A stretch of DNA of 53,236 nucleotides from Oscillospiraceae bacterium (GTDB lineage: Bacteria; Bacillota; Clostridia; Oscillospirales; Ruminococcaceae), in NCBI GenBank assembly GCA_014799395.1, contig JAAVID010000034.1, forward strand, positions 1 through 53,236, given 5' to 3'. The position numbers were made by a program, and so were the translations under genes. Positions 1-53,236 of this stretch are shown here, one piece after another. Each line of letters begins with the position of its first letter. Position 1 is the stretch's first letter. Under the pieces are notes generated by a model. That model saw only the letters and a program-made list of their open reading frames with translations. It ran no database searches and had not been told where the DNA came from.

Positions 1-53
1 AGCTTTGCCAGCTCCATCTCTCTTTCAGTCAGTCCGTGTGTTCTGTTTTTCAT
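1..53 (-). CDS. N-terminus of an unidentified protein (runs off the window)
   Basis: Only the first 17 residues are visible: Met-Lys-Asn-Arg-Thr-His-Gly followed by LTEREMELAK. The ATG at 53-51 has a good ribosome site (GGAGG, 8 bases upstream). The LTERE stretch resembles the opening of LuxR-type helix-turn-helix domains, but 17 residues cannot establish a family. It lies 130 bp downstream of the AgrC-like kinase on the same strand and may belong to that transcript. No other gene could be supported between 54 and 183. Confidence 0.5.
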   Translation of the reverse strand, partial: MKNRTHGLTEREMELAK

Positions 54-183
54 GCCTTTTTCCTCCATATCTTTTTATGGTTATTCTTGGCATTTACACG
101 GTTTGTTATTCAGACTCGCAGCTTACGAAAATCTATGCCTGCGTACTTTGTGGGCACAAATGAAAGAACTTCTGCAATGAATA

Positions 184-1488
184 TTACATTTTCAACGTGA
201 GCATAAGCTCAAAAACACCATTTTCACACTTGATTCTCATTTGACCGTTATATTTTTTAACAGTGCTATCAATGTTATACAAACCCATTCCATGCTGTTC
301 CTTTTCCGACTTTGTTGTTTGTGGAATATCGTAGAAATTATAAGGACACATGGTAGGATTTTTAATTGACATCACAAAATATCCTTGTTGTTCCCCGGCG
401 AATATTGATATCGCGCACGGCGAGGTGAATTCACTGCACGCCTCGACCGCATTGTCCAACGCGTTTGAAAGGATTACACACAGATCGACATTTTCAATTG
501 AGGACGGTATAATTCCCGAATACTCTATACGGCAGTTGTCGTTAAGTGCCGCGGATTTATCGGAAAGAATCGCGTCCGCGAGCTTGTTTCCCGTGTAGAA
601 TATCGTCTTGGAGGAACTGTATTTTACTTTTTGTAGCTTTTCTATGTATTCTTCCGCTTGGGAATATTCGTTCATTTGAATCAATGATAAAATGCTTTTG
701 AGATGATTGGTGTAATCATGTCGGAAACGGCTTATTTCGGCGTCCATTTTTTCAAGCTCTTCATAATGACTGATCTGTAATTCGACCTGTTTCTCCATCA
801 TCCGGGAGACAGCAGTGAAATGCTGTTTAGCTATGACGTTAAGAAACAATGATGTAACAATACTGATCAGAATAATCGTAAGTATTATAACGATCGCGAT
901 TAGGGTGCTTTCCTTTTTTAATATATTGTCAGTCGAATAACTTATTAAAGATGACAAGGCGCTTAAACATATGATTGCCAAAATAAGCATTGCAAAAATA
1001 TGACGCGGAATTGTTGCCAACGCAGCACCATTTCTTTGAGGACTGCTTTTCTTTCCTGCATATAAAAATATGATTAACACAGTTATTTGAATAAATATCT
1101 TTACAAACGGTAAAATATCATCAGAATTTTTTTGAAATATATTTGCTAATATGCATGATGTGTTTGCCACAACTAAGGATATTGAAAGGTCTAGAACAGC
1201 AATAAGATAAACAGCCTTAAGGTTAATTCGTCCATATAGAATACCTATTGCCAGAATAAATTTAAAATAATATAACAATATGGTAAAAAGATCTGTTGAA
1301 TTGCCAAAATTATTTAACAGAAAAAGTTCTATCACTGATATTCCTAAGTAAATTGTATAGGAAGCAATTATTCTGTTCTTCACATTCAAATTTTTGCATA
1401 ATATGCCAAGCAGATTGGTGCAGACAATAAGAGATATAAGCTCAATAGCACCATTTACAACAAAAAGAGTATTTTCTATTAAGCTCAT
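184..1488 (-). CDS. AgrC-like sensor histidine kinase (GHKL ATPase)
   Basis: Membrane sensor kinase of the quorum-sensing AgrC/ComD type. The first ~220 of 434 residues are a polytopic membrane domain of about six hydrophobic segments. A linker helix and the dimerisation motif FRHDYTNH follow, with the likely phosphorylated His at about residue 257. The C-terminal GHKL ATPase has an N-box (SNALDNAVEA) and a G-box (GMGLYNI). Its start overlaps the stop of the LytTR regulator by 4 bp (ATGA), so the two are translationally coupled and should form a kinase-regulator pair. No agrB or agrD gene is visible beside it, so the ligand is unknown; a peptide is the family precedent. Confidence 0.88.
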   Translation of the reverse strand: MSLIENTLFVVNGAIELISLIVCTNLLGILCKNLNVKNRIIASYTIYLGISVIELFLLNNFGNSTDLFTILLYYFKFILAIGILYGRINLKAVYLIAVLDLSISLVVANTSCILANIFQKNSDDILPFVKIFIQITVLIIFLYAGKKSSPQRNGAALATIPRHIFAMLILAIICLSALSSLISYSTDNILKKESTLIAIVIILTIILISIVTSLFLNVIAKQHFTAVSRMMEKQVELQISHYEELEKMDAEISRFRHDYTNHLKSILSLIQMNEYSQAEEYIEKLQKVKYSSSKTIFYTGNKLADAILSDKSAALNDNCRIEYSGIIPSSIENVDLCVILSNALDNAVEACSEFTSPCAISIFAGEQQGYFVMSIKNPTMCPYNFYDIPQTTKSEKEQHGMGLYNIDSTVKKYNGQMRIKCENGVFELMLTLKM

Positions 1489-2201
1489 ATCCGATGCTCC
1501 TCATTATATCTAATTATATAATCTTGAAATCCGGTTTTAAATTTGGTCGCATAATGCGCACCGATATTGGCTTTTTCTCCATTATCAAAAACAATCTCTG
1601 AATTATCATGATTGCTTATATGTTCATATCCTACAACAAATGATTTGCTACTCCTAGTGAACTTTGAGTCTGGAAGTCTTATTTCCAGCTGCTTTAAATT
1701 CAAATGAACACGAAGCGATTTGTTCTTTGTTCTGATTGTTGTATATTTTCCATCCCCCTCCAAATAAATAATTTCCGACATTTTTATTTTATAGTTACCG
1801 TCGTGAGTGTTTACAAAAAGTAAATTATCATAATCAGCTGATTTCATGTAGTCGTCCAATGCCTTAAAAAGCTTGGTATCGTCCACAGGCTTTTGAATAA
1901 ACCTAAATGTCCGAACCTCAAACGCATCAAGCGCCGCTGAGGGATAAGCACTGATAAAGATAATAATACTGTCGGAATTTGTTTCGCGCAGCTTTCTTGC
2001 GGTTTCAATACCGTCCATTTCCTCCATTTGATAGTCCATAAAAATAACATCATATTCTTGCTCGGATTGAAGCAGTGTATTGCCGTCTTCATAATGATCC
2101 ATAATTATTTCGATTTTTCTCTCCTTTTGAAATCTGTGCAAAAGGCTGATTATTTCTTTATGAAACACCTTTTCATCATCGCAGATTGCAACCTTTAACA
2201 T
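1485..2201 (-). CDS. LytTR-family response regulator (AgrA-like)
   Basis: 238-residue regulator. The N-terminal receiver begins MLKVAICDDE, with acidic residues at 8-9, phospho-acceptor Asp56 in IFMDYQ and the conserved Lys in FIQKP. The C-terminal LytTR DNA-binding domain contains IIYLEGDGKYTTIRT and ends near residue 238. The start was chosen at 2201 because GGTGGAGA sits just upstream; an in-frame ATG at 2240 has no such site. It is the first gene of a two-gene operon with the AgrC-like kinase and probably acts on the TTTTGT boxes at 2278 and 2929. Confidence 0.9.
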   Translation of the reverse strand: MLKVAICDDEKVFHKEIISLLHRFQKERKIEIIMDHYEDGNTLLQSEQEYDVIFMDYQMEEMDGIETARKLRETNSDSIIIFISAYPSAALDAFEVRTFRFIQKPVDDTKLFKALDDYMKSADYDNLLFVNTHDGNYKIKMSEIIYLEGDGKYTTIRTKNKSLRVHLNLKQLEIRLPDSKFTRSSKSFVVGYEHISNHDNSEIVFDNGEKANIGAHYATKFKTGFQDYIIRYNEEHRI

Positions 2202-2228
2202 ATCTCTCCACCTTTCTTTTTTACTTAT

Positions 2229-2257
2229 ATTATACATCAATATGCGTGCGTTTTCAA
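2229..2257 (-). promoter_or_regulatory. Promoter of the regulator-kinase operon
   Basis: Minus strand: TTGAAA (2257-2252), 17-base spacer, TATAAT (2234-2229), just upstream of the regulator start at 2201. It diverges from the promoter at 2315-2343; the box pair 2278-2306 lies between them and could serve both. Confidence 0.7.
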
Positions 2258-2277
2258 GTTTTTTTTAATAAATTATG

Positions 2278-2306
2278 TTTTGTTCCCTAAAAACTTCGCT
2301 TTGTTC
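2278..2306 (+). promoter_or_regulatory. Tandem boxes, candidate LytTR operator 1
   Basis: Two direct repeats with GTTC at 2282-2285 and 2303-2306 (TTTTGTTC and CTTTGTTC), exactly 21 bp apart, i.e. two helical turns, as is usual for LytTR/AgrA sites. The second box begins 16 bp before the -35 of the downstream promoter. The same arrangement recurs at 2929-2993. Confidence 0.6.
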
Positions 2307-2314
2307 AAAATCCA

Positions 2315-2343
2315 TTGTTTACATCTTCTAAAACCGATATAAT
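2315..2343 (+). promoter_or_regulatory. Promoter of the Trp-rich peptide operon
   Basis: TTGTTT (2315-2320), 17-base spacer, TATAAT (2338-2343). The -10 is perfect and the -35 is weak, fitting an activated promoter, with the repeat boxes placed immediately upstream. Confidence 0.7.
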
Positions 2344-2374
2344 ACGAACATAATCACAGTAAAGGAGGGATAAC

Positions 2375-2419
2375 ATGGAGGTTTGGACACGTTTTTGGAG
2401 ATGGTTCTTCAGTTGGTGA
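2375..2419 (+). CDS. 14-residue Trp-rich micropeptide
   Basis: A short reading frame encodes MEVWTRFWRWFFSW: five Trp and three Phe in 14 residues, with two Arg and one Glu. The ribosome site is close to perfect (AAAGGAGGGATAAC before the ATG) and a strong promoter lies 30 bp upstream. The stop TGA (2417-2419) is 4 bp before the ATG of the next gene, suggesting translational coupling. What the peptide does cannot be read from sequence. It could be a secreted signal or membrane-active peptide of phenol-soluble-modulin or leaderless-bacteriocin style. It could also be a leader peptide whose Trp codons gate expression of the downstream gene. It lacks the Cys/Ser and C-terminal acidic features of AgrD, so it is not an AgrD precursor. 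Confidence 0.55.
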   Translation: MEVWTRFWRWFFSW

Positions 2420-2423
2420 TAAA

Positions 2424-2882
2424 ATGAACGTGATTGAAAATCAGCAATTGTGGTTTGACAACGCTTTGTCGTATCGTACAAGGGTTGAAAAAAATTCACT
2501 TGGCGATATGATTAGGCACATTTATGACAATATTTCCGTTCTCGGTTTGGAGATTACAGACAGCGTCGTGGTATCGGTTTTTGAGGAAACAAAAGAGCCG
2601 AAGCAAACGATACTCGGGATCGAGATAATCGTTCCCGTGAACAAGTCATTCGAGAGCAATTGTCATTATGTTTTCAAGCCGCACTTCAAACTGGAGAACG
2701 CGGTATTGTGTAAATACTGCGGCAAAGCAAGCGATTTTCCGGACGCAAGTAAGAGACTGAGTGAATACGCCTTAGATAAGGGGTATTCACCTCTTACAAA
2801 CGTTTATTTCTCAATTAAGCAGATACACGGCGATGAAGTAGTTGCTAACGCTTATTTGGGAATCGACGGGAATTTGTTGTAA
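2424..2882 (+). CDS. GyrI-like / effector-binding-domain protein, function unknown
   Basis: 152 residues with no signal peptide or membrane segment. Two halves of similar alpha/beta character can be seen: a first around EIIVPVNKSF, and a second around AVLCKYCGKASDFPDASKRL and ending ANAYLGIDG. This pattern resembles GyrI-like or SOUL-type small-molecule-binding domains of Firmicutes, a tentative match made by eye. Its own ribosome site is weak (GGTGA, 4 bases before the ATG, inside the end of the micropeptide), so it is probably translated by reinitiation after the micropeptide. A terminator follows at 2889. Confidence 0.7.
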   Translation: MNVIENQQLWFDNALSYRTRVEKNSLGDMIRHIYDNISVLGLEITDSVVVSVFEETKEPKQTILGIEIIVPVNKSFESNCHYVFKPHFKLENAVLCKYCGKASDFPDASKRLSEYALDKGYSPLTNVYFSIKQIHGDEVVANAYLGIDGNLL

Positions 2883-2888
2883 TTATTT

Positions 2889-2917
2889 AAGCCGAAGCAA
2901 TTTCGGCTTTCTTTTTT
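2889..2917 (+). terminator. Terminator of the micropeptide operon
   Basis: Stem AAGCCGAA / TTCGGCTT (2889-2896 and 2902-2909) with a short loop, followed by a T-rich run. It separates this operon from the next promoter. Confidence 0.8.
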
Positions 2918-2928
2918 GTCAAAATACA

Positions 2929-2957
2929 TTTTGTTCCCGAAATACTGTATTTTGTCC
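2929..2957 (+). promoter_or_regulatory. Tandem boxes, candidate LytTR operator 2
   Basis: TTTTGTTCCC at 2929 and TTTTGTCC at 2950, again 21 bp apart. The first box matches the one at 2278 over TTTTGTTCCC. The second box starts 16 bp before the -35, identical to operator 1. Confidence 0.6.
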
Positions 2958-2965
2958 GAAATATG

Positions 2966-2993
2966 TTGATTTTTAATTTTTTTGCTGTAAAAT
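2966..2993 (+). promoter_or_regulatory. Promoter of the orphan LytTR regulator
   Basis: TTGATT (2966-2971), 16-base spacer, TAAAAT (2988-2993). It leaves a leader of about 170 bases before the regulator start; nothing convincing was found in that leader. Confidence 0.5.
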
Positions 2994-3167
2994 ATATAAA
3001 AATACTTTGTAGATATAATGAGCAATATTAACTTTAATTCCGCTTTATCTCGGCATAATATACATATATATTTTTAGTTTTTCATACAGCGGCGTCATAT
3101 TAGCAACATTGACAGCTTTTTTGAAATCCCGAACGGCGGATAGATAAACGGAAAGGTGCTGACAGCA

Positions 3168-3872
3168 GTGGTGAAGTTCGCAGTGTGCGAAGATGAACAG
3201 GAAATGGCGGATTATATTTCGGACAAGCTGCGTGAATACTATCCCGAAGAATGTGAGATTAAAAAGTACGGGGACGGCGAAAGCCTGCTTAATGTTAGGC
3301 GACGGGAATTTTTTGACGCTTTATTTTTGGATATTGGATTACCGGGGATGAGCGGAATTGAGCTTGCCAAGAAGATACGCAAGGATGATCCGTATGTGAA
3401 AATCATTTTTGTAACGAAGCGGGAAGAGCTTGCTCACATGGGATACCTGTTTAACGTTTTCAGATTTGTTAGGAAAAGCAATCTGAATCAGGAGTTGTGC
3501 GAAACAGCTGATAGCCTAAAGGAGTATTTTGATTCTTTGGACAAATATATGAGCTTTAATACTCCGACGGGAAAGATCACAAGAGCTGTAAAAGATATTA
3601 AATATTTTGAAGTAAAAGGGCACGCTATTACTATGGTAAGTGTTGAATACGAAGATCAGGTATGCGGTACAATGAAAATGTACTGTGACATAATGAAAAA
3701 CAAAGGTTTCATACAAATACATAAGAGTTACCTTGTAAATTTCAGATACATTTATTCTGTCGAAAAGGATGACGTAAGGTTACCATGCGGCAAAGTGCTG
3801 CCGCTGAGCCGCAATAGAGTTGACGAGGTAAAGAATAAACTTCAGGATTTTCTTATACATATCGGAAGATGA
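3168..3872 (+). CDS. Orphan LytTR-family response regulator
   Basis: About 234 residues. The receiver begins VKFAVCEDEQ, with phospho-acceptor Asp near residue 55 in LFLDIGLPG and the Lys switch residue in RFVRKSN. The LytTR domain follows (IKYFEVKGHAITMV, IQIHKSYLVNF). The start is uncertain: AAAGGTG at 3152-3158 is the ribosome site, which favours GTG at 3168 (9-base spacing) or 3171 over the GTG at 3156 that lies inside it. No kinase gene adjoins it. Operator 2 suggests control by itself or by the AgrA-like regulator at 1485-2201, or that both answer to the same kinase. Confidence 0.85.
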   Translation: MVKFAVCEDEQEMADYISDKLREYYPEECEIKKYGDGESLLNVRRREFFDALFLDIGLPGMSGIELAKKIRKDDPYVKIIFVTKREELAHMGYLFNVFRFVRKSNLNQELCETADSLKEYFDSLDKYMSFNTPTGKITRAVKDIKYFEVKGHAITMVSVEYEDQVCGTMKMYCDIMKNKGFIQIHKSYLVNFRYIYSVEKDDVRLPCGKVLPLSRNRVDEVKNKLQDFLIHIGR

Positions 3873-3923
3873 TTGCAAGTATGTCAAATATTTATTGCAT
3901 TAACCTCATAGGCGAACAGATCG

Positions 3924-4088
3924 TTAGTATTGAAATAGATGTCTTGAATACCAAAAACGAGGGGTTGATATCCCGCCGAGGTTCGGAAGATAATATATCT
4001 TATCGGTGAGGAACATCATAAGCTCGCACACGACCGCCGCCGCTATTCCCGACGTGAGCGCGTATTGCAGACATTCTATCGCGGTCAT
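3924..4088 (-). CDS. Possible small membrane protein or gene fragment
   Basis: 54 codons starting MTAIECLQYALTSG, with a hydrophobic stretch and an upstream AAAAGGGA 9 bases before the ATG. Codon choice in the first 35 codons (many third-position G/C) resembles neighbouring genes; the last 20 residues do not look conserved. It may be the truncated N-terminus of a small phage-type or holin-like membrane protein. The rest of 3873-4226 holds only the terminator at 4185. Confidence 0.3.
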   Translation of the reverse strand: MTAIECLQYALTSGIAAAVVCELMMFLTDKIYYLPNLGGISTPRFWYSRHLFQY

Positions 4089-4184
4089 TTTGTACAGTCC
4101 CTTTTCGGTCATTCCAATAAGTCGTCTGCGAGTGTTTCTCGCCAGTCCGGGAAATGCGAGTAAAAATACTTTTTATACAAAATG

Positions 4185-4215
4185 AGAGCATAAACCCTGT
4201 CGGGCTTATGCTCTC
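4185..4215 (-). terminator. Terminator of the 4227-4817 gene
   Basis: Ten-base stem GAGAGCATAA / TTATGCTCTC with an inner GCCC/GGGT pairing, followed on the minus strand by ATTTTGT. It lies 12 bp past the stop of the upstream minus-strand gene. Confidence 0.65.
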
Positions 4216-4226
4216 GGAAATTATTA

Positions 4227-4817
4227 TCAGCTCAAATCAAAGGTGGTATATCCGAACCTCTGGATCAGCCTTTGCAGTTTATGAAAATTCGCTATATTGT
4301 CCTTTTTCGATTTTAAGTCGAACAATATCCTGTCGTGAGCGTAAACGCTGTATATCTCGATATACGGCGGGTCGGCGGTAATATCGCGGTCGCCTATGCA
4401 CTTGTACGCGCTCCCCGGGTGCTTCCGCCCGAAATTCACCATACATTCGCGATAGGACACAACGTGACCGTTTTTAAACTTTATCCCGTCCCTGTCGACG
4501 CATTTGATGTCCTCAAAGCTGATCTCCCTTATCTCGGTGTGGAAATAATGGTGTTTGGATTTAAAATATTCGGTAGCCTCGTCAACGTGCTCAAGGAAAT
4601 ACTCCGCACGCTCCCCGGTTATCTCGTGCGACCACGGATAATTGTTCCCCATACCCGACGCGCTGTACGCATACGCCTCAAAGCTGTACTTTATCCGCGC
4701 ACCGTCGTCATTCGGAAGCGTCCATTTAACGATAAGATAATCATTTTCCTCAAGCAGTATCTCAGCTCTGTCCGTACTTTGGACCTGGAGCTTTACAAGC
4801 GCTGTCTCATCGGTCAT
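4227..4817 (-). CDS. Hypothetical protein, 196 residues
   Basis: No recognised family. The protein appears soluble, lacks a signal peptide or membrane helix, and is rich in His, Tyr and charged residues (KSKHHYFHTEIREISFED, YSVYAHDRILFDLKSKKDN). A GAGGAAA ribosome site precedes the ATG. Codon use matches neighbouring core genes. It stands alone: a terminator follows, and a 50-bp gap separates it from the sigma factor upstream on the same strand. The N-terminal third (beta-strand-rich, LLEENDYLIVKWTL) and the later VVSYRECMVNF segment suggest an alpha/beta or beta-sandwich fold; this is inference. Confidence 0.7.
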   Translation of the reverse strand: MTDETALVKLQVQSTDRAEILLEENDYLIVKWTLPNDDGARIKYSFEAYAYSASGMGNNYPWSHEITGERAEYFLEHVDEATEYFKSKHHYFHTEIREISFEDIKCVDRDGIKFKNGHVVSYRECMVNFGRKHPGSAYKCIGDRDITADPPYIEIYSVYAHDRILFDLKSKKDNIANFHKLQRLIQRFGYTTFDLS

Positions 4818-4867
4818 ACTGTTTCCTCGCTTAATACGATTATGTAAAGCATTTCCCGATAACCTGC

Positions 4868-5929
4868 TTAATCGAGAAATACCCTCAGCGCCTTGCTCTT
4901 GCTCTGCGAGCGGAGCTTTCTAAGCGCCTTTGCTTCTATCTGACGAATTCTTTCGCGCGTTACTTTAAACTGTCTGCCGACCTCCTCAAGCGTATGAGCG
5001 CGGTCGTAGCCAACGCCGTAGCGGAACTTCAAAACCTCGCGCTCGCGTTCGGGCAGCGTGTTCAGAGCCTTGTTCAGTTCGTCCTTGAACACCGCCTGCA
5101 TTGCCGTGTCGATAGGCGCGGGCGCGTCCTCATCGGGGATAAAATCGCCGAGATAGCTGTCCTCCTCCTCGCCCACGGGAGCCTCCAGCGATACGGGGTC
5201 CTGCGCGATACGGATTATCTCGCGAACTCTGTCCGACGGCATATTCAGCTCCTGAGCGACCTCGTCGATAGTCGGCTCGTGACCGTTCTCGTGCAGGAGC
5301 TTGTTCTGCGCCTTTTTTACGCGCGATATAGTCTCGACCATATGCACGGGGATACGGATAGTACGCGCCTGATCCGCGATAGCGCGGGTTATCGACTGTC
5401 TTATCCACCAAGTCGCGTAGGTCGAGAACTTAAAGCCCTTGGTGTAATCGAACTTCTCAACCGCCTTGATAAGTCCGCTGTAACCCTCCTGTATCAGGTC
5501 GAGCAGCGGCATACCGCGTCCGACGTAATGCTTCGCGATACTCACGACAAGCCGCATATTCGCGGTGATGAGCCTGTCGCGCGCCTCGGCGTCGCCGCTT
5601 ACGATACGCTCCGCAAGCTCGCTCTCCTCCTCGGCGGTCAGAAGCGGTATTTTGCCTATCTCGCGCAGGTGAATCTTAACGGGATCGTCCATACCCGTGC
5701 CGCTTTTTTCGTTAGCCGCCTCGCCAAGCTCCAGCGCCTTGTTGAGGTCGTCCTCAACGCTGAAATCGTCGTCGACCTTGATATTATTCTGATCGAGGAA
5801 TTCGCTGAGCTTGTCAAGGTCAACGTCCGCCTCGTCTATCACGTTGTATATCTCTTTAGTGGAGAGCGTTCCGCTCTGCCTGCCTCTTTCCAGAAGCTCG
5901 TTAAAAATATTCTTCTCGGTATTGTTCAT
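4868..5929 (-). CDS. Second sigma-70 (RpoD-like) factor, divergent paralogue
   Basis: 353-residue sigma factor with the full group 1/2 layout: a region 1.1-like N-terminus, region 1.2 ([11 protein letters not shown]), a region 2 almost identical to the neighbouring rpoD ([33 protein letters not shown]), region 3, and region 4.2 ([20 protein letters not shown]). It differs from canonical RpoD at the end of region 4. The conserved HPxRSxxLKDFLE tail is replaced by [13 protein letters not shown], and region 4.1 reads [16 protein letters not shown]. It starts 30 bp after the rpoD stop with its own AAAGGAT site, so it is probably cotranscribed with dnaG-rpoD. The intact region 2.3-2.4 implies a normal -10; the altered region 4 could change -35 or activator contacts. 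Confidence 0.9.
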
Positions 5930-5959
5930 TTAATGATCCTTTCAGCCGCTATGTATATA

Positions 5960-7045
5960 TTATTCCAAAAAATCCTTTAACTTTCTGCTTCTGGTAGGAT
6001 GACGGAGTTTTCTCAAGGCCTTTGTCTCTATCTGACGAATTCTCTCCCGTGTTACCTGAAATTCCTGTCCGACCTCCTCAAGAGTGCGCTGCCTGCCGTC
6101 GATAAGCCCGAAACGCAGTATAATAACGCGCTTTTCACGCTCCGTAAGGGTGTCGAGGACCTCGCCGAGCATCTGCTTTAACATCGAGTTGCACGCCTCG
6201 TCCGCGGGCGCGGGAGCGTCGTCGTCGGGGATAAAGTCGCCGAGATGGCTGTCCTCCTCCTCGCCGATAGGCGTTTCAAGCGAAACGGGGTCCTGCGCGA
6301 TACGGATTATCTCGCGCACCTTATCGACGCTCATATTGAGGTACTCCGCTATCTCGTCCTCGGAGGGCTCGCAGCCGTTTTCGTGCAGAAGCTGGCTCTG
6401 CGCTTTCTTTACCTTGGTAATGGTCTCCACCATATGCACGGGTATTCGGATAGTCCTCGCCTGGTCGGCGATAGCGCGGGTTATCGATTGTCTTATCCAC
6501 CACGTCGCGTAGGTCGAGAATTTGAAGCCCTTGGTGTAATCAAACTTCTCAACCGCCTTGATCAGTCCCATATTGCCCTCCTGGATAAGGTCGAGGAACT
6601 GCATACCGCGGCGGACATACTTCTTGGCAATGCTCACCACAAGTCGGAGATTAGCCTCGATAAGGCGCTTTTTCGCGTAAGCGTCGCCCGTTTCCATACG
6701 CGCGGCGAGCTCTATCTCCTCCTCGGTGGACAGCAGAGGTATCCTGCCTATATCCTTTAAAAAGCTCTTTACCGAATCGTCGGGCAGCATAATATCCGCG
6801 TCGGGATTATCCGAATAATCGCGGTCGGAATAATCAAGAATGCTGTCAATATCAAGATCCGCGTCAAAGTTATCGACTATCTTGATATTCATACTGACGA
6901 TCTTATCAAAAATATGATTGATCTGATCCGCGTCAAAGTTAAGCTCCTCCAGCGCGTCGGTTATCTCCTTCGCGGTGAGGCTTCCTTTCTGCTTGCCCTG
7001 ATTAAACAACTCCTCCAGAGCGTTGGATCCGCTGTTCTCACTCAT
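5960..7045 (-). CDS. rpoD: Primary sigma factor RpoD (SigA)
   Basis: 361 residues. Region 1.1-like N-terminus, region 1.2 ([14 protein letters not shown]), region 2 ([34 protein letters not shown]), region 3 ([19 protein letters not shown]) and region 4.2 with the canonical tail [13 protein letters not shown]. It recognises the TTGACA/TATAAT promoters seen throughout the window. Its ATG overlaps the dnaG stop by one base (TAATG), giving the classical dnaG-rpoD operon. This copy keeps the consensus tail, so it is taken as the housekeeping factor rather than the one at 4868-5929. Confidence 0.95.
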
Positions 7046-8790
7046 TATTCTTTCTTCTCCTTTAACATCTCTACCAGCTTCAGCAGCTCCTCATCGGACA
7101 TTTCTCCGTACTGTCTGTCCTTCGGGGTCTTGCCGTGATCGTTTAAAACGTCTATAAAATCCGCCAGCGCCGTTTTGTCGTTGGCGAAAGTGTTGTCGGT
7201 CACTATCTGCATTATTCTGCCCATTTCTCTCGCGTCAAATTCCTCGTTGAACAAAGAAATATCGGGCTGAGCTCCCTCGGCGAGCATTTTTGCGAGAAAT
7301 TCATAAACGCGCTTGTTAAAAGCCGTAGCGAACTCGCCCTCAAGCGCCGCGGAAATTTTTCCCAAAGCCTCGGGATTATGGTACAGATAGCATATTATCC
7401 CGCGCTCCGCCTTTTCCTCTTTCGGCATTTTCAGCGCGTCGGGATTTATCCTGTCGGGCGCGGGGTGAAGCGCGGCGTTCTGCTGTTGGCGCTTCGCTTT
7501 GCCTTTGTTGCGCGCTATCTCGCCGTCGACCGCCGACCTTATCGTATCGGCGGGAATAGAGGATTCTCTCGCCGCGCGGCTTATGTACACCGCCCTGTCG
7601 ATGTCGTTGCTTATCTGCGCTAAAAACGTTACCGCTTTTTTGAGATAAGCCGATCTGCCGTCGTCGGTGTTCAGATCGAGACCCGTGGCGAGCTTGTCCA
7701 TTTCATAAGCGATAGCGCTTCCAGACTTATCGATAAGCGACCTGAAAGTCTCCGCGCCGAACTTCTTTATGAATTCATCGGGGTCTTTTGCGCCGTCCAT
7801 TTTAAGAACTCTCGCGCGCACTCCCGCCTCCGAAAGCAGATTGATACCGCGCGAGGCGGCGGCTTGTCCCGCGCCGTCGCTGTCGTAGGAGAGAATGACC
7901 TCCTTTTTGCCCAGCCGCGAGATCATATTCGCCTGCTGCGCCGTAAGCGACGTTCCCAGCGACGCGACCGCGCTGTCAAATCCCGCCTGGTGCAGGGAGA
8001 TAACGTCCATATATCCCTCGCAGAGTATAAAATAGTCTGCCTTGGAATTCTTCGATTTATCCAGCGCGAACAGCATATCGCTCTTGTGGAACACCATAGT
8101 TTCCGCGCTGTTGAGGTATTTCGGGATATTCTTGTCCTCCGAGAGCGTTCGTCCGCCGAACGCCGCGACATTTCCGCGCGTATCGAATATCGGGAACATA
8201 ACGCGGTTTCGGAACTTATCGTATATTTTATTGTTATTCGTCGCCAGAAGCGAGCCGTCGGAAAGCTCATACTCGGAATAACCCAGATCTTTCATATAAA
8301 AATGAAGATCGTGATAATCATCGACGGCGTACCCCAATCCGAAACGCTTTATCGTGTGGTCGGACAGACCGCGCCTGCGGAGGTAGTCCAGTCCCGCAGC
8401 TCCGGCAGGGGAGAAGAGCTGTTTGTGGAAATATTTTCCCGCCTCGCGGTTCATTTCGTAAAGCCGCTGACGCTTTTTCGACGAGCCGTCGTCCTTATCC
8501 TCGGGCATCGGCATACCCGCCCTCTGCGCGAGAAAACGCACCGCGTCCATATAGTCGAGGTTCTCTATCATTCGTATGAACGTCACAACGTCGCCGCCCA
8601 CCCCGCAGCCGAAGCAGTGGAACAGTCCCTTGTCGGGCGAAATATGACAGGACGGGGATTTCTCCGAATGAAACGGACATCGGCACATATACGAGCTGCC
8701 CGAGCGCTTGAGCTCAACATACCCCTGAGCCACCGACACTATATCGTTCCTGTCGTGAAGCTCGCGCATAAAATCCTCGGAAAGTCGCAC
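7045..8790 (-). CDS. dnaG: DNA primase
   Basis: 581 residues; makes RNA primers at the replication fork. The N-terminal zinc-binding CHC2 domain has ligands at about Cys38, His41, Cys59 and Cys62. The catalytic core follows ([19 protein letters not shown]), then the TOPRIM domain with CEGYMDV and the metal-binding SYDSDGAG. The C-terminal helicase-binding part is short, as in many Firmicutes. The start is GTG at 8790, with AGAGGT five bases upstream. It lies between dgt and rpoD. Confidence 0.96.
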
Positions 8791-8822
8791 CTTTACCTCT
8801 TTTCTGCCAATACGTCAATATG

Positions 8823-9833
8823 TCACGAAATATAGCCGTTGTTCCAGCCCCTCGGGATACACAGCTTGCTGAAATAATCCACAGCGTATTCGTCGGTCAT
8901 ACCGCTGATATAGTCGCCGACGGCGACCTCGAGACCGTCGCGCTCGGCAAGCTCCTTATAAAGTCTCGGCATTTCGTCCTTGTTATTATAGAAGTACTCG
9001 TACAGATACTCGACGATATGCCCCGCCTTGTCCTTTTCGGCAATGGTCGGAGCGGCTCTGTAAACGCGCTCGAACATAAAGCCACGAAGCTCGTCGAAAG
9101 CCTTTTTCGTCGTTTCGTCAAACTCTATCTCCGCGCCGCTGTTGTCAACAAGCGAGCGCACAAGGCTCGTTATCCTTGCGGATTTCGTCTCCCCGAGCGT
9201 TTTCAAGGGGAATTCGGGCAGATCGCTCTGCTTGATGACCCCTCCGCGGATAGCGTCCTCAATATCGTGATTTATGTACGCTATCTTATCGCAGAACCGC
9301 ACGATACAGCCCTCCAGCGTAGACGGCGGCACGGACGATCCGCGGTGCGCGACAATGCCGTCGATCACCTCGAAAGTGAGGTTCAGACCCTTTCCGTCCT
9401 TTTCGATGACCTCGACCACCCGTCTGCTTTGCAGATTATGCGCAAAGCCGTTCGGGAGCAGTCTGTTCAGCACGCGTTCCCCGTCGTGACCGAACGGCGT
9501 ATGCCCCAGGTCGTGACCGAGCGCGATAGCCTCCGTCAAGTCCTCGTTAAGCCCCAGCGCGCACGCCACGGTACGCGAGATCTGGCTTACCTCCAGCGTA
9601 TGCGTAAGGCGCGTGCGGTAGTGGTCGCTGTGCGGTATCAGAAACACCTGCGTCTTATGCTTCAGCCTGCGGAATGAGTTGCAGTGGATTATACGGTCGC
9701 GGTCGCGTTGAAAATCTGTGCGGAAGTCGCACGGCTTCTCGTATGCCTTACGTCCGCGGCTGTCCTCGGACCTGCACGCGTATTCGCTGAGAATACGCCG
9801 TTCGTTCTCCATAATGCGTTCGCGCGGCAGCAC
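8823..9833 (-). CDS. dgt: Deoxyguanosinetriphosphate triphosphohydrolase
   Basis: 336 residues, HD-domain dNTPase that splits dGTP (and often other dNTPs) into deoxynucleoside and triphosphate. The signature FRRLKHKTQVF, the metal-binding HTLEV (His78) and the HD pair in GHDLGHTPFGHDGE are all intact. The start is GTG at 9833: AAGGAG lies 8 bases upstream, while the in-frame GTG at 9842 falls inside that ribosome site. It is the first gene of the dgt-dnaG-rpoD cluster found in many Clostridia, tying nucleotide-pool control to replication. Confidence 0.93.
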   Translation of the reverse strand: MLPRERIMENERRILSEYACRSEDSRGRKAYEKPCDFRTDFQRDRDRIIHCNSFRRLKHKTQVFLIPHSDHYRTRLTHTLEVSQISRTVACALGLNEDLTEAIALGHDLGHTPFGHDGERVLNRLLPNGFAHNLQSRRVVEVIEKDGKGLNLTFEVIDGIVAHRGSSVPPSTLEGCIVRFCDKIAYINHDIEDAIRGGVIKQSDLPEFPLKTLGETKSARITSLVRSLVDNSGAEIEFDETTKKAFDELRGFMFERVYRAAPTIAEKDKAGHIVEYLYEYFYNNKDEMPRLYKELAERDGLEVAVGDYISGMTDEYAVDYFSKLCIPRGWNNGYIS

Positions 9834-9901
9834 TGCAATCACTCCTTTTTGCCCTCTGTAAATATATACAATTTTCGACCCCGATACACCTTTTTTTATT
9901 T

Positions 9902-10537
9902 TTAAATTTCGGCGTTTTGCGCAAAATCGATCCGGATTTTTTGTTTGCTTTCCACAACGATTTTGCCGTTACAGCTGTCTATCAGCTTTTCCTTGAGCTT
10001 TTCCGAAAGCTCCTCGCGAACATAGATCGTTATCTTAACAATGTCGGCAAACTCCTCCGAAACCGTCCTCACATCGTATTCCGCGAATATTTGCGGCAGT
10101 TTCCCGTACAGCGAATAATCCACCGATATTTCAAACTGCTCCGCAAGCGCCATGACCTTGATACGCGCCGCGCCGACCGCGTCCTTAGCGCCGCGCGTGT
10201 ACGCCCTCACCAGACCGCCCGCGCCGAGCAGCACGCCTCCGAAGTAGCGCGTGACAACGCACGCCACGTCCGTCAGCCCCTCCTTGCGGAGAACCTCGTA
10301 GATAGGCACGCCCGCCGTTCCCGAAGGCTCGCCGTCGTCGGAGTGACGGGCGGCGGAGTTCTCGCGCAGAATATACGCGTAGCAGTTGTGGGTCGCCTTG
10401 CGGTGCATGGCGCGTATCTCGTTGATGAACTCCACCGCTTGCTCCTCGGTCTCAACGGGCGCGAGATAGCCGATAAATTCCGATTTCTTTTCAATGAACC
10501 GAGCTTCGCAGCGTTCGGCGATCGTTTTATACTCCAC
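9902..10537 (-). CDS. YigZ/IMPACT family protein
   Basis: 211 residues. The N-terminal UPF0029 (Impact) domain has the signature SRHSDDGEPSGTAG-like stretch (here AARHSDDGEPSGTAGVPI) and YFGGVLLGAGGLVRAY. The short C-terminal domain resembles the EF-G domain V fold. The family is linked to translation and amino-acid starvation, but its bacterial role is unsettled. The start is GTG at 10537 with GGGAGG nearby; a longer upstream frame has no ribosome site. Confidence 0.88.
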   Translation of the reverse strand: MEYKTIAERCEARFIEKKSEFIGYLAPVETEEQAVEFINEIRAMHRKATHNCYAYILRENSAARHSDDGEPSGTAGVPIYEVLRKEGLTDVACVVTRYFGGVLLGAGGLVRAYTRGAKDAVGAARIKVMALAEQFEISVDYSLYGKLPQIFAEYDVRTVSEEFADIVKITIYVREELSEKLKEKLIDSCNGKIVVESKQKIRIDFAQNAEI

Positions 10538-10610
10538 GCGATACCTCCCGATAATTTTACAATACGTTATATTTTTTAAAAACTTTATATCGACAAAATT
10601 CGCCCTCAAC

Positions 10611-10648
10611 GACAACAAAAACTCACGCACAAAAAATTATGCGTGAGT
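10611..10648 (-). terminator. Terminator of rpmE
   Basis: Nine-base perfect stem ACTCACGCA / TGCGTGAGT (10621-10629 and 10640-10648), followed on the minus strand by TTTTGTTG. Confidence 0.85.
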
Positions 10649-10689
10649 TTCGTTTTTAAGAACATCGGACAAAGTCAAGCGTCCGGCAA

Positions 10690-10893
10690 TTACTTGCCCA
10701 TATTGTAACGCTTCTTAAATCTGTCAACACGTCCGCCGCTGTCAACCAGCTTCTGCTTACCTGTATAGAACGGGTGGCACTTGGAGCAGATCTCGACCTT
10801 AATGTCCTTCTTTGTGGAACGCGTTTCTATAACGTTTCCGCAGGCGCACTTGATAGTGGTAGCCTCGTATGCGGGATGAATACCGTCTTTCAT
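10690..10893 (-). CDS. rpmE: Ribosomal protein L31 (zinc-binding type)
   Basis: 67 residues. It carries the zinc-type motif, with KCACGNV near residue 16 and [13 protein letters not shown] near residue 37, so it is the Cys-containing form that binds one zinc. A GAGGTGA ribosome site precedes the ATG. It is transcribed from the promoter at 11158-11186 through a leader of about 260 bases that contains the 164-bp palindrome at 10920-11083, and ends at the terminator at 10611. Confidence 0.97.
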
Positions 10894-10919
10894 TTACAGT
10901 CACCTCAATCCGTAGAATT

Positions 10920-11083
10920 AGAACCTGTCCACATAGCCCGAAATGCTTGGATTGCGAAGCAAATTTTTTCGAGTACAAGGAAAAGCGACGACGGCGTACT
11001 GTATGTACGCCTAGGAGCTTTGACGCAGTACTCGGAAAAATTTGCCGCAAGACAAGCGTTGAGCGGCTGTGTGGACGGGTTCT
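10920..11083. repeat. 164-bp imperfect palindrome, copy 1 (MITE-like)
   Basis: The ends are AGAACCTGTCCACA and its near-inverse TGTGGACGGGTTCT. The arms match each other at about four bases in five over 57 bases, and the centre is the perfect palindrome GGCGTACTGTATGTACGCC (10993-11011). Arms share GCAAATTTTT next to GAGTAC. It lies wholly in the rpmE 5' leader, starting 27 bp before the rpmE ATG. It encodes nothing, and no clear target duplication flanks it. The same design recurs at 28918-29081. Confidence 0.75.
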
Positions 11084-11157
11084 TTACCTCTTGATACCTG
11101 AAATCTTTGTGACAGCAAAGAATTACGGAATCAAGAGCCGCAAAATCATACTCTTGG

Positions 11158-11186
11158 ATTATACCACATTCCACGAAAAAAATCAA
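11158..11186 (-). promoter_or_regulatory. Promoter of rpmE
   Basis: Minus strand: TTGATT (11186-11181), 17-base spacer, TATAAT (11163-11158). It lies between pgcA and the palindrome. The 332-bp gap 10894-11225 holds only this promoter and the repeat. Confidence 0.75.
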
Positions 11187-11225
11187 GTGGTTTTTCAAAA
11201 TATATCAAATTACACAAATCGCAAA

Positions 11226-12941
11226 TCAAAAACCGATGATTTTTGTGAAATCCGCCGACAATTTCTCCTGGAGCGCAACCGCCGCGTCCTTATCCGCGCC
11301 CTTGGTGGTGTAGTAGACCTTGATCTTGGGCTCGGTACCCGAGGGTCTGATGATGACCGAAGCGTCGTCCGCGAGGTTGTAGGTGATGACGTCGGACTTA
11401 GGCAGCGTAACAGCGCTTGTCGAGCCGTCCGCCATAGTCTTTACCGAAGCAACGTAGTCGGTAACGGCAAGCACGTCCAGACCGCCGATGGTCTTGGGAG
11501 CGTTCGCGCGAAGCCCGCTCATTATTTCCTTCATACGCTCCATACCCGAAGCGCCCTCGCAGGTGAAGTTGCCGAGCTTGTTGAAGTATACGCCGTACTC
11601 GTCGTACATCTTCTTGCGCGCCTCGATAAGGGTAACGCCCTTGGTGCGGTAGTAAGCCGCCATTTCGCAGATGAGCATGGAAGCCACGACAGCGTCCTTA
11701 TCGCGGACATAGCCGCCCGCGAGATAGCCGTAGCTCTCCTCAAAGCCGAAGATGTAGCGGTTCTCCTCGCCGTCCTTTTCAAGCAGACCTATCTGCTCGC
11801 CGATGAACTTAAAGCCCGTCAGCACCTCGCGCAGCTCCACGCCGTACTTAGCGCATATAGCCTTGGTGATGTCCGAGGTAACGATAGTCTTAACGGCAAC
11901 GGGGTTCTTGGGCATCTTGCCGAGAGCGATACGCTCCTTGCAGATGTATTCGAGCAGCAGAGCGCCCGTCTCGTTACCCGTGAACAGCTCGTAGTGGTCG
12001 CCGTCGGGAACTGCGATACCAACGCGGTCGCAGTCGGGGTCGGTCGCCAGCAGCAGGTCGGGCTTCTCCTTTTCGCAGAGGTTCAGACCGCACTGGAGCG
12101 CCTCGCGTATCTCGGGATTCGGGAACGGACAGGTCGGGAAGTTTCCGTCGGGGTTCTCCTGCTCGGGAACTACGACAACGTCCTTAACGCCGATCTCCTT
12201 GAGTATGCGGCGAACGGGCTTGTTGCCCGTACCGTTAAGGGGAGTGTATACGACTTTAAGGTTGCTGGTCGGTACAAGGTCGCTGTGCAGGCTCTGCTCG
12301 CGAACCTTTGCGATATACTCGTCGATAACGGTATCGCCGATGTAGGAAACGGTGCCGTCCGCGACAGCCTTTTCAAAGTCAACGGACTTCACGCCGCTGA
12401 AAATATCGATCTTGTTGATCTTGGACAGAACTATATCCGCCGCCTCAAGAGTGAGCTGACAGCCGTCCGAGCCGTAAACCTTGTAGCCGTTGTATTTCGC
12501 GGGGTTGTGAGAAGCGGTAACGACGATACCCGCGCCGCATTTCAGCTTGCGCACAGCCCAGGAGAGCATAGGCGTAGGCATAAGCTCTTTGTAAATATGT
12601 ACCTTGATACCGTTCGCGGCGAGGACCTCCGCGGCGCTCTTAGCGAAATAGTCCGACTTGTTGCGGCTGTCATAAGCGATAGCGACGCTCTTTTCAACGC
12701 CGTTTTCGAGGATATACTCCGCGAGACCCTGAGTAGCCTTTTTAACGGTGTACACGTTCATACGGTTAGTGCCCGCGCCGATAACGCCGCGCAGTCCGCC
12801 CGTACCGAATTCGAGATCGCGGTAGAAGCGGTCGTTCTTGCCCTCCTCGTCGGCGGAAACGCTCTCCAGCTCAACCTTGAGGTCGGGATCGGCAACAGCC
12901 TTGTCCAGCCACAGCTCGTACATTTTCTGAATATCTGCCAT
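11226..12941 (-). CDS. pgcA: Phosphoglucomutase / phosphomannomutase
   Basis: 571-residue alpha-D-phosphohexomutase, interconverting hexose 1- and 6-phosphates for glycogen, cell-wall and exopolysaccharide precursors. Four signature loops are present: the phosphoserine loop TASHNPAKYNGYK, the Mg-binding DPDCDRVGIAV, the sugar-specificity loop GFEESYGYL, and the phosphate-binding RPSGTEPKIKVYY. Its length fits the PgcA subgroup of Firmicutes. AGGAGG lies 9 bases before the ATG, and a strong promoter lies upstream at 12984-13012. The symbol is by family resemblance. Confidence 0.92.
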   Translation of the reverse strand: MADIQKMYELWLDKAVADPDLKVELESVSADEEGKNDRFYRDLEFGTGGLRGVIGAGTNRMNVYTVKKATQGLAEYILENGVEKSVAIAYDSRNKSDYFAKSAAEVLAANGIKVHIYKELMPTPMLSWAVRKLKCGAGIVVTASHNPAKYNGYKVYGSDGCQLTLEAADIVLSKINKIDIFSGVKSVDFEKAVADGTVSYIGDTVIDEYIAKVREQSLHSDLVPTSNLKVVYTPLNGTGNKPVRRILKEIGVKDVVVVPEQENPDGNFPTCPFPNPEIREALQCGLNLCEKEKPDLLLATDPDCDRVGIAVPDGDHYELFTGNETGALLLEYICKERIALGKMPKNPVAVKTIVTSDITKAICAKYGVELREVLTGFKFIGEQIGLLEKDGEENRYIFGFEESYGYLAGGYVRDKDAVVASMLICEMAAYYRTKGVTLIEARKKMYDEYGVYFNKLGNFTCEGASGMERMKEIMSGLRANAPKTIGGLDVLAVTDYVASVKTMADGSTSAVTLPKSDVITYNLADDASVIIRPSGTEPKIKVYYTTKGADKDAAVALQEKLSADFTKIIGF

Positions 12942-12983
12942 AAGAAGAAACCTCCTGAAAAAAATATTTATAATAACGATTAC

Positions 12984-13012
12984 ATTATAGCATATCTGTT
13001 TGAAAATTTCAA
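12984..13012 (-). promoter_or_regulatory. Promoter of the phosphohexomutase gene
   Basis: Minus strand: TTGAAA (13012-13007), 17-base spacer, TATAAT (12989-12984). Confidence 0.7.
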
Positions 13013-13085
13013 TAGTTTTGTAAATAATTTACAAAATTTTTCACGGAAATTGGCGATTTTTTTATAGTGTTGTTAAGTTAATATT

Positions 13086-13122
13086 AAAAAAACAGCACCG
13101 CACAGATATTCCTGTACGGTGC
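13086..13122 (-). terminator. Terminator of the ECF operon at 13134-15376
   Basis: Stem GCACCG-ACAG / CTGT-CGGTGC with a 5-base loop (13094-13122), followed on the minus strand by seven T. It lies 12 bp past the stop of the membrane-anchored partner gene. Confidence 0.85.
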
Positions 13123-13133
13123 AAAAGCAAATA

Positions 13134-14819
13134 TTAGTCCGAGGAAATGTCTTTCACGGTACCAATGCGTTCGTGGAAATCGAACGTTATCTCATAGCCG
13201 TAAACGGGGTCGGCAAAGGTCGTGCCGCCCTTATACTCAAAGCTGTCGGAAACGCGCAGCCCCTCCGCAGGCACTTCGTTCGGCTGAAGAGAGAACTGAC
13301 TGTACCTTATGCCGTTCTCGTCTTTGTACGTGATAGAGGCTTGATATTTCAGCTCATCGTTCACTATCGGATATACTGTGTATTCGTCTATTTCGAGGTC
13401 AAAGAAGTAGTACGGAACGGGGTCGGAATCCGGGTCATCACGGCTTAGCATTACCATAAGATAACGGTCGTCCTCCATTCTGAACAATCGTATACAGCCC
13501 TCAAACAGCTCGCTTTCGTGAAGGGAAACGGAACGGGTTGTATAGTCCCAGGGAGGAAAATAAGCTATCATTCTCCTGCCGTCGCTGTGCTTGACGTATA
13601 TGCATATCCGGTCGGCATTCCACTCGTCGAGCCGATTGTTAAGCAAGTAATAGCGGTGCATTTCTCCCGGACGGCGCTGTACGCCTATCATAACAATGGA
13701 TACGGTCATATCTTCCACCGTAGTGGTGGATACTATCGCGCTTTCGCCGACCTCGGGATACGGGTCGTATTTCAGCTTTTCGGGATCCCAGCCCCTGAGA
13801 TAATCGATCTCCACGTCCTCATATCCCGCGGGCATTTTGTCGGGGTATACCAGCTTTATGTTAGCCGGTTCGCTGAAATGCAGCTCGTATCCGTATTCTT
13901 CATCAACGAAAACCGAGGAACTCTTCCGATAAAATCTCCCCGACGTCTGATAGCCGAACCCGACTCCGCCGAGACGGTCTATGCCGTCAACAAAGTACGA
14001 AAATATGCCGAAGCTTGATATTTTGTTTTCATCCGTTCTGTGTGGATCATAACCTTCTATAATGTTGAAAAACCTTGCTATAAAAGCGTCATTATCGGCG
14101 TCATAATCAACATACTGCACAACAAAATCGGGATGTTTTCTCTGATACAGCCGCGTGCCGCCGTTGGAAACGCATTTGCTGTGAATAAACCTTTCCTCGT
14201 CATTATAAAGCCAGGAAACGTCGTCGTATATATACTTTTCGCCGTCGTCGGTCTTGGCGTAAAGCACTATATCCTTTGCGCCCCAATAATCGGTGTAGTC
14301 AAAGCCGTTTACAATGCGCTCCTCGCCCGGGAGCTTGGTAATGTCGTGCAGTATAAGCGAAACCGTCATTCCGTTAAGCTCCGACTTCGACGCGACCGCG
14401 CTCCCTCCGAGCACAAGCTCGCCGCCCGTGATTTCATCGGGATTCCAGCCCCTGATAAAATCGGGCTCCCAAAATCGGTCATAGTCGTCATAGTCGTCAT
14501 AGCTTTCGGAGCTGTCCGAGCTTTCGGATATATCGTCGCTGCTTGTACTTTCGGTGCTTGCGTCGCCGCTTGTATCATCGGAGCTTGTGCTGTCCGAGGA
14601 TACGCCGTTAGGCAAAAGAACCTTTCCGTTAAAGTAACGCACAGCCGAACCCGCGGTGAAAACCAAGGCTATACACGCCGCCGCGTACAGCAGATACTTC
14701 CACACGGGCGTGCGCTTATACGGTATCACGATAGTATCCATACGCGATATATCAAGTGTGCTGTCGATAATGTCCTCGTCTACCGCTCCCATAATATCCA
14801 GAAATTCGTTCTTAGTCAC
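13134..14819 (-). CDS. Membrane-anchored partner of ECF sigma (probable anti-sigma/sensor) with duplicated outer domain
   Basis: 561 residues. The cytoplasmic N-terminus (~60 residues, MTKNEFLDIMG) is followed by one membrane helix (YLLYAAACIALVFTAGSAV), a Ser/Asp/Thr-rich linker, then a long outer region. That region has two copies of a module, each opening with (I/L)RGW(N/D)P and containing MTVS, a PGE motif and an (I/V)xLY/IY-K-DG-strand. The GTG start overlaps the sigma stop (GTGA) and has AAGGGGG upstream, so synthesis is coupled to the sigma factor. No zinc-type anti-sigma motif is seen; the anti-sigma role is inferred from coupling and topology. Confidence 0.75.
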   Translation of the reverse strand: MTKNEFLDIMGAVDEDIIDSTLDISRMDTIVIPYKRTPVWKYLLYAAACIALVFTAGSAVRYFNGKVLLPNGVSSDSTSSDDTSGDASTESTSSDDISESSDSSESYDDYDDYDRFWEPDFIRGWNPDEITGGELVLGGSAVASKSELNGMTVSLILHDITKLPGEERIVNGFDYTDYWGAKDIVLYAKTDDGEKYIYDDVSWLYNDEERFIHSKCVSNGGTRLYQRKHPDFVVQYVDYDADNDAFIARFFNIIEGYDPHRTDENKISSFGIFSYFVDGIDRLGGVGFGYQTSGRFYRKSSSVFVDEEYGYELHFSEPANIKLVYPDKMPAGYEDVEIDYLRGWDPEKLKYDPYPEVGESAIVSTTTVEDMTVSIVMIGVQRRPGEMHRYYLLNNRLDEWNADRICIYVKHSDGRRMIAYFPPWDYTTRSVSLHESELFEGCIRLFRMEDDRYLMVMLSRDDPDSDPVPYYFFDLEIDEYTVYPIVNDELKYQASITYKDENGIRYSQFSLQPNEVPAEGLRVSDSFEYKGGTTFADPVYGYEITFDFHERIGTVKDISSD

Positions 14820-15376
14820 AGCTCGTACCCCCTTTTCTTCAGATATTCCTTCAGCTTTTTCCGAACTCTCGTCAGCGTGACGGTAACGTTGCTTTCGGTC
14901 ATTCCAAGACACCTCGCGACGTCGGAAACGCTCAGACAGCCCCAGTATCTTCTTACAAACGCCTGTTTCTGCTGTTCGGGGAGCTTGCGCAGAAAGTCGT
15001 TTACCGCGCAGATAAGCTCCTTTCGCTCAGCCTCGTTCTCGACCGAGTGTTCTCCCGAAACGAAGTCCTCCAGCTCGTCGAACGACAGCGCCGGCTCTCC
15101 GCCGCCGCGTTTTTCGGCGCGGCTTGCCCTCACCCGCATAAGCGCGAAATTACGCGCTATCGCCGCCGCAAACGCCGCCAGAGACCTCGGCACGGCGGGC
15201 GGTATGGATTCCCACACTTTCAGATAAGTATCGTTAAGGCATTCCTCCACCTCGGTAAAGTCGCCGAGTATACTCTGCACGGTCCTTCGGCAGATACTGC
15301 CGTATTTTCTCGAAAGCTCGGTTATCGAGTTCTCGTCGCGGTTCTGAAACAGGAGAATTATTTTATCGTCCTCCAC
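14816..15376 (-). CDS. ECF-type RNA polymerase sigma factor
   Basis: 186 residues. The region 2 signature is modest (EECLNDTYLKVWESIPP). Region 4 is a clear helix-turn-helix (LSVSDVARCLGMTESNVTVTLTRVRKKLKEYL) after LPEQQKQAFVRRYWG. The Arg/Gly-rich inter-domain linker is typical of ECF factors. The GTG start follows GGAGGTGGTCAA. It is first in a two-gene operon with the membrane protein, which should hold it inactive until a surface signal arrives. Confidence 0.9.
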   Translation of the reverse strand: MEDDKIILLFQNRDENSITELSRKYGSICRRTVQSILGDFTEVEECLNDTYLKVWESIPPAVPRSLAAFAAAIARNFALMRVRASRAEKRGGGEPALSFDELEDFVSGEHSVENEAERKELICAVNDFLRKLPEQQKQAFVRRYWGCLSVSDVARCLGMTESNVTVTLTRVRKKLKEYLKKRGYEL

Positions 15377-15548
15377 TTGACCACCTCCGATATTTTCTCC
15401 TCTGTAAATTAAGATGCGTTTTAAAATGTTTCACTACACTTTTTTGAAAATTAACGCCTGATCTCTTTATAAATATGCGCGAGCCCCTTTGCGGGAAGAT
15501 ACGGCTCGTGAACGTGACGATAGCCGCTATGCAAACATTATTCATTGC
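15377..15548. other. Leader/promoter region of the ECF operon, no gene seen
   Basis: Together with the terminator at 15549-15611 this makes up the 316-bp gap before vanT. A GAGCC/GGCTC hairpin near 15480-15510 and a GTGAAA...TAATTT pair 17 bases apart, about 50 bp before the sigma start, are visible. TGAAACATTTT could be an ECF -35, but no convincing ECF -10 lies at the right distance. Confidence 0.35.
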
Positions 15549-15611
15549 AAAAAATACACCCGCTGTTTTCCCGCAGCTCGGTCTTGCTGCCGAAAGGAAA
15601 AAGCGGATGTA
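15549..15611 (-). terminator. Terminator of the van operon
   Basis: Long two-part hairpin: outer stem TACACCCGCT / AGCGGATGTA (15555-15564 and 15602-15611), with inner TTTTCC/GGAAAA and GCAGC/GCTGC pairing, followed on the minus strand by six T. It lies 81 bp past the vanT stop. Confidence 0.8.
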
Positions 15612-15692
15612 TCTAATATCCGTATGCGCCGCATTGATCACATCTCAACATCTCAAGTATATTATCATATCGGGCGCGGTTTGTCAAGGGCT

Positions 15693-17762
15693 TCACTTTA
15701 TCACCCGGACGACCCTGCTCCCGAGACCGCTTAAAATGTCGTTTGGAATGGTGCCGGCCTGTCTCGCGATATCGAACACGGTTATCCGTTCGCGCCCCGA
15801 ATTCCCGATTATTACGGCAATATCGCCCTGTTTCACGTCGATTTCGGTAACGTCGACTATCGTCTGATCCATACATATCTTACCGATCATCGGCGCGCGC
15901 TTTCCGTTTATCAGAACCGCTCCGACGCCGTCGGAGAGCGCTCTCGGAAGTCCGTCCGCATAACCGACGGCAAGCGCCGCGACACGCATATTTCCGTTGG
16001 CGGCGCAGTCGAGACCGTAGCCCACGGGCTCGCCCCCGTACACGTTTCTTACGGACGTTACGCGCGTTTTCAGCGACAAGACGGGCGTTAAGCCCTCGCG
16101 TTCAACACCGCCGTACAGCGCAATGCCCGCGCGGACATAATCACCGCCGAGATGAGGATAATTCAGCAAGCCGCAGCTCGCCAGCAGGTGGAGCTTCGGG
16201 AAATGACCGTCGGCGGCGAGCTTGTCCGCCGTCCCGAAGAATTTTTCCGCCTGTTTCTCCGTAAAGGCTCTGTCGGAGGGCGCGGTGGTCTCGTCGGAGG
16301 ACAAATGCGTAAACATTCCGTCAACCTTAAGATTTTTCATCTCAAAGATACGCTTTATCTCGGAGTAATTTTCCGAGCGTATCCCAAGCCGTCTCATTCC
16401 CGTATCAACGCCGATATGCACATGGAATTTCCCGTAACCGTTCAGCGTTTTCGCGTAATCGTGATCGACTACGGTCTGCGAAAGTCCGAAAAATTTCAAC
16501 AGCGGAAACTGCGGCGGGTGAGTATAGCCGAGCACCAATATCTCGCCCTTTACGCCGTGACGGCGGAGCTCCGCGCCCTCGGCGGCTGTCGCGGTGCAAA
16601 AGGCTCTTATCCCGACTTTGTTTAATTCCCGCGCCGTCAATACCGCGCCGTGACCGTAAGCGTTCGCCTTGACGACCGCCATAAGCCTTGAATTTTCGGG
16701 GCAGAGACTTTGCAGATATTCGGCGTTTGAGCGCAGAGCCTCCGCGTCGATCTCCGCCCACGTCCGCGCCCTCGGAGAACATAGCGCGCCGCGGAGCTTG
16801 CCGAACGTTAAAGCGGCATACGCCGCAAATAACGCAAAACCGACGGAACAAAGCGTCGTCAGAACGAACAGCAGCAGCGCCCTTTTTTCAAAGAAATCAT
16901 TCGAGATGATCTTCGACGCGCCGCGCAGGGCGATGATAACCGCGGGGTGAATGATATAGACCCACATCGAGAGCTTGCGGAGCACGGGTCTCTGCCTTGC
17001 CTTTAACGTCTTTAAAAAGGCAATGAGGAAAAACGCTGAGGGTACTAAAAATATGTACATACTGTCGTGGCGGGGGAGCTTAAATTGCCGCAGAATAAAC
17101 GCCTCGGCGGTCATCAGCGCAAAGGAGACTATACCTCCCGCCGCGGCGTTTTTCCCGTTGAATTCGAGCCGTCCGATATTCGAGCCGAGAAGCAGAAATA
17201 TCGGGGCGAAAAACAGACCGTTCCTCGTATACGAGAACACGTTGAAAAGTGCGCCGTAAAAAGCCTTCAACGGCGGAACGCCCGCGGCTAACCCGTAATA
17301 CCCGTCGCCGAGCAGTCCGAGCAGATACAGCAGAGCGGCTATTATCAGCGCCTTTTTTGCCGTCGTTTTTTTCAGAAAGTGAACGATAATTATCCCAAGA
17401 ATACAAGCGGGGAAATACCACAAATGATAGAAATAACCGTCAAACAACAGCATTCTTACCGCTTTCCAAAACGTAAATCCCTTGAAGTACCCCGAGATAA
17501 TCCCGAACGGTATATACAGAGCCGTCACAAGAAGATACATTCCGGACAGCTTTATTAAGGTCTTTCGAGGTCTGCCGAAATTCGTGAACATTCCCGTGAC
17601 CGTAAAGAAAAACGGCACCGCGACCCGCGCGAGTATCCGAGTGAGGAAGAAGTCCGCGTCCGCGGAAATGTTTTCAAGCGGCGAGGTATGTATCATAATA
17701 ACAAGAACCGCCGCGGCAACGCGGAAAATATCGAGAGAGCCGCTTTTTTCGTTATTACTCAT
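15693..17762 (-). CDS. vanT: VanT-type membrane-bound serine/alanine racemase
   Basis: 689 residues in two parts. Residues 1-325 are a polytopic acyltransferase-3-like membrane domain (LDIFRVAAAVLVIMIHTSP) that probably imports L-Ser. Residues 330-689 are a PLP-dependent alanine-racemase domain with the PLP Lys at about 365 (MAVVKANAYGHG), the GDYVRAGIALYGG segment and the second active-site region MIGKICMDQT. This fusion is diagnostic of VanT, which supplies D-Ser for D-Ala-D-Ser peptidoglycan ends. It overlaps the vanXY stop by 4 bp and is last in the operon. A sole general alanine racemase role is unlikely given the membrane half. Confidence 0.92.
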   Translation of the reverse strand: MSNNEKSGSLDIFRVAAAVLVIMIHTSPLENISADADFFLTRILARVAVPFFFTVTGMFTNFGRPRKTLIKLSGMYLLVTALYIPFGIISGYFKGFTFWKAVRMLLFDGYFYHLWYFPACILGIIIVHFLKKTTAKKALIIAALLYLLGLLGDGYYGLAAGVPPLKAFYGALFNVFSYTRNGLFFAPIFLLLGSNIGRLEFNGKNAAAGGIVSFALMTAEAFILRQFKLPRHDSMYIFLVPSAFFLIAFLKTLKARQRPVLRKLSMWVYIIHPAVIIALRGASKIISNDFFEKRALLLFVLTTLCSVGFALFAAYAALTFGKLRGALCSPRARTWAEIDAEALRSNAEYLQSLCPENSRLMAVVKANAYGHGAVLTARELNKVGIRAFCTATAAEGAELRRHGVKGEILVLGYTHPPQFPLLKFFGLSQTVVDHDYAKTLNGYGKFHVHIGVDTGMRRLGIRSENYSEIKRIFEMKNLKVDGMFTHLSSDETTAPSDRAFTEKQAEKFFGTADKLAADGHFPKLHLLASCGLLNYPHLGGDYVRAGIALYGGVEREGLTPVLSLKTRVTSVRNVYGGEPVGYGLDCAANGNMRVAALAVGYADGLPRALSDGVGAVLINGKRAPMIGKICMDQTIVDVTEIDVKQGDIAVIIGNSGRERITVFDIARQAGTIPNDILSGLGSRVVRVIK

Positions 17763-18487
17763 AAGCCGCTCCGTTTCGTGATTATAAATCCGTCGCGGTT
17801 ATTGCCCGAAACGCCGATAATGCCGTCGTCCTCAAGCGAATGATCGCCCGCCTCCAGATACGATATTTCGTATTTTCCTTGAAACCCGAGCGGCTTTTTC
17901 CCGTATCCGAAGCTCTTTATATACTCCGTGTATTCCTCGAGCACAAAGCCGTTTTCCGTAATTATTTCGGTGTGAGGCGCTCCGACGTATCTGAAATGCC
18001 ACGGCTCATACGCTATCCCGGTTATATGCTCCTTGTCGTGAGGATAACGCAGAATAAAGCCGTATTTCGCCGCGATCCTCTTGAATTTGCCGCAGACCCC
18101 GCCGTCGGGGAAATCGGGGCGTACAAAATCTATGTGCTCGCGGGTTTCTCCGAGGTCTATCGCGAGACCCGTCTGATGCTCGCTGTGAGCGGGCTTGGCA
18201 ACGTATTTTTCCGTGAATTCGATACCGCTTTCGGAAAGGCAGCCGTTCCATATGCTTTGCTGCTCCTCCATTGAGCGGTAGCCGCTGACGGGAGTAATGC
18301 CCGTCCTGCCGTTTACCGCCGCGAGAGCAAGCTCGAGCTGTAACGCGGCCGTGCGCTTCAGCGTTATTTCGGAGCCGTTTACGGCGGTGAGCTCGGGAGC
18401 TTCGGCTTCGCGGACGGGATAATATTCGTTCACCAAAATCAAATCGCCCTTAAAAACATCGTTTTCCGTTAAAAATATCCTGCTCAT
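17759..18487 (-). CDS. vanXY: VanXY/VanY-type D,D-peptidase
   Basis: 242-residue zinc peptidase of the VanY/DacC family. Predicted zinc ligands are His104 and Asp111 in SEHQTGLAIDLG and His164 in EPWHFRY, with Glu161 as catalytic base. There is no N-terminal membrane anchor, so the enzyme is cytosolic as in VanXY: it would cut D-Ala-D-Ala and D-Ala-ended precursors so that only D-Ser-ended ones remain. It overlaps the ligase stop by 4 bp (ATGA) and vanT by 4 bp. The exact split of dipeptidase and carboxypeptidase activity cannot be told from sequence. Confidence 0.9.
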   Translation of the reverse strand: MSRIFLTENDVFKGDLILVNEYYPVREAEAPELTAVNGSEITLKRTAALQLELALAAVNGRTGITPVSGYRSMEEQQSIWNGCLSESGIEFTEKYVAKPAHSEHQTGLAIDLGETREHIDFVRPDFPDGGVCGKFKRIAAKYGFILRYPHDKEHITGIAYEPWHFRYVGAPHTEIITENGFVLEEYTEYIKSFGYGKKPLGFQGKYEISYLEAGDHSLEDDGIIGVSGNNRDGFIITKRSGL

Positions 18488-19518
18488 ATCCGCACCGCCT
18501 TATCCGTTATTATTTCTATCACCTGCCCGAACGTATACCCCGCCGCCCTCATCATCAACGGAAAACGGCTGTGCTCGGTAAAGCCGGGGATAGTGTTCAC
18601 TTCGTTGAAAATTATCTCTTCTTTCCCGGTCAAAAACATATCCACGCGCGCAAAGCCGCCGCAGCCGAGCGCCCGGTATATCTTTTCGGCGGTGAGCTTT
18701 ATCCTGTCGGAGAGCTCTTTGGAGAGCGGAGCGGGGCACAATATCCGCGAGGTCTCGGGGGTGTATTTTTCGGTATAGTCGAAAAAGCCGTCCGACAATT
18801 GTATTTCGTCGACCTCTCCTATGATGAGCTCATTTGTGCCGATCACGGCGCAGCCGACCTCAACGCCCTTAATTTCCCGTTCGATAATTATTTCGTTATC
18901 GAATTTAAACGCCTTTTCCGCCGCGCCCGGCAATCCGCCCGCGTCGGAGACCCTTGAGATACCGCACGACGATCCGCCCCTGAGCGGCTTGACAAATACG
19001 GGCAAGCCGAGCGTTTTTTCAATATCGTGCGGCTCTATCTCGTCAAGAGCGGTAAATGTGAGCGCTTCGGGAACGGCTATCCCCGCCGCCGAAGCGAGCC
19101 TGTGCGCCCTGTGCTTGTCCATACAAACCGCGGACGGAAGCACTCCGCAGCCGCATATCGGTATACCCGCGAGCTCGAGCAGACCTTGAAGAGTTCCGTC
19201 CTCGCCGCCCATACCGTGCATTACGGGAAACGCCGCGTCGATCTGTATTTTCAGCTTGTCCGAAATAAGGCTCCTGGTCTTTCTGTCGGGCGAGAGCGCC
19301 GCCTTTACAAGATTTTTCTTGGCGGAGTTTCCGATAAAGACGTCGTGGAACTCGTTCATATTCCCGTAAAAGTAGAACCATTCGCCCTCCTTGGAGATCC
19401 ATATCGGAATGGCGTTGTACCCGCCCGGAAAATTATTCAGCACGCTCTCCGCGGACTGCAAGGAGACCTCGTGCTCCGAGGACGTACCCCCGAAAATCAC
19501 CGCAATGTTTTTGTTCAT
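18484..19518 (-). CDS. vanG: VanG-like D-alanine-D-serine ligase
   Basis: 344-residue ATP-grasp ligase of the Ddl superfamily, joining D-Ala to a second D-amino acid. The N-terminal IAVIFGGTSSEHEVSLQSA, the ATP-binding GLPVFVKPLRGGSSCGI and the C-terminal VDMFLTGKEE...FNEVNTIPGFT are intact. The specificity loop reads FFDYTEKYTPETS, which resembles VanG rather than the loop of VanA-type D-lactate ligases. With vanXY and vanT downstream the product is predicted to be D-Ala-D-Ser. It starts the operon, with GGGGG before the ATG. Van-type resistance is normally low level with D-Ser. Confidence 0.9.
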   Translation of the reverse strand: MNKNIAVIFGGTSSEHEVSLQSAESVLNNFPGGYNAIPIWISKEGEWFYFYGNMNEFHDVFIGNSAKKNLVKAALSPDRKTRSLISDKLKIQIDAAFPVMHGMGGEDGTLQGLLELAGIPICGCGVLPSAVCMDKHRAHRLASAAGIAVPEALTFTALDEIEPHDIEKTLGLPVFVKPLRGGSSCGISRVSDAGGLPGAAEKAFKFDNEIIIEREIKGVEVGCAVIGTNELIIGEVDEIQLSDGFFDYTEKYTPETSRILCPAPLSKELSDRIKLTAEKIYRALGCGGFARVDMFLTGKEEIIFNEVNTIPGFTEHSRFPLMMRAAGYTFGQVIEIITDKAVRI

Positions 19519-19555
19519 TTTTATTTTCCCCCTGTTTTGTGTTTTCGATAATTTT

Positions 19556-19584
19556 ATTATAGCGTTATCCGTTAAATAATGTTT
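19556..19584 (-). promoter_or_regulatory. Promoter of the van operon
   Basis: Minus strand: perfect TATAAT (19561-19556) but only AAACAT in the -35 position (19584-19579), which suits an activator-dependent promoter. It lies 38 bp before the ligase ATG. Confidence 0.55.
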
Positions 19585-19593
19585 TTGTTTTTA

Positions 19594-19642
19594 CTTGCGA
19601 TAATCTTACAAGTTTATTACAAATTCTTACGATTTTATGACA
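19594..19642. promoter_or_regulatory. Five tandem boxes, candidate VanR/PhoB-family operator
   Basis: Read on the plus strand: CTTGCG 19594, CTTACA 19605, ATTACA 19616, CTTACG 19626, ATGACA 19637, spaced 11, 11, 10 and 11 bp. Direct repeats one helical turn apart are the usual targets of OmpR/PhoB-family regulators, the family of VanR. The array begins 33 bp upstream of the van -10. The rest of 19519-19831 holds the van promoter, a plus-strand TTGCTT/TAAGAT pair at 19739-19767 and a terminator. Confidence 0.55.
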
Positions 19643-19783
19643 TTGTACAGGTATTGCGGAATTTTAAGTTTATGGAATAATTTAACATAATTTCAAAAAA
19701 CAAGAATTTTGACCTCGGAAATATTTTTTATATACATATTGCTTTTTTGGAGAAGCAGATATAAGATCATGGCAGACAAATGA

Positions 19784-19823
19784 AAATAAAAAACCGCGCA
19801 CAAGGATTTCCTGTGCGCGGTTT
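19784..19823 (-). terminator. Terminator of the phosphatase gene
   Basis: Twelve-base stem AAACCGCGCACA / TGTGCGCGGTTT (19791-19802 and 19812-19823), followed on the minus strand by a T-rich run. It can also act weakly on the plus strand. Confidence 0.88.
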
Positions 19824-19831
19824 AATAATGT

Positions 19832-20425
19832 TTACTCAATATGACCGAGAAAATTTGCTCTTACGACGGTGCGAGTATTGCCAAGTATAAGCCATTCGTG
19901 AATTCCCGTGTCTCCCGTGTAAAAGAAATGGTCGGCTTCGACGGGCAGTCTGAAAAAAGCGCGGTAAAGCTGATTGATCATTCCGCCGTGAGTAACAACG
20001 GCGACTGTGTCCTCATCTTCGTTTTCCGACAGCAGCATTGAAAGCATATATTCCGCACGGTAACGGAATTCAAGCATACTTTCCTGTTCGTAAACCGAAG
20101 TGTGAAGGGCAACCTTTTTCTCGGGATACTTTTCATTGACGACACTGCGCTCCAGCCCGGCGATAAGTCCGTTGTTGAATTCCATTAGTTTTTCCTCGGG
20201 AAACAGCGGCGCGTTTGCTGCTTCCGCGAGGTGACGAGCCGTCTGTGCCGCTCGTTTCAGCGTGCTGTGATATATTTTGGATATTTGATAATGCTCGCTG
20301 ACATATTTGCCCATTGCCGCTGCCTGAACGTGTCCTCGCTCGGTCAGCTCGAAATCCGCCCTGCCCTCGTGAACGTCGAGAAGGTCTGCTTCGCTTTCGC
20401 CATGCCGTATTATAAGCAGTCTCAT
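19832..20425 (-). CDS. Histidine phosphatase family protein
   Basis: 197 residues of the phosphoglycerate-mutase/acid-phosphatase superfamily. The catalytic motif IIRHGESEAD near the N-terminus supplies the phosphorylated His; Arg in STLKRAAQTA and the second His in VVTHGGMIN complete the pocket. The substrate cannot be inferred; the family includes cobalamin, sugar-phosphate and general phosphatases. AAGGAGG precedes the ATG. It is a single-gene unit with its own promoter and terminator. Confidence 0.88.
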   Translation of the reverse strand: MRLLIIRHGESEADLLDVHEGRADFELTERGHVQAAAMGKYVSEHYQISKIYHSTLKRAAQTARHLAEAANAPLFPEEKLMEFNNGLIAGLERSVVNEKYPEKKVALHTSVYEQESMLEFRYRAEYMLSMLLSENEDEDTVAVVTHGGMINQLYRAFFRLPVEADHFFYTGDTGIHEWLILGNTRTVVRANFLGHIE

Positions 20426-20454
20426 GATCTTCCTCCTTTGTGCATAATACGTTT

Positions 20455-20483
20455 ATTATAGCACTTCCTATATGTAATGTCAA
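20455..20483 (-). promoter_or_regulatory. Promoter of the phosphatase gene
   Basis: Minus strand: TTGACA (20483-20478), 17-base spacer, TATAAT (20460-20455); full consensus. Confidence 0.85.
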
Positions 20484-20559
20484 GACATATCGGTCTGTGA
20501 ATGAAATGTTTGTTCACAGAAACAGATAAACTGTGCATAAATATTTTTTGTTATACATA

Positions 20560-20588
20560 TTGCTTTTTTTGAGAATTTGTGGTATGAT
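20560..20588 (+). promoter_or_regulatory. Promoter of carB
   Basis: TTGCTT (20560-20565), 17-base spacer, TATGAT (20583-20588). The 37 bases around the -35 are nearly repeated at 19719-19754. Confidence 0.6.
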
Positions 20589-20628
20589 TATATAGAATAG
20601 GATAAAATTCGAGTATCGTAAAAACAAA

Positions 20629-20676
20629 CCCCTCCAATTTCGAATGTTATCCAATAAAAATAACATAACGAGGGAG
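20629..20676 (+). promoter_or_regulatory. Leader hairpin that can sequester the carB ribosome site
   Basis: CCCTC (20630-20634) pairs with GAGGG (20670-20674), the Shine-Dalgarno of carB. Inside it ATGTTAT (20644-20650) pairs with ATAACAT (20660-20666). Closing this two-part stem would hide the ribosome site. No PyrR-type loop is seen. Confidence 0.5.
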
Positions 20677-20684
20677 CAGAAGAT

Positions 20685-23600
20685 ATGCCTAAAAAGACAG
20701 ATATTCATAAGATAATGATAATCGGCTCGGGTCCTATAATCATCGGACAGGCGTGCGAGTTCGACTATTCGGGAACGCAGGCGTGCAAGGCGCTGAAAAA
20801 GCTGGGTTACGAGATAGTTCTCGTGAACTCCAACCCCGCGACTATCATGACCGACCCCGACGTTGCGGACATCACCTATATCGAGCCGCTGAACGTTTCA
20901 AGGCTCACACAGATAATCGAAAAGGAGCGACCCGACGCGCTGCTGCCGAACCTCGGCGGACAGAGCGGTCTTAACCTCTGCTCGGAGCTTGCCGAGGCGG
21001 GCGTTCTCGAAAAGTACGGCGTTAAGGTAATAGGCGTTCAGGTGGACGCTATCGAGCGCGGCGAGGACAGGATCGAGTTCAAGCACACTATGGAAAAGCT
21101 CGGCATTGAGATGCCGCGCAGCGAGGTCGCGTATTCCGTTGACGAGGCGCTTGCCATTGCCGATAAGCTGCATTATCCCGTAGTTCTGCGCCCCGCGTAC
21201 ACTATGGGCGGCGCGGGCGGCGGTCTCGTTTACAACGTCGACGAGCTGAAGGTCGTCTGCGCGAGAGGTCTGCAAGCGTCTCTTGTGGGACAGGTTCTCG
21301 TTGAGGAATCTATCGCGGGCTGGGAGGAGCTGGAGCTCGAGGTCGTCCGCGACGCGGAGAACAACGTCATTACCGTTTGCTTTATCGAGAATATCGACCC
21401 TATCGGCGTTCACACGGGCGACAGCTTCTGCTCCGCGCCTATGCTCACGATAAGCGAGGACGTTCAGAAGAAATTACAGGAATACTCGTACAGCATCGTA
21501 AAGGCTATCGAGGTAATAGGCGGCTGCAACTGCCAGTTCGCGCACGACCCCGTTTCGGGAAGAATAGTCGTTATCGAGATAAATCCGCGCACCTCGCGCT
21601 CCTCGGCGCTGGCTTCAAAGGCTACGGGCTTCCCTATCGCCCTGGTTTCGGCAATGCTCGCGTGCGGTCTCACCCTTAAAGAGATACCCTGCGGCAAGTA
21701 CGGTACGCTTGATAAGTACGTTCCCGACGGCGATTATGTGGTTATTAAGTTCGCGCGCTGGGCGTTTGAGAAGTTCAAGGGCGCGCAGGACAAGCTCGGC
21801 ACACAAATGCGCGCTGTCGGCGAGGTCATGTCGATAGGCAAGACCTACAAGGAAGCGTTCCAGAAAGCGATACGCTCGCTTGAAACGGGGCGTTACGGGC
21901 TCGGCTACGCGAAAGACTTCCACGATATGAGCAAGGAGGAGCTTCTGTCAAAGCTGACCTATCCGTCCTCCGAGCGCCAGTTTATTATTTACGAGGCTCT
22001 GCGCAAGGGCGCGACTACCGAGGAGATATACAACCTCACAAAGATAAAGCACTGGTTCTTGGATCAGATGATGGAGCTTATCAAGGAGGAAGAGGCTCTC
22101 GCGGAGGCAAAGGGCAAAGTCCCCGAAAAGGACGTTCTCAAACGGGCAAAGTGCGACGGCTTCTCCGACCGCTACCTCTCGAAGCTGCTTGAAGTTCCCG
22201 AGGCGGATATTCGCGCAAAGCGCAAGGAATACGGCATAAACGAGGCTTGGGAGGGCGTTCATGTAAGCGGTACGGAAAACGCGGCTTACTACTACTCCAC
22301 CTACAATCTCGACGAGGACAAGAGCCCCGTCAACACGGACAAGCCGAAAATTATGATACTCGGCGGCGGTCCGAACAGAATAGGGCAGGGTATCGAGTTC
22401 GACTACTGCTGCGTTCACGCGGCGCTGGCGCTGAAATCGCTCGGCTTTGAGTCCATTATCGTCAACTGCAACCCCGAGACCGTTTCCACCGACTACGACA
22501 CCTCGGACAAGCTTTATTTCGAGCCGCTGACGCTGGAGGACGTTCTGGCTATCCACGAGAAGGAAAAGCCCGTGGGCGTTATCGCGCAGTTCGGCGGTCA
22601 GACGCCGCTCAATCTCGCGGCTGAGCTTAAAAAGAACGGCGTGAATATTCTCGGTACTACCCCCGAGACTATCGACCTCGCCGAGGACCGCGACCACTTC
22701 CGCGCAATGATGGAGCGTCTGAATATCCCAATGCCCGAGAGCGGAATGGCTGTCACCGTCGACGACGCGCTTGAAATAGCCAACCGTATCGGCTACCCCG
22801 TAATGGTTCGCCCGTCCTACGTTCTCGGAGGACGCGGAATGGAGGTCGTTCACGACGACGAGATGATGCGCGTTTATATGAACGCGGCTGTCGGCGTTAC
22901 CCCCGACCGTCCGATACTCATCGACCGCTTCCTCAACCACGCTACCGAGTGCGAGGCGGACGCTATTTCGGATGGCACACACTGCTTTGTACCGGCGGTT
23001 ATGGAGCATATCGAGCTCGCGGGCGTTCACAGCGGCGACTCGGCTTGTATCCTCCCCGCGAAGAATCTCTCCGACAAGCACATCGCGACCATAAAGGAGT
23101 ACACGCGCAAGATCGCCGTGGAAATGGGCGTTGTCGGGCTTATGAATATGCAGTACGCTATCGAGGGCGATACCGTGTACGTTCTCGAGGCTAACCCCAG
23201 AGCTTCGCGCACCGTGCCGCTCGTTTCCAAGGTCTGCGACATCAATATGGTCAAGGTCGCGACCGAGATAATGACCGCGGAGTTCACCAAGAATCCCTCT
23301 CCCGTACCCGCGCTTCACGACCGCGCTATACCGCATTACGGCGTAAAGGAAGCGGTGTTCCCGTTCAATATGTTCCAGGAGGTCGACCCCGTGCTCGGTC
23401 CGGAAATGCGCTCGACGGGCGAAGTCCTCGGCATTTCCCCGAGCTTCGGCGAGGCGTATTACAAGGCGCAGGAAGCGACCCAGACGAGACTGCCTATGGA
23501 GGGCACGGTCCTGCTGTCGGTATGCGACCGCGACAAGCCCGAGCTTGTTGACATCGCAAAGGCGTTTGAAAAGCTCGGCTTCAAGATACTGTCAACGGGC

Positions 23601-23906
23601 AAGAGCCACGAGCTTATCAGCTCGGCGGGCGTTGCGGCGGAGAAAGTTCTCAAGCTCTACGAGGGCAGACCGAACATCGCGGACAAGATCGCGAACGGCG
23701 AGATACAGCTTATCATTAACACTCCCGCGGGCAAGACCAGCGCGAACGACGACAGCTATATCCGCAAGGCTGCGATAAAGCACCGCATTCCCTACATCAC
23801 CACAATGGCTGCCGCAAAGGCAAGCGCGGAGGGTATCGCGGCTATCAAGAACAACTCGCACCTCGGCGTAAAGTCGCTTCAGGCGTTCCACGCGGAGATA
23901 AAGTAA
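20685..23906 (+). CDS. carB: Carbamoyl-phosphate synthase large subunit
   Basis: 1073 residues, full length. Two homologous ATP-grasp halves: the first begins IHKIMIIGSGPIIIGQACEF, the second PKIMILGGGPNRIGQGIEFDY. Each has an ATP-binding loop (RPAYTMGGAGGG and RPSYVLGGRGMEV). A C-terminal MGS-like allosteric domain follows (LSVCDRDKPELVDIAKAFEKLG). It makes carbamoyl phosphate from bicarbonate, ammonia and two ATP for pyrimidines and arginine. The small subunit carA, usually adjacent, is not in this window. A terminator follows 15 bp after the stop. Confidence 0.97.
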   Translation: MPKKTDIHKIMIIGSGPIIIGQACEFDYSGTQACKALKKLGYEIVLVNSNPATIMTDPDVADITYIEPLNVSRLTQIIEKERPDALLPNLGGQSGLNLCSELAEAGVLEKYGVKVIGVQVDAIERGEDRIEFKHTMEKLGIEMPRSEVAYSVDEALAIADKLHYPVVLRPAYTMGGAGGGLVYNVDELKVVCARGLQASLVGQVLVEESIAGWEELELEVVRDAENNVITVCFIENIDPIGVHTGDSFCSAPMLTISEDVQKKLQEYSYSIVKAIEVIGGCNCQFAHDPVSGRIVVIEINPRTSRSSALASKATGFPIALVSAMLACGLTLKEIPCGKYGTLDKYVPDGDYVVIKFARWAFEKFKGAQDKLGTQMRAVGEVMSIGKTYKEAFQKAIRSLETGRYGLGYAKDFHDMSKEELLSKLTYPSSERQFIIYEALRKGATTEEIYNLTKIKHWFLDQMMELIKEEEALAEAKGKVPEKDVLKRAKCDGFSDRYLSKLLEVPEADIRAKRKEYGINEAWEGVHVSGTENAAYYYSTYNLDEDKSPVNTDKPKIMILGGGPNRIGQGIEFDYCCVHAALALKSLGFESIIVNCNPETVSTDYDTSDKLYFEPLTLEDVLAIHEKEKPVGVIAQFGGQTPLNLAAELKKNGVNILGTTPETIDLAEDRDHFRAMMERLNIPMPESGMAVTVDDALEIANRIGYPVMVRPSYVLGGRGMEVVHDDEMMRVYMNAAVGVTPDRPILIDRFLNHATECEADAISDGTHCFVPAVMEHIELAGVHSGDSACILPAKNLSDKHIATIKEYTRKIAVEMGVVGLMNMQYAIEGDTVYVLEANPRASRTVPLVSKVCDINMVKVATEIMTAEFTKNPSPVPALHDRAIPHYGVKEAVFPFNMFQEVDPVLGPEMRSTGEVLGISPSFGEAYYKAQEATQTRLPMEGTVLLSVCDRDKPELVDIAKAFEKLGFKILSTGKSHELISSAGVAAEKVLKLYEGRPNIADKIANGEIQLIINTPAGKTSANDDSYIRKAAIKHRIPYITTMAAAKASAEGIAAIKNNSHLGVKSLQAFHAEIK

Positions 23907-23921
23907 ATCAAATATAAAAAG

Positions 23922-23958
23922 AACCGGGAGGAAATTTTCCTCTCGGTTTTATTTTTTG
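23922..23958. terminator. Bidirectional terminator between carB and the SulP gene
   Basis: Stem AACCGGGAGGAAA / TTTTCCTCTCGGTT with T-rich sequence on both strands; it serves the two convergent genes. Confidence 0.8.
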
Positions 23959-23968
23959 TTTTTATTGC

Positions 23969-25603
23969 TCAGAGTTTTGAAATATATCTGAACGCCGTAT
24001 CCGTGCTCCAGAAGAACATATCGTCGTGGAAGCGTTCTTTCAGTCCGCAGCGCTCTATCATCGACATAACGGGCGGCTGAACGCAGGAGAAGTAGACCAT
24101 GATACCGCTCGCGATAAGCCGTTCGCAGTACTCGTGAAGCGCCTCCACGCCCGAAATATCCGCTACGGTAACTCCGCGCATCGAGAATATCACGTTGTAG
24201 CTTTCGCCGAGCGCGGATATTTTCTCCTCGAGCTTTGCGCAGGTGCCGAAGTAGAGCGGTCCCGATATGTACACAACGCAGGTGTATTTCAGCTTTTCGG
24301 GGTCTATCTCGGGGTCGTCGAAGCGGTGCGGGTCTACCTCCGCGACCGTGACCTGCATATCCGAGACCTTGACAACGAACATTATTATCGAGAACGCTAC
24401 GCCGATAACTATCGCGATAGTAAGATCAAATACCACCGTCGCTATCATCGTGATGAGGAACTGCATAATAGCCGTTTTTATCTTCTTGCCGAATATCGAC
24501 TTTATCGAAGCCCAGTCGTTCATTCTCCAGGCGGTGACGATAAGAACTCCCGCCAACGCCGACAGAGGTATCATAGACATAACGCCGCCGAGTACGAACA
24601 TCGAAAGCAGCAGTATCGCCGAGTGGACGATAGAGGTAATTCGCGTCTGTCCGCCCGACTTTATCGCTACGCTTGTGCGGGCTATCGCCGCGGTCGCCGG
24701 AACGCCGCCGAAGAACGGGAGTATCATGTTTCCGATACCCTGCGCGGCGAGCTCGACGTTGGCGTCCAGCTTTTCGTTCTTCATTCTGCCCGCTGAAGCG
24801 CCGCACAGCAGCGACTCGATAAGTCCGAGCGCCGCTATCGAGACGGCGGGAACTATCAGCCCCTTAACGGTGTTAAGGTCGGCGAATGCCGAGATGTTCA
24901 GACGGTCGTCAAGGAATACCGTTTTGGGTATCTCTCCGACAACGGGAACGTCAAACTTAAAGATCATATTCGCGGCGGTCGTAAGCACTATTGCCGCGAG
25001 CGAGCTTGGAAAATACTGGTTTATCTTCTTCGGATAAACGAACATAAACACGATAACGGCAATGCCGATCATCAGCCCCGTGACGTTGACGTGCTGTTCG
25101 AGGGTGAAGTAGCTCCCGAGCTTCGCGATGGTGGTCGTGCCCTCGGAGGTCAGCCCCGAAAGGTTGTTTACCTGTCCGAGCGCGATGGTTATCGCAATTC
25201 CGCTCGTGAAGCCCGTAATAACGGGCATAGGCAGATACGAGACCAGTCCGCCGAGCTTGAATATCCCGGCGATAAGCAGCAGCGCGCCCGCGATAAAGCT
25301 CGCGATAAACACGCCCTGTATGCCGTACTGCGCCACCAGCGAGGCGAGAATGGCGGTCATAGCGCCCGTAGGTCCGCTTATCTGATACGACGCGCCGGCA
25401 AGTCCGCCGATTATCAGTCCCGCAAATACGGCGGTGATAAGTCCCGAAGCCGCGGTCGCTCCCGAGCTCACGCCGAACGCCAGCGCAAGCGGCAGCGCCA
25501 CAGCCGCGACGGTCACGCCCGCGAGCGCGTCCTTGCCGAATTTCTTGGCGTTATAGCCCTTGAATTCGTTCTTGATTATTTTTCCGTAATCCTTGATCAA
25601 CAT
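23969..25603 (-). CDS. SulP-family anion transporter with STAS domain
   Basis: About 544 residues. The N-terminal two-thirds is a polytopic membrane domain with the SulP signatures (ALPLALAFGVSSGATAASGL, YQISGPTGAMTAIL, MPVITGFTSGIAI). The C-terminal STAS domain contains the Ser/Asp segment GVTVADISGVEAL. Likely cargo is sulfate, bicarbonate or a dicarboxylate; this cannot be resolved here. The start was placed at ATG 25603 because an upstream in-frame TTG at 25624 falls inside the promoter -10. The ribosome site is weak (GGAAG). Confidence 0.9.
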   Translation of the reverse strand: MLIKDYGKIIKNEFKGYNAKKFGKDALAGVTVAAVALPLALAFGVSSGATAASGLITAVFAGLIIGGLAGASYQISGPTGAMTAILASLVAQYGIQGVFIASFIAGALLLIAGIFKLGGLVSYLPMPVITGFTSGIAITIALGQVNNLSGLTSEGTTTIAKLGSYFTLEQHVNVTGLMIGIAVIVFMFVYPKKINQYFPSSLAAIVLTTAANMIFKFDVPVVGEIPKTVFLDDRLNISAFADLNTVKGLIVPAVSIAALGLIESLLCGASAGRMKNEKLDANVELAAQGIGNMILPFFGGVPATAAIARTSVAIKSGGQTRITSIVHSAILLLSMFVLGGVMSMIPLSALAGVLIVTAWRMNDWASIKSIFGKKIKTAIMQFLITMIATVVFDLTIAIVIGVAFSIIMFVVKVSDMQVTVAEVDPHRFDDPEIDPEKLKYTCVVYISGPLYFGTCAKLEEKISALGESYNVIFSMRGVTVADISGVEALHEYCERLIASGIMVYFSCVQPPVMSMIERCGLKERFHDDMFFWSTDTAFRYISKL

Positions 25604-25623
25604 AACAACTATCTTCTTCCGCA

Positions 25624-25652
25624 ATTATATTGTATAATGTGTTAAACCACAA
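25624..25652 (-). promoter_or_regulatory. Promoter of the SulP gene
   Basis: Minus strand: TTGTGG (25652-25647), 17-base spacer, TATAAT (25629-25624). Confidence 0.6.
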
Positions 25653-25741
25653 CTCCTATTTTACGCCTTTATTCGCGTAAAGTCAAGTAGAATTACTCTG
25701 CACTTAAAGCTCGGTTTTTGGTGGAAATAACCAATTTCCCG

Positions 25742-25770
25742 TTGACAATATATGGATAATGTGCTATAAT
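25742..25770 (+). promoter_or_regulatory. Promoter of the aldo/keto reductase gene
   Basis: TTGACA (25742-25747), 17-base spacer, TATAAT (25765-25770); perfect consensus, 33 bp before the ATG. Confidence 0.9.
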
Positions 25771-25802
25771 TAAAAGAGAATTTATCCGAAAGGGGTTATG
25801 AT

Positions 25803-26834
25803 ATGAAAACGATAACACTCGGGAGCACGGGCATAACCACGCCGCAGAACGCTTTCGGCGCGCTCCCCGTCCAGAGGGCGGACAAGCAGACGGCGGTGAA
25901 GCTCCTGCAAAGAGCTTACGAGGGCGGCATTACGTTCTTCGATACCGCGAGAGCGTACTCCGACAGCGAGGAGAAGATCGGCATGGCGCTGTCCGGCGTC
26001 CGCGAAAAGATCTTCATCGCTACCAAGACCATGGCGCAGAACACAGAGGATATGAAGTCGCAGCTCGAGACCTCGCTGAAAACGCTCAAGACCGATTACA
26101 TAGACATTTACCAGTTCCATTGCGCGGGTCGGTGCTTCCGCCCCGGCGACGGCACGGGAATGTACGAGCTTATGGAGGACTTCAAACGTCAGGGAATGAT
26201 CCGCCATATAGGTATCACCGCGCATAAAATAGGTATCGCCGAGGAGTGCATAGAGTCGGGGCTGTATGAAACGCTCCAGTTCCCGTTCAGCTATCTGTCG
26301 TCGGAGCGCGAGCTTGCGCTTGCCGACAAATGCCGTGAGAAGAATATGGGTTTTATCGCGATGAAGGCGCTCGCGGGCGGCATTATCACGAATTCGAGGA
26401 CTGCCTGCGCGTTTATCGGTCAGTATGACAACGTTCTCCCGATATGGGGGATACAGCGCGAAAACGAGCTCGACGAGTGGCTCGGGTTTATGAACGAGAC
26501 TCCCGAGCTGACCGACGAGCTCAGAGCCGAGATAGAGCGCGACAAGCAGCAGCTCGGCGGCAATTTCTGCCGCGGCTGCGGTTACTGTATGCCGTGCCCT
26601 ATGGGTATCCAGATCAACAATTGCGCGAGAATGTCGCTTATGCTCCGCCGCGCCCCGTCCGACAACTGGCTCTCGGAGACGTGGCAGAACAATATGAAGC
26701 AGATAGAAAGCTGCGTAAACTGCGGTCAGTGCAAGTCGAAATGCCCCTACGAGCTTGACACACCCGCGCTGCTCAAGGAAAACTACGCGGATTATGTACG
26801 GGTTCTTGCCGGCGAGGTAGATGTAAAAGCATAA
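25803..26834 (+). CDS. Aldo/keto reductase with C-terminal 4Fe-4S ferredoxin domain
   Basis: 343 residues. The N-terminal ~260 residues form the aldo/keto reductase barrel: the catalytic Asp/Tyr region ITFFDTARAYSDSEEKIG, Lys in FIATKTM and His in YQFHC. The C-terminal part has two cysteine clusters, CRGCGYCMPCPMGI and CVNCGQCKSKCPYELDTP, binding two 4Fe-4S clusters. This domain pairing is common in anaerobes and may couple ferredoxin or NADPH electrons to carbonyl reduction. AAAGGGG precedes the ATG. Monocistronic between its own promoter and terminator. Confidence 0.92.
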   Translation: MKTITLGSTGITTPQNAFGALPVQRADKQTAVKLLQRAYEGGITFFDTARAYSDSEEKIGMALSGVREKIFIATKTMAQNTEDMKSQLETSLKTLKTDYIDIYQFHCAGRCFRPGDGTGMYELMEDFKRQGMIRHIGITAHKIGIAEECIESGLYETLQFPFSYLSSERELALADKCREKNMGFIAMKALAGGIITNSRTACAFIGQYDNVLPIWGIQRENELDEWLGFMNETPELTDELRAEIERDKQQLGGNFCRGCGYCMPCPMGIQINNCARMSLMLRRAPSDNWLSETWQNNMKQIESCVNCGQCKSKCPYELDTPALLKENYADYVRVLAGEVDVKA

Positions 26835-26846
26835 TACAATAAAAAG

Positions 26847-26872
26847 TCCGAGGTCTCACCTCGGATTTTTTT
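26847..26872 (+). terminator. Terminator of the aldo/keto reductase gene
   Basis: Stem TCCGAGGT / ACCTCGGA with a 3-base loop, then seven T. Confidence 0.9.
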
Positions 26873-26943
26873 GTAAATATATGGTAATTTAGCGCCTGCC
26901 ACCGTCATTTTCCATAAAAGTTCATACTTTATTATTTTAGTAC

Positions 26944-26972
26944 TTGAATTTTTCATCGGAAAAGTATATAAT
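26944..26972 (+). promoter_or_regulatory. Promoter of nadE
   Basis: TTGAAT (26944-26949), 17-base spacer, TATAAT (26967-26972), 34 bp before the ATG. Confidence 0.75.
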
Positions 26973-27005
26973 AAGAATGGACTATTATGTAATAGGAGAA
27001 AAAAT

Positions 27006-28916
27006 ATGCTTGATGGATTTATAAAAGCCGCGGCTGCGACACCCGAAATACGCGTCGCGGATTGTGAATACAACGCGGATAAGATAATCGAGCTTATCGG
27101 CGAAGCTAAAATGAAGTCGGTTAAGCTGCTGGTGTTCCCCGAGCTGTGCGTTACGGGGTACTGCTGTCACGATCTGTTCTATCAGCCCGCTTTGCTGAAC
27201 GGCGCGCTGGAGCAGCTTTCGCGTATCGTCAAGTCGACGGAGGGCGAGGATATGCTCGCGGCGGTCGGCTGTCCGATAATTTTTAACGGCGAATTGTATA
27301 ATTGTGCGGTAATTATACAGAATGGCGAAATTTTAGGAGTAATTCCAAAGAAATATCTTCCCAACTACAACGAATTTTACGAGGCTCGCCAATTCACAAG
27401 CGCAACGGACGGTGAGTTTGATATACGGCTTTTCGGCAAGACAGTGCCGTTCGGACTGAATCTGCTGTTCGAGTGCGGCGAGATACCCGAGCTTACGTTC
27501 GCCGCCGAGATATGCGAGGACCTGTGGTCGCCCGCTCCTCCGTCGATAGAACTGGCGCTGGGCGGCGCGGCGGTCATCGCCAATCTCTCCGCAAGCAACG
27601 AGACTATCGGCAAGGAAGCCTACCGCAGCGCGCTTGTCACGGGGCAGTCCGCGCGGCTGATATGCGGATATATCTTTGCGAGCGCGGGCGAGGGCGAGTC
27701 CACGCAGGATCTGGTTTTCGGCGGACACCGTATGATCGCCGAGAACGGCACGGCGCTCGCGGACAGCGGGCTGTACACCACGGGCTTGACGATAAGCGAA
27801 ATAGACGTTCAGAAGCTCGCCGCGGAGCGCCGCCGCAATACCAGCTTTAAGTGCGGCGCGGTTCCGAAAATGCGCAGGATAGCCTTTTCAATGCGGCCCG
27901 AGCGCACCGTGCTCACGCGAAAGGTCGAGGCTATGCCGTTTGTGCCGCAGTCCGCGGACGAAAAGGACAGGCGCTGCTCGGATATTCTGCAAATGCAGGC
28001 GCACGGGCTCGCCGCGAGAATTCGCCACACGCACTGCAAAACGCTCGTTATCGGCATTTCCGGCGGTCTGGACTCCTGCCTGGCGCTGCTGGTAAGCGTT
28101 GAGGCGATGAAGCTGCTCGGGCGTCCCGCAAGCGATATAATCGCCGTGACTATGCCCTGTTTCGGCACTACAAAGCGTACCAAGTCAAATGCCGAGACAC
28201 TTTGCCAGATTCTGGGAACAACGCTCCGCGTTATCAACATTTCGGACAGCGTTATTCAGCATTTTAAAGATATTTCCCACAATGAGAACGATCGCAATGT
28301 AACTTATGAAAATGGACAGGCGCGCGAGCGCACGCAAGTGCTTATGGACATCGCCAACGAGGAAAACGGTTTGGTAGTCGGCACGGGAGACCTTTCCGAG
28401 CTCGCGCTCGGCTGGGCGACCTACAACGGCGATCATATGAGTATGTACGGCGTGAACGCGTCCGTACCGAAAACGCTGGTGCGCCATATCGTGTACTATT
28501 ACGCTCAGACGACCTCCGAACCCGCGCTGCGCGACGTTCTGACCGATATTTTCAACACCCCCGTCAGCCCCGAGCTTCTCCCCGCGAAGGACGGCGAGAT
28601 CTCGCAGATAACCGAAGATCTTGTCGGACCCTACGAGCTGCATGATTTCTTCCTGTATAACGGGATCCGCTGGCACTTTCCGCCGAAAAAGGTGTACCGT
28701 CTCGCGCAGTACGCATTGGGGCAGAATTACGACGCGGGCACGATACTGAAATGGCTGAAAACGTTTTACCGCCGCTTTTTCGCGCAGCAGTTCAAAAGAA
28801 GCTGCCTGCCCGACGGCGTAAAGGTCGGCTCGGTATCGCTTTCGCCGCGCGGCGACTGGAGAATGCCGAGCGACGCGTCGTCAGCCCTCTGGCTGAAACA
28901 AATCGACGAGTTATAA
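27006..28916 (+). CDS. nadE: Glutamine-dependent NAD+ synthetase
   Basis: 636 residues, the long two-domain form. The N-terminal nitrilase-type glutaminase has the catalytic triad Glu46 (VFPELCVTGY), a Lys at 115-116 (PKKYLPNYNEFYE) and Cys170 (EICEDLW). The C-terminal NAD synthase has the ATP pyrophosphatase P-loop VIGISGGLDSCLAL. It amidates nicotinic acid adenine dinucleotide to NAD+ using ammonia from glutamine. AGGAG lies upstream of the ATG. The stop is directly followed by the palindromic element at 28918, which could act in transcript ending. Confidence 0.95.
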   Translation: MLDGFIKAAAATPEIRVADCEYNADKIIELIGEAKMKSVKLLVFPELCVTGYCCHDLFYQPALLNGALEQLSRIVKSTEGEDMLAAVGCPIIFNGELYNCAVIIQNGEILGVIPKKYLPNYNEFYEARQFTSATDGEFDIRLFGKTVPFGLNLLFECGEIPELTFAAEICEDLWSPAPPSIELALGGAAVIANLSASNETIGKEAYRSALVTGQSARLICGYIFASAGEGESTQDLVFGGHRMIAENGTALADSGLYTTGLTISEIDVQKLAAERRRNTSFKCGAVPKMRRIAFSMRPERTVLTRKVEAMPFVPQSADEKDRRCSDILQMQAHGLAARIRHTHCKTLVIGISGGLDSCLALLVSVEAMKLLGRPASDIIAVTMPCFGTTKRTKSNAETLCQILGTTLRVINISDSVIQHFKDISHNENDRNVTYENGQARERTQVLMDIANEENGLVVGTGDLSELALGWATYNGDHMSMYGVNASVPKTLVRHIVYYYAQTTSEPALRDVLTDIFNTPVSPELLPAKDGEISQITEDLVGPYELHDFFLYNGIRWHFPPKKVYRLAQYALGQNYDAGTILKWLKTFYRRFFAQQFKRSCLPDGVKVGSVSLSPRGDWRMPSDASSALWLKQIDEL

Positions 28917-28917
28917 G

Positions 28918-29081
28918 AGAGCCTGTTTAGCATCCTCCGAAGCACCGTCTTCACCCGTCTTTTCGCGCCCTGCTTAGGCAATTTTTCTTGAAGTACATAA
29001 AGTACATCGGCGAAAAATTGCCGTTGCAGGACACGAAAATCCGGGCAAATCCGGCACTTCTCCGGATACTAAACAGGCTCT
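28918..29081. repeat. 164-bp imperfect palindrome, copy 2 (MITE-like)
   Basis: The ends are the perfect inverted pair AGAGCCTGTTTAG / CTAAACAGGCTCT. The arms match over most of 80 bases, and the centre is GTACATAAAGTAC (28993-29005). Inner arms share GGCAATTTTTC. Length, terminal AGA-CCTGT motif and the T-run next to GTAC match the element at 10920-11083, though the arm sequences differ. It starts one base after the nadE stop. No coding content. Confidence 0.75.
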
Positions 29082-29116
29082 GAGGGCTCCCAAAAATCCA
29101 ACAGGAGATGACCCGA

Positions 29117-29821
29117 ATGAAATACAGGATCAAGAAAAAGTTGATACACTTCTATACAAGCGGCAACATCGCCGAGGATTTTGTCGCGTCGCGCCGCAAA
29201 AAGGTCTCCGCAATGCGTAAAATAATCCGTGCTTGCTTTTATCTGCACTGCGCGGCGGCACTGCTGTGCATCGGGCTGTCGATCCTGCTGGGCTCGGGGC
29301 TTGAGGTGGTTATTATTACGCTGCTTACGGTCGCCGCGGCTTGGCTGGCGCTGTTCGCTGTGGGTGACTCCCGCACGATAAAAGCGGTGCTGATAGCCGC
29401 CGATCTTGCGCTTGCCGCGGCCGGGATCGCGGTCGGCGTGCTTTTTGAGCATAAGGCGGCGTTTATATGCTGCGGAGCTATAATGCTTTTGGCGGGAATT
29501 GCTGCTGCGGTATCGTTTTTTACGTCGATATGCAAGGATTATCTGGAGAGCGTTTCGCCGCGGCTGATAAGGCGCGACGATTACACGCTGCTGCACAGCT
29601 TCGCTCCCGAAACCGGCGAGCAGATAATCCTCTCGCGCAACGAGGAATTGCCGCCGCTTCCTCCGCTCACAAGCGAAATGAGGGAGCTTGCCAAGCAGCT
29701 TAAGGACATACTCTGCACAGTTCCCGAAAAGGAGCCCGAGGAGGAGATAATCGAGGAGATAACACAGTCCGTTCACGAGCGTGAAAACGAGCAGAAAATC
29801 ACCGCCGAAAACACCGAATAA
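29117..29821 (+). CDS. Hypothetical membrane protein
   Basis: 234 residues. A basic cytoplasmic N-terminus (MKYRIKKKLIHFYTSG) precedes four hydrophobic segments between about residues 40 and 140. A cytoplasmic tail rich in Pro and Glu follows (NEELPPLPPL, PEKEPEEEIIEEI). No family recognised. The start was set at 29117 because GGAG lies 9 bases upstream; an ATG at 29108 sits too close to it. The 210-bp gap before the next gene is AT-rich with weak GCCG/CGGC hairpins, one of which (29921-29933) may be a poor terminator. Confidence 0.75.
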   Translation: MKYRIKKKLIHFYTSGNIAEDFVASRRKKVSAMRKIIRACFYLHCAAALLCIGLSILLGSGLEVVIITLLTVAAAWLALFAVGDSRTIKAVLIAADLALAAAGIAVGVLFEHKAAFICCGAIMLLAGIAAAVSFFTSICKDYLESVSPRLIRRDDYTLLHSFAPETGEQIILSRNEELPPLPPLTSEMRELAKQLKDILCTVPEKEPEEEIIEEITQSVHERENEQKITAENTE

Positions 29822-30031
29822 TTTACCGATTTTTGGGTCGATTTTTCGGTGCTTTTTCAAGCGGTAAGATCGGCGTCGAAAATTTCATTTTTAAACTTGT
29901 GAAATCCTTATTGTAAAGCCGTTTTTCGGCGTTTTAAAAATTTGATTTTTCCGTCAAAAAAGCGGCGGTTTTTTGCTTGATTTTTCAATGAAAAAATACC
30001 GAAAAAAAACACCCCCGAAACGGAGGCGAAA

Positions 30032-30580
30032 ATGAGCACAAAAAAACTCGCGCTGTCGGCGCTTTTTATATGCTTTGCGGCGGCTCTCTCCGCTCTTGAG
30101 ACCATGCTCCCGCCTATCGTTCCGATCGAAGGGATAAGGGTGGGCTTAGGCAACATTGTGACCCTTTTCGTGCTGTACATAGGCGGAGTGTGGAATGGCG
30201 CGGACGCGTTCATCGTCACGATACTGCGCTGTCTGCTCGCTGTGCTGATAACGGGTTCGCCGTCGAGGGCGCTGTACGGAATATCGGGCGGCGTACTCGC
30301 CTGCGCGGCAATGCTCGCGGCGCGCGGACTGTTCCCGAAAAAGGACGGCGTGATACCGTATGACGAGCGCTTTCTGCCGTTTACGGGAGTGTGCGGCGCG
30401 ATATTTCACATTGCGGGACAAATGCTCACCGCGGTGCTGCTTTTCGGTACAAAATACGTCCTCGCGTACACTCCGATATTGATAACAAGCGCCGTTATCG
30501 GCGGAGCATTCACGGGACTGTGCGCAATGCTTCTGTTCAGAAAGCTCCCGAAAAAGCTGTTAAACGGGATACAGAAGTAA
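30032..30580 (+). CDS. Gx transporter family / heptaprenyl diphosphate synthase component I-like protein
   Basis: 182 residues, almost all hydrophobic, with five to six membrane segments. The motif EGIRVGLGNIVTLFVLYIGG and the LRCLLAVLITGSPSRALYGISGG stretch are characteristic of the Pfam family named heptaprenyl diphosphate synthase component I, now often called Gx transporter and related to ECF-transporter S components. Partner genes such as a NusG-II domain protein commonly adjoin it in Clostridia; here one is found 15 kb away at 45270. GGAGG lies 7 bases before the ATG. The substrate is unknown. Confidence 0.85.
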   Translation: MSTKKLALSALFICFAAALSALETMLPPIVPIEGIRVGLGNIVTLFVLYIGGVWNGADAFIVTILRCLLAVLITGSPSRALYGISGGVLACAAMLAARGLFPKKDGVIPYDERFLPFTGVCGAIFHIAGQMLTAVLLFGTKYVLAYTPILITSAVIGGAFTGLCAMLLFRKLPKKLLNGIQK

Positions 30581-30621
30581 TGGGAATTGGCAAAATGCAC
30601 AAAAATACGGAGGAAACCGAT

Positions 30622-33132
30622 ATGAAATTGTTGCTGATCGACGGAAACAGCATAATGAACCGCGCCTACTACGGCATACGGCTGCTGACTAACAAAAAAG
30701 GTGTGCCGACAAACGCGCTGACGGGCTTTCTGAACATATATTCCAAGCTGATAAAGGAGGAAAAGCCCGACAGGATAGCGGCGGCGTTCGACCTCAAAGC
30801 GCCGACGTTCCGCCACAAAATGTACGCCGGCTACAAGGGAACGCGCCACGGTATGCCCGACGAGCTTGCCGCGCAGATGCCGCTCATCAAGGACATACTG
30901 CGAAATCTCGGCATTTCCGTGCTGGAGGTCGAGGGCTACGAGGCGGACGACATTATAGGTACTCTGTCGCGCGCGGCGGCTGAACAGGGCGCGGAATGCG
31001 TGATCAGCACCGGCGACCGCGACAGTTTTCAGCTAGTCAGCGAGAAAGTAACTGTGCGGCTTGCGGCTAACAAGGAGGATATTTATTACACACCCGAGAA
31101 AATAAACGAGGTCTACGGAGTAACGCCGCGCGAAATGCTGGAGGTCAAGGCGCTGATGGGCGACAGCTCCGACAATATCCCCGGGGTCAAGGGCATTGGC
31201 GAAAAGACCGCGCTTTCTCTGATACAGAAATACCATTCCGTGCAATATATTTTTGACAATCTTGCGGATATTGAAGTCGCAAAGGGCGCGAGAGCTAAGC
31301 TGGAAAACGGTCGGGAGAGCGCCGAGCTTTCGCGCAGACTTGGCGAAATTTGCTTGACAGCGCCCGTTTCCGAGAATATGGAGGACTATGTTTTCGGCGA
31401 GGGCGACAAGTCCGCGGCAGTCGGCATTTTGCAGGAACTTGAACTGAATACTGCAATAAAGAAGCTCAACCTGGGAGGTATCACGGCTAAGGAGGTAATT
31501 CTTTCCGCGCCCGTGAAAAGCACGGAAGAGCCCGATGTTAAGCCAAATGTAACACCCGATACCGCCGAGTTTAACGAAAACGCTCTGACTGTCCTGCTGA
31601 TAAACGGCGAGATAGCCGTTTTCCAAGGCGCAAAGGCGCTTGACGGCGACCTTAAAGCGCTTCTCGAAAGCGACAGCCCAAAGCACACCGACAACGCAAA
31701 GGCGGTTTACGCGAAGTGCATAAATGCAGGAATCGATTTGAAAAATGTCATTTTTGATACCACACTCGCGGCGTATCTGCTTAACGTGAACTCGTCGGAC
31801 TACGATATTGAAAGGCTTTGCGGAGAGTACAAAATTGACTTCGCGGCGGGCGATCCGCAGGGTACTGCCGACCGCTTGAACCGTGCGCTTTTCAAGGAGA
31901 TATGCTCGCAGGGTATGCTTAAGGTTTTGCAGGAGATTGAGATACCGCTTGCAGAAGTTCTTTCCTCAATGGAATACGAGGGGATTGCGCTTGACATTGA
32001 CGCGCTGCAAAAATTCGGAGAAGAGATCCAACCGAAAATTGTTGAAATTGAACAAACCATTCACGATCTTGCGGGGCATAAATTTAATGTCGGAAGTCCG
32101 AAACAGCTCTCCGTTGTGCTGTTTGAGGAGCTTATGCTCCCCGCGGGGAGGAAGCGCAAAACCGGGTATTCGACCGACGGCGAGACGTTGGAGGCGCTTA
32201 TCGACAAAGACCCGATCATCAAGCCGATACTCGAGTACCGCAAGCTGACGAAGCTGTACAATACCTACGTCAAAGGGCTTGAGAATGCGGTCTCCGAGAA
32301 CGGGAGAATGTACACGACGTTCAAGCAGACCGAGACGAGAACGGGCAGGATCAGTTCGGCAGAGCCGAATATCCAGAATATCCCGGTGCGCACCGAGATC
32401 GGGCGAAACTTCCGCAAATTTTTCACCGCCGCGCAGGGGAAGGTGCTCTGCGACGCGGATTACAGCCAGATAGAGCTCCGCGTTCTGGCGGCGCTCGCGG
32501 GCGACAAGGTAATGATCGAGACCTTCAAGGAGGGGCGCGATATTCACTCGGAGACTGCCGCAAGCGTGTTCCGCCGCGCTCCCGAGGAGGTCGACGCTGA
32601 TTTGCGCCGCAAGGCTAAGGCGGTAAATTTTGGAATTGTTTACGGGATCGGAGCGTTTTCGCTGGCTAAAGACGTAGGCGTTTCGGTCGGCGAGGCAAAA
32701 CAATATATTGACGACTATCTCGCCCATTTCTCGGGAGTACAACAATATATGGACACTAACACCAAATCGGCGGAAACGGATGGCTATGCGGTGACGATGT
32801 TCGGACGGCGGCGCTTTATCCCCGAAATTCTGTCGACAAACAAGACCGTAAAGGCGCTCGGAAAGCGCATTGCGATGAACACGCCGATACAGGGGACAGC
32901 CGCGGACATCATCAAGATCGCGATGATCAGGGTGTACAAACGTCTGAAACGCGAGCTCCCCGAGGCAAAGCTGATACTTCAGGTGCACGACGAGCTGATC
33001 GTCGAAGCGCCCGAAGCGGTATCACAACAGGCTTTGTCGATATTACGCGAGGAAATGCAGAACGCCGTACAGCTTGCCGTGCCGCTCCCCGTTGACGCTA
33101 AGAGCGGCAGGACTTGGTACGACGTTCACTGA
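30622..33132 (+). CDS. polA: DNA polymerase I
   Basis: 836 residues. The N-terminal 5'-3' exonuclease domain (LLLIDGNSIMNRAYYG, EGYEADDIIGTL, GDSSDNIPGVKGIGEKTA) covers about 290 residues. The middle 3'-5' proofreading domain keeps the fold but lacks the acidic metal ligands (it starts LTVLLINGEIAVFQG), so proofreading is probably lost, as in Bacillus-type enzymes. The polymerase domain has motif A DYSQIELRVLAALAGD (~612), motif B RRKAKAVNFGIVYG (~662) and motif C QVHDELIVEAP (~787). The start is the ATG at 30622 with GGAGG 8 bases upstream. Confidence 0.97.
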   Translation: MKLLLIDGNSIMNRAYYGIRLLTNKKGVPTNALTGFLNIYSKLIKEEKPDRIAAAFDLKAPTFRHKMYAGYKGTRHGMPDELAAQMPLIKDILRNLGISVLEVEGYEADDIIGTLSRAAAEQGAECVISTGDRDSFQLVSEKVTVRLAANKEDIYYTPEKINEVYGVTPREMLEVKALMGDSSDNIPGVKGIGEKTALSLIQKYHSVQYIFDNLADIEVAKGARAKLENGRESAELSRRLGEICLTAPVSENMEDYVFGEGDKSAAVGILQELELNTAIKKLNLGGITAKEVILSAPVKSTEEPDVKPNVTPDTAEFNENALTVLLINGEIAVFQGAKALDGDLKALLESDSPKHTDNAKAVYAKCINAGIDLKNVIFDTTLAAYLLNVNSSDYDIERLCGEYKIDFAAGDPQGTADRLNRALFKEICSQGMLKVLQEIEIPLAEVLSSMEYEGIALDIDALQKFGEEIQPKIVEIEQTIHDLAGHKFNVGSPKQLSVVLFEELMLPAGRKRKTGYSTDGETLEALIDKDPIIKPILEYRKLTKLYNTYVKGLENAVSENGRMYTTFKQTETRTGRISSAEPNIQNIPVRTEIGRNFRKFFTAAQGKVLCDADYSQIELRVLAALAGDKVMIETFKEGRDIHSETAASVFRRAPEEVDADLRRKAKAVNFGIVYGIGAFSLAKDVGVSVGEAKQYIDDYLAHFSGVQQYMDTNTKSAETDGYAVTMFGRRRFIPEILSTNKTVKALGKRIAMNTPIQGTAADIIKIAMIRVYKRLKRELPEAKLILQVHDELIVEAPEAVSQQALSILREEMQNAVQLAVPLPVDAKSGRTWYDVH

Positions 33133-33166
33133 TACCGATTGATATTTTTGTGGAGGATATTACCGA

Positions 33167-33847
33167 TTGTATAAATACGAGACACACTTGCATACCTCGG
33201 AGGGAAGCGGCTGCGCGACTACTTCCGCGGCAGACATGGTTAAAGCGCATAAGGAAGCGGGTTATGACGGTATTTTTGTGACCGATCATTTCTTTAACGG
33301 CAACTCGGCGGTTCCGCGCGAGCTGCCTTGGGCGGACAGGATAGAGCTGTACTGCAAGGGCTATGAGCACGCTTTGGAAGCGGGTTCAAGGGTTGGAATC
33401 GCGGTTTTTTTCGGGGTGGAATTCACCGTTCAAGGAGCGGACTTTCTGCTCTACGGAATTGACAAAAAATGGTTGATAGAGCACGAGTTCTACCTCACAG
33501 TAGGCGATGAACGTGCATTATTTCGGCTTGTACATGATGACGGCGGGTTTATCGTTCACGCGCACCCGTTCCGCGACTATCCGTATATTCCGCACATCAG
33601 CCTTTATCCGCACGATGTCGACGCCGTCGAATGGATCAACGCAAGTCACGGCAAGAACAGTGTGTTTAACGACCGCGCGAAGCAGTACGCCGAGATGTAC
33701 GGATTGACCTTGACAGGCGGCTCGGACACCCATTCGGCGGACAGAATGTACGGCGGAGGAATTCTCGTTCCCGAAAGGATCGACTGTCCCGACGACTATC
33801 TGCGGCAGCTCAAAAACGGCTCTGTTGTGCCGATCGAGCCGAATTGA
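33167..33847 (+). CDS. PHP-domain metal-dependent phosphoesterase
   Basis: 226 residues with the PHP signatures: motif I YETHLHTSEGSGC, motif II around TDHFFN, motif III HAHPFRDYPY and motif IV GGSDTHS. These His/Asp residues bind the catalytic metals. Stand-alone PHP proteins include phosphoesterases and nucleases; the substrate is unknown. The start is TTG at 33167 with GGAGG 10 bases before it. It follows polA by 34 bp and is 11 bp ahead of the PRTase fusion, so the three are probably cotranscribed. Confidence 0.88.
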   Translation: MYKYETHLHTSEGSGCATTSAADMVKAHKEAGYDGIFVTDHFFNGNSAVPRELPWADRIELYCKGYEHALEAGSRVGIAVFFGVEFTVQGADFLLYGIDKKWLIEHEFYLTVGDERALFRLVHDDGGFIVHAHPFRDYPYIPHISLYPHDVDAVEWINASHGKNSVFNDRAKQYAEMYGLTLTGGSDTHSADRMYGGGILVPERIDCPDDYLRQLKNGSVVPIEPN

Positions 33848-33858
33848 ACGGAGAAAAG

Positions 33859-35967
33859 ATGAACGAGAATTTTAGTTTGGCAAAGCGCGAAAATAATCCG
33901 CTGCGCGACTTCATTATTGTAAATAAATTCCAGTCGAAGCACTACCCGTCCGATCCGCGTCAAACCGCGCTGCACTGCGCTTTTCTCGGTCGGGAAATGG
34001 TCAAGGTATGTCCTCGGGGGGATTGTCTGGCGATAGTTTTTTCGGAGACGGCGGTCGGGATAGGGGCTCTTGCGGCTTCGGAACTGGGCTCGCGGTGCAC
34101 GCTTATCAGCACTACGCGCGAGGAGCTGCCCGAATATTTTGACAGGCTCTCATTTGAAGAGGCGCATAGCCACGCGCCTTTACATACGTTGTGTAAGCGC
34201 CGCGAGATCGACTTTGGAAGTTTTTCCCATATCTTTTTGATCGACGATGAATTCACGACGGGGAATACCGCTATTTCGCTTTACAAAGCCATTTCAGCGG
34301 ACTGTCAATTCACGGCGGCGGCGTTTGTCGCGAGCAATGAGAGCCGCAAACGGTTTGAGGAAAACGGTATCGGAGTAATTGCCGAGGAATATTTTGATGA
34401 ACTCGAAGCTGTGCAGTCTGAACAAAAATTCGATAGTGATTTTGTAACAACTGACAAAAATCCGGATTATGATTTTTCTTTGAACTCGATTTTGGATATT
34501 CGGCTTGGGGTGAACTGCGCGGAATATTTTGACGAGTGTAAACGGCTCTGCAATACGGTTTTGGAGCAATTAGGCGAGGCAATGTCCGAAGTGCGGTCAA
34601 TCGAGATAATAGGAACGGAGGAGCTGTGTTTTCCGCCCATTATACTGGGGCAGATGCTCTCCGAAAAGGGGATAACCGTGCGGGTTCACGGGGTCACGAG
34701 AAGTCCTATGCTGCCGTCGTCGGAGGGGGATTACCCCATTCGCGAGCGCGCTTCGCTGGCGAGCCTGTACGATTCCGAACGGAAAGTTTACATATATAAC
34801 CGTTTTCACAGCGATCTCACTATTGTAATGACCGATGCGGAAGATCCCGATAACAATGCGGTTTCACGGCTTTGCGGAGCTTGCGGCGGAAAGAAAGTCG
34901 CGTTAGTACGGTGGCGCGGACGGAAAATGCGTACTTCGCTTAACGGTGCGGATTGTCGGCTGCTGCTCAAGGATATTACGGGCAGTATCGCGCCAATGTC
35001 GCCAAGCGAACGCGAGCCGTTAATTCGCAAAGGGGTTCATTATTGTGAATTACTTCCCGCCGAGCACGAGCCCTCGGAAGCCTATCTGCGGCAGTACAAT
35101 GCGGGTTTGCGGACTTGGGGGAGCGTGACCGCCGAGGCGGTTCGCGCAGTCGCCGAGAAGATACTTTCGGCGAAGGGTGAAAACGTTGTCATCGTGTCGC
35201 TGGCAAGGGCGGGAACTCCCGTCGGAGTGCTGATAAAGCGCTATCTGAAACGGTTTCGCGCCATTGACTGCGCTCATTATTCGGTCTCGATAATCCGAGG
35301 GCGGGGCATTGACCGTAACGCAATGCGGTACATTTTGGCGCGTCATTCTGCCAAAAATATCCAATTTGTGGACGGCTGGACGGGAAAAGGCGCGATAACG
35401 CGGCAGTTAAGCGAGGCGCTTGCGGAATTTCCGGAGGTTGACAGCCGGCTTGCGGTGCTTGCCGATCCCGCGGGGCTATGCGAAATTTACGGTACGCGCG
35501 GCGACATTTTCATACCGTGCTCGTGCCTGAACAGTGTGGTCTCGGGGCTGTTTTCGCGCACCGTGCTGCGCTCCGACCTTATCACGGACGGGGATTTTCA
35601 CGGAGCGGCGTATTTCGGCGAGTTGGAAAGGTCTGACAAGACCTATGAATTTATAAGCGCTGTCGAACGCGAACTGGCGCTGTTGCCGCCGTTTGAGGAC
35701 TTTGAGTGCTTACCCGCCGACGGCAGCGGTCTTGAGGAAACTCGTCAAATTGCACAAAATTTCGGTGTTTCCGATTTAAATCTCGTAAAGCCGAGCATTG
35801 GCGAGACAACGCGCGTTCTTCTTCGAAGAGTACCGCGAGTGATACTTGTCAGGTCGCTCGAAAGCCCATTGACAAAGCATTTGCTGCAATTGGCGGCGGA
35901 AAAATCCGTTCCCGTTCAAGAGTATCCACTCAAGTGTTACGAGGCTGTGGGAATTATTGAAAATTAG
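33859..35967 (+). CDS. Phosphoribosyltransferase-TRSP-StiP fusion protein
   Basis: 702 residues with three parts. Residues ~1-190 are a PRTase-type domain (FSETAVGIGALAASELG, then the PRPP-loop-like FLIDDEFTTGNTA). Residues ~220-380 resemble the TRSP domain (VRVHGVTRSPMLPSSEGDYP, VYIYNRFHSDL). Residues ~395-700 resemble StiP/PRTase-1 (MSPSEREPLIRKGVHY, VSLARAGTPVG, FVDGWTGKGAIT, CSCLNSVVSGLFSRTVL). In other bacteria these domains are separate genes in biosynthetic modules tied to tellurite-resistance (Ter) operons; no ter gene is present here. GGAG lies just before the ATG at 33859. Domain names are recalled from family knowledge, not searched. Confidence 0.75.
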   Translation: MNENFSLAKRENNPLRDFIIVNKFQSKHYPSDPRQTALHCAFLGREMVKVCPRGDCLAIVFSETAVGIGALAASELGSRCTLISTTREELPEYFDRLSFEEAHSHAPLHTLCKRREIDFGSFSHIFLIDDEFTTGNTAISLYKAISADCQFTAAAFVASNESRKRFEENGIGVIAEEYFDELEAVQSEQKFDSDFVTTDKNPDYDFSLNSILDIRLGVNCAEYFDECKRLCNTVLEQLGEAMSEVRSIEIIGTEELCFPPIILGQMLSEKGITVRVHGVTRSPMLPSSEGDYPIRERASLASLYDSERKVYIYNRFHSDLTIVMTDAEDPDNNAVSRLCGACGGKKVALVRWRGRKMRTSLNGADCRLLLKDITGSIAPMSPSEREPLIRKGVHYCELLPAEHEPSEAYLRQYNAGLRTWGSVTAEAVRAVAEKILSAKGENVVIVSLARAGTPVGVLIKRYLKRFRAIDCAHYSVSIIRGRGIDRNAMRYILARHSAKNIQFVDGWTGKGAITRQLSEALAEFPEVDSRLAVLADPAGLCEIYGTRGDIFIPCSCLNSVVSGLFSRTVLRSDLITDGDFHGAAYFGELERSDKTYEFISAVERELALLPPFEDFECLPADGSGLEETRQIAQNFGVSDLNLVKPSIGETTRVLLRRVPRVILVRSLESPLTKHLLQLAAEKSVPVQEYPLKCYEAVGIIEN

Positions 35968-35997
35968 TGAATTTGCACAAAGAAAAGGAGATAAATT

Positions 35998-37242
35998 ATG
36001 ACTGCATTTACAACGGCGGATATTCTGCTTCCGAGGCTGACTTCCGAGGGAATGAGCAAGTGGGCGGTCGTCGCGTGCGATCAGTACACGGGCGAGCCCG
36101 AATACTGGGAGGCGACCCGCGGAATAGTCGGCAATGCGCCCTCGACGCTCGATCTGATACTCCCCGAGGCGTATCTTGAAGAACCCGACTGCGAAGAGCG
36201 TATCGCGGATATTCACGAAAATATGGCAAATTGCCTAAAGAACGATTTGTTCAATGTGCACAACGACTGCTTTATTCTGACAAAGCGCACACAGGCTGAC
36301 GGCAGGCCGCGAGTTGGCTTGGTAGGCGCTATCGACCTTGAAATGTACGACTACAATAAGGGGAGCAAGTCGCAGGTTCGTGCTACCGAGGCGACCGTCG
36401 CGGCGCGTATACCTCCGAGGGTCAATATCCGCATAAACGCGCCGCTTGAGCTTCCTCATATTATGATATTGATAGACGATGTGCAAAATACCGTTATTGA
36501 GCCGCTGCTCGAGAAAAAATTACAGACAGTATATGATTTCGAGCTAATGCAGAACGGCGGTCATCTGGAGGGGTTCGTTGTCGACGGAGAGAACGCTCGT
36601 GGGGTCTTGGCGGCTCTGGACAAGCTCGCCGACAAGGACGCGTTCAACAAGCGCTACGGTCTGCAAAATGAGGAGGTCCTGCTGTACGCTATGGGCGACG
36701 GCAACCACTCGCTCGCGACCGCCAAGGAGTGCTACGAACAGAAAAAACGCGCTAACAGTCCCGACGCGGAGCTTGCACGGTATGCGTTGGTAGAGGTCGT
36801 AAATCTTCATTCGCGCGCGCTGGAGTTCGAGGCTATACACAGAGTAATTACCGATGTGGATACGGACGACCTTATGTGCAAAATGACGGAAGCGCTCGGG
36901 CTTTCCTATGACGGCGAACAGAAGTTCTCCGTGATAATCGGCGACAAAACGCGCGAATTCGGCATAACAAGGCCGAATTCAAACCTTACCGTCGGCTCGC
37001 TGCAAACGTTCCTCGACGGGTATCTGAACGCGAACGGCGGCAAGATCGACTACATACACGGCGAGGACGTTGTCCGCAGACTGTGCGCGGACGGCTCCAT
37101 CGGCTTTCTGCTCCCCTCGATGAAGAAATCGGAGCTTTTCCCGACCGTTATCAAGGACGGCGCGCTGCCGAGAAAGACGTTCAGTATGGGTCACGCGCAC
37201 GATAAGCGATTTTACTGCGAGGCTAGAATTATCAGAAAATAA
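35998..37242 (+). CDS. DUF1015 family protein
   Basis: 414 residues. Features of the DUF1015 family are the N-terminal WAVVACDQYTGEPEYW, the central PPRVNIRINAPLELPHIMIL and the conserved YAMGDGNHSLATAKE. The fold is thought to be related to ParB/Srx-like nucleotide-binding proteins, and in many Clostridia the gene adjoins serine-biosynthesis genes; neither point can be tested here, where no ser gene is near. AAAGGAG lies upstream. It is 30 bp after the PRTase fusion, probably in the same transcript. Confidence 0.85.
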   Translation: MTAFTTADILLPRLTSEGMSKWAVVACDQYTGEPEYWEATRGIVGNAPSTLDLILPEAYLEEPDCEERIADIHENMANCLKNDLFNVHNDCFILTKRTQADGRPRVGLVGAIDLEMYDYNKGSKSQVRATEATVAARIPPRVNIRINAPLELPHIMILIDDVQNTVIEPLLEKKLQTVYDFELMQNGGHLEGFVVDGENARGVLAALDKLADKDAFNKRYGLQNEEVLLYAMGDGNHSLATAKECYEQKKRANSPDAELARYALVEVVNLHSRALEFEAIHRVITDVDTDDLMCKMTEALGLSYDGEQKFSVIIGDKTREFGITRPNSNLTVGSLQTFLDGYLNANGGKIDYIHGEDVVRRLCADGSIGFLLPSMKKSELFPTVIKDGALPRKTFSMGHAHDKRFYCEARIIRK

Positions 37243-37267
37243 CTAACAGTATATCAGAGGCGGTTTT

Positions 37268-37333
37268 ATGTGGTTTGTTTTTGCTTTGTTGTCCGCGGTT
37301 TTCGGGGCGGGAACGATTTTTATGGTGCTGTGA
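37268..37333 (+). pseudogene. Remnant of an EamA-type transporter N-terminus
   Basis: Twenty-one codons, MWFVFALLSAVFGAGTIFMVL, then TGA. The first 15 residues look like the first membrane helix of EamA/DMT drug-metabolite transporters, which usually begin MWF-FALLSA-FAA. The rest of such a protein is missing. It could also be a real single-helix micropeptide; the upstream ribosome site (AGAGGCGG) is mediocre. Confidence 0.4.
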
Positions 37334-37341
37334 GGTGACTT

Positions 37342-37929
37342 ATGAAGTACAAATGTCCGTGCTGTGATTTTTTCACATTTGACGAGCCGATTGAAAATTC
37401 GGTCGGGGATATTTGCCCCGTGTGCTACTGGGAGATCGATCCGTTTGTTCACGATGAGGATAAGCCGAGCGGTGCAAATCACGGGCTCTCGCTGAACGAC
37501 TGCCGCGATAACTTTTTACGTTTCGGAGCGTGCACCGAGAAAATGGCGAAATACACCCGCAAGCCGCTTGGCGTCGAGCTTTGCGCCGACGGCAAACCGC
37601 GGAGTTATTTTGAGAGGAACATAAAGGGCGGCTGTTATCACGAATTCGCGAGGGGAAAATGGGACGGCGAAACGCATTGGAGCGCCGATTTCCTCTTTCT
37701 CGACGACGATCTGTTCGGCGCGCTCGGCTTGTACCGTGACATTTTCGGCAAAGCTCTTTATAATTACAATTACTATGGTCCTAATCGTGTTACGCGCGGG
37801 GATTGGGATAAAATTTACGCGCTTGCCAAGGAATGCGGCGGCGCGGTCGCTGAGATGTTCGGCGAGCTGGCGGAATGGGCTGAGGAGAGTTTTTCCGAAT
37901 ACGGAGAATTCTGGATACTGGGAATTTAG
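37342..37929 (+). CDS. CPCC-domain cysteine-rich protein
   Basis: 195 residues. The N-terminal ~75 residues match the CPCC cysteine-rich domain: KCPCCDFFTF at the start, ICPVCYWE about 18 residues on, and SLNDCRDNFLRFGACTE. The four cysteines in two pairs suggest zinc binding. The C-terminal half (WSADFLFLDDDLFGALGLYRD) is acidic and aromatic and matches no family I recognise. CPCC genes often occur singly or near toxin-immunity loci; the function is unknown. GAGGTGA precedes the ATG. Confidence 0.8.
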   Translation: MKYKCPCCDFFTFDEPIENSVGDICPVCYWEIDPFVHDEDKPSGANHGLSLNDCRDNFLRFGACTEKMAKYTRKPLGVELCADGKPRSYFERNIKGGCYHEFARGKWDGETHWSADFLFLDDDLFGALGLYRDIFGKALYNYNYYGPNRVTRGDWDKIYALAKECGGAVAEMFGELAEWAEESFSEYGEFWILGI

Positions 37930-37938
37930 GAGGATAAA

Positions 37939-38310
37939 ATGGAGCTTTCACAATTTTTTAAGAGCGTTATAGATCAGGACCGCGCAGCGGTCGTTATCTG
38001 CAATTTGCAGCACGAGATAATCTACATGAACGCGGCGGCTGTCGAGCGGTACAAAAAGCACGGCAATCTGCTCGGAAAGAGCCTGCTCGACTGTCATTCG
38101 CCCGCGTCCAACGAAAAAATAAAGCGCGTTACCGCGTGGTTCGCCGCGGATAACGCGCATAATATCGTGTATACTTTCCGCAACGAAAAGGAAAACAAGG
38201 ACGTGTACATGGTCGCGCTCCGCGATGAGGACGGCACGCTTATCGGCTACTATGAAAAGCACGAGTACCGAAACGCGGAGACTATGCCGATGTACGATCT
38301 CACGGATTAA
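37939..38310 (+). CDS. Stand-alone PAS-domain protein
   Basis: 123 residues that are essentially one PAS domain (DQDRAAVVICNLQHEIIYMN, LLGKSLLDCH, VYMVALRDEDGTLIGYYE). There is no output domain, so it would act by binding a small ligand or partner. AGGAGG lies upstream, 10 bp after the CPCC gene. The stop overlaps the stop of the convergent alpha-galactosidase gene by 4 bp (TTAA), with no terminator between them. Confidence 0.8.
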   Translation: MELSQFFKSVIDQDRAAVVICNLQHEIIYMNAAAVERYKKHGNLLGKSLLDCHSPASNEKIKRVTAWFAADNAHNIVYTFRNEKENKDVYMVALRDEDGTLIGYYEKHEYRNAETMPMYDLTD

Positions 38311-39566
38311 AGCAATTTATAAGCCTTTGCGCCGTGCGGGGCTATCTGCACGGTGATTTTTTTGTCGGCGCGCTCGGTCTTGCCCGACCGGAGCTCCTCG
38401 GCGGTCACGGGTTTCTCTATTTCGAGGTCGGAGAGCGGTATCTCAAGCGTTCCGAGGGTCTCTCCCGCGTTGAATACCGCGGCGTATTGACCGCCGTCGG
38501 CACACTGCGCAGTCCAGAGGATATACTCGTTTTCGCCGACCGTGCGCCGCCATATCTGATGAGAATGCCGCGCGGACTTATGCATAGCGAGTATACGCTC
38601 GTTTGTGAGCAGGCTCATCGTGAACTCGTCAAAGACCGTCATTTCGCCGCCTATCATCAGGGGAGAGCGAATTATGCTCCAGAGGGTAAGCATAGTTATC
38701 TGCTCGTCGTTTGTGAATTTGGTGCGGTTTGCCTTGTCGTAATCCTGCAATATCGCGCCTATCGGCAGCATATCCGCGTCCGGGAAATGCCCCGCGCCCG
38801 CGTGTACCGACCATTTTTCGGCGCGCTCGAACATCGCGTACAGCAGCTCCCACTTATCCCAGAAATCGTCGGTAATTCTCCACATATTGGAAATTCTTTT
38901 GTACAGCTCCGCCTTTTCGAGCAGCGCGGGACCCGGCGACAGGCTCAGCACCATTTCCCGACCGCAGCTATGGAGCGCCTCGCTGAGCATAATAAGCTCA
39001 TCTTCCTCGTGAGGGAGCTCGCGGCAGATGTCGTCGCACTTGACGAAGTCCACGCCCCACGACTTGTACAGCTCGAAAATGCTGTCGTAGTACTCGCGCG
39101 CGCCGTCCTTTGACGGGTCGACGCCGTACATATCGGTATTCCACGCGCATATGCTCGCGGTCTTGGCTATCTCGCGGGCGGTCTTGTCCGTGCCCTTGAT
39201 CTTACAGTTTCCGTGGACAGCTTGGCGGGGAATGCCGCGCATTATGTGGATACCGAACTTCAGCCCGAGCGAGTGGACGTACTCGGCAAGCGGCGCGAAG
39301 CCATTTCCTTCCTTTGACGACGGGAAGCGGTTCTCGGCGGGCAGAAGCCGTCCGTATTCGTCCATACACAGGTCGGCAAACGGGCGGTACTCGTGCGACT
39401 TTGCGTTCGGCTCGTACCACTGTATATCGACTACTATGTACTCCCAGCCGTATTTTTTCAGGTGTGAAGCCATAAACTCCGCGTTTTTCCGCACAGTCTC
39501 CTCCGTGACGGACGCTCCGTAGCAGTCCCAGCTGTTCCAGCCCATAGGCGGCGTTTTTGCAACCAT
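38307..39566 (-). CDS. Alpha-galactosidase, glycoside hydrolase family 27
   Basis: 419 residues. The N-terminal TIM barrel opens with the family hallmark TPPMGWNSWDCYG. The predicted nucleophile is Asp178 in VDFVKCDDIC and the acid/base is Asp233 in WRITDDFW. A beta-sandwich C-terminus follows. No signal peptide is present, so it acts in the cytoplasm on imported oligosaccharides such as melibiose or raffinose-type sugars. GGAGG lies 8 bases before the ATG. It is 67 bp downstream of the DUF3810 gene on the same strand. Confidence 0.9.
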   Translation of the reverse strand: MVAKTPPMGWNSWDCYGASVTEETVRKNAEFMASHLKKYGWEYIVVDIQWYEPNAKSHEYRPFADLCMDEYGRLLPAENRFPSSKEGNGFAPLAEYVHSLGLKFGIHIMRGIPRQAVHGNCKIKGTDKTAREIAKTASICAWNTDMYGVDPSKDGAREYYDSIFELYKSWGVDFVKCDDICRELPHEEDELIMLSEALHSCGREMVLSLSPGPALLEKAELYKRISNMWRITDDFWDKWELLYAMFERAEKWSVHAGAGHFPDADMLPIGAILQDYDKANRTKFTNDEQITMLTLWSIIRSPLMIGGEMTVFDEFTMSLLTNERILAMHKSARHSHQIWRRTVGENEYILWTAQCADGGQYAAVFNAGETLGTLEIPLSDLEIEKPVTAEELRSGKTERADKKITVQIAPHGAKAYKLL

Positions 39567-39633
39567 TATTGTTACCTCCGATTTTCAATTATTTAACTTT
39601 TTGTTGATCATTATGCGTATAATACCATAGGTA

Positions 39634-40749
39634 TTACAGCTTATCCGCATAGTACGCGAGAATAAGCTCGGTAACCCGTCCGTAGCTCAGACCTCCGTCG
39701 GCTACTCCCTGCACCTTGATAAAGCTGTCGTTGACCGAGCTTGAGACCTCGGACACCGAAACCGAGGTATTGCCGACCTTAACTTCGACCTCGTGGTCGC
39801 GTATGTACTTGTTTTCGGCGTTAAAATCGGCGACCATTTCGGGGGTAAGCATATCGTATGCCTGCCGCCACATATCAATATCATAAGAAAACAGCGCGTT
39901 GGAGCAGTACTTGAACGCCTGCATATAGCCCGAATAGCGGAACTCGGGGTACTCGCTGTTAATGCAGGACAGGAACGCGAGGAAGTTGCACTCGTTCTCA
40001 AACGCGATACCGCGCGAGTGCGCGCTTTCGTGAGCGGCGGTGTACGGAATTGAAAAGTCGGGCTGGGCGGTGTTTACATTGCACTCCGCGAAGAACGGGA
40101 AGTACATTCCCGTTATGTGCGTGTACGACCACGGCTCGGAGAGCATAACGGGCTTCTGCCGCCATATCGCCGTCCACAGGAACGGGTATTCGCCGACCAG
40201 CTTGTCGTAGCCGCTGCCCGTGCGGGTGAGCTCCTTGTAAATGCTTTCGGAAAAGCGCATACAGCCGTTTTCGTCGGTCTCGAGCTCCTTGTGAGCCTCC
40301 GCCGCGCCCTTGGCGAGTTCCCCGCATACCGCGAGCAGGAACTCGGGAGTTTTCTTCGAGGTATCGAGCTCCATTATTTGTTCCACGGGATAACGGTAAT
40401 AATTCGCGCCGTGGCAGACCATATACAAAAGGCTCGCGAACGAGAGAAATCCGCACAAAAACCGCCCCGCGCCGAGCAGCGTCTTTCCGCGCTTTTTGCT
40501 TTTTTTCAGCTTGACGATAAGCAGTACGATAAGGAATATCACCAGCGGCACAGCAAGCACGACCAGCAGCTCCGTAAGCGAGATCGGGATAATGGACGTG
40601 ACAAACCCTATCGGCACGGTGATCATCTTGAACAGTCCGCGCGAGCAGACATACTCGGTAAACGCGGGGAAATACGGCAGTATAAAATACATTGCCGCCG
40701 CCAAGATCAGAGGAATAAATATCCATACTGCTTTAATAAACTTTTTCAT
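39634..40749 (-). CDS. DUF3810 membrane zinc-metallopeptidase-like protein
   Basis: 371 residues. Three hydrophobic segments occupy the first ~120 residues. The remainder has the metallopeptidase motif HESAHSRGIAFENECNF (HExxH with a downstream Glu), typical of the DUF3810 family. The conserved CHGANYYRYPV and TGMYFPFFAECNVN segments are also present. The catalytic part probably faces the outside. Its substrate is unknown. The start lies 142 bp from the divergent gene at 40892, and the gap contains two copies of a 13-bp repeat. Confidence 0.85.
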   Translation of the reverse strand: MKKFIKAVWIFIPLILAAAMYFILPYFPAFTEYVCSRGLFKMITVPIGFVTSIIPISLTELLVVLAVPLVIFLIVLLIVKLKKSKKRGKTLLGAGRFLCGFLSFASLLYMVCHGANYYRYPVEQIMELDTSKKTPEFLLAVCGELAKGAAEAHKELETDENGCMRFSESIYKELTRTGSGYDKLVGEYPFLWTAIWRQKPVMLSEPWSYTHITGMYFPFFAECNVNTAQPDFSIPYTAAHESAHSRGIAFENECNFLAFLSCINSEYPEFRYSGYMQAFKYCSNALFSYDIDMWRQAYDMLTPEMVADFNAENKYIRDHEVEVKVGNTSVSVSEVSSSVNDSFIKVQGVADGGLSYGRVTELILAYYADKL

Positions 40750-40772
40750 AGTCTGTCAGTCTGTCCTTTCGG

Positions 40773-40808
40773 TAGAATTTCACAAGTTTTTTTGTTAGAA
40801 TTTCACAA
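40773..40808. repeat. Two 13-bp direct repeats in a divergent promoter region
   Basis: TAGAATTTCACAA at 40773-40785 and 40796-40808, identical, 23 bp apart. The second ends 15 bp before the -35 of the plus-strand promoter and the first is 24 bp from the DUF3810 ATG, so a regulator bound here could act on both genes. Confidence 0.55.
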
Positions 40809-40823
40809 AAAAACATAAAAATT

Positions 40824-40852
40824 TTGACTTTTGGTGCGTTTTGTGCTAAAAT
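40824..40852 (+). promoter_or_regulatory. Promoter of the 40892 gene
   Basis: TTGACT (40824-40829), 17-base spacer, TAAAAT (40847-40852). Confidence 0.7.
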
Positions 40853-40891
40853 AATAAGTGGATAAATCATTCTCGGAAGAAGGTGATCTCA

Positions 40892-41473
40892 ATGAGGTTT
40901 TCAGAAACCGAAAACGATTGGCGCTCCGAATATCTCAGGGATATTGAGGTCGCCAACAATGAGCTTATCGAAAAGAGTTTTCTCGCCGATCCGAAATCCG
41001 TGATCTGCGATATATACGTCCTGCCCTCGCGCAATCACCAGACCTTTTACGGAAAGCTGACGGCGGAGCGGGGATTTTATAAGATAATTTTTGCCAAAGC
41101 GTTACAGAACTCGATGTGGTTTTCCGAGCCTATCTATATGTACCGTTTCGAGGAATCCAAGCGCTTTGAGAACCACCCGATGAAAAAAGGGCGCATAGTC
41201 TGCCGCGCGAAGTTGATGGACAAGTCGCTGATAAAACGTCTGCTGCTCGCGGTCGAAAAACTCTCGGAGAACCAGCCCGACGCGGTCACGCCGACGCTCG
41301 ACGCGGTGTTCACGGCGGTGAGAATATACGAAAACGGAGTTGTTTCGCGGGAAATAATGTATACCGATCCCGAAAAGCTCTCATTCCAAAACGGTGCTGT
41401 CGATCCCGAAGCGGCGGCGTTTCTCGGAGAACTTTATCTGTCCATTGAAAAGATAATCGGGATAGGGGATTGA
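40892..41473 (+). CDS. Hypothetical protein, 193 residues
   Basis: Soluble, with no recognised motif. The central segment (ICDIYVLPSRNHQTFYGKLTAE, FYKIIFAKALQNSMWFS) is probably a beta-rich domain. A helical C-terminus contains ALDAVFTAVRIYENGVVSRE. The start is the ATG at 40892, since AAGGTGAT lies 6 bases before it and an in-frame GTG at 40883 overlaps that site. Single-gene unit with its own promoter. Confidence 0.75.
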   Translation: MRFSETENDWRSEYLRDIEVANNELIEKSFLADPKSVICDIYVLPSRNHQTFYGKLTAERGFYKIIFAKALQNSMWFSEPIYMYRFEESKRFENHPMKKGRIVCRAKLMDKSLIKRLLLAVEKLSENQPDAVTPTLDAVFTAVRIYENGVVSREIMYTDPEKLSFQNGAVDPEAAAFLGELYLSIEKIIGIGD

Positions 41474-41556
41474 AATATTTTTTAACTATCCGTAATAGAA
41501 AGCGCATTTATAACTTATGGTCAACGCTCGCCCCTGCGCACTGATATGCAACTTTA

Positions 41557-41585
41557 ATTATACCATAATTTCAAAACATTGTCAA
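41557..41585 (-). promoter_or_regulatory. Perfect promoter with no gene behind it
   Basis: Minus strand: TTGACA (41585-41580), 17-base spacer, TATAAT (41562-41557). Transcription would run antisense into the gene ending at 41473. No ribosome site with a plausible frame follows, so an antisense or small RNA, or a relic, is likely. Confidence 0.6.
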
Positions 41586-41598
41586 CGCTATAAAATTC

Positions 41599-41629
41599 AA
41601 AAAGCGAAAGAGCCGTTCTTTCGCTTTTT
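41599..41629. terminator. Bidirectional terminator between 41473 and the GH3 gene
   Basis: Thirteen-base perfect stem AAAAAGCGAAAGA / TCTTTCGCTTTTT with a 5-base loop and T runs on both strands. Confidence 0.85.
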
Positions 41630-41692
41630 TGAATATTCGGTTGAAAATTTTGCCCGAAACCCTGCTCTTAAATTCTCCGCGCATACACGATT

Positions 41693-44455
41693 TTACGCGT
41701 TCGGAAGCTCCCCGCTGAGTTTAAAGCGCATATCTTTAAGCGCAAGCCCGCTTCCGCCGAAGTACAGTCTGCACACCAGAAAACGCGAGTACATATTGAC
41801 GGGGCGTTCTATCTCGCTCCACGCGCCGTTTGTGCCGTTGAACGTGAACACCGCAGACGGGAATCCCGTTGTGAACAGCGTTACGGGGCTTTGCGCCGTC
41901 GCGCTGAGATCGGACTTCGCCGTGAGCGTGACCGTGTATCTGCCCGGCATATCTACGTCCACCGCGAAAACATACGACGTTCCCTTGTCGGTGCATACGC
42001 CGTCGAGCGGCAGGATAAGCTCGCCGTTTTTGGTCGGGTGGAACACCACGTCCGCCGCGTCATAGCTGTCGTCCTCGTAGGGTCGGTTGATTATCTCGAT
42101 CTCGGGAGCGGTACCGCGCAGGCGCGCCATTGCGCGGCTTCCCGTCAGCATACGGCAGATGTTGGCTGCGTTGCGCTGGAGCTCTCCGCGGGTGAGCGTT
42201 CCCGCTTCAAGCGAGGACAGGGTATTATCGTCCGTAAGGTTCTGCGAGGAATCCGAGCACACCATATAAACATCGTTCTGCGCCCTTGCCATAGCCGCGA
42301 AATTATTGCCGCGCGGCGCTTCTCCGCGGTCGTTGATAACGCTCCACCAGTCGGTCATAACGAAGCCGTTGAAGCCCCATTCGCCGCGCAGGATAGTCGT
42401 GCAGAGATCGTAGCTTCCCGCCGTCCAAAGCCCGTTGAGCGAGCCGTAGGTCGTCATAACGGTAGTCGCGCCGCCCTCCTTGACTGCGATCTCAAAGCCT
42501 CTGAGGTATATCTCGCGGAGAGCTCTCTCGGAGATAACGCTGTCGATGGAATGCCGCCCGGTCTCCTGATTGTTGCCCGCGAAGTGCTTTATAGTACCCG
42601 TTACGCCCGTGCGGTGCAGTCCGCGGAGCTGAGCCGCGGCGATCTTTCCCGTAACGAGCGGATCCTCGCTGAAATACTCGAAATTTCTTCCGTTGAGAGG
42701 GTGACGGTGGATATTCATTCCGGGACCGAGCAGACACTCAACGTTGTTAGCCGCGACTTCCACGCCCGCTATCGCGTACAGTTCTTCGGCAAGCTCGGTG
42801 TTGAACGTGCAGGCGAGAAGCGTGCCGTTCGGCAGACTGAACGCTTTTGTGCCGCAGTCCAGTCTCATTCCCGAAGGTCCGTCGTCGCAGCACCCCGCGG
42901 GTATGCCGAACCCCGCGAGCGCGTCCGTAACGCCGCCGAACGCGGCTGCCGTCCCGGGAGTTACCTTGGGACTTCCCATGCCCTCGCCGCGTATAATGCA
43001 GGAGAGGTCATAATCGGAGAACTGCGCGATAAATTCGTCCATGGTGCGCTTTCCGTCGGCAACGTCGGCGAGCTTTATGCCCTTGCCGCCCGTCTGCGGT
43101 ATCTCTTTCGGGAGATTTTCCGCGCGGCGCTTGTCCATATCGACGGTCGCCGTGGGAACGCTCTCCGTTATCGCTTTATAGCCGCTGCCGTCGGGCTCGG
43201 GCTTTATCCTCTCGAACGGAAGAACGGGAGCGCAGGCTTCGGTAAGTTTCTTTACGACAACGGTCTCGCTTTGAACAAAGCCGAAAACCTCAGCCGCCGA
43301 ACGCACGTCCGTTCCCGCGTAGAACGTAAACGTGCCCGCCTCGCGGACATAACACGATTTGTTGCCGGTAACTCCGCTGTCGTCATAGCTTGCCAGCTCG
43401 TCGAGAGCTATCTCAAAATGCAGGGTTTGTTTCTCGGCAGGGGAGAGGGCTTTCGTTTTCCCGAACGCGCAGAGACGGCGCAAGGGACTGCCCAGCTTGC
43501 CCTGCGGCGCTTGGAAGTACACCTGAACGACCTCTTTGCCCGCACATTCGCCGACATTTTTTACGGTAACGTCGAGTTTTATCAAATTGTCCGAGCTATT
43601 GCACTTGGTCGTCAGCTCGAATTTAGTATACGAAAGTCCGTATCCGAACGGATACAGCACCTTGTCCTGCGCGAACGTCTCAAAATAGCGGTAGCCGACG
43701 TATACGTCCTCGCAGTAGAACTCGCGCTCGGTATTGCCGAAATGTGCCGCCGAGGGGTAGTCGGAGACGTTTTCCGCTATCGTGTCGGTCAGCTTTCCGC
43801 TCGGGCTCACCTTGCCCGTCAGCACGTCCGCCGTGCCGAGACCGCCGACCATTCCGCCCTGCCACGCGTACAGAACCGCGTCGGGCTTGACCTCGCTTAC
43901 AAAGCTCATATCGACGATACCGCCGACGTTCAGCAGAACGGTCATTTTTTTGAAGTATCTGCGCACCTTTTTGAGCATATCAAGCTCCGTCGAGGTCAGA
44001 CGGTACGAGCCCTCGGTGTCGGTCTGATCCTGCTCCTCGCCCGCGGTCCTTCCGATAATGCAGAGCGCCGCCGCGGACTTCTCTGCCGAACGCGCCGCCA
44101 ACTCATCGGACAGCGGCATTTCCTCCTGTGACCACGGCTCTCCGCCCCAGCCCACGCCCGGGTCGAACGGGTGAGACTTCTCCCACTCGGCGTACTCCGC
44201 GCGGAGCTCCTCGTTGAGCGGGATACCGCATTCCGTAAGCCCCTCGGTGATATTCCACACCTTGTCGACGTTTACCATTCCTCCCGAGCCGGTGCCGCTC
44301 TTGTAATAATGCTCCTGAATACGTCCGAAAACCGCAAGATTTTCATCTTTTTTCAAAGGAAGCACGCCGTTGTTCTCCAACAGCACTATGCCCTCCGCGA
44401 CCGCCGAGCGAGCCGCCGCGATATATTTGTTCCAGTCAAGAATTATTTTTTCCAT
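41693..44455 (-). CDS. Domain-permuted glycoside hydrolase family 3 (beta-glucosidase-like)
   Basis: 920 residues, with the usual GH3 order reversed. The alpha/beta sandwich domain comes first (EGIVLLENNGVLPLKKDENLAV, GYGLSYTKFEL), then a fibronectin-III-like domain (VTVKNVGECAGKEVVQVYF). The catalytic TIM barrel comes last (GPGMNIHRHPLNGRNFEYFSEDP, GTIKHFAGNNQE). The nucleophile Asp, near residue 701, is in GFVMTDWW. A C-terminal beta-sandwich of about 120 residues may bind carbohydrate. The same permuted layout is known for ruminococcal and butyrivibrio beta-glucosidases. No signal peptide: a cytoplasmic enzyme on imported cello-oligosaccharides or related glycosides. Confidence 0.93.
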   Translation of the reverse strand: MEKIILDWNKYIAAARSAVAEGIVLLENNGVLPLKKDENLAVFGRIQEHYYKSGTGSGGMVNVDKVWNITEGLTECGIPLNEELRAEYAEWEKSHPFDPGVGWGGEPWSQEEMPLSDELAARSAEKSAAALCIIGRTAGEEQDQTDTEGSYRLTSTELDMLKKVRRYFKKMTVLLNVGGIVDMSFVSEVKPDAVLYAWQGGMVGGLGTADVLTGKVSPSGKLTDTIAENVSDYPSAAHFGNTEREFYCEDVYVGYRYFETFAQDKVLYPFGYGLSYTKFELTTKCNSSDNLIKLDVTVKNVGECAGKEVVQVYFQAPQGKLGSPLRRLCAFGKTKALSPAEKQTLHFEIALDELASYDDSGVTGNKSCYVREAGTFTFYAGTDVRSAAEVFGFVQSETVVVKKLTEACAPVLPFERIKPEPDGSGYKAITESVPTATVDMDKRRAENLPKEIPQTGGKGIKLADVADGKRTMDEFIAQFSDYDLSCIIRGEGMGSPKVTPGTAAAFGGVTDALAGFGIPAGCCDDGPSGMRLDCGTKAFSLPNGTLLACTFNTELAEELYAIAGVEVAANNVECLLGPGMNIHRHPLNGRNFEYFSEDPLVTGKIAAAQLRGLHRTGVTGTIKHFAGNNQETGRHSIDSVISERALREIYLRGFEIAVKEGGATTVMTTYGSLNGLWTAGSYDLCTTILRGEWGFNGFVMTDWWSVINDRGEAPRGNNFAAMARAQNDVYMVCSDSSQNLTDDNTLSSLEAGTLTRGELQRNAANICRMLTGSRAMARLRGTAPEIEIINRPYEDDSYDAADVVFHPTKNGELILPLDGVCTDKGTSYVFAVDVDMPGRYTVTLTAKSDLSATAQSPVTLFTTGFPSAVFTFNGTNGAWSEIERPVNMYSRFLVCRLYFGGSGLALKDMRFKLSGELPNA

Positions 44456-44500
44456 CGAAAGCCTCCTAAAAAGTTCGCTTTTACAGTATCTGTATTTTTA

Positions 44501-44529
44501 ATTATACAACATTAACGGAGAAAAAGCAA
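44501..44529 (-). promoter_or_regulatory. Promoter of the GH3 gene
   Basis: Minus strand: TTGCTT (44529-44524), 17-base spacer, TATAAT (44506-44501). The -35 context ATATTGCTTTTT matches the carB promoter. Confidence 0.65.
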
Positions 44530-44583
44530 TATATAAAAAATAAAAGAACGCCCAAAGATGACCCGAGCAGATAAAAACAGACA

Positions 44584-44612
44584 TTGACAAAAATGTTCTC
44601 CTATGGTATAAT
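44584..44612 (+). promoter_or_regulatory. Promoter of the flavin reductase gene
   Basis: TTGACA (44584-44589), 17-base spacer, TATAAT (44607-44612); full consensus. A frame opening at 44584 is therefore not the gene start. Confidence 0.85.
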
Positions 44613-44667
44613 AAGGGAAAATATCCCCGTTTTCGGAGTGTTAAAACTATTTTTAAGGAGTGTTTTT

Positions 44668-45225
44668 ATGAGAAAGAATTTTGGAGCTAAACCGTGGTTC
44701 TATCCGCTTCCCGTACTGATAATCGGCACCTATGACGAGAATGGAACGCCGGACGCGATGAATGCCGCGTGGGGCGGCTTGTACGACGCGAATATGGTGG
44801 AGCTGTGCCTCAGCGAGGGTCACAAGACCACCCGCAACATCAAGGCAAAGGGCGCGTTTACCCTCAGCTTTGCGGACGCGGCGCACGTTGCCGCGTGCGA
44901 TTATGTGGGGATCGTTTCCGCGAACGACGTTCCCGACAAAATGACAAAGGCGGGATTTACCGTCACAAAGAGCGAATTTGTTGACGCGCCCGTCATCAAC
45001 GAGCTTCCCATGACCTTGGAGTGCAAGCTCGTAAAAGTTACCGAGGACGGCAATATTATCGGCGAGATAGTCAACATCAGCGCCGACGAGAGCATTCTCG
45101 GCGACGACGGCGTTATCGACGTTTCCAAGCTCCGCCCCATAGCGTTTGAGCCCGTAAAGAACGGCTACCACGTTCTCGGCGAGCGCGTAGGAAACGCGTT
45201 CAAAGACGGTAACGCCTTAAAATAA
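44668..45225 (+). CDS. Flavin reductase family (FMN-binding split barrel) protein
   Basis: 185 residues. The N-terminal KPWFYPLPVLIIGTYDENGTPDAMNAAWGG and the following HKTTRNIKAKGAFTLSFAD are typical of the flavin-reductase-like, FMN-binding split-barrel family, which reduces or carries flavins. AAGGAG lies 7 bases before the ATG at 44668. It is a single-gene unit with its own promoter and a terminator right after the stop. The physiological partner is unknown. Confidence 0.88.
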   Translation: MRKNFGAKPWFYPLPVLIIGTYDENGTPDAMNAAWGGLYDANMVELCLSEGHKTTRNIKAKGAFTLSFADAAHVAACDYVGIVSANDVPDKMTKAGFTVTKSEFVDAPVINELPMTLECKLVKVTEDGNIIGEIVNISADESILGDDGVIDVSKLRPIAFEPVKNGYHVLGERVGNAFKDGNALK

Positions 45226-45230
45226 GGAAT

Positions 45231-45263
45231 AAAAAAGATCGGGCTTGGCGGCTCGATCTTTTT
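45231..45263. terminator. Bidirectional terminator
   Basis: Stem AAAAAGATCG / CGATCTTTTT with a 12-base loop. It ends both the flavin reductase gene and the convergent NusG-II gene. Confidence 0.85.
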
Positions 45264-45269
45264 GTTTGG

Positions 45270-45638
45270 TCATACCACAACGTCCACACTTTCCGCCGTT
45301 CCCGTGACTACGCGTATCTCCAGACGGTGCGGCAGACATACTATCGGCACCGCTCCTCCCGATATTGCGCCCGTGCGCACGCATACCTTGTCGGGGCAGT
45401 CCGCTTCCGTGACCGAGACCGCCCCGTCTCTTACGGTCACGGTATTGTGACCGTTTCCGCAGTCCACGATGAATTCACATTCCTCCGATAGGGAGACGGT
45501 TTTCAGCAGTTCGCCGTTAAGATATATCTCGGCGGCGGGGTTCTCGCGCGGTATATTGCGCATTATCAGCCACGCGGCAATTCCCGCCGCCGCTATCAGC
45601 GCCGTTATCACCGACGCTGTTATAATTTTCCTGTTCAT
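45270..45638 (-). CDS. NusG domain II-containing secreted/membrane protein
   Basis: 122 residues. One N-terminal membrane helix or uncleaved signal (IITASVITALIAAAGIAAWLI) is followed by a NusG-II-like beta domain (ECEFIVDCGNGHNTVTVRDG, VTEADCPDKVCVRTGAI, IVCLPHRLEI). The conserved Cys pair in CPDKVC is typical of this extracytoplasmic family in Clostridia. The start is the ATG at 45638 with GGGG upstream. A strong terminator hairpin ends only 17 bp before the start, so expression may depend on read-through. Confidence 0.85.
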   Translation of the reverse strand: MNRKIITASVITALIAAAGIAAWLIMRNIPRENPAAEIYLNGELLKTVSLSEECEFIVDCGNGHNTVTVRDGAVSVTEADCPDKVCVRTGAISGGAVPIVCLPHRLEIRVVTGTAESVDVVV

Positions 45639-45655
45639 CGATTTTTCCCCTGTAC

Positions 45656-45711
45656 AAAAACTTCCCCGTTTATCCCGCGGCGTGAGGTGCAATGCCGCAG
45701 ATTAAACGGGG
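45656..45711 (-). terminator. Terminator of the second ECF operon
   Basis: Stem CCCCGTTTA-type 5' arm with AAACGGGG (45664-45671 and 45704-45711) plus inner GGC/GCC pairing, then TTTTTGT on the minus strand. It lies directly between the sensor gene and the NusG-II gene. Confidence 0.8.
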
Positions 45712-45725
45712 ATAATATTGTGTTT

Positions 45726-47960
45726 TTATTCGATAACGCAGTCCGCTTTGTAACCGCTTTCGGTCTTTTGCAGCTTGACCGCGCAGGAATAATACGCCGT
45801 TCTTCCGTCAAAGCTGCCCGCGTTGATATAAAGCGTGCCGTTAGCGCCCGTTTCCGTTTCCTCGGAAATAACGAGCACGGTATCGGAGAGGTTGATGGAA
45901 TATATCCGACCGCTTGTATATTCAAGGGTCTCGCCCTCGCCGACAGCGCAGCGCGCCTTTAAGCTTTCCGCAGCGGTATCGCTGAAGCAGTGCGCGATAA
46001 GATTTTCAAGCGCCGCCTTATCGGTAATGCCGCAGCTTTCGCAAAGTCCGCACGCAAGGGCATTCTGCAAGCCGACTGCCGCGTTGACCGCCGCGCGCAT
46101 ATCCATAGACGCGTTCTCCTCGGGAACCTCGTATGTCAGATAATCGTTCTTGGCTCTGTCGGTATAGATACCGTTGACGATACGGACCGCGCCGTTTTCG
46201 GCAGCCGCCATATAGTACTGCGAAAGGCTGCGTTTGAAGTCGAGCTTCGAGATAACGGAAATTCCGCCGCTGGGGGTCTTTTCTCCGTTATTTATCGTAT
46301 AATAGCCGTCTGCGCCGAGGAAGCTGTGCTTTGAAACGCCGAACTGAACATTGGAGTCGGCGATCGAAATAAGAGCATAGCTTGCGGGATCGAACAGCAG
46401 ATCTATCATACCTCCGCTGATGACCGCGTGAGTAAACGCGGCATTGTGAGTAATGTCATACTTGCCCTGGAGACTGCCGATAAAGGTCGGCTCTTCCGAG
46501 GAGTAAGCGTTATACAGCAGCAGGTCGCTTCCCGAATAAGCCGCGAAGTATACGCTTGCCGTGCCGCCTATGCCGTAATTCGCGGCGATAAGCGAAAACG
46601 CCGTCGGGCTGCTGTACAGGGTCTTTACGTTAGCCTCGTCGAAGCCGCCGTCGCAGATCACCAGCTCGTAATTATCGTTTTTAAATACGTTAAGCGCCAG
46701 AATACCCGTTTCCTCGTTGTACGCTATATCGTAAACGATACCCGCGCCTATCGCGCTTTCAAGAGAGACAACGTTTATCTTTCCGCTGTTCGCGTCGACA
46801 TCGTACAAATTTCCGTCGCTGCCGAGCGCCAGCAGCCGTCCGCCGTTTTCCGCGATCCAGAATACCGTGGTATCCGCGCACTCCTGCGATACCGCAAGAA
46901 CCGCCTCGCCGCCGGTGACCGTATACAGACGAATGTCGTTTTCGGTGCGGACATAAAGCGTGTTATCGTTAAGGAAATAAGCCTGTTTTGCGCCCATATC
47001 CTCGGTGAGATAAGAAAATCTCCCGGGGTCAAAAGGCAGCTGCGCGTCGTCGGACAATGCCATAAGCACATCTATCGGTATCATCGGCGACGATATGTTT
47101 TCATTGTGAGCGACCGCCGGAGAATATCCGCCGTCCACCGCCGAGATATGGTTTTCTATCTCGTAAACGGGAGGCGCGGTCGGTTCGCTGACGTTGTTAT
47201 CGGACGAACTCGACTCGGGCAGCTCGGTCGAGCTGTTTACGGTGCTCACGCTGCTCGTGCTTTCGTTGTCGGTGCTGCTGTCGGAGATAACGTCCGAGCT
47301 CTGCGAGCTGTCGCCGCTTATATCGCCGACAACGCTGCTGTTATCCGTAACTATCGGAACGATAAGCTCCGGAGTATCATTATTATTGATTATTTCCACG
47401 GCAAGAACGAGACTGTCGCTCTGAAGCTGCGACATCAGATAACCCGCGCACCTTATTTTAGCGCCCGTAATTCCGCTGATACCGTTTCCATTGAACAACG
47501 CTCCTACATTATCTATGCCGACGATAGCCGTACCGTCCTCCATATACAGCGCTTTAACGGGAACGCTTCCCTCCGAACGAGCCAGCAGAACGCGTTGGAC
47601 TTCCGCCGAAGAAACCGGTCTCTCAAAGCTGACAAGAACATCGAACAGCTCTTTAGAGCTTTCGTTATCGCGGGCTTCTTCCTGACCCTTCTTGATACGT
47701 TCCTCGTTGGACAAAGCCGCATACGAACTTCCCACGGTGATCCCGTCGATAACATTGCGTTTGTCAAGACGCGTTGCGGTAATAGTTCCGACCGTAACCG
47801 CAACGGCTGCGACTGCCGCAGTCATTCCTATATAGATCGGAAGCGGCTGCCTGCGCAAATAGTTCCCCGTGAATTTTCCTTTTTTCGCGTTGGTATATAT
47901 CTTGTTCTTATCGAACGTGTAATTTTCCATAATTTCCCTGTAAAAATCCCGTTTATCCAC
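45726..47960 (-). CDS. Large membrane-anchored sensor/anti-sigma-like protein
   Basis: 744 residues. The cytoplasmic N-terminus (MDKRDFYREIMENYTFDKNK) is followed by one membrane helix (IYIGMTAAVAAVAVTVGTI), then an outer segment to about residue 205 and a Ser/Thr/Asp-rich linker. A long beta-rich part resembling a propeller (LYVRTENDIRLYTV, ALGSDGNLYDVD, INVVSLESA) and a C-terminal alpha/beta tail complete it. The GTG start has AGGGGG upstream and lies 36 bp after the ECF sigma gene. Topology and partner are the same as for the 13134-14819 protein, so an anti-sigma or signal-sensing role is inferred. Confidence 0.75.
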   Translation of the reverse strand: MDKRDFYREIMENYTFDKNKIYTNAKKGKFTGNYLRRQPLPIYIGMTAAVAAVAVTVGTITATRLDKRNVIDGITVGSSYAALSNEERIKKGQEEARDNESSKELFDVLVSFERPVSSAEVQRVLLARSEGSVPVKALYMEDGTAIVGIDNVGALFNGNGISGITGAKIRCAGYLMSQLQSDSLVLAVEIINNNDTPELIVPIVTDNSSVVGDISGDSSQSSDVISDSSTDNESTSSVSTVNSSTELPESSSSDNNVSEPTAPPVYEIENHISAVDGGYSPAVAHNENISSPMIPIDVLMALSDDAQLPFDPGRFSYLTEDMGAKQAYFLNDNTLYVRTENDIRLYTVTGGEAVLAVSQECADTTVFWIAENGGRLLALGSDGNLYDVDANSGKINVVSLESAIGAGIVYDIAYNEETGILALNVFKNDNYELVICDGGFDEANVKTLYSSPTAFSLIAANYGIGGTASVYFAAYSGSDLLLYNAYSSEEPTFIGSLQGKYDITHNAAFTHAVISGGMIDLLFDPASYALISIADSNVQFGVSKHSFLGADGYYTINNGEKTPSGGISVISKLDFKRSLSQYYMAAAENGAVRIVNGIYTDRAKNDYLTYEVPEENASMDMRAAVNAAVGLQNALACGLCESCGITDKAALENLIAHCFSDTAAESLKARCAVGEGETLEYTSGRIYSINLSDTVLVISEETETGANGTLYINAGSFDGRTAYYSCAVKLQKTESGYKADCVIE

Positions 47961-47996
47961 AAGTCAGCCCCCTTTCCATAAATATTCACTCAAAAA

Positions 47997-48542
47997 TCAC
48001 AACTTAAACTTTTTCTTTTGCCGCTCGATAGTGCGGTACAGCTTGGTTTTCACCGTAGACAGCTTCATATCCATTGTCTCGGCTATTTCGTCAAGCTTCA
48101 TATCGCAGACGAAATACAGATAAAAAATTCTCCCCACTGTTTCGTCCTTTTGCATAATATCATCGAATATTTCCTTGGCGAGTATCTTGTTGTGTATTAC
48201 CTCGTCAAAAAGCGGTTCTTCGCGTGCAAGCTCCGCTTCGAGAGCGGCTGATTCCTCGTCGGAAAAATCCGAAAGATTTTTTACTCTTTCGCGGCGTTTG
48301 ATGAAGCCCGATAAAAAGCTCCTGCACTCAAACTTCGCGATATTTATCAGAAACGCCTCAACGGATTCTATATCATCGTATCCCTTTTCGGAAATGCGCT
48401 TGTAAAAACGCGCATAGATATTCTGAATAATGTCCTCCGCGTCCTGAAAACGCGAGGCGTGACTAAGTACAAACCGCGAGACGGTATTGAACGTTTGCGC
48501 ATATGAATTGTTAAAATATAAGTCGATCTCGTTTTTATCCAA
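47997..48542 (-). CDS. ECF-type RNA polymerase sigma factor
   Basis: 181 residues from the preferred start. Region 2 is clear (SRFQDAEDIIQNIYARFYKRI). Region 4 ends in a helix-turn-helix, MKLDEIAETMDMKLSTVKTKLYRTIERQKKKFKL. The start is ambiguous: TTG at 48542 has GAGGTG 8 bases upstream, and GTG at 48572 (10 residues longer) has a GGAG only 3 bases away. It is first in a two-gene operon with the large membrane protein. Two minus-strand promoters lie upstream (48617-48646 and 48806-48834). Confidence 0.88.
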   Translation of the reverse strand: MDKNEIDLYFNNSYAQTFNTVSRFVLSHASRFQDAEDIIQNIYARFYKRISEKGYDDIESVEAFLINIAKFECRSFLSGFIKRRERVKNLSDFSDEESAALEAELAREEPLFDEVIHNKILAKEIFDDIMQKDETVGRIFYLYFVCDMKLDEIAETMDMKLSTVKTKLYRTIERQKKKFKL

Positions 48543-48616
48543 CGGCGTTTCACCTCGCTTTTCGGGTTTCACGCGCTCCGCCGTCCGCTGTATGTGTCAT
48601 ATATGAAGTCAGCGGA

Positions 48617-48646
48617 ATTATCCAAAAAGTTTCAATAGTTTGTCAA
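48617..48646 (-). promoter_or_regulatory. Proximal promoter of the second ECF operon
   Basis: Minus strand: TTGACA (48646-48641), 18-base spacer, GATAAT (48622-48617). TGAAACTTTTT within the spacer could instead be an ECF-type -35 for autoregulation. Confidence 0.5.
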
Positions 48647-48805
48647 TTTGAACATTATTTTTGCGAAGCACACATAAATTCACACCATACGCATTAAATG
48701 GTGTTTTTATAACAAGCCGCGTTGTCGGGGGTAAATACAAACAGTATATTTGGTGCTGAATACAACTCAAAGTTAAAAAACGGCAAAATAAATACCTTAT
48801 TACAT

Positions 48806-48834
48806 ATTATAACACATAATGTTTTTTTTGTCAA
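48806..48834 (-). promoter_or_regulatory. Distal promoter of the second ECF operon
   Basis: Minus strand: TTGACA (48834-48829), 17-base spacer, TATAAT (48811-48806); perfect consensus. It would give a leader of about 255 bases before the sigma start. Confidence 0.7.
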
Positions 48835-48849
48835 ATTTCTTTAATCGTC

Positions 48850-48878
48850 TTTACAAAATTATTGGATTGTGATATAAT
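48850..48878 (+). promoter_or_regulatory. Promoter of the 48928 gene
   Basis: TTTACA (48850-48855), 17-base spacer, TATAAT (48873-48878), back to back with the distal ECF promoter. Confidence 0.75.
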
Positions 48879-48927
48879 TATAGTGTTAGGTAGTATGTTA
48901 TGGTAAATCGGAATATAGAGAGGTAAA

Positions 48928-49245
48928 ATGAAAAGAGCTTCATATTGGGACGAATCGTGGAACAAGTATTGGGATAAAGCCCATATTAAAAATCCAAATG
49001 ATTATGAAGTAGCAAGAGTGATCATATATGCACCGGATGAAAGCGATCTTCATGAAATAACGTTGCACTGTATAAAGACATTGAACAATAATGGTTCATG
49101 GGATTTTGAAATTGAACGCATAAAAAATGATTGCAAAAATATTGTTACTTTTAAATATAATGGCACAATAACAGCTTTAGATGCTATTTCAGAGTTGAAT
49201 TTCCATTGCGATCATTCTATAAAATGGGAGCATATACAGCAATGA
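48928..49245 (+). CDS. Hypothetical protein, AT-rich
   Basis: 105 residues, beginning MKRASYWDESWNKYWDKAH, soluble, with no recognised domain. Codons are clearly more A/T-rich at third positions than in neighbouring genes (many AAA, AAT, ATA, ATT), suggesting recent acquisition. GAGAGGT lies before the ATG, and it has its own promoter. The aminotransferase follows 49 bp after the stop with its own GGAGG site. Confidence 0.65.
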   Translation: MKRASYWDESWNKYWDKAHIKNPNDYEVARVIIYAPDESDLHEITLHCIKTLNNNGSWDFEIERIKNDCKNIVTFKYNGTITALDAISELNFHCDHSIKWEHIQQ

Positions 49246-49294
49246 AAAACTAATTTAGTAAGTTGATCTTACAAACAAACGGAGGTAATATAAA

Positions 49295-50482
49295 ATGTTA
49301 AAACCTTTTTCCAATAAGGTATCGGGGCTTGCTCCGTCCGCAATACGCGAGATATTGAAGTTCACCGCCGATCCCGAGGTGATAAGCTTTGCCGCGGGCA
49401 ATCCCGCTCCCGAGGCGTTCCCCGTGGAGACTATCGCGAAGCTCTCCGCGGAGATATTCGCGAGCGAGCCGGTAAACGCGCTCCAGTACTCCGTGACCGA
49501 GGGCTATATGCCGCTCCGCAAGTGGCTGGAGAGCGATCTCCGCGCCAAGGGAATGTTCGCGGACAACGATATGGTCATAGTGACCGCGGGCGCTCAGCAG
49601 GCTATCGAGGTCACCGCGAAGATACTCTGCAACGAGGGCGACGTTATCCTGTGCGAGGACCCAAGCTTTATCGGCTCGCTGAACGCGTTCAGGAGCTACG
49701 GAGTGCGGCTCGTGGGAGTTACCGCCGACAAGGACGGCATTATCCCCGAACGTCTCGAGGAGGCTCTTAAAGCCGAGCCTAATACGAAATTCCTCTACAC
49801 TATCCCGAACTTCCAGAACCCGACGGGCAATACGACCACTCTCGAGCGCAGGAAAGCGGTGCTGGAGCTCGCCAAGAAATACGGAATTTACATTCTTGAG
49901 GACAACCCCTACGGCGACCTCCGCTTTGCGGGAACGCCCGTCGAGAGCTACAAATCGCTCGACACTGCGAACAACGTGCTTTACGCGGGAACGTTCTCCA
50001 AGGTGCTCGCGCCCGGGCTTCGGGTGGGTTATTTGTGCGGAATTGCCGAGCTTGTTCAGAAAGCGGTGGTAGGACTGCAAACCAGTACCGTCCACACCAA
50101 CATATGGGCGCAAATGCTCGCTCACCGTTTTGTTACGACCGTTGATTTCAACGAGCATTTAAAGCGTCTGCAAGGCATTTACCGCACGAAATACAAGCGC
50201 ATGGCGGACGCCCTGCACGCGTGTATGCCCGACTGCGTGACCTACTCCGAGCCCGAGGGCGGACTGTTCATCTGGGCGGATATTCCCGATAAATACGATA
50301 TGAACGCGTTCTGCACCGAAGCCGTACATAAAAAGGTCGCGGTCGTTCCCGGAAACGCTTTCCTCGCGGACGAGAACGGAGTTTCGCACTCGTTTCGACT
50401 GAACTTCTCCACGCCCACCGACGAGCAGATCGACAGGGGAGTGGAAATTCTCGGAAAGTGCGCTGCGGAGTTCTTCAAATGA
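49295..50482 (+). CDS. PLP-dependent class I/II aminotransferase
   Basis: 395 residues of fold type I, closest in style to the 2-aminoadipate/aromatic (LysN, ARO8) subgroup. Visible hallmarks are FAAGNPAPEAFP near the N-terminus, the substrate/PLP loop TAGAQQAIEV, PNFQNPTGNT, LEDNPYGDLRF, the PLP Lys in YAGTFSKVLAPGLRVGY, and the C-terminal Arg in SFRLNFS. It transfers amino groups between amino acids and 2-oxoacids; the physiological pair is not clear. GGAGG lies upstream. Its stop overlaps the next start (ATGA). Confidence 0.92.
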   Translation: MLKPFSNKVSGLAPSAIREILKFTADPEVISFAAGNPAPEAFPVETIAKLSAEIFASEPVNALQYSVTEGYMPLRKWLESDLRAKGMFADNDMVIVTAGAQQAIEVTAKILCNEGDVILCEDPSFIGSLNAFRSYGVRLVGVTADKDGIIPERLEEALKAEPNTKFLYTIPNFQNPTGNTTTLERRKAVLELAKKYGIYILEDNPYGDLRFAGTPVESYKSLDTANNVLYAGTFSKVLAPGLRVGYLCGIAELVQKAVVGLQTSTVHTNIWAQMLAHRFVTTVDFNEHLKRLQGIYRTKYKRMADALHACMPDCVTYSEPEGGLFIWADIPDKYDMNAFCTEAVHKKVAVVPGNAFLADENGVSHSFRLNFSTPTDEQIDRGVEILGKCAAEFFK

Positions 50483-51123
50483 TCGGAAGCGAAGTTTTAA
50501 AAATTCTCGAAACGGCAGCCGCGATCGACGGGGATTTTAAGGTATTCGGCGCGTCAAAGCACAAATACCGTTTGAACGCTCCGGTCTCCGCCGATTTTGT
50601 GAGGAACGCCCAGGAACAATACGGGTTTACGCTGCCCGAGGATTATTTTCGGTTTATTACGGAGATAGGAGACGGCGGCGCGGGCGAGGACTACGGGCTG
50701 TATTCCTTTAAGGAGTACATAACGAAAAATAACCCGGGTTACGAAAAGGAACGGCAGGGCTTGAAGCTGCCGCTTGAAATAAGACCGATGACCGATGAGG
50801 ACGGAAAATATTCGGGTCTTGCACCGGAATTTTTCAAAAGCAACCGCGAAAAGTGCTTTTTCGATCCTCATTATTATGACGACGATAATGACGGGTTTTC
50901 CGACGGCTGTCTCACGTTGGGAACGCGCGGATGCCAATACGACTTCGTGCTGGCGCTCTCGGGCGAACACAGAGGACGCGTATTCGATATCGACAATGAA
51001 GGCGGTTTTGTCCTGATTGCGGATAGCTTCGAGGAATTTTACAGCCGTTGGCTCGATAAAATTTCCAATGTCGACCGGCTCAAAGGGCAGATCGAATTTT
51101 GGACAAATCTAAGGAAACACTGA
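50479..51123 (+). CDS. SMI1/KNR4 family protein
   Basis: 214 residues. The core matches SMI1/KNR4: VSADFVRNAQEQYGFTLPEDYFRFITEIGDGG, then the acidic GLYSFKEYI region and a C-terminal aromatic segment (FEEFYSRWLDKI). In bacteria the family is best known for immunity proteins against contact-dependent toxins, but many members have other roles. No toxin gene is near. The ATG overlaps the aminotransferase stop by 4 bp; the frame continues upstream but without a ribosome site. Confidence 0.82.
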   Translation: MIGSEVLKILETAAAIDGDFKVFGASKHKYRLNAPVSADFVRNAQEQYGFTLPEDYFRFITEIGDGGAGEDYGLYSFKEYITKNNPGYEKERQGLKLPLEIRPMTDEDGKYSGLAPEFFKSNREKCFFDPHYYDDDNDGFSDGCLTLGTRGCQYDFVLALSGEHRGRVFDIDNEGGFVLIADSFEEFYSRWLDKISNVDRLKGQIEFWTNLRKH

Positions 51124-51187
51124 TCTAATGGCGTTTTCCACGCCGGAGGCGGGGAAAGCTGCATAAAATAAATATGGGAGATCATAT

Positions 51188-52189
51188 ATGGAACAAGAAC
51201 AGAAAAAGAAAATTTTAAGTCTCATCCAGCCCACAAACACGCCGACTATCGGCAACTATTTCGGCGCGATGTGCAACTGGATAAAAATGCAGGAGGAGTT
51301 CGACTGTACCTACGGTATCGCCGATCTGCACTCGCTGACGGTAAGGCAGGATCCCGTTAAGCTCCGCGCGCAGATAAAGGAAAGCTACGCGCTGCTTATC
51401 GCTTCGGGGCTCGATCCCGAGAGGTCGACGCTCTTTGTGCAGAGCCATAATCCCAACCACTCGGAGCTTGCGTGGCTGCTCAACTGCTACACCCAGTTCG
51501 GCGAATTGTCCAGAATGACGCAGTTCAAGGACAAATCCGCAAAGCACCCCGACAACATCAACGCGGGTCTGTTTACCTATCCCGTGCTTATGGCGGCGGA
51601 TATTCTGCTGTATCAGGCGGATATGGTGCCGGTCGGGGTAGACCAGATGCAGCACCTGGAGCTCGCGAGAAACATCGTACAGCGCTTCAACGGCGTTTAC
51701 GGAGACGTTTTCACAATGCCCGAGGGCTATCTCACCAAGGCTACGGCGAAGGTCATGTCGCTCCAGGATCCGACAAAGAAGATGTCCAAGTCGGACGAGA
51801 ATGTCAACGCGTCCGTCTCGGTGCTTGACGACCGCGACACGATAATCCGCAAGTTCAAGCGTGCCGTCACCGACAGCGAGACCGAGGTCTGCGCTCGCGA
51901 GGGCAAGGACGGCATTATCAACCTGATGTCTATCTACGGCGGCGCGACGGGTAAGAGCTTCGAGGAGATCGAGGCGGAGTTCAAGGGCAGGGGCTACGGC
52001 GACTTCAAGCTCGCGGTCGGCGAGGCGGTCGCGGACAAGCTCGCGCCTATGCAGGAGGAATACAAGCGCCTTTCCGCCGACAGATCGTACATCGAGACCT
52101 GTATGAAGCAGGGCGCGGAAAAGGCGTACAAGGTCTCCCGCAAAACTCTGCAAAAGGTTCAGAAAAAGGTCGGGTTTGTCGTTTTCTGA
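51188..52189 (+). CDS. trpS: Tryptophanyl-tRNA synthetase
   Basis: 333 residues, class I synthetase. The HIGH-type signature is TIGNYFGA and the KMSKS loop is KKMSKSDENVNAS. The Trp-specific segment DQMQHLELARNIVQRFN is present. It charges tRNA-Trp. The upstream gap is only 64 bp and shows no T-box leader. GGGAGA lies before the ATG. Confidence 0.95.
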   Translation: MEQEQKKKILSLIQPTNTPTIGNYFGAMCNWIKMQEEFDCTYGIADLHSLTVRQDPVKLRAQIKESYALLIASGLDPERSTLFVQSHNPNHSELAWLLNCYTQFGELSRMTQFKDKSAKHPDNINAGLFTYPVLMAADILLYQADMVPVGVDQMQHLELARNIVQRFNGVYGDVFTMPEGYLTKATAKVMSLQDPTKKMSKSDENVNASVSVLDDRDTIIRKFKRAVTDSETEVCAREGKDGIINLMSIYGGATGKSFEEIEAEFKGRGYGDFKLAVGEAVADKLAPMQEEYKRLSADRSYIETCMKQGAEKAYKVSRKTLQKVQKKVGFVVF

Positions 52190-52289
52190 TTTGCGGTCTT
52201 GCCTGTTGTGGAAAACGGCGAAAAATCGCTTGCGGCAAATGATATTATTGTGTAAATGCACAAAAATTCGGTAAAAATAAAAATATTAC

Positions 52290-52318
52290 TTGCAATTTGA
52301 CGCAATTTCTGGTACAAT
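52290..52318 (+). promoter_or_regulatory. Promoter of rpmB
   Basis: TTGCAA (52290-52295), 17-base spacer, TACAAT (52313-52318). Confidence 0.65.
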
Positions 52319-52366
52319 ATTATTTGTTACTGAATAAAATACTGATCGGAAGGACGGTGTTATATA

Positions 52367-52555
52367 ATGGCTAAATGTGAAATATGCGGAAAGAGTGTTT
52401 CTTTCGGAATCAAGGTATCTCACTCTCACAGACGCAGCAACAGAACATTTAAACCGAATGTTAAAAAGGTAAAGGCTGTCGTAAACGGAACTCCTTGCAG
52501 AGTTAATGTTTGCTCGCGCTGCCTGCGTTCCAAGCTCGTTCAGAGAGCAGGTTAA
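52367..52555 (+). CDS. rpmB: Ribosomal protein L28
   Basis: 62 residues: AKCEICGKSVSFGIKVSHSHR, then KVKAVVNGTPCRVNVCSRCLRS. The two Cys pairs (CEIC and CSRC) mark the zinc-binding form. GGAAGGACGG lies upstream of the ATG. Own promoter and terminator. Confidence 0.96.
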   Translation: MAKCEICGKSVSFGIKVSHSHRRSNRTFKPNVKKVKAVVNGTPCRVNVCSRCLRSKLVQRAG

Positions 52556-52570
52556 TTCGGAATAAACTAA

Positions 52571-52597
52571 GGGCGCAATATTATACGCCCTTTTTTA
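52571..52597 (+). terminator. Terminator of rpmB
   Basis: Stem GGGCG / CGCCC (52571-52575 and 52586-52590) followed by six T. Confidence 0.85.
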
Positions 52598-52604
52598 TTT
52601 TCAC

Positions 52605-52641
52605 AAAAAGAACGGCTGCCGTGTTTCTCGCGGCAGCCGTT
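52605..52641 (-). terminator. Terminator of the penicillin-binding protein gene
   Basis: Eleven-base stem AACGGCTGCCG / CGGCAGCCGTT (52611-52621 and 52631-52641), with CTTTTTG following on the minus strand. Confidence 0.88.
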
Positions 52642-52646
52642 TATAT

Positions 52647-53236
52647 TTAATAGTAGTAGCCGCTGAGCCTTTCCTCAAGCTCTTTGCGGTTTTCCTCGTC
52701 AATGCCGTCCCAGTAGGTCTTGATCTTTTCGACCTCGACCTCGTGGTTGCCCGAGCAGTATTCGGGGATATTGGACTTTCGGTAGTAGCCGACGTCGGTG
52801 CTCGTACATTTGGGAGAAGCGATCAGACCCGTTTCGGTGCAGTACCTGCGCTCCAGTACCGAGGAGTCGGGAGTGAACTTGCTTATCACCGACGTGTCCT
52901 CGATCTCCGACATTATGTCGTACCAGACCTGCGAGGGGTATCTGTGCGAGCCGTCGCCGTTGTAGATAAAGTGGTTGTTTTTGTCGTAGCCCATCCAGAC
53001 TACGCCGATATAATGCGGCGTACAGCCGACGAACAGCAGATTGAGGTCGTCGTTTGACGTACCCGTTTTGCCGATAACTTCTACGTTATCGAGGTTGGCG
53101 TAACGACCCGAACCCGATGTAGTGGTGATTACCGTGCGGAGCAGTCTGTTTGCTACCCACGCCGCGTCGCTGTCGACTGCCTGCGTGCCGTAGAAATTCT
53201 GCTGTAAGACAACGTTGTCCTTGCTGTCGAGAACAC
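52647..53236 (-). CDS. C-terminal part of a class A penicillin-binding protein (runs off the window)
   Basis: Only the last ~196 codons are visible, continuing to the window edge. The transpeptidase KTG motif appears as EVIGKTGTSNDDL, preceded by the VLQQNFYGTQAVDSDAAWVANRLL stretch seen before that motif in PBP1A-type enzymes. FVGCTPHYIGVVWMGYD follows. The C-terminal extension has Cys residues (RRYCTE, SPKCTS, PEYCSGNHE). It cross-links peptidoglycan at the outer membrane face. The N-terminal glycosyltransferase domain lies outside the window. Confidence 0.9.
   Translation of the reverse strand, partial: VLDSKDNVVLQQNFYGTQAVDSDAAWVANRLLRTVITTTSGSGRYANLDNVEVIGKTGTSNDDLNLLFVGCTPHYIGVVWMGYDKNNHFIYNGDGSHRYPSQVWYDIMSEIEDTSVISKFTPDSSVLERRYCTETGLIASPKCTSTDVGYYRKSNIPEYCSGNHEVEVEKIKTYWDGIDEENRKELEERLSGYYY

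What the first reader, a model, noticed from the sequence alone, without database searches (positions are those of the whole stretch)
2375..2419. Trp-rich 14-residue peptide gene under a regulated promoter, next to an AgrC/AgrA-like pair
MEVWTRFWRWFFSW has a near-perfect ribosome site, a strong -10 and candidate LytTR boxes, and is divergent from a sensor kinase of the peptide-sensing class. It overlaps no longer gene and resembles no AgrD. Five Trp codons could instead make it a Trp-responsive leader for the coupled gene at 2424. Either reading would be a small system I do not recognise.
Basis: partly seen in the sequence, partly recalled or inferred. Interest (0 to 1): 0.72.

Follow-up and report, generated by a model that had tools for sequence, protein, structure and literature searches.

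The report
Leaderless micropeptide signal for AgrC-like kinase
A tiny gene for a 14-residue, tryptophan-rich peptide is real and conserved in relatives of this gut bacterium, usually beside the same sensor-kinase and regulator pair, and is best read as an unprocessed peptide signal sensed by that kinase, though this has not been tested in the laboratory.

Summary
The frame at 2375-2419 (MEVWTRFWRWFFSW) is a real, conserved gene. I saw 7-16 residue relatives in 27 loci of 27 genomes. They keep a short Phe/Trp-rich pattern and a ribosome site; near-identical copies show a synonymous excess. Trp count runs from 0 to 4 and only 4 nt separate it from the next gene, so it is not a Trp attenuator. 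The most constant partner is the divergent LytTR regulator with its AgrC-like kinase: peptide present in 10 of 12 assembled genus loci and 16 of 21 family matches. The coupled 2424 gene, a distant DUF5085 with a predicted GyrI-like fold, is optional. Peptide divergence tracks the kinase's membrane sensor domain, not its catalytic domain, the regulator or DUF5085. A LytTR-type box pair precedes the peptide. No AgrB match was found in this genome. Most likely it is a leaderless peptide pheromone sensed by a histidine kinase in an autoinduction loop. My paper searches found no description of that combination. Signalling, export and DUF5085 binding are inferred, not shown.

The parts
2375..2419 (+). 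micropeptide gene, MEVWTRFWRWFFSW, 14 residues
   Evidence: relatives in 27 loci counting this one
2280..2309 (+). LytTR-type box pair (direct repeat, 21-nt period) upstream of the micropeptide
   Evidence: a pattern drawn from the two pairs of this locus, at up to 3 mismatches, matches only those two in the genome
2338..2343 (+). -10 TATAAT, 28 nt after the second box; exactly this gap in 10 of 28 promoters examined
2361..2370 (+). ribosome-binding site (AAAGGAGGGA)
2424..2882 (+). 152-aa distant DUF5085 (predicted GyrI-like fold) protein, probably in one transcript with the micropeptide
   Evidence: stop-to-start gap of 4 nt
2889..2909 (+). terminator-like stem-loop followed by a T run
   Evidence: 1 found; shuffles average 0.7
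1485..2201 (-). LytTR response regulator, divergent from the micropeptide (mechanical ORF start at 2240)
184..1488 (-). GHKL histidine kinase, AgrC-like, with a hydrophobic multi-pass N-terminus
   Evidence: about 7 separate hydrophobic segments in residues 8-218 by hydropathy
2931..2993 (+). second LytTR-type box pair (2931-2960) and TAAAAT (2988-2993)
3156..3872 (+). second LytTR response regulator without a kinase beside it; a weaker-scoring regulator also lies near this locus in G030, G028, G032, G018, G014 and G786

Best explanation
The micropeptide is a leaderless peptide signal read by the neighbouring AgrC-like membrane kinase. Steps: (1) the LytTR regulator binds the box pair and activates the micropeptide operon [inferred; boxes seen]; (2) the 14-mer is translated and used without an AgrB-type cyclase or other dedicated maturation gene [none recurs at the loci and no AgrB match is in this genome; export route unknown]; (3) it reaches the membrane sensor domain of the kinase, probably from outside, and changes kinase activity [inferred from the steady pairing and from peptide divergence tracking the sensor domain only]; (4) phosphorylated regulator raises peptide expression (autoinduction) and a small regulon: DUF5085 and a second LytTR regulator here, and in one relative genes for cell-wall-acting proteins behind further copies of the peptide [shown as gene order and boxes only]; (5) the DUF5085 protein, of a fold that binds greasy aromatic ligands and, in ExiB, a hydrophobic helix, buffers or chaperones the peptide in the cytosol [weakest step].
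For: Peptide beside this regulator/kinase clade in 10 of 12 assembled loci of the genus; none of the 12 weaker LytTR regulator matches has a frame of this type, 3 of them cut short by contig ends. In a family sample 16 of 21 regulator matches have one (two of the 16, G000 and G001, are also in the genus count); 7 of the 16 have no DUF5085 directly behind, and in 2 of these 7 a DUF5085 lies elsewhere beside the pair. G029 has the peptide but no DUF5085 in the locus. Partial Mantel, n=25: peptide vs sensor domain given kinase and regulator r=0.35, p 0.001-0.002; vs kinase r=-0.19, p 0.97; vs regulator r=0.07, p 0.25-0.27. Against the window, four relatives: sensor 28-47% identical, kinase 60-79%, regulator 58-70%, DUF5085 48-81%, peptide 3-4 of 12-13 positions, a pherotype-like pattern. 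Synonymous excess. Box pair. No AgrB match in G000. Three boxed peptide copies before genes for cell-wall-acting proteins in G645.
Against: No translation, secretion or activity data. No dedicated exporter: an ABC ATPase family recurs in 5 of 21 stretches, but several genes away. DUF5085 divergence does not track the peptide (partial r about 0, p=0.52, n=17), which speaks against a specific DUF5085-peptide pair. 5 of 21 family and 2 of 12 genus regulator loci have no recognisable peptide. In G575 the frame is cut to 8 residues. 12 of 28 promoters have no box pair above the 95% point of shuffles. 5 of 10 searched genomes do have AgrB genes, all on other contigs than this locus. The Mantel test is small, and partial Mantel tests run liberal.
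Confidence: 0.6

Rival explanations
1. The micropeptide acts only inside its own cell: a membrane-associated feedback regulator of the kinase, as MgrB is for PhoQ. It is made under LytTR control and damps or tunes the sensor domain without being secreted.
For: Same data as the signal reading: pairing with the kinase, LytTR-type promoter, tracking of the sensor domain; no dedicated exporter at the locus.
Against: Sequence and length (7-16) diverge much faster than the kinase, more like pherotypes than a fixed inhibitor. A 7-mer such as MFGWWDW (L161) can hardly span a membrane. Three boxed copies in front of other genes in G645 fit amplification better than damping.
Confidence: 0.17
2. The micropeptide is a membrane-active toxin or bacteriocin, and the DUF5085 protein is its cytosolic immunity protein, as TipE and ExiB are for glycine-zipper toxins.
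For: Published DUF5085 proteins neutralise membrane toxins and ExiB holds a hydrophobic helix in a groove (PMC10434224, PMC12744356; passages seen). Predicted fold GyrI-like. 19 of 20 close DUF5085 homologues have the peptide in front.
Against: Peptides of 7-16 residues, several neutral or acidic, are short for pore formers. The peptide occurs without DUF5085 behind it. DUF5085 does not track the peptide.
Confidence: 0.12
3. The short frame is only a leader that sets translation of the DUF5085 gene by coupling; its product does nothing.
For: 4-nt gap between stop and next start in the window.
Against: Amino-acid pattern kept, with synonymous excess; the peptide exists with no such gene behind it; in G645 three copies lie roughly 90-190 nt before the next gene.
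Confidence: 0.05
4. A Trp-responsive attenuator leader for the 2424 gene.
For: Four Trp codons in 14.
Against: Trp count 0-4 among relatives, including a relative in front of a 2424 homologue with none (L017); no room for a terminator between the genes; no Rfam match in window 1-6000 at gathering scores; the downstream protein shows no link to Trp metabolism.
Confidence: 0.01

Closest known systems
Leaderless communication peptides (LCP; S. pyogenes SIP with RopB), PMC10518010
   Same: Very short hydrophobic/aromatic peptide, no leader, own ribosome site, preferably divergent from its receptor gene, sequence differing between relatives, linked to an antimicrobial cluster in S. salivarius (passages seen).
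   Different: LCP receptors are cytosolic Rgg/RopB regulators; here the partner is a membrane histidine kinase plus LytTR regulator. The paper's main text holds 0 occurrences of 'two-component' and of 'histidine kinase'.
Agr systems (AgrBDCA)
   Same: AgrC-like GHKL kinase, LytTR regulator, box pair before the peptide operon, and (recalled for Agr) fast joint divergence of signal and sensor.
   Different: No AgrB match in this genome; no AgrD-like precursor (14 residues, no Cys, no C-terminal tail; AgrD features recalled); divergent gene order; DUF5085 gene present.
DUF5085 immunity proteins TipE and ExiA/ExiB, PMC10434224 and PMC12744356
   Same: Distant sequence match and GyrI-like fold; encoded beside a hydrophobic peptide.
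   Different: In the window no LXG/T7SS toxin gene was recognised next to it (genes 1-7000 read by eye, four by Pfam); the partner would be a free 7-16 residue peptide rather than a toxin's glycine zipper.
MgrB and PhoQ, small membrane feedback regulator
   Same: Short hydrophobic product of a kinase's own regulon that may act on its sensor.
   Different: MgrB is 47 residues (abstract in the listing); these are 7-16 and diverge quickly.

Membership tests
Leaderless communication peptide (LCP) | Short (mostly 8-10 aa) hydrophobic peptide without leader, good ribosome site | tested here: met
   7-16 residues, aromatic-rich, SD site; mostly longer than typical LCPs
Leaderless communication peptide (LCP) | Receptor is an adjacent Rgg/RopB-type cytosolic regulator | tested here: not met
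   The recurring neighbours are LytTR regulator and GHKL kinase; no Rgg-like gene among the window's nearest genes (four by Pfam, the rest by eye)
Leaderless communication peptide (LCP) | Peptide is secreted and induces the receptor's regulon | not testable with these tools
   needs peptidomics and a reporter
Agr quorum sensing | AgrC-like kinase and LytTR regulator | tested here: met
   HATPase_c_5, SPOB_a, LytTR, Response_reg over their cut-offs; staphylococcal AgrC model only E 2.8e-6, 26.8 bits vs cut-off 500
Agr quorum sensing | AgrB processing protease | tested here: not met
   No PF04647 match in G000 (97.75% complete). Of 10 genomes searched 5 have none; the other 5 have AgrB, on contigs other than this locus
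Agr quorum sensing | AgrD precursor with cyclised segment and C-terminal recognition tail | tested here: not met
   14-residue product, no Cys, no tail (AgrD features recalled)
DUF5085 (PF16895) | Match over the Pfam gathering score | tested here: inconclusive
   Window protein 15.1 bits vs cut-off 30, not met; 6 of 10 homologues match at E<=1, best 3.7e-6, bits not shown
GyrI-like / SHS2 duplicated fold | Fold | tested here: met
   AlphaFold2 mean pLDDT 92.9; Foldseek E 1.5e-7 to a CTR107-type rhodamine binder, then EcmrR, STM3175, BmrR, CtaZ, SbmC; a predicted model only
trp-type attenuator | Conserved Trp codons followed by an attenuator before the structural gene | tested here: not met

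The most novel reading that the evidence does not exclude
A new class of bacterial quorum sensing: leaderless 7-16 residue aromatic peptides, used without dedicated maturation, sensed by AgrC-like histidine kinases, diversifying with the sensor domain like pherotypes, in one genome multiplied in front of genes for cell-wall-acting proteins, and often paired with a DUF5085/GyrI-fold peptide-holding protein.
Probability: 0.5. Interest if true: 0.85.

Novelty: new variant of a known kind. Interest (0 to 1): 0.72.

Why it matters
Peptide signals sensed by histidine kinases are generally thought to need a leader, a processing exporter or cyclisation (recalled), and leaderless peptide signals are described for cytosolic Rgg-type receptors (PMC10518010, passages seen). 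A 7-16 residue unprocessed peptide paired with a kinase would join the two, would be missed by ordinary gene callers, and would give a handle on communication among gut Clostridia known mostly from metagenomes. It also offers a possible role for DUF5085/GyrI-fold proteins outside T7SS toxin immunity.

Tried and rejected
Trp attenuator: rejected. AgrD: rejected; no AgrB match in this genome. Chance frame: rejected. Peptide tied to DUF5085 as the primary unit: weakened, because the peptide occurs without it and DUF5085 does not track peptide divergence. Modified RiPP: no maturation gene recurs; only the kinase, regulator and DUF5085 clusters recur in 16-19 of the 21 stretches clustered, the next clusters in 6, 5 and 4. 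Solved-structure sequence search with A1 gave 0 hits; NCBIfam gave no name for the 2424 protein.

Failed or weak steps. The peptide pattern (396 genomes) was off by one base, missed the known G001 peptide and is void, as is, which read its hits. It was corrected and repeated on 43 genomes only: 9 matches, of which 6 known, 1 new (G029) and 2 longer frames of 29 and 75 residues that I discarded. The box model was trained on the same 28 promoters it was scored on, so its 16 of 28 is lenient; 12 of 28 stayed below the 95% point, L058 plainly at chance. The genome scan used a pattern drawn from the two sites it found, so looser sites would be missed. The short-frame filters require an SD-like match; searches also set a minimum of 8 residues, and the 7-mer of G705 was seen by eye in the printed region. 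L146 has a 24-residue candidate without SD that I did not count. L042 and L043 (fragments without a start) were dropped. In some searches, G030 and L017 were left out (no kinase in what I held), and for G014 and G786 peptide and kinase lie on different contigs and were taken as one locus. The pair L005a/b is identical and adds nothing.

Full report
WHAT IS THERE. It holds four Trp, not five. The next gene starts at 2424, 4 nt after the stop, and is followed by a terminator-like hairpin at 2889-2909, so micropeptide and 2424 gene probably share one transcript. Divergently lie a LytTR response regulator and, behind it, a GHKL kinase; a second LytTR regulator follows at 3156.

IS IT A GENE. I searched the 2424 protein, then its profile, in relatives (10 of 61 genomes; 6 of 394; 20 of 396; 11 of 43; these sets overlap). 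One search gave 13 named MAG loci, titled uncultured Clostridia, Oscillospiraceae or Ruminiclostridium. Of 34 distinct homologues, two fragments had no start and were dropped. Of the other 32, the 20 that score above 135 bits against my profile include 19 with a short SD-preceded aromatic frame just upstream (one, L031, is cut to 8 residues by an in-frame TAA); the 12 below 125 bits have none there. Examples: MGFWDCIWYWIFG, MDFIERILYWIFGGK, MNIWDLIWDFIFGF (two identical copies in tandem), MYFWEAIWSMIFGSQK, MSFWDYLLYIIYGGR, MSWLGYLWYWILGK (two copies), MWRYIWQIIFG, MNCFYDIFLFFFG (no Trp). Four pairs of related copies show 10.3 synonymous against 12.7 other changes where 17% synonymous is expected (binomial P=0.002, transition bias not modelled). 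A profile made without the window peptide ranks it first of 256 short frames in the window.

THE MOST CONSTANT PARTNER IS THE TWO-COMPONENT SYSTEM. A corrected pattern search of 43 genus genomes found one more peptide, MDFWEMFFRYILGL in G029, divergent from the same kind of regulator and kinase, followed by a terminator-like hairpin and no DUF5085. I therefore searched for the regulator. In the genus it has 15 orthologues (E 2.4e-80 or better, next best 7.8e-48); 12 have the divergent region assembled and 10 of these carry the peptide. G015 has neither recognisable boxes nor peptide; G033 keeps the boxes but has another gene behind them. None of the 12 weaker regulator matches has such a frame; three of those are cut short by contig ends. 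In a family sample, 21 matches in 20 of 392 genomes (two of them, G000 and G001, also in the genus count) gave a peptide in 16. Seven of the 16 have no DUF5085 directly behind: MDCWYYFFYLIYGE, MQDWFDFWGWFL, MFGWWDW, MLDFIINFFR, MWDWIFGIFG, MGDFLDWLFGGRK and MSKLVEWLNSLWY; 5 of 21 had none that I would count. In two of the seven loci a DUF5085 gene sits elsewhere beside the pair.

THE 27 LOCI. They are the window; G030, G028, G001, G032, G004, G021, G018, G014, G020, G786, G603, G172, G351, G575, G468, G184 and G195; the record behind L017; G029; and G637, G566, G705, G640, G645, G698 and G736.

PEPTIDE AND SENSOR DIVERGE TOGETHER. For 25 of the 27 loci I compared peptide distances with distances of the kinase sensor part, kinase part and regulator. 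Partial Mantel correlations: sensor 0.35 (p 0.001-0.002), kinase -0.19 (p 0.97), regulator 0.07 (p 0.25-0.27). Without the six most distant loci (n=19) the sensor value is 0.37 (p 0.001). For the 17 loci with DUF5085, that protein gives 0.00 (p 0.52), while the sensor stays at 0.38. Against the window, four relatives are 28-47% identical in the sensor, 60-79% in the kinase, 58-70% in the regulator, 48-81% in DUF5085, and share 3-4 of 12-13 peptide positions. This is what a ligand and its receptor would do. It counts against a specific DUF5085-peptide pair, although a promiscuous binder would leave no such trace.

PROMOTER. A box pair precedes the peptide; 16 of 28 promoters exceed the 95% point of shuffles, with a motif trained on the same set, and 12 do not. 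In those 16 the second box lies 24-37 nt before the -10; in 10 of all 28 the gap is exactly 28 nt, the window among them. In this genome a pattern drawn from the locus matches twice, before the micropeptide and before the second regulator.

THE 2424 PROTEIN. The match to Pfam DUF5085 is distant (15.1 bits, cut-off 30; 6 of 10 homologues match at E up to 1, best 3.7e-6). AlphaFold2 gives mean pLDDT 92.9, and Foldseek finds GyrI-like proteins, several of them binders of rhodamine, multidrug ligands or natural products. Published DUF5085 proteins TipE and ExiB bind and neutralise glycine-zipper toxins, ExiB through a hydrophobic groove (passages seen in PMC10434224 and PMC12744356). A peptide-holding role is plausible and unproven.

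WHAT IT MAY CONTROL. In G645 three copies of the peptide (MWDWIFGIFG, MWDWLFGIFG and a GTG-start WDWIFGIFGA) each have a box pair and each lie roughly 90-190 nt before a gene for a protein with a signal sequence (by eye). Pfam gives ricin-type lectin plus NlpC/P60 just under its cut-off for the first, Amidase_5 and NlpC/P60 for the second, PG_binding_1 plus a sub-threshold amidase for the third; a C39-peptidase ABC exporter lies further on. In G001 and G020 two large secreted proteins (fn3/PKD and CBM2/TSP3 types) follow the locus, and a CBM2/TSP3 protein also follows the DUF5085 of G443, which has the two-component pair but no peptide. This suggests competition or surface functions; control by the peptide is not shown.

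KNOWN OR NEW. Searches for leaderless peptides with kinases or LytTR, micropeptide/AgrC/LytTR, Trp-rich peptides with AgrC, GHKL/LytTR/Ruminococcus pheromones and small ORFs with LytTR (only the top listings seen) showed no description of this pairing. The nearest is the leaderless communication peptide class with Rgg-type receptors (PMC10518010, passages seen). The library holds open-licence papers only, so absence there is weak evidence. I rate it a new variant of peptide signalling: it would work like an LCP or Agr loop, but fails a defining feature of each.

Noticed in passing
window 2931-2993 and 3156-3872: A second LytTR regulator with no kinase beside it has a box pair like that of the micropeptide promoter and a -10-like TAAAAT 27 nt after it, so it may be a second tier of the loop. 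A weaker-scoring regulator lies near the locus also in G030, G028, G032, G018, G014 and G786.
   Followed up: partly
window 4868-5929 and 5960-7045: Two tandem primary-type (RpoD-like) sigma factor genes directly after what looks like dnaG (7045-8790); named by eye, not by a search.
   Followed up: no
L064 9672-9713: In G575 the peptide frame stops after 8 residues (MGFWHKLY), with an IIWG-like end still readable behind the TAA: either a recent nonsense change or a working short form.
   Followed up: no
L169 6000-6760: In G033 the box pair and a -10-like site remain, but peptide and DUF5085 are absent and a different gene, apparently for a membrane protein (by eye), sits behind the promoter.
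   Followed up: partly
L163 3088, 8471, 9858 and L180: Three boxed copies of one peptide gene before three genes for cell-wall-acting proteins, near a C39 ABC exporter (Pfam) and, by eye only, an HlyD-like gene and a GG-leader-like peptide: a possible antagonism island in G645.
   Followed up: partly
L053 1-9405 and L059 10344-19528: Large secreted fn3/PKD and CBM2/TSP3 proteins with differing C-termini follow the locus in G001 and G020, on contigs that also carry a TraG/VirD4-like gene (by eye): possibly polymorphic toxins on a mobile element.
   Followed up: partly
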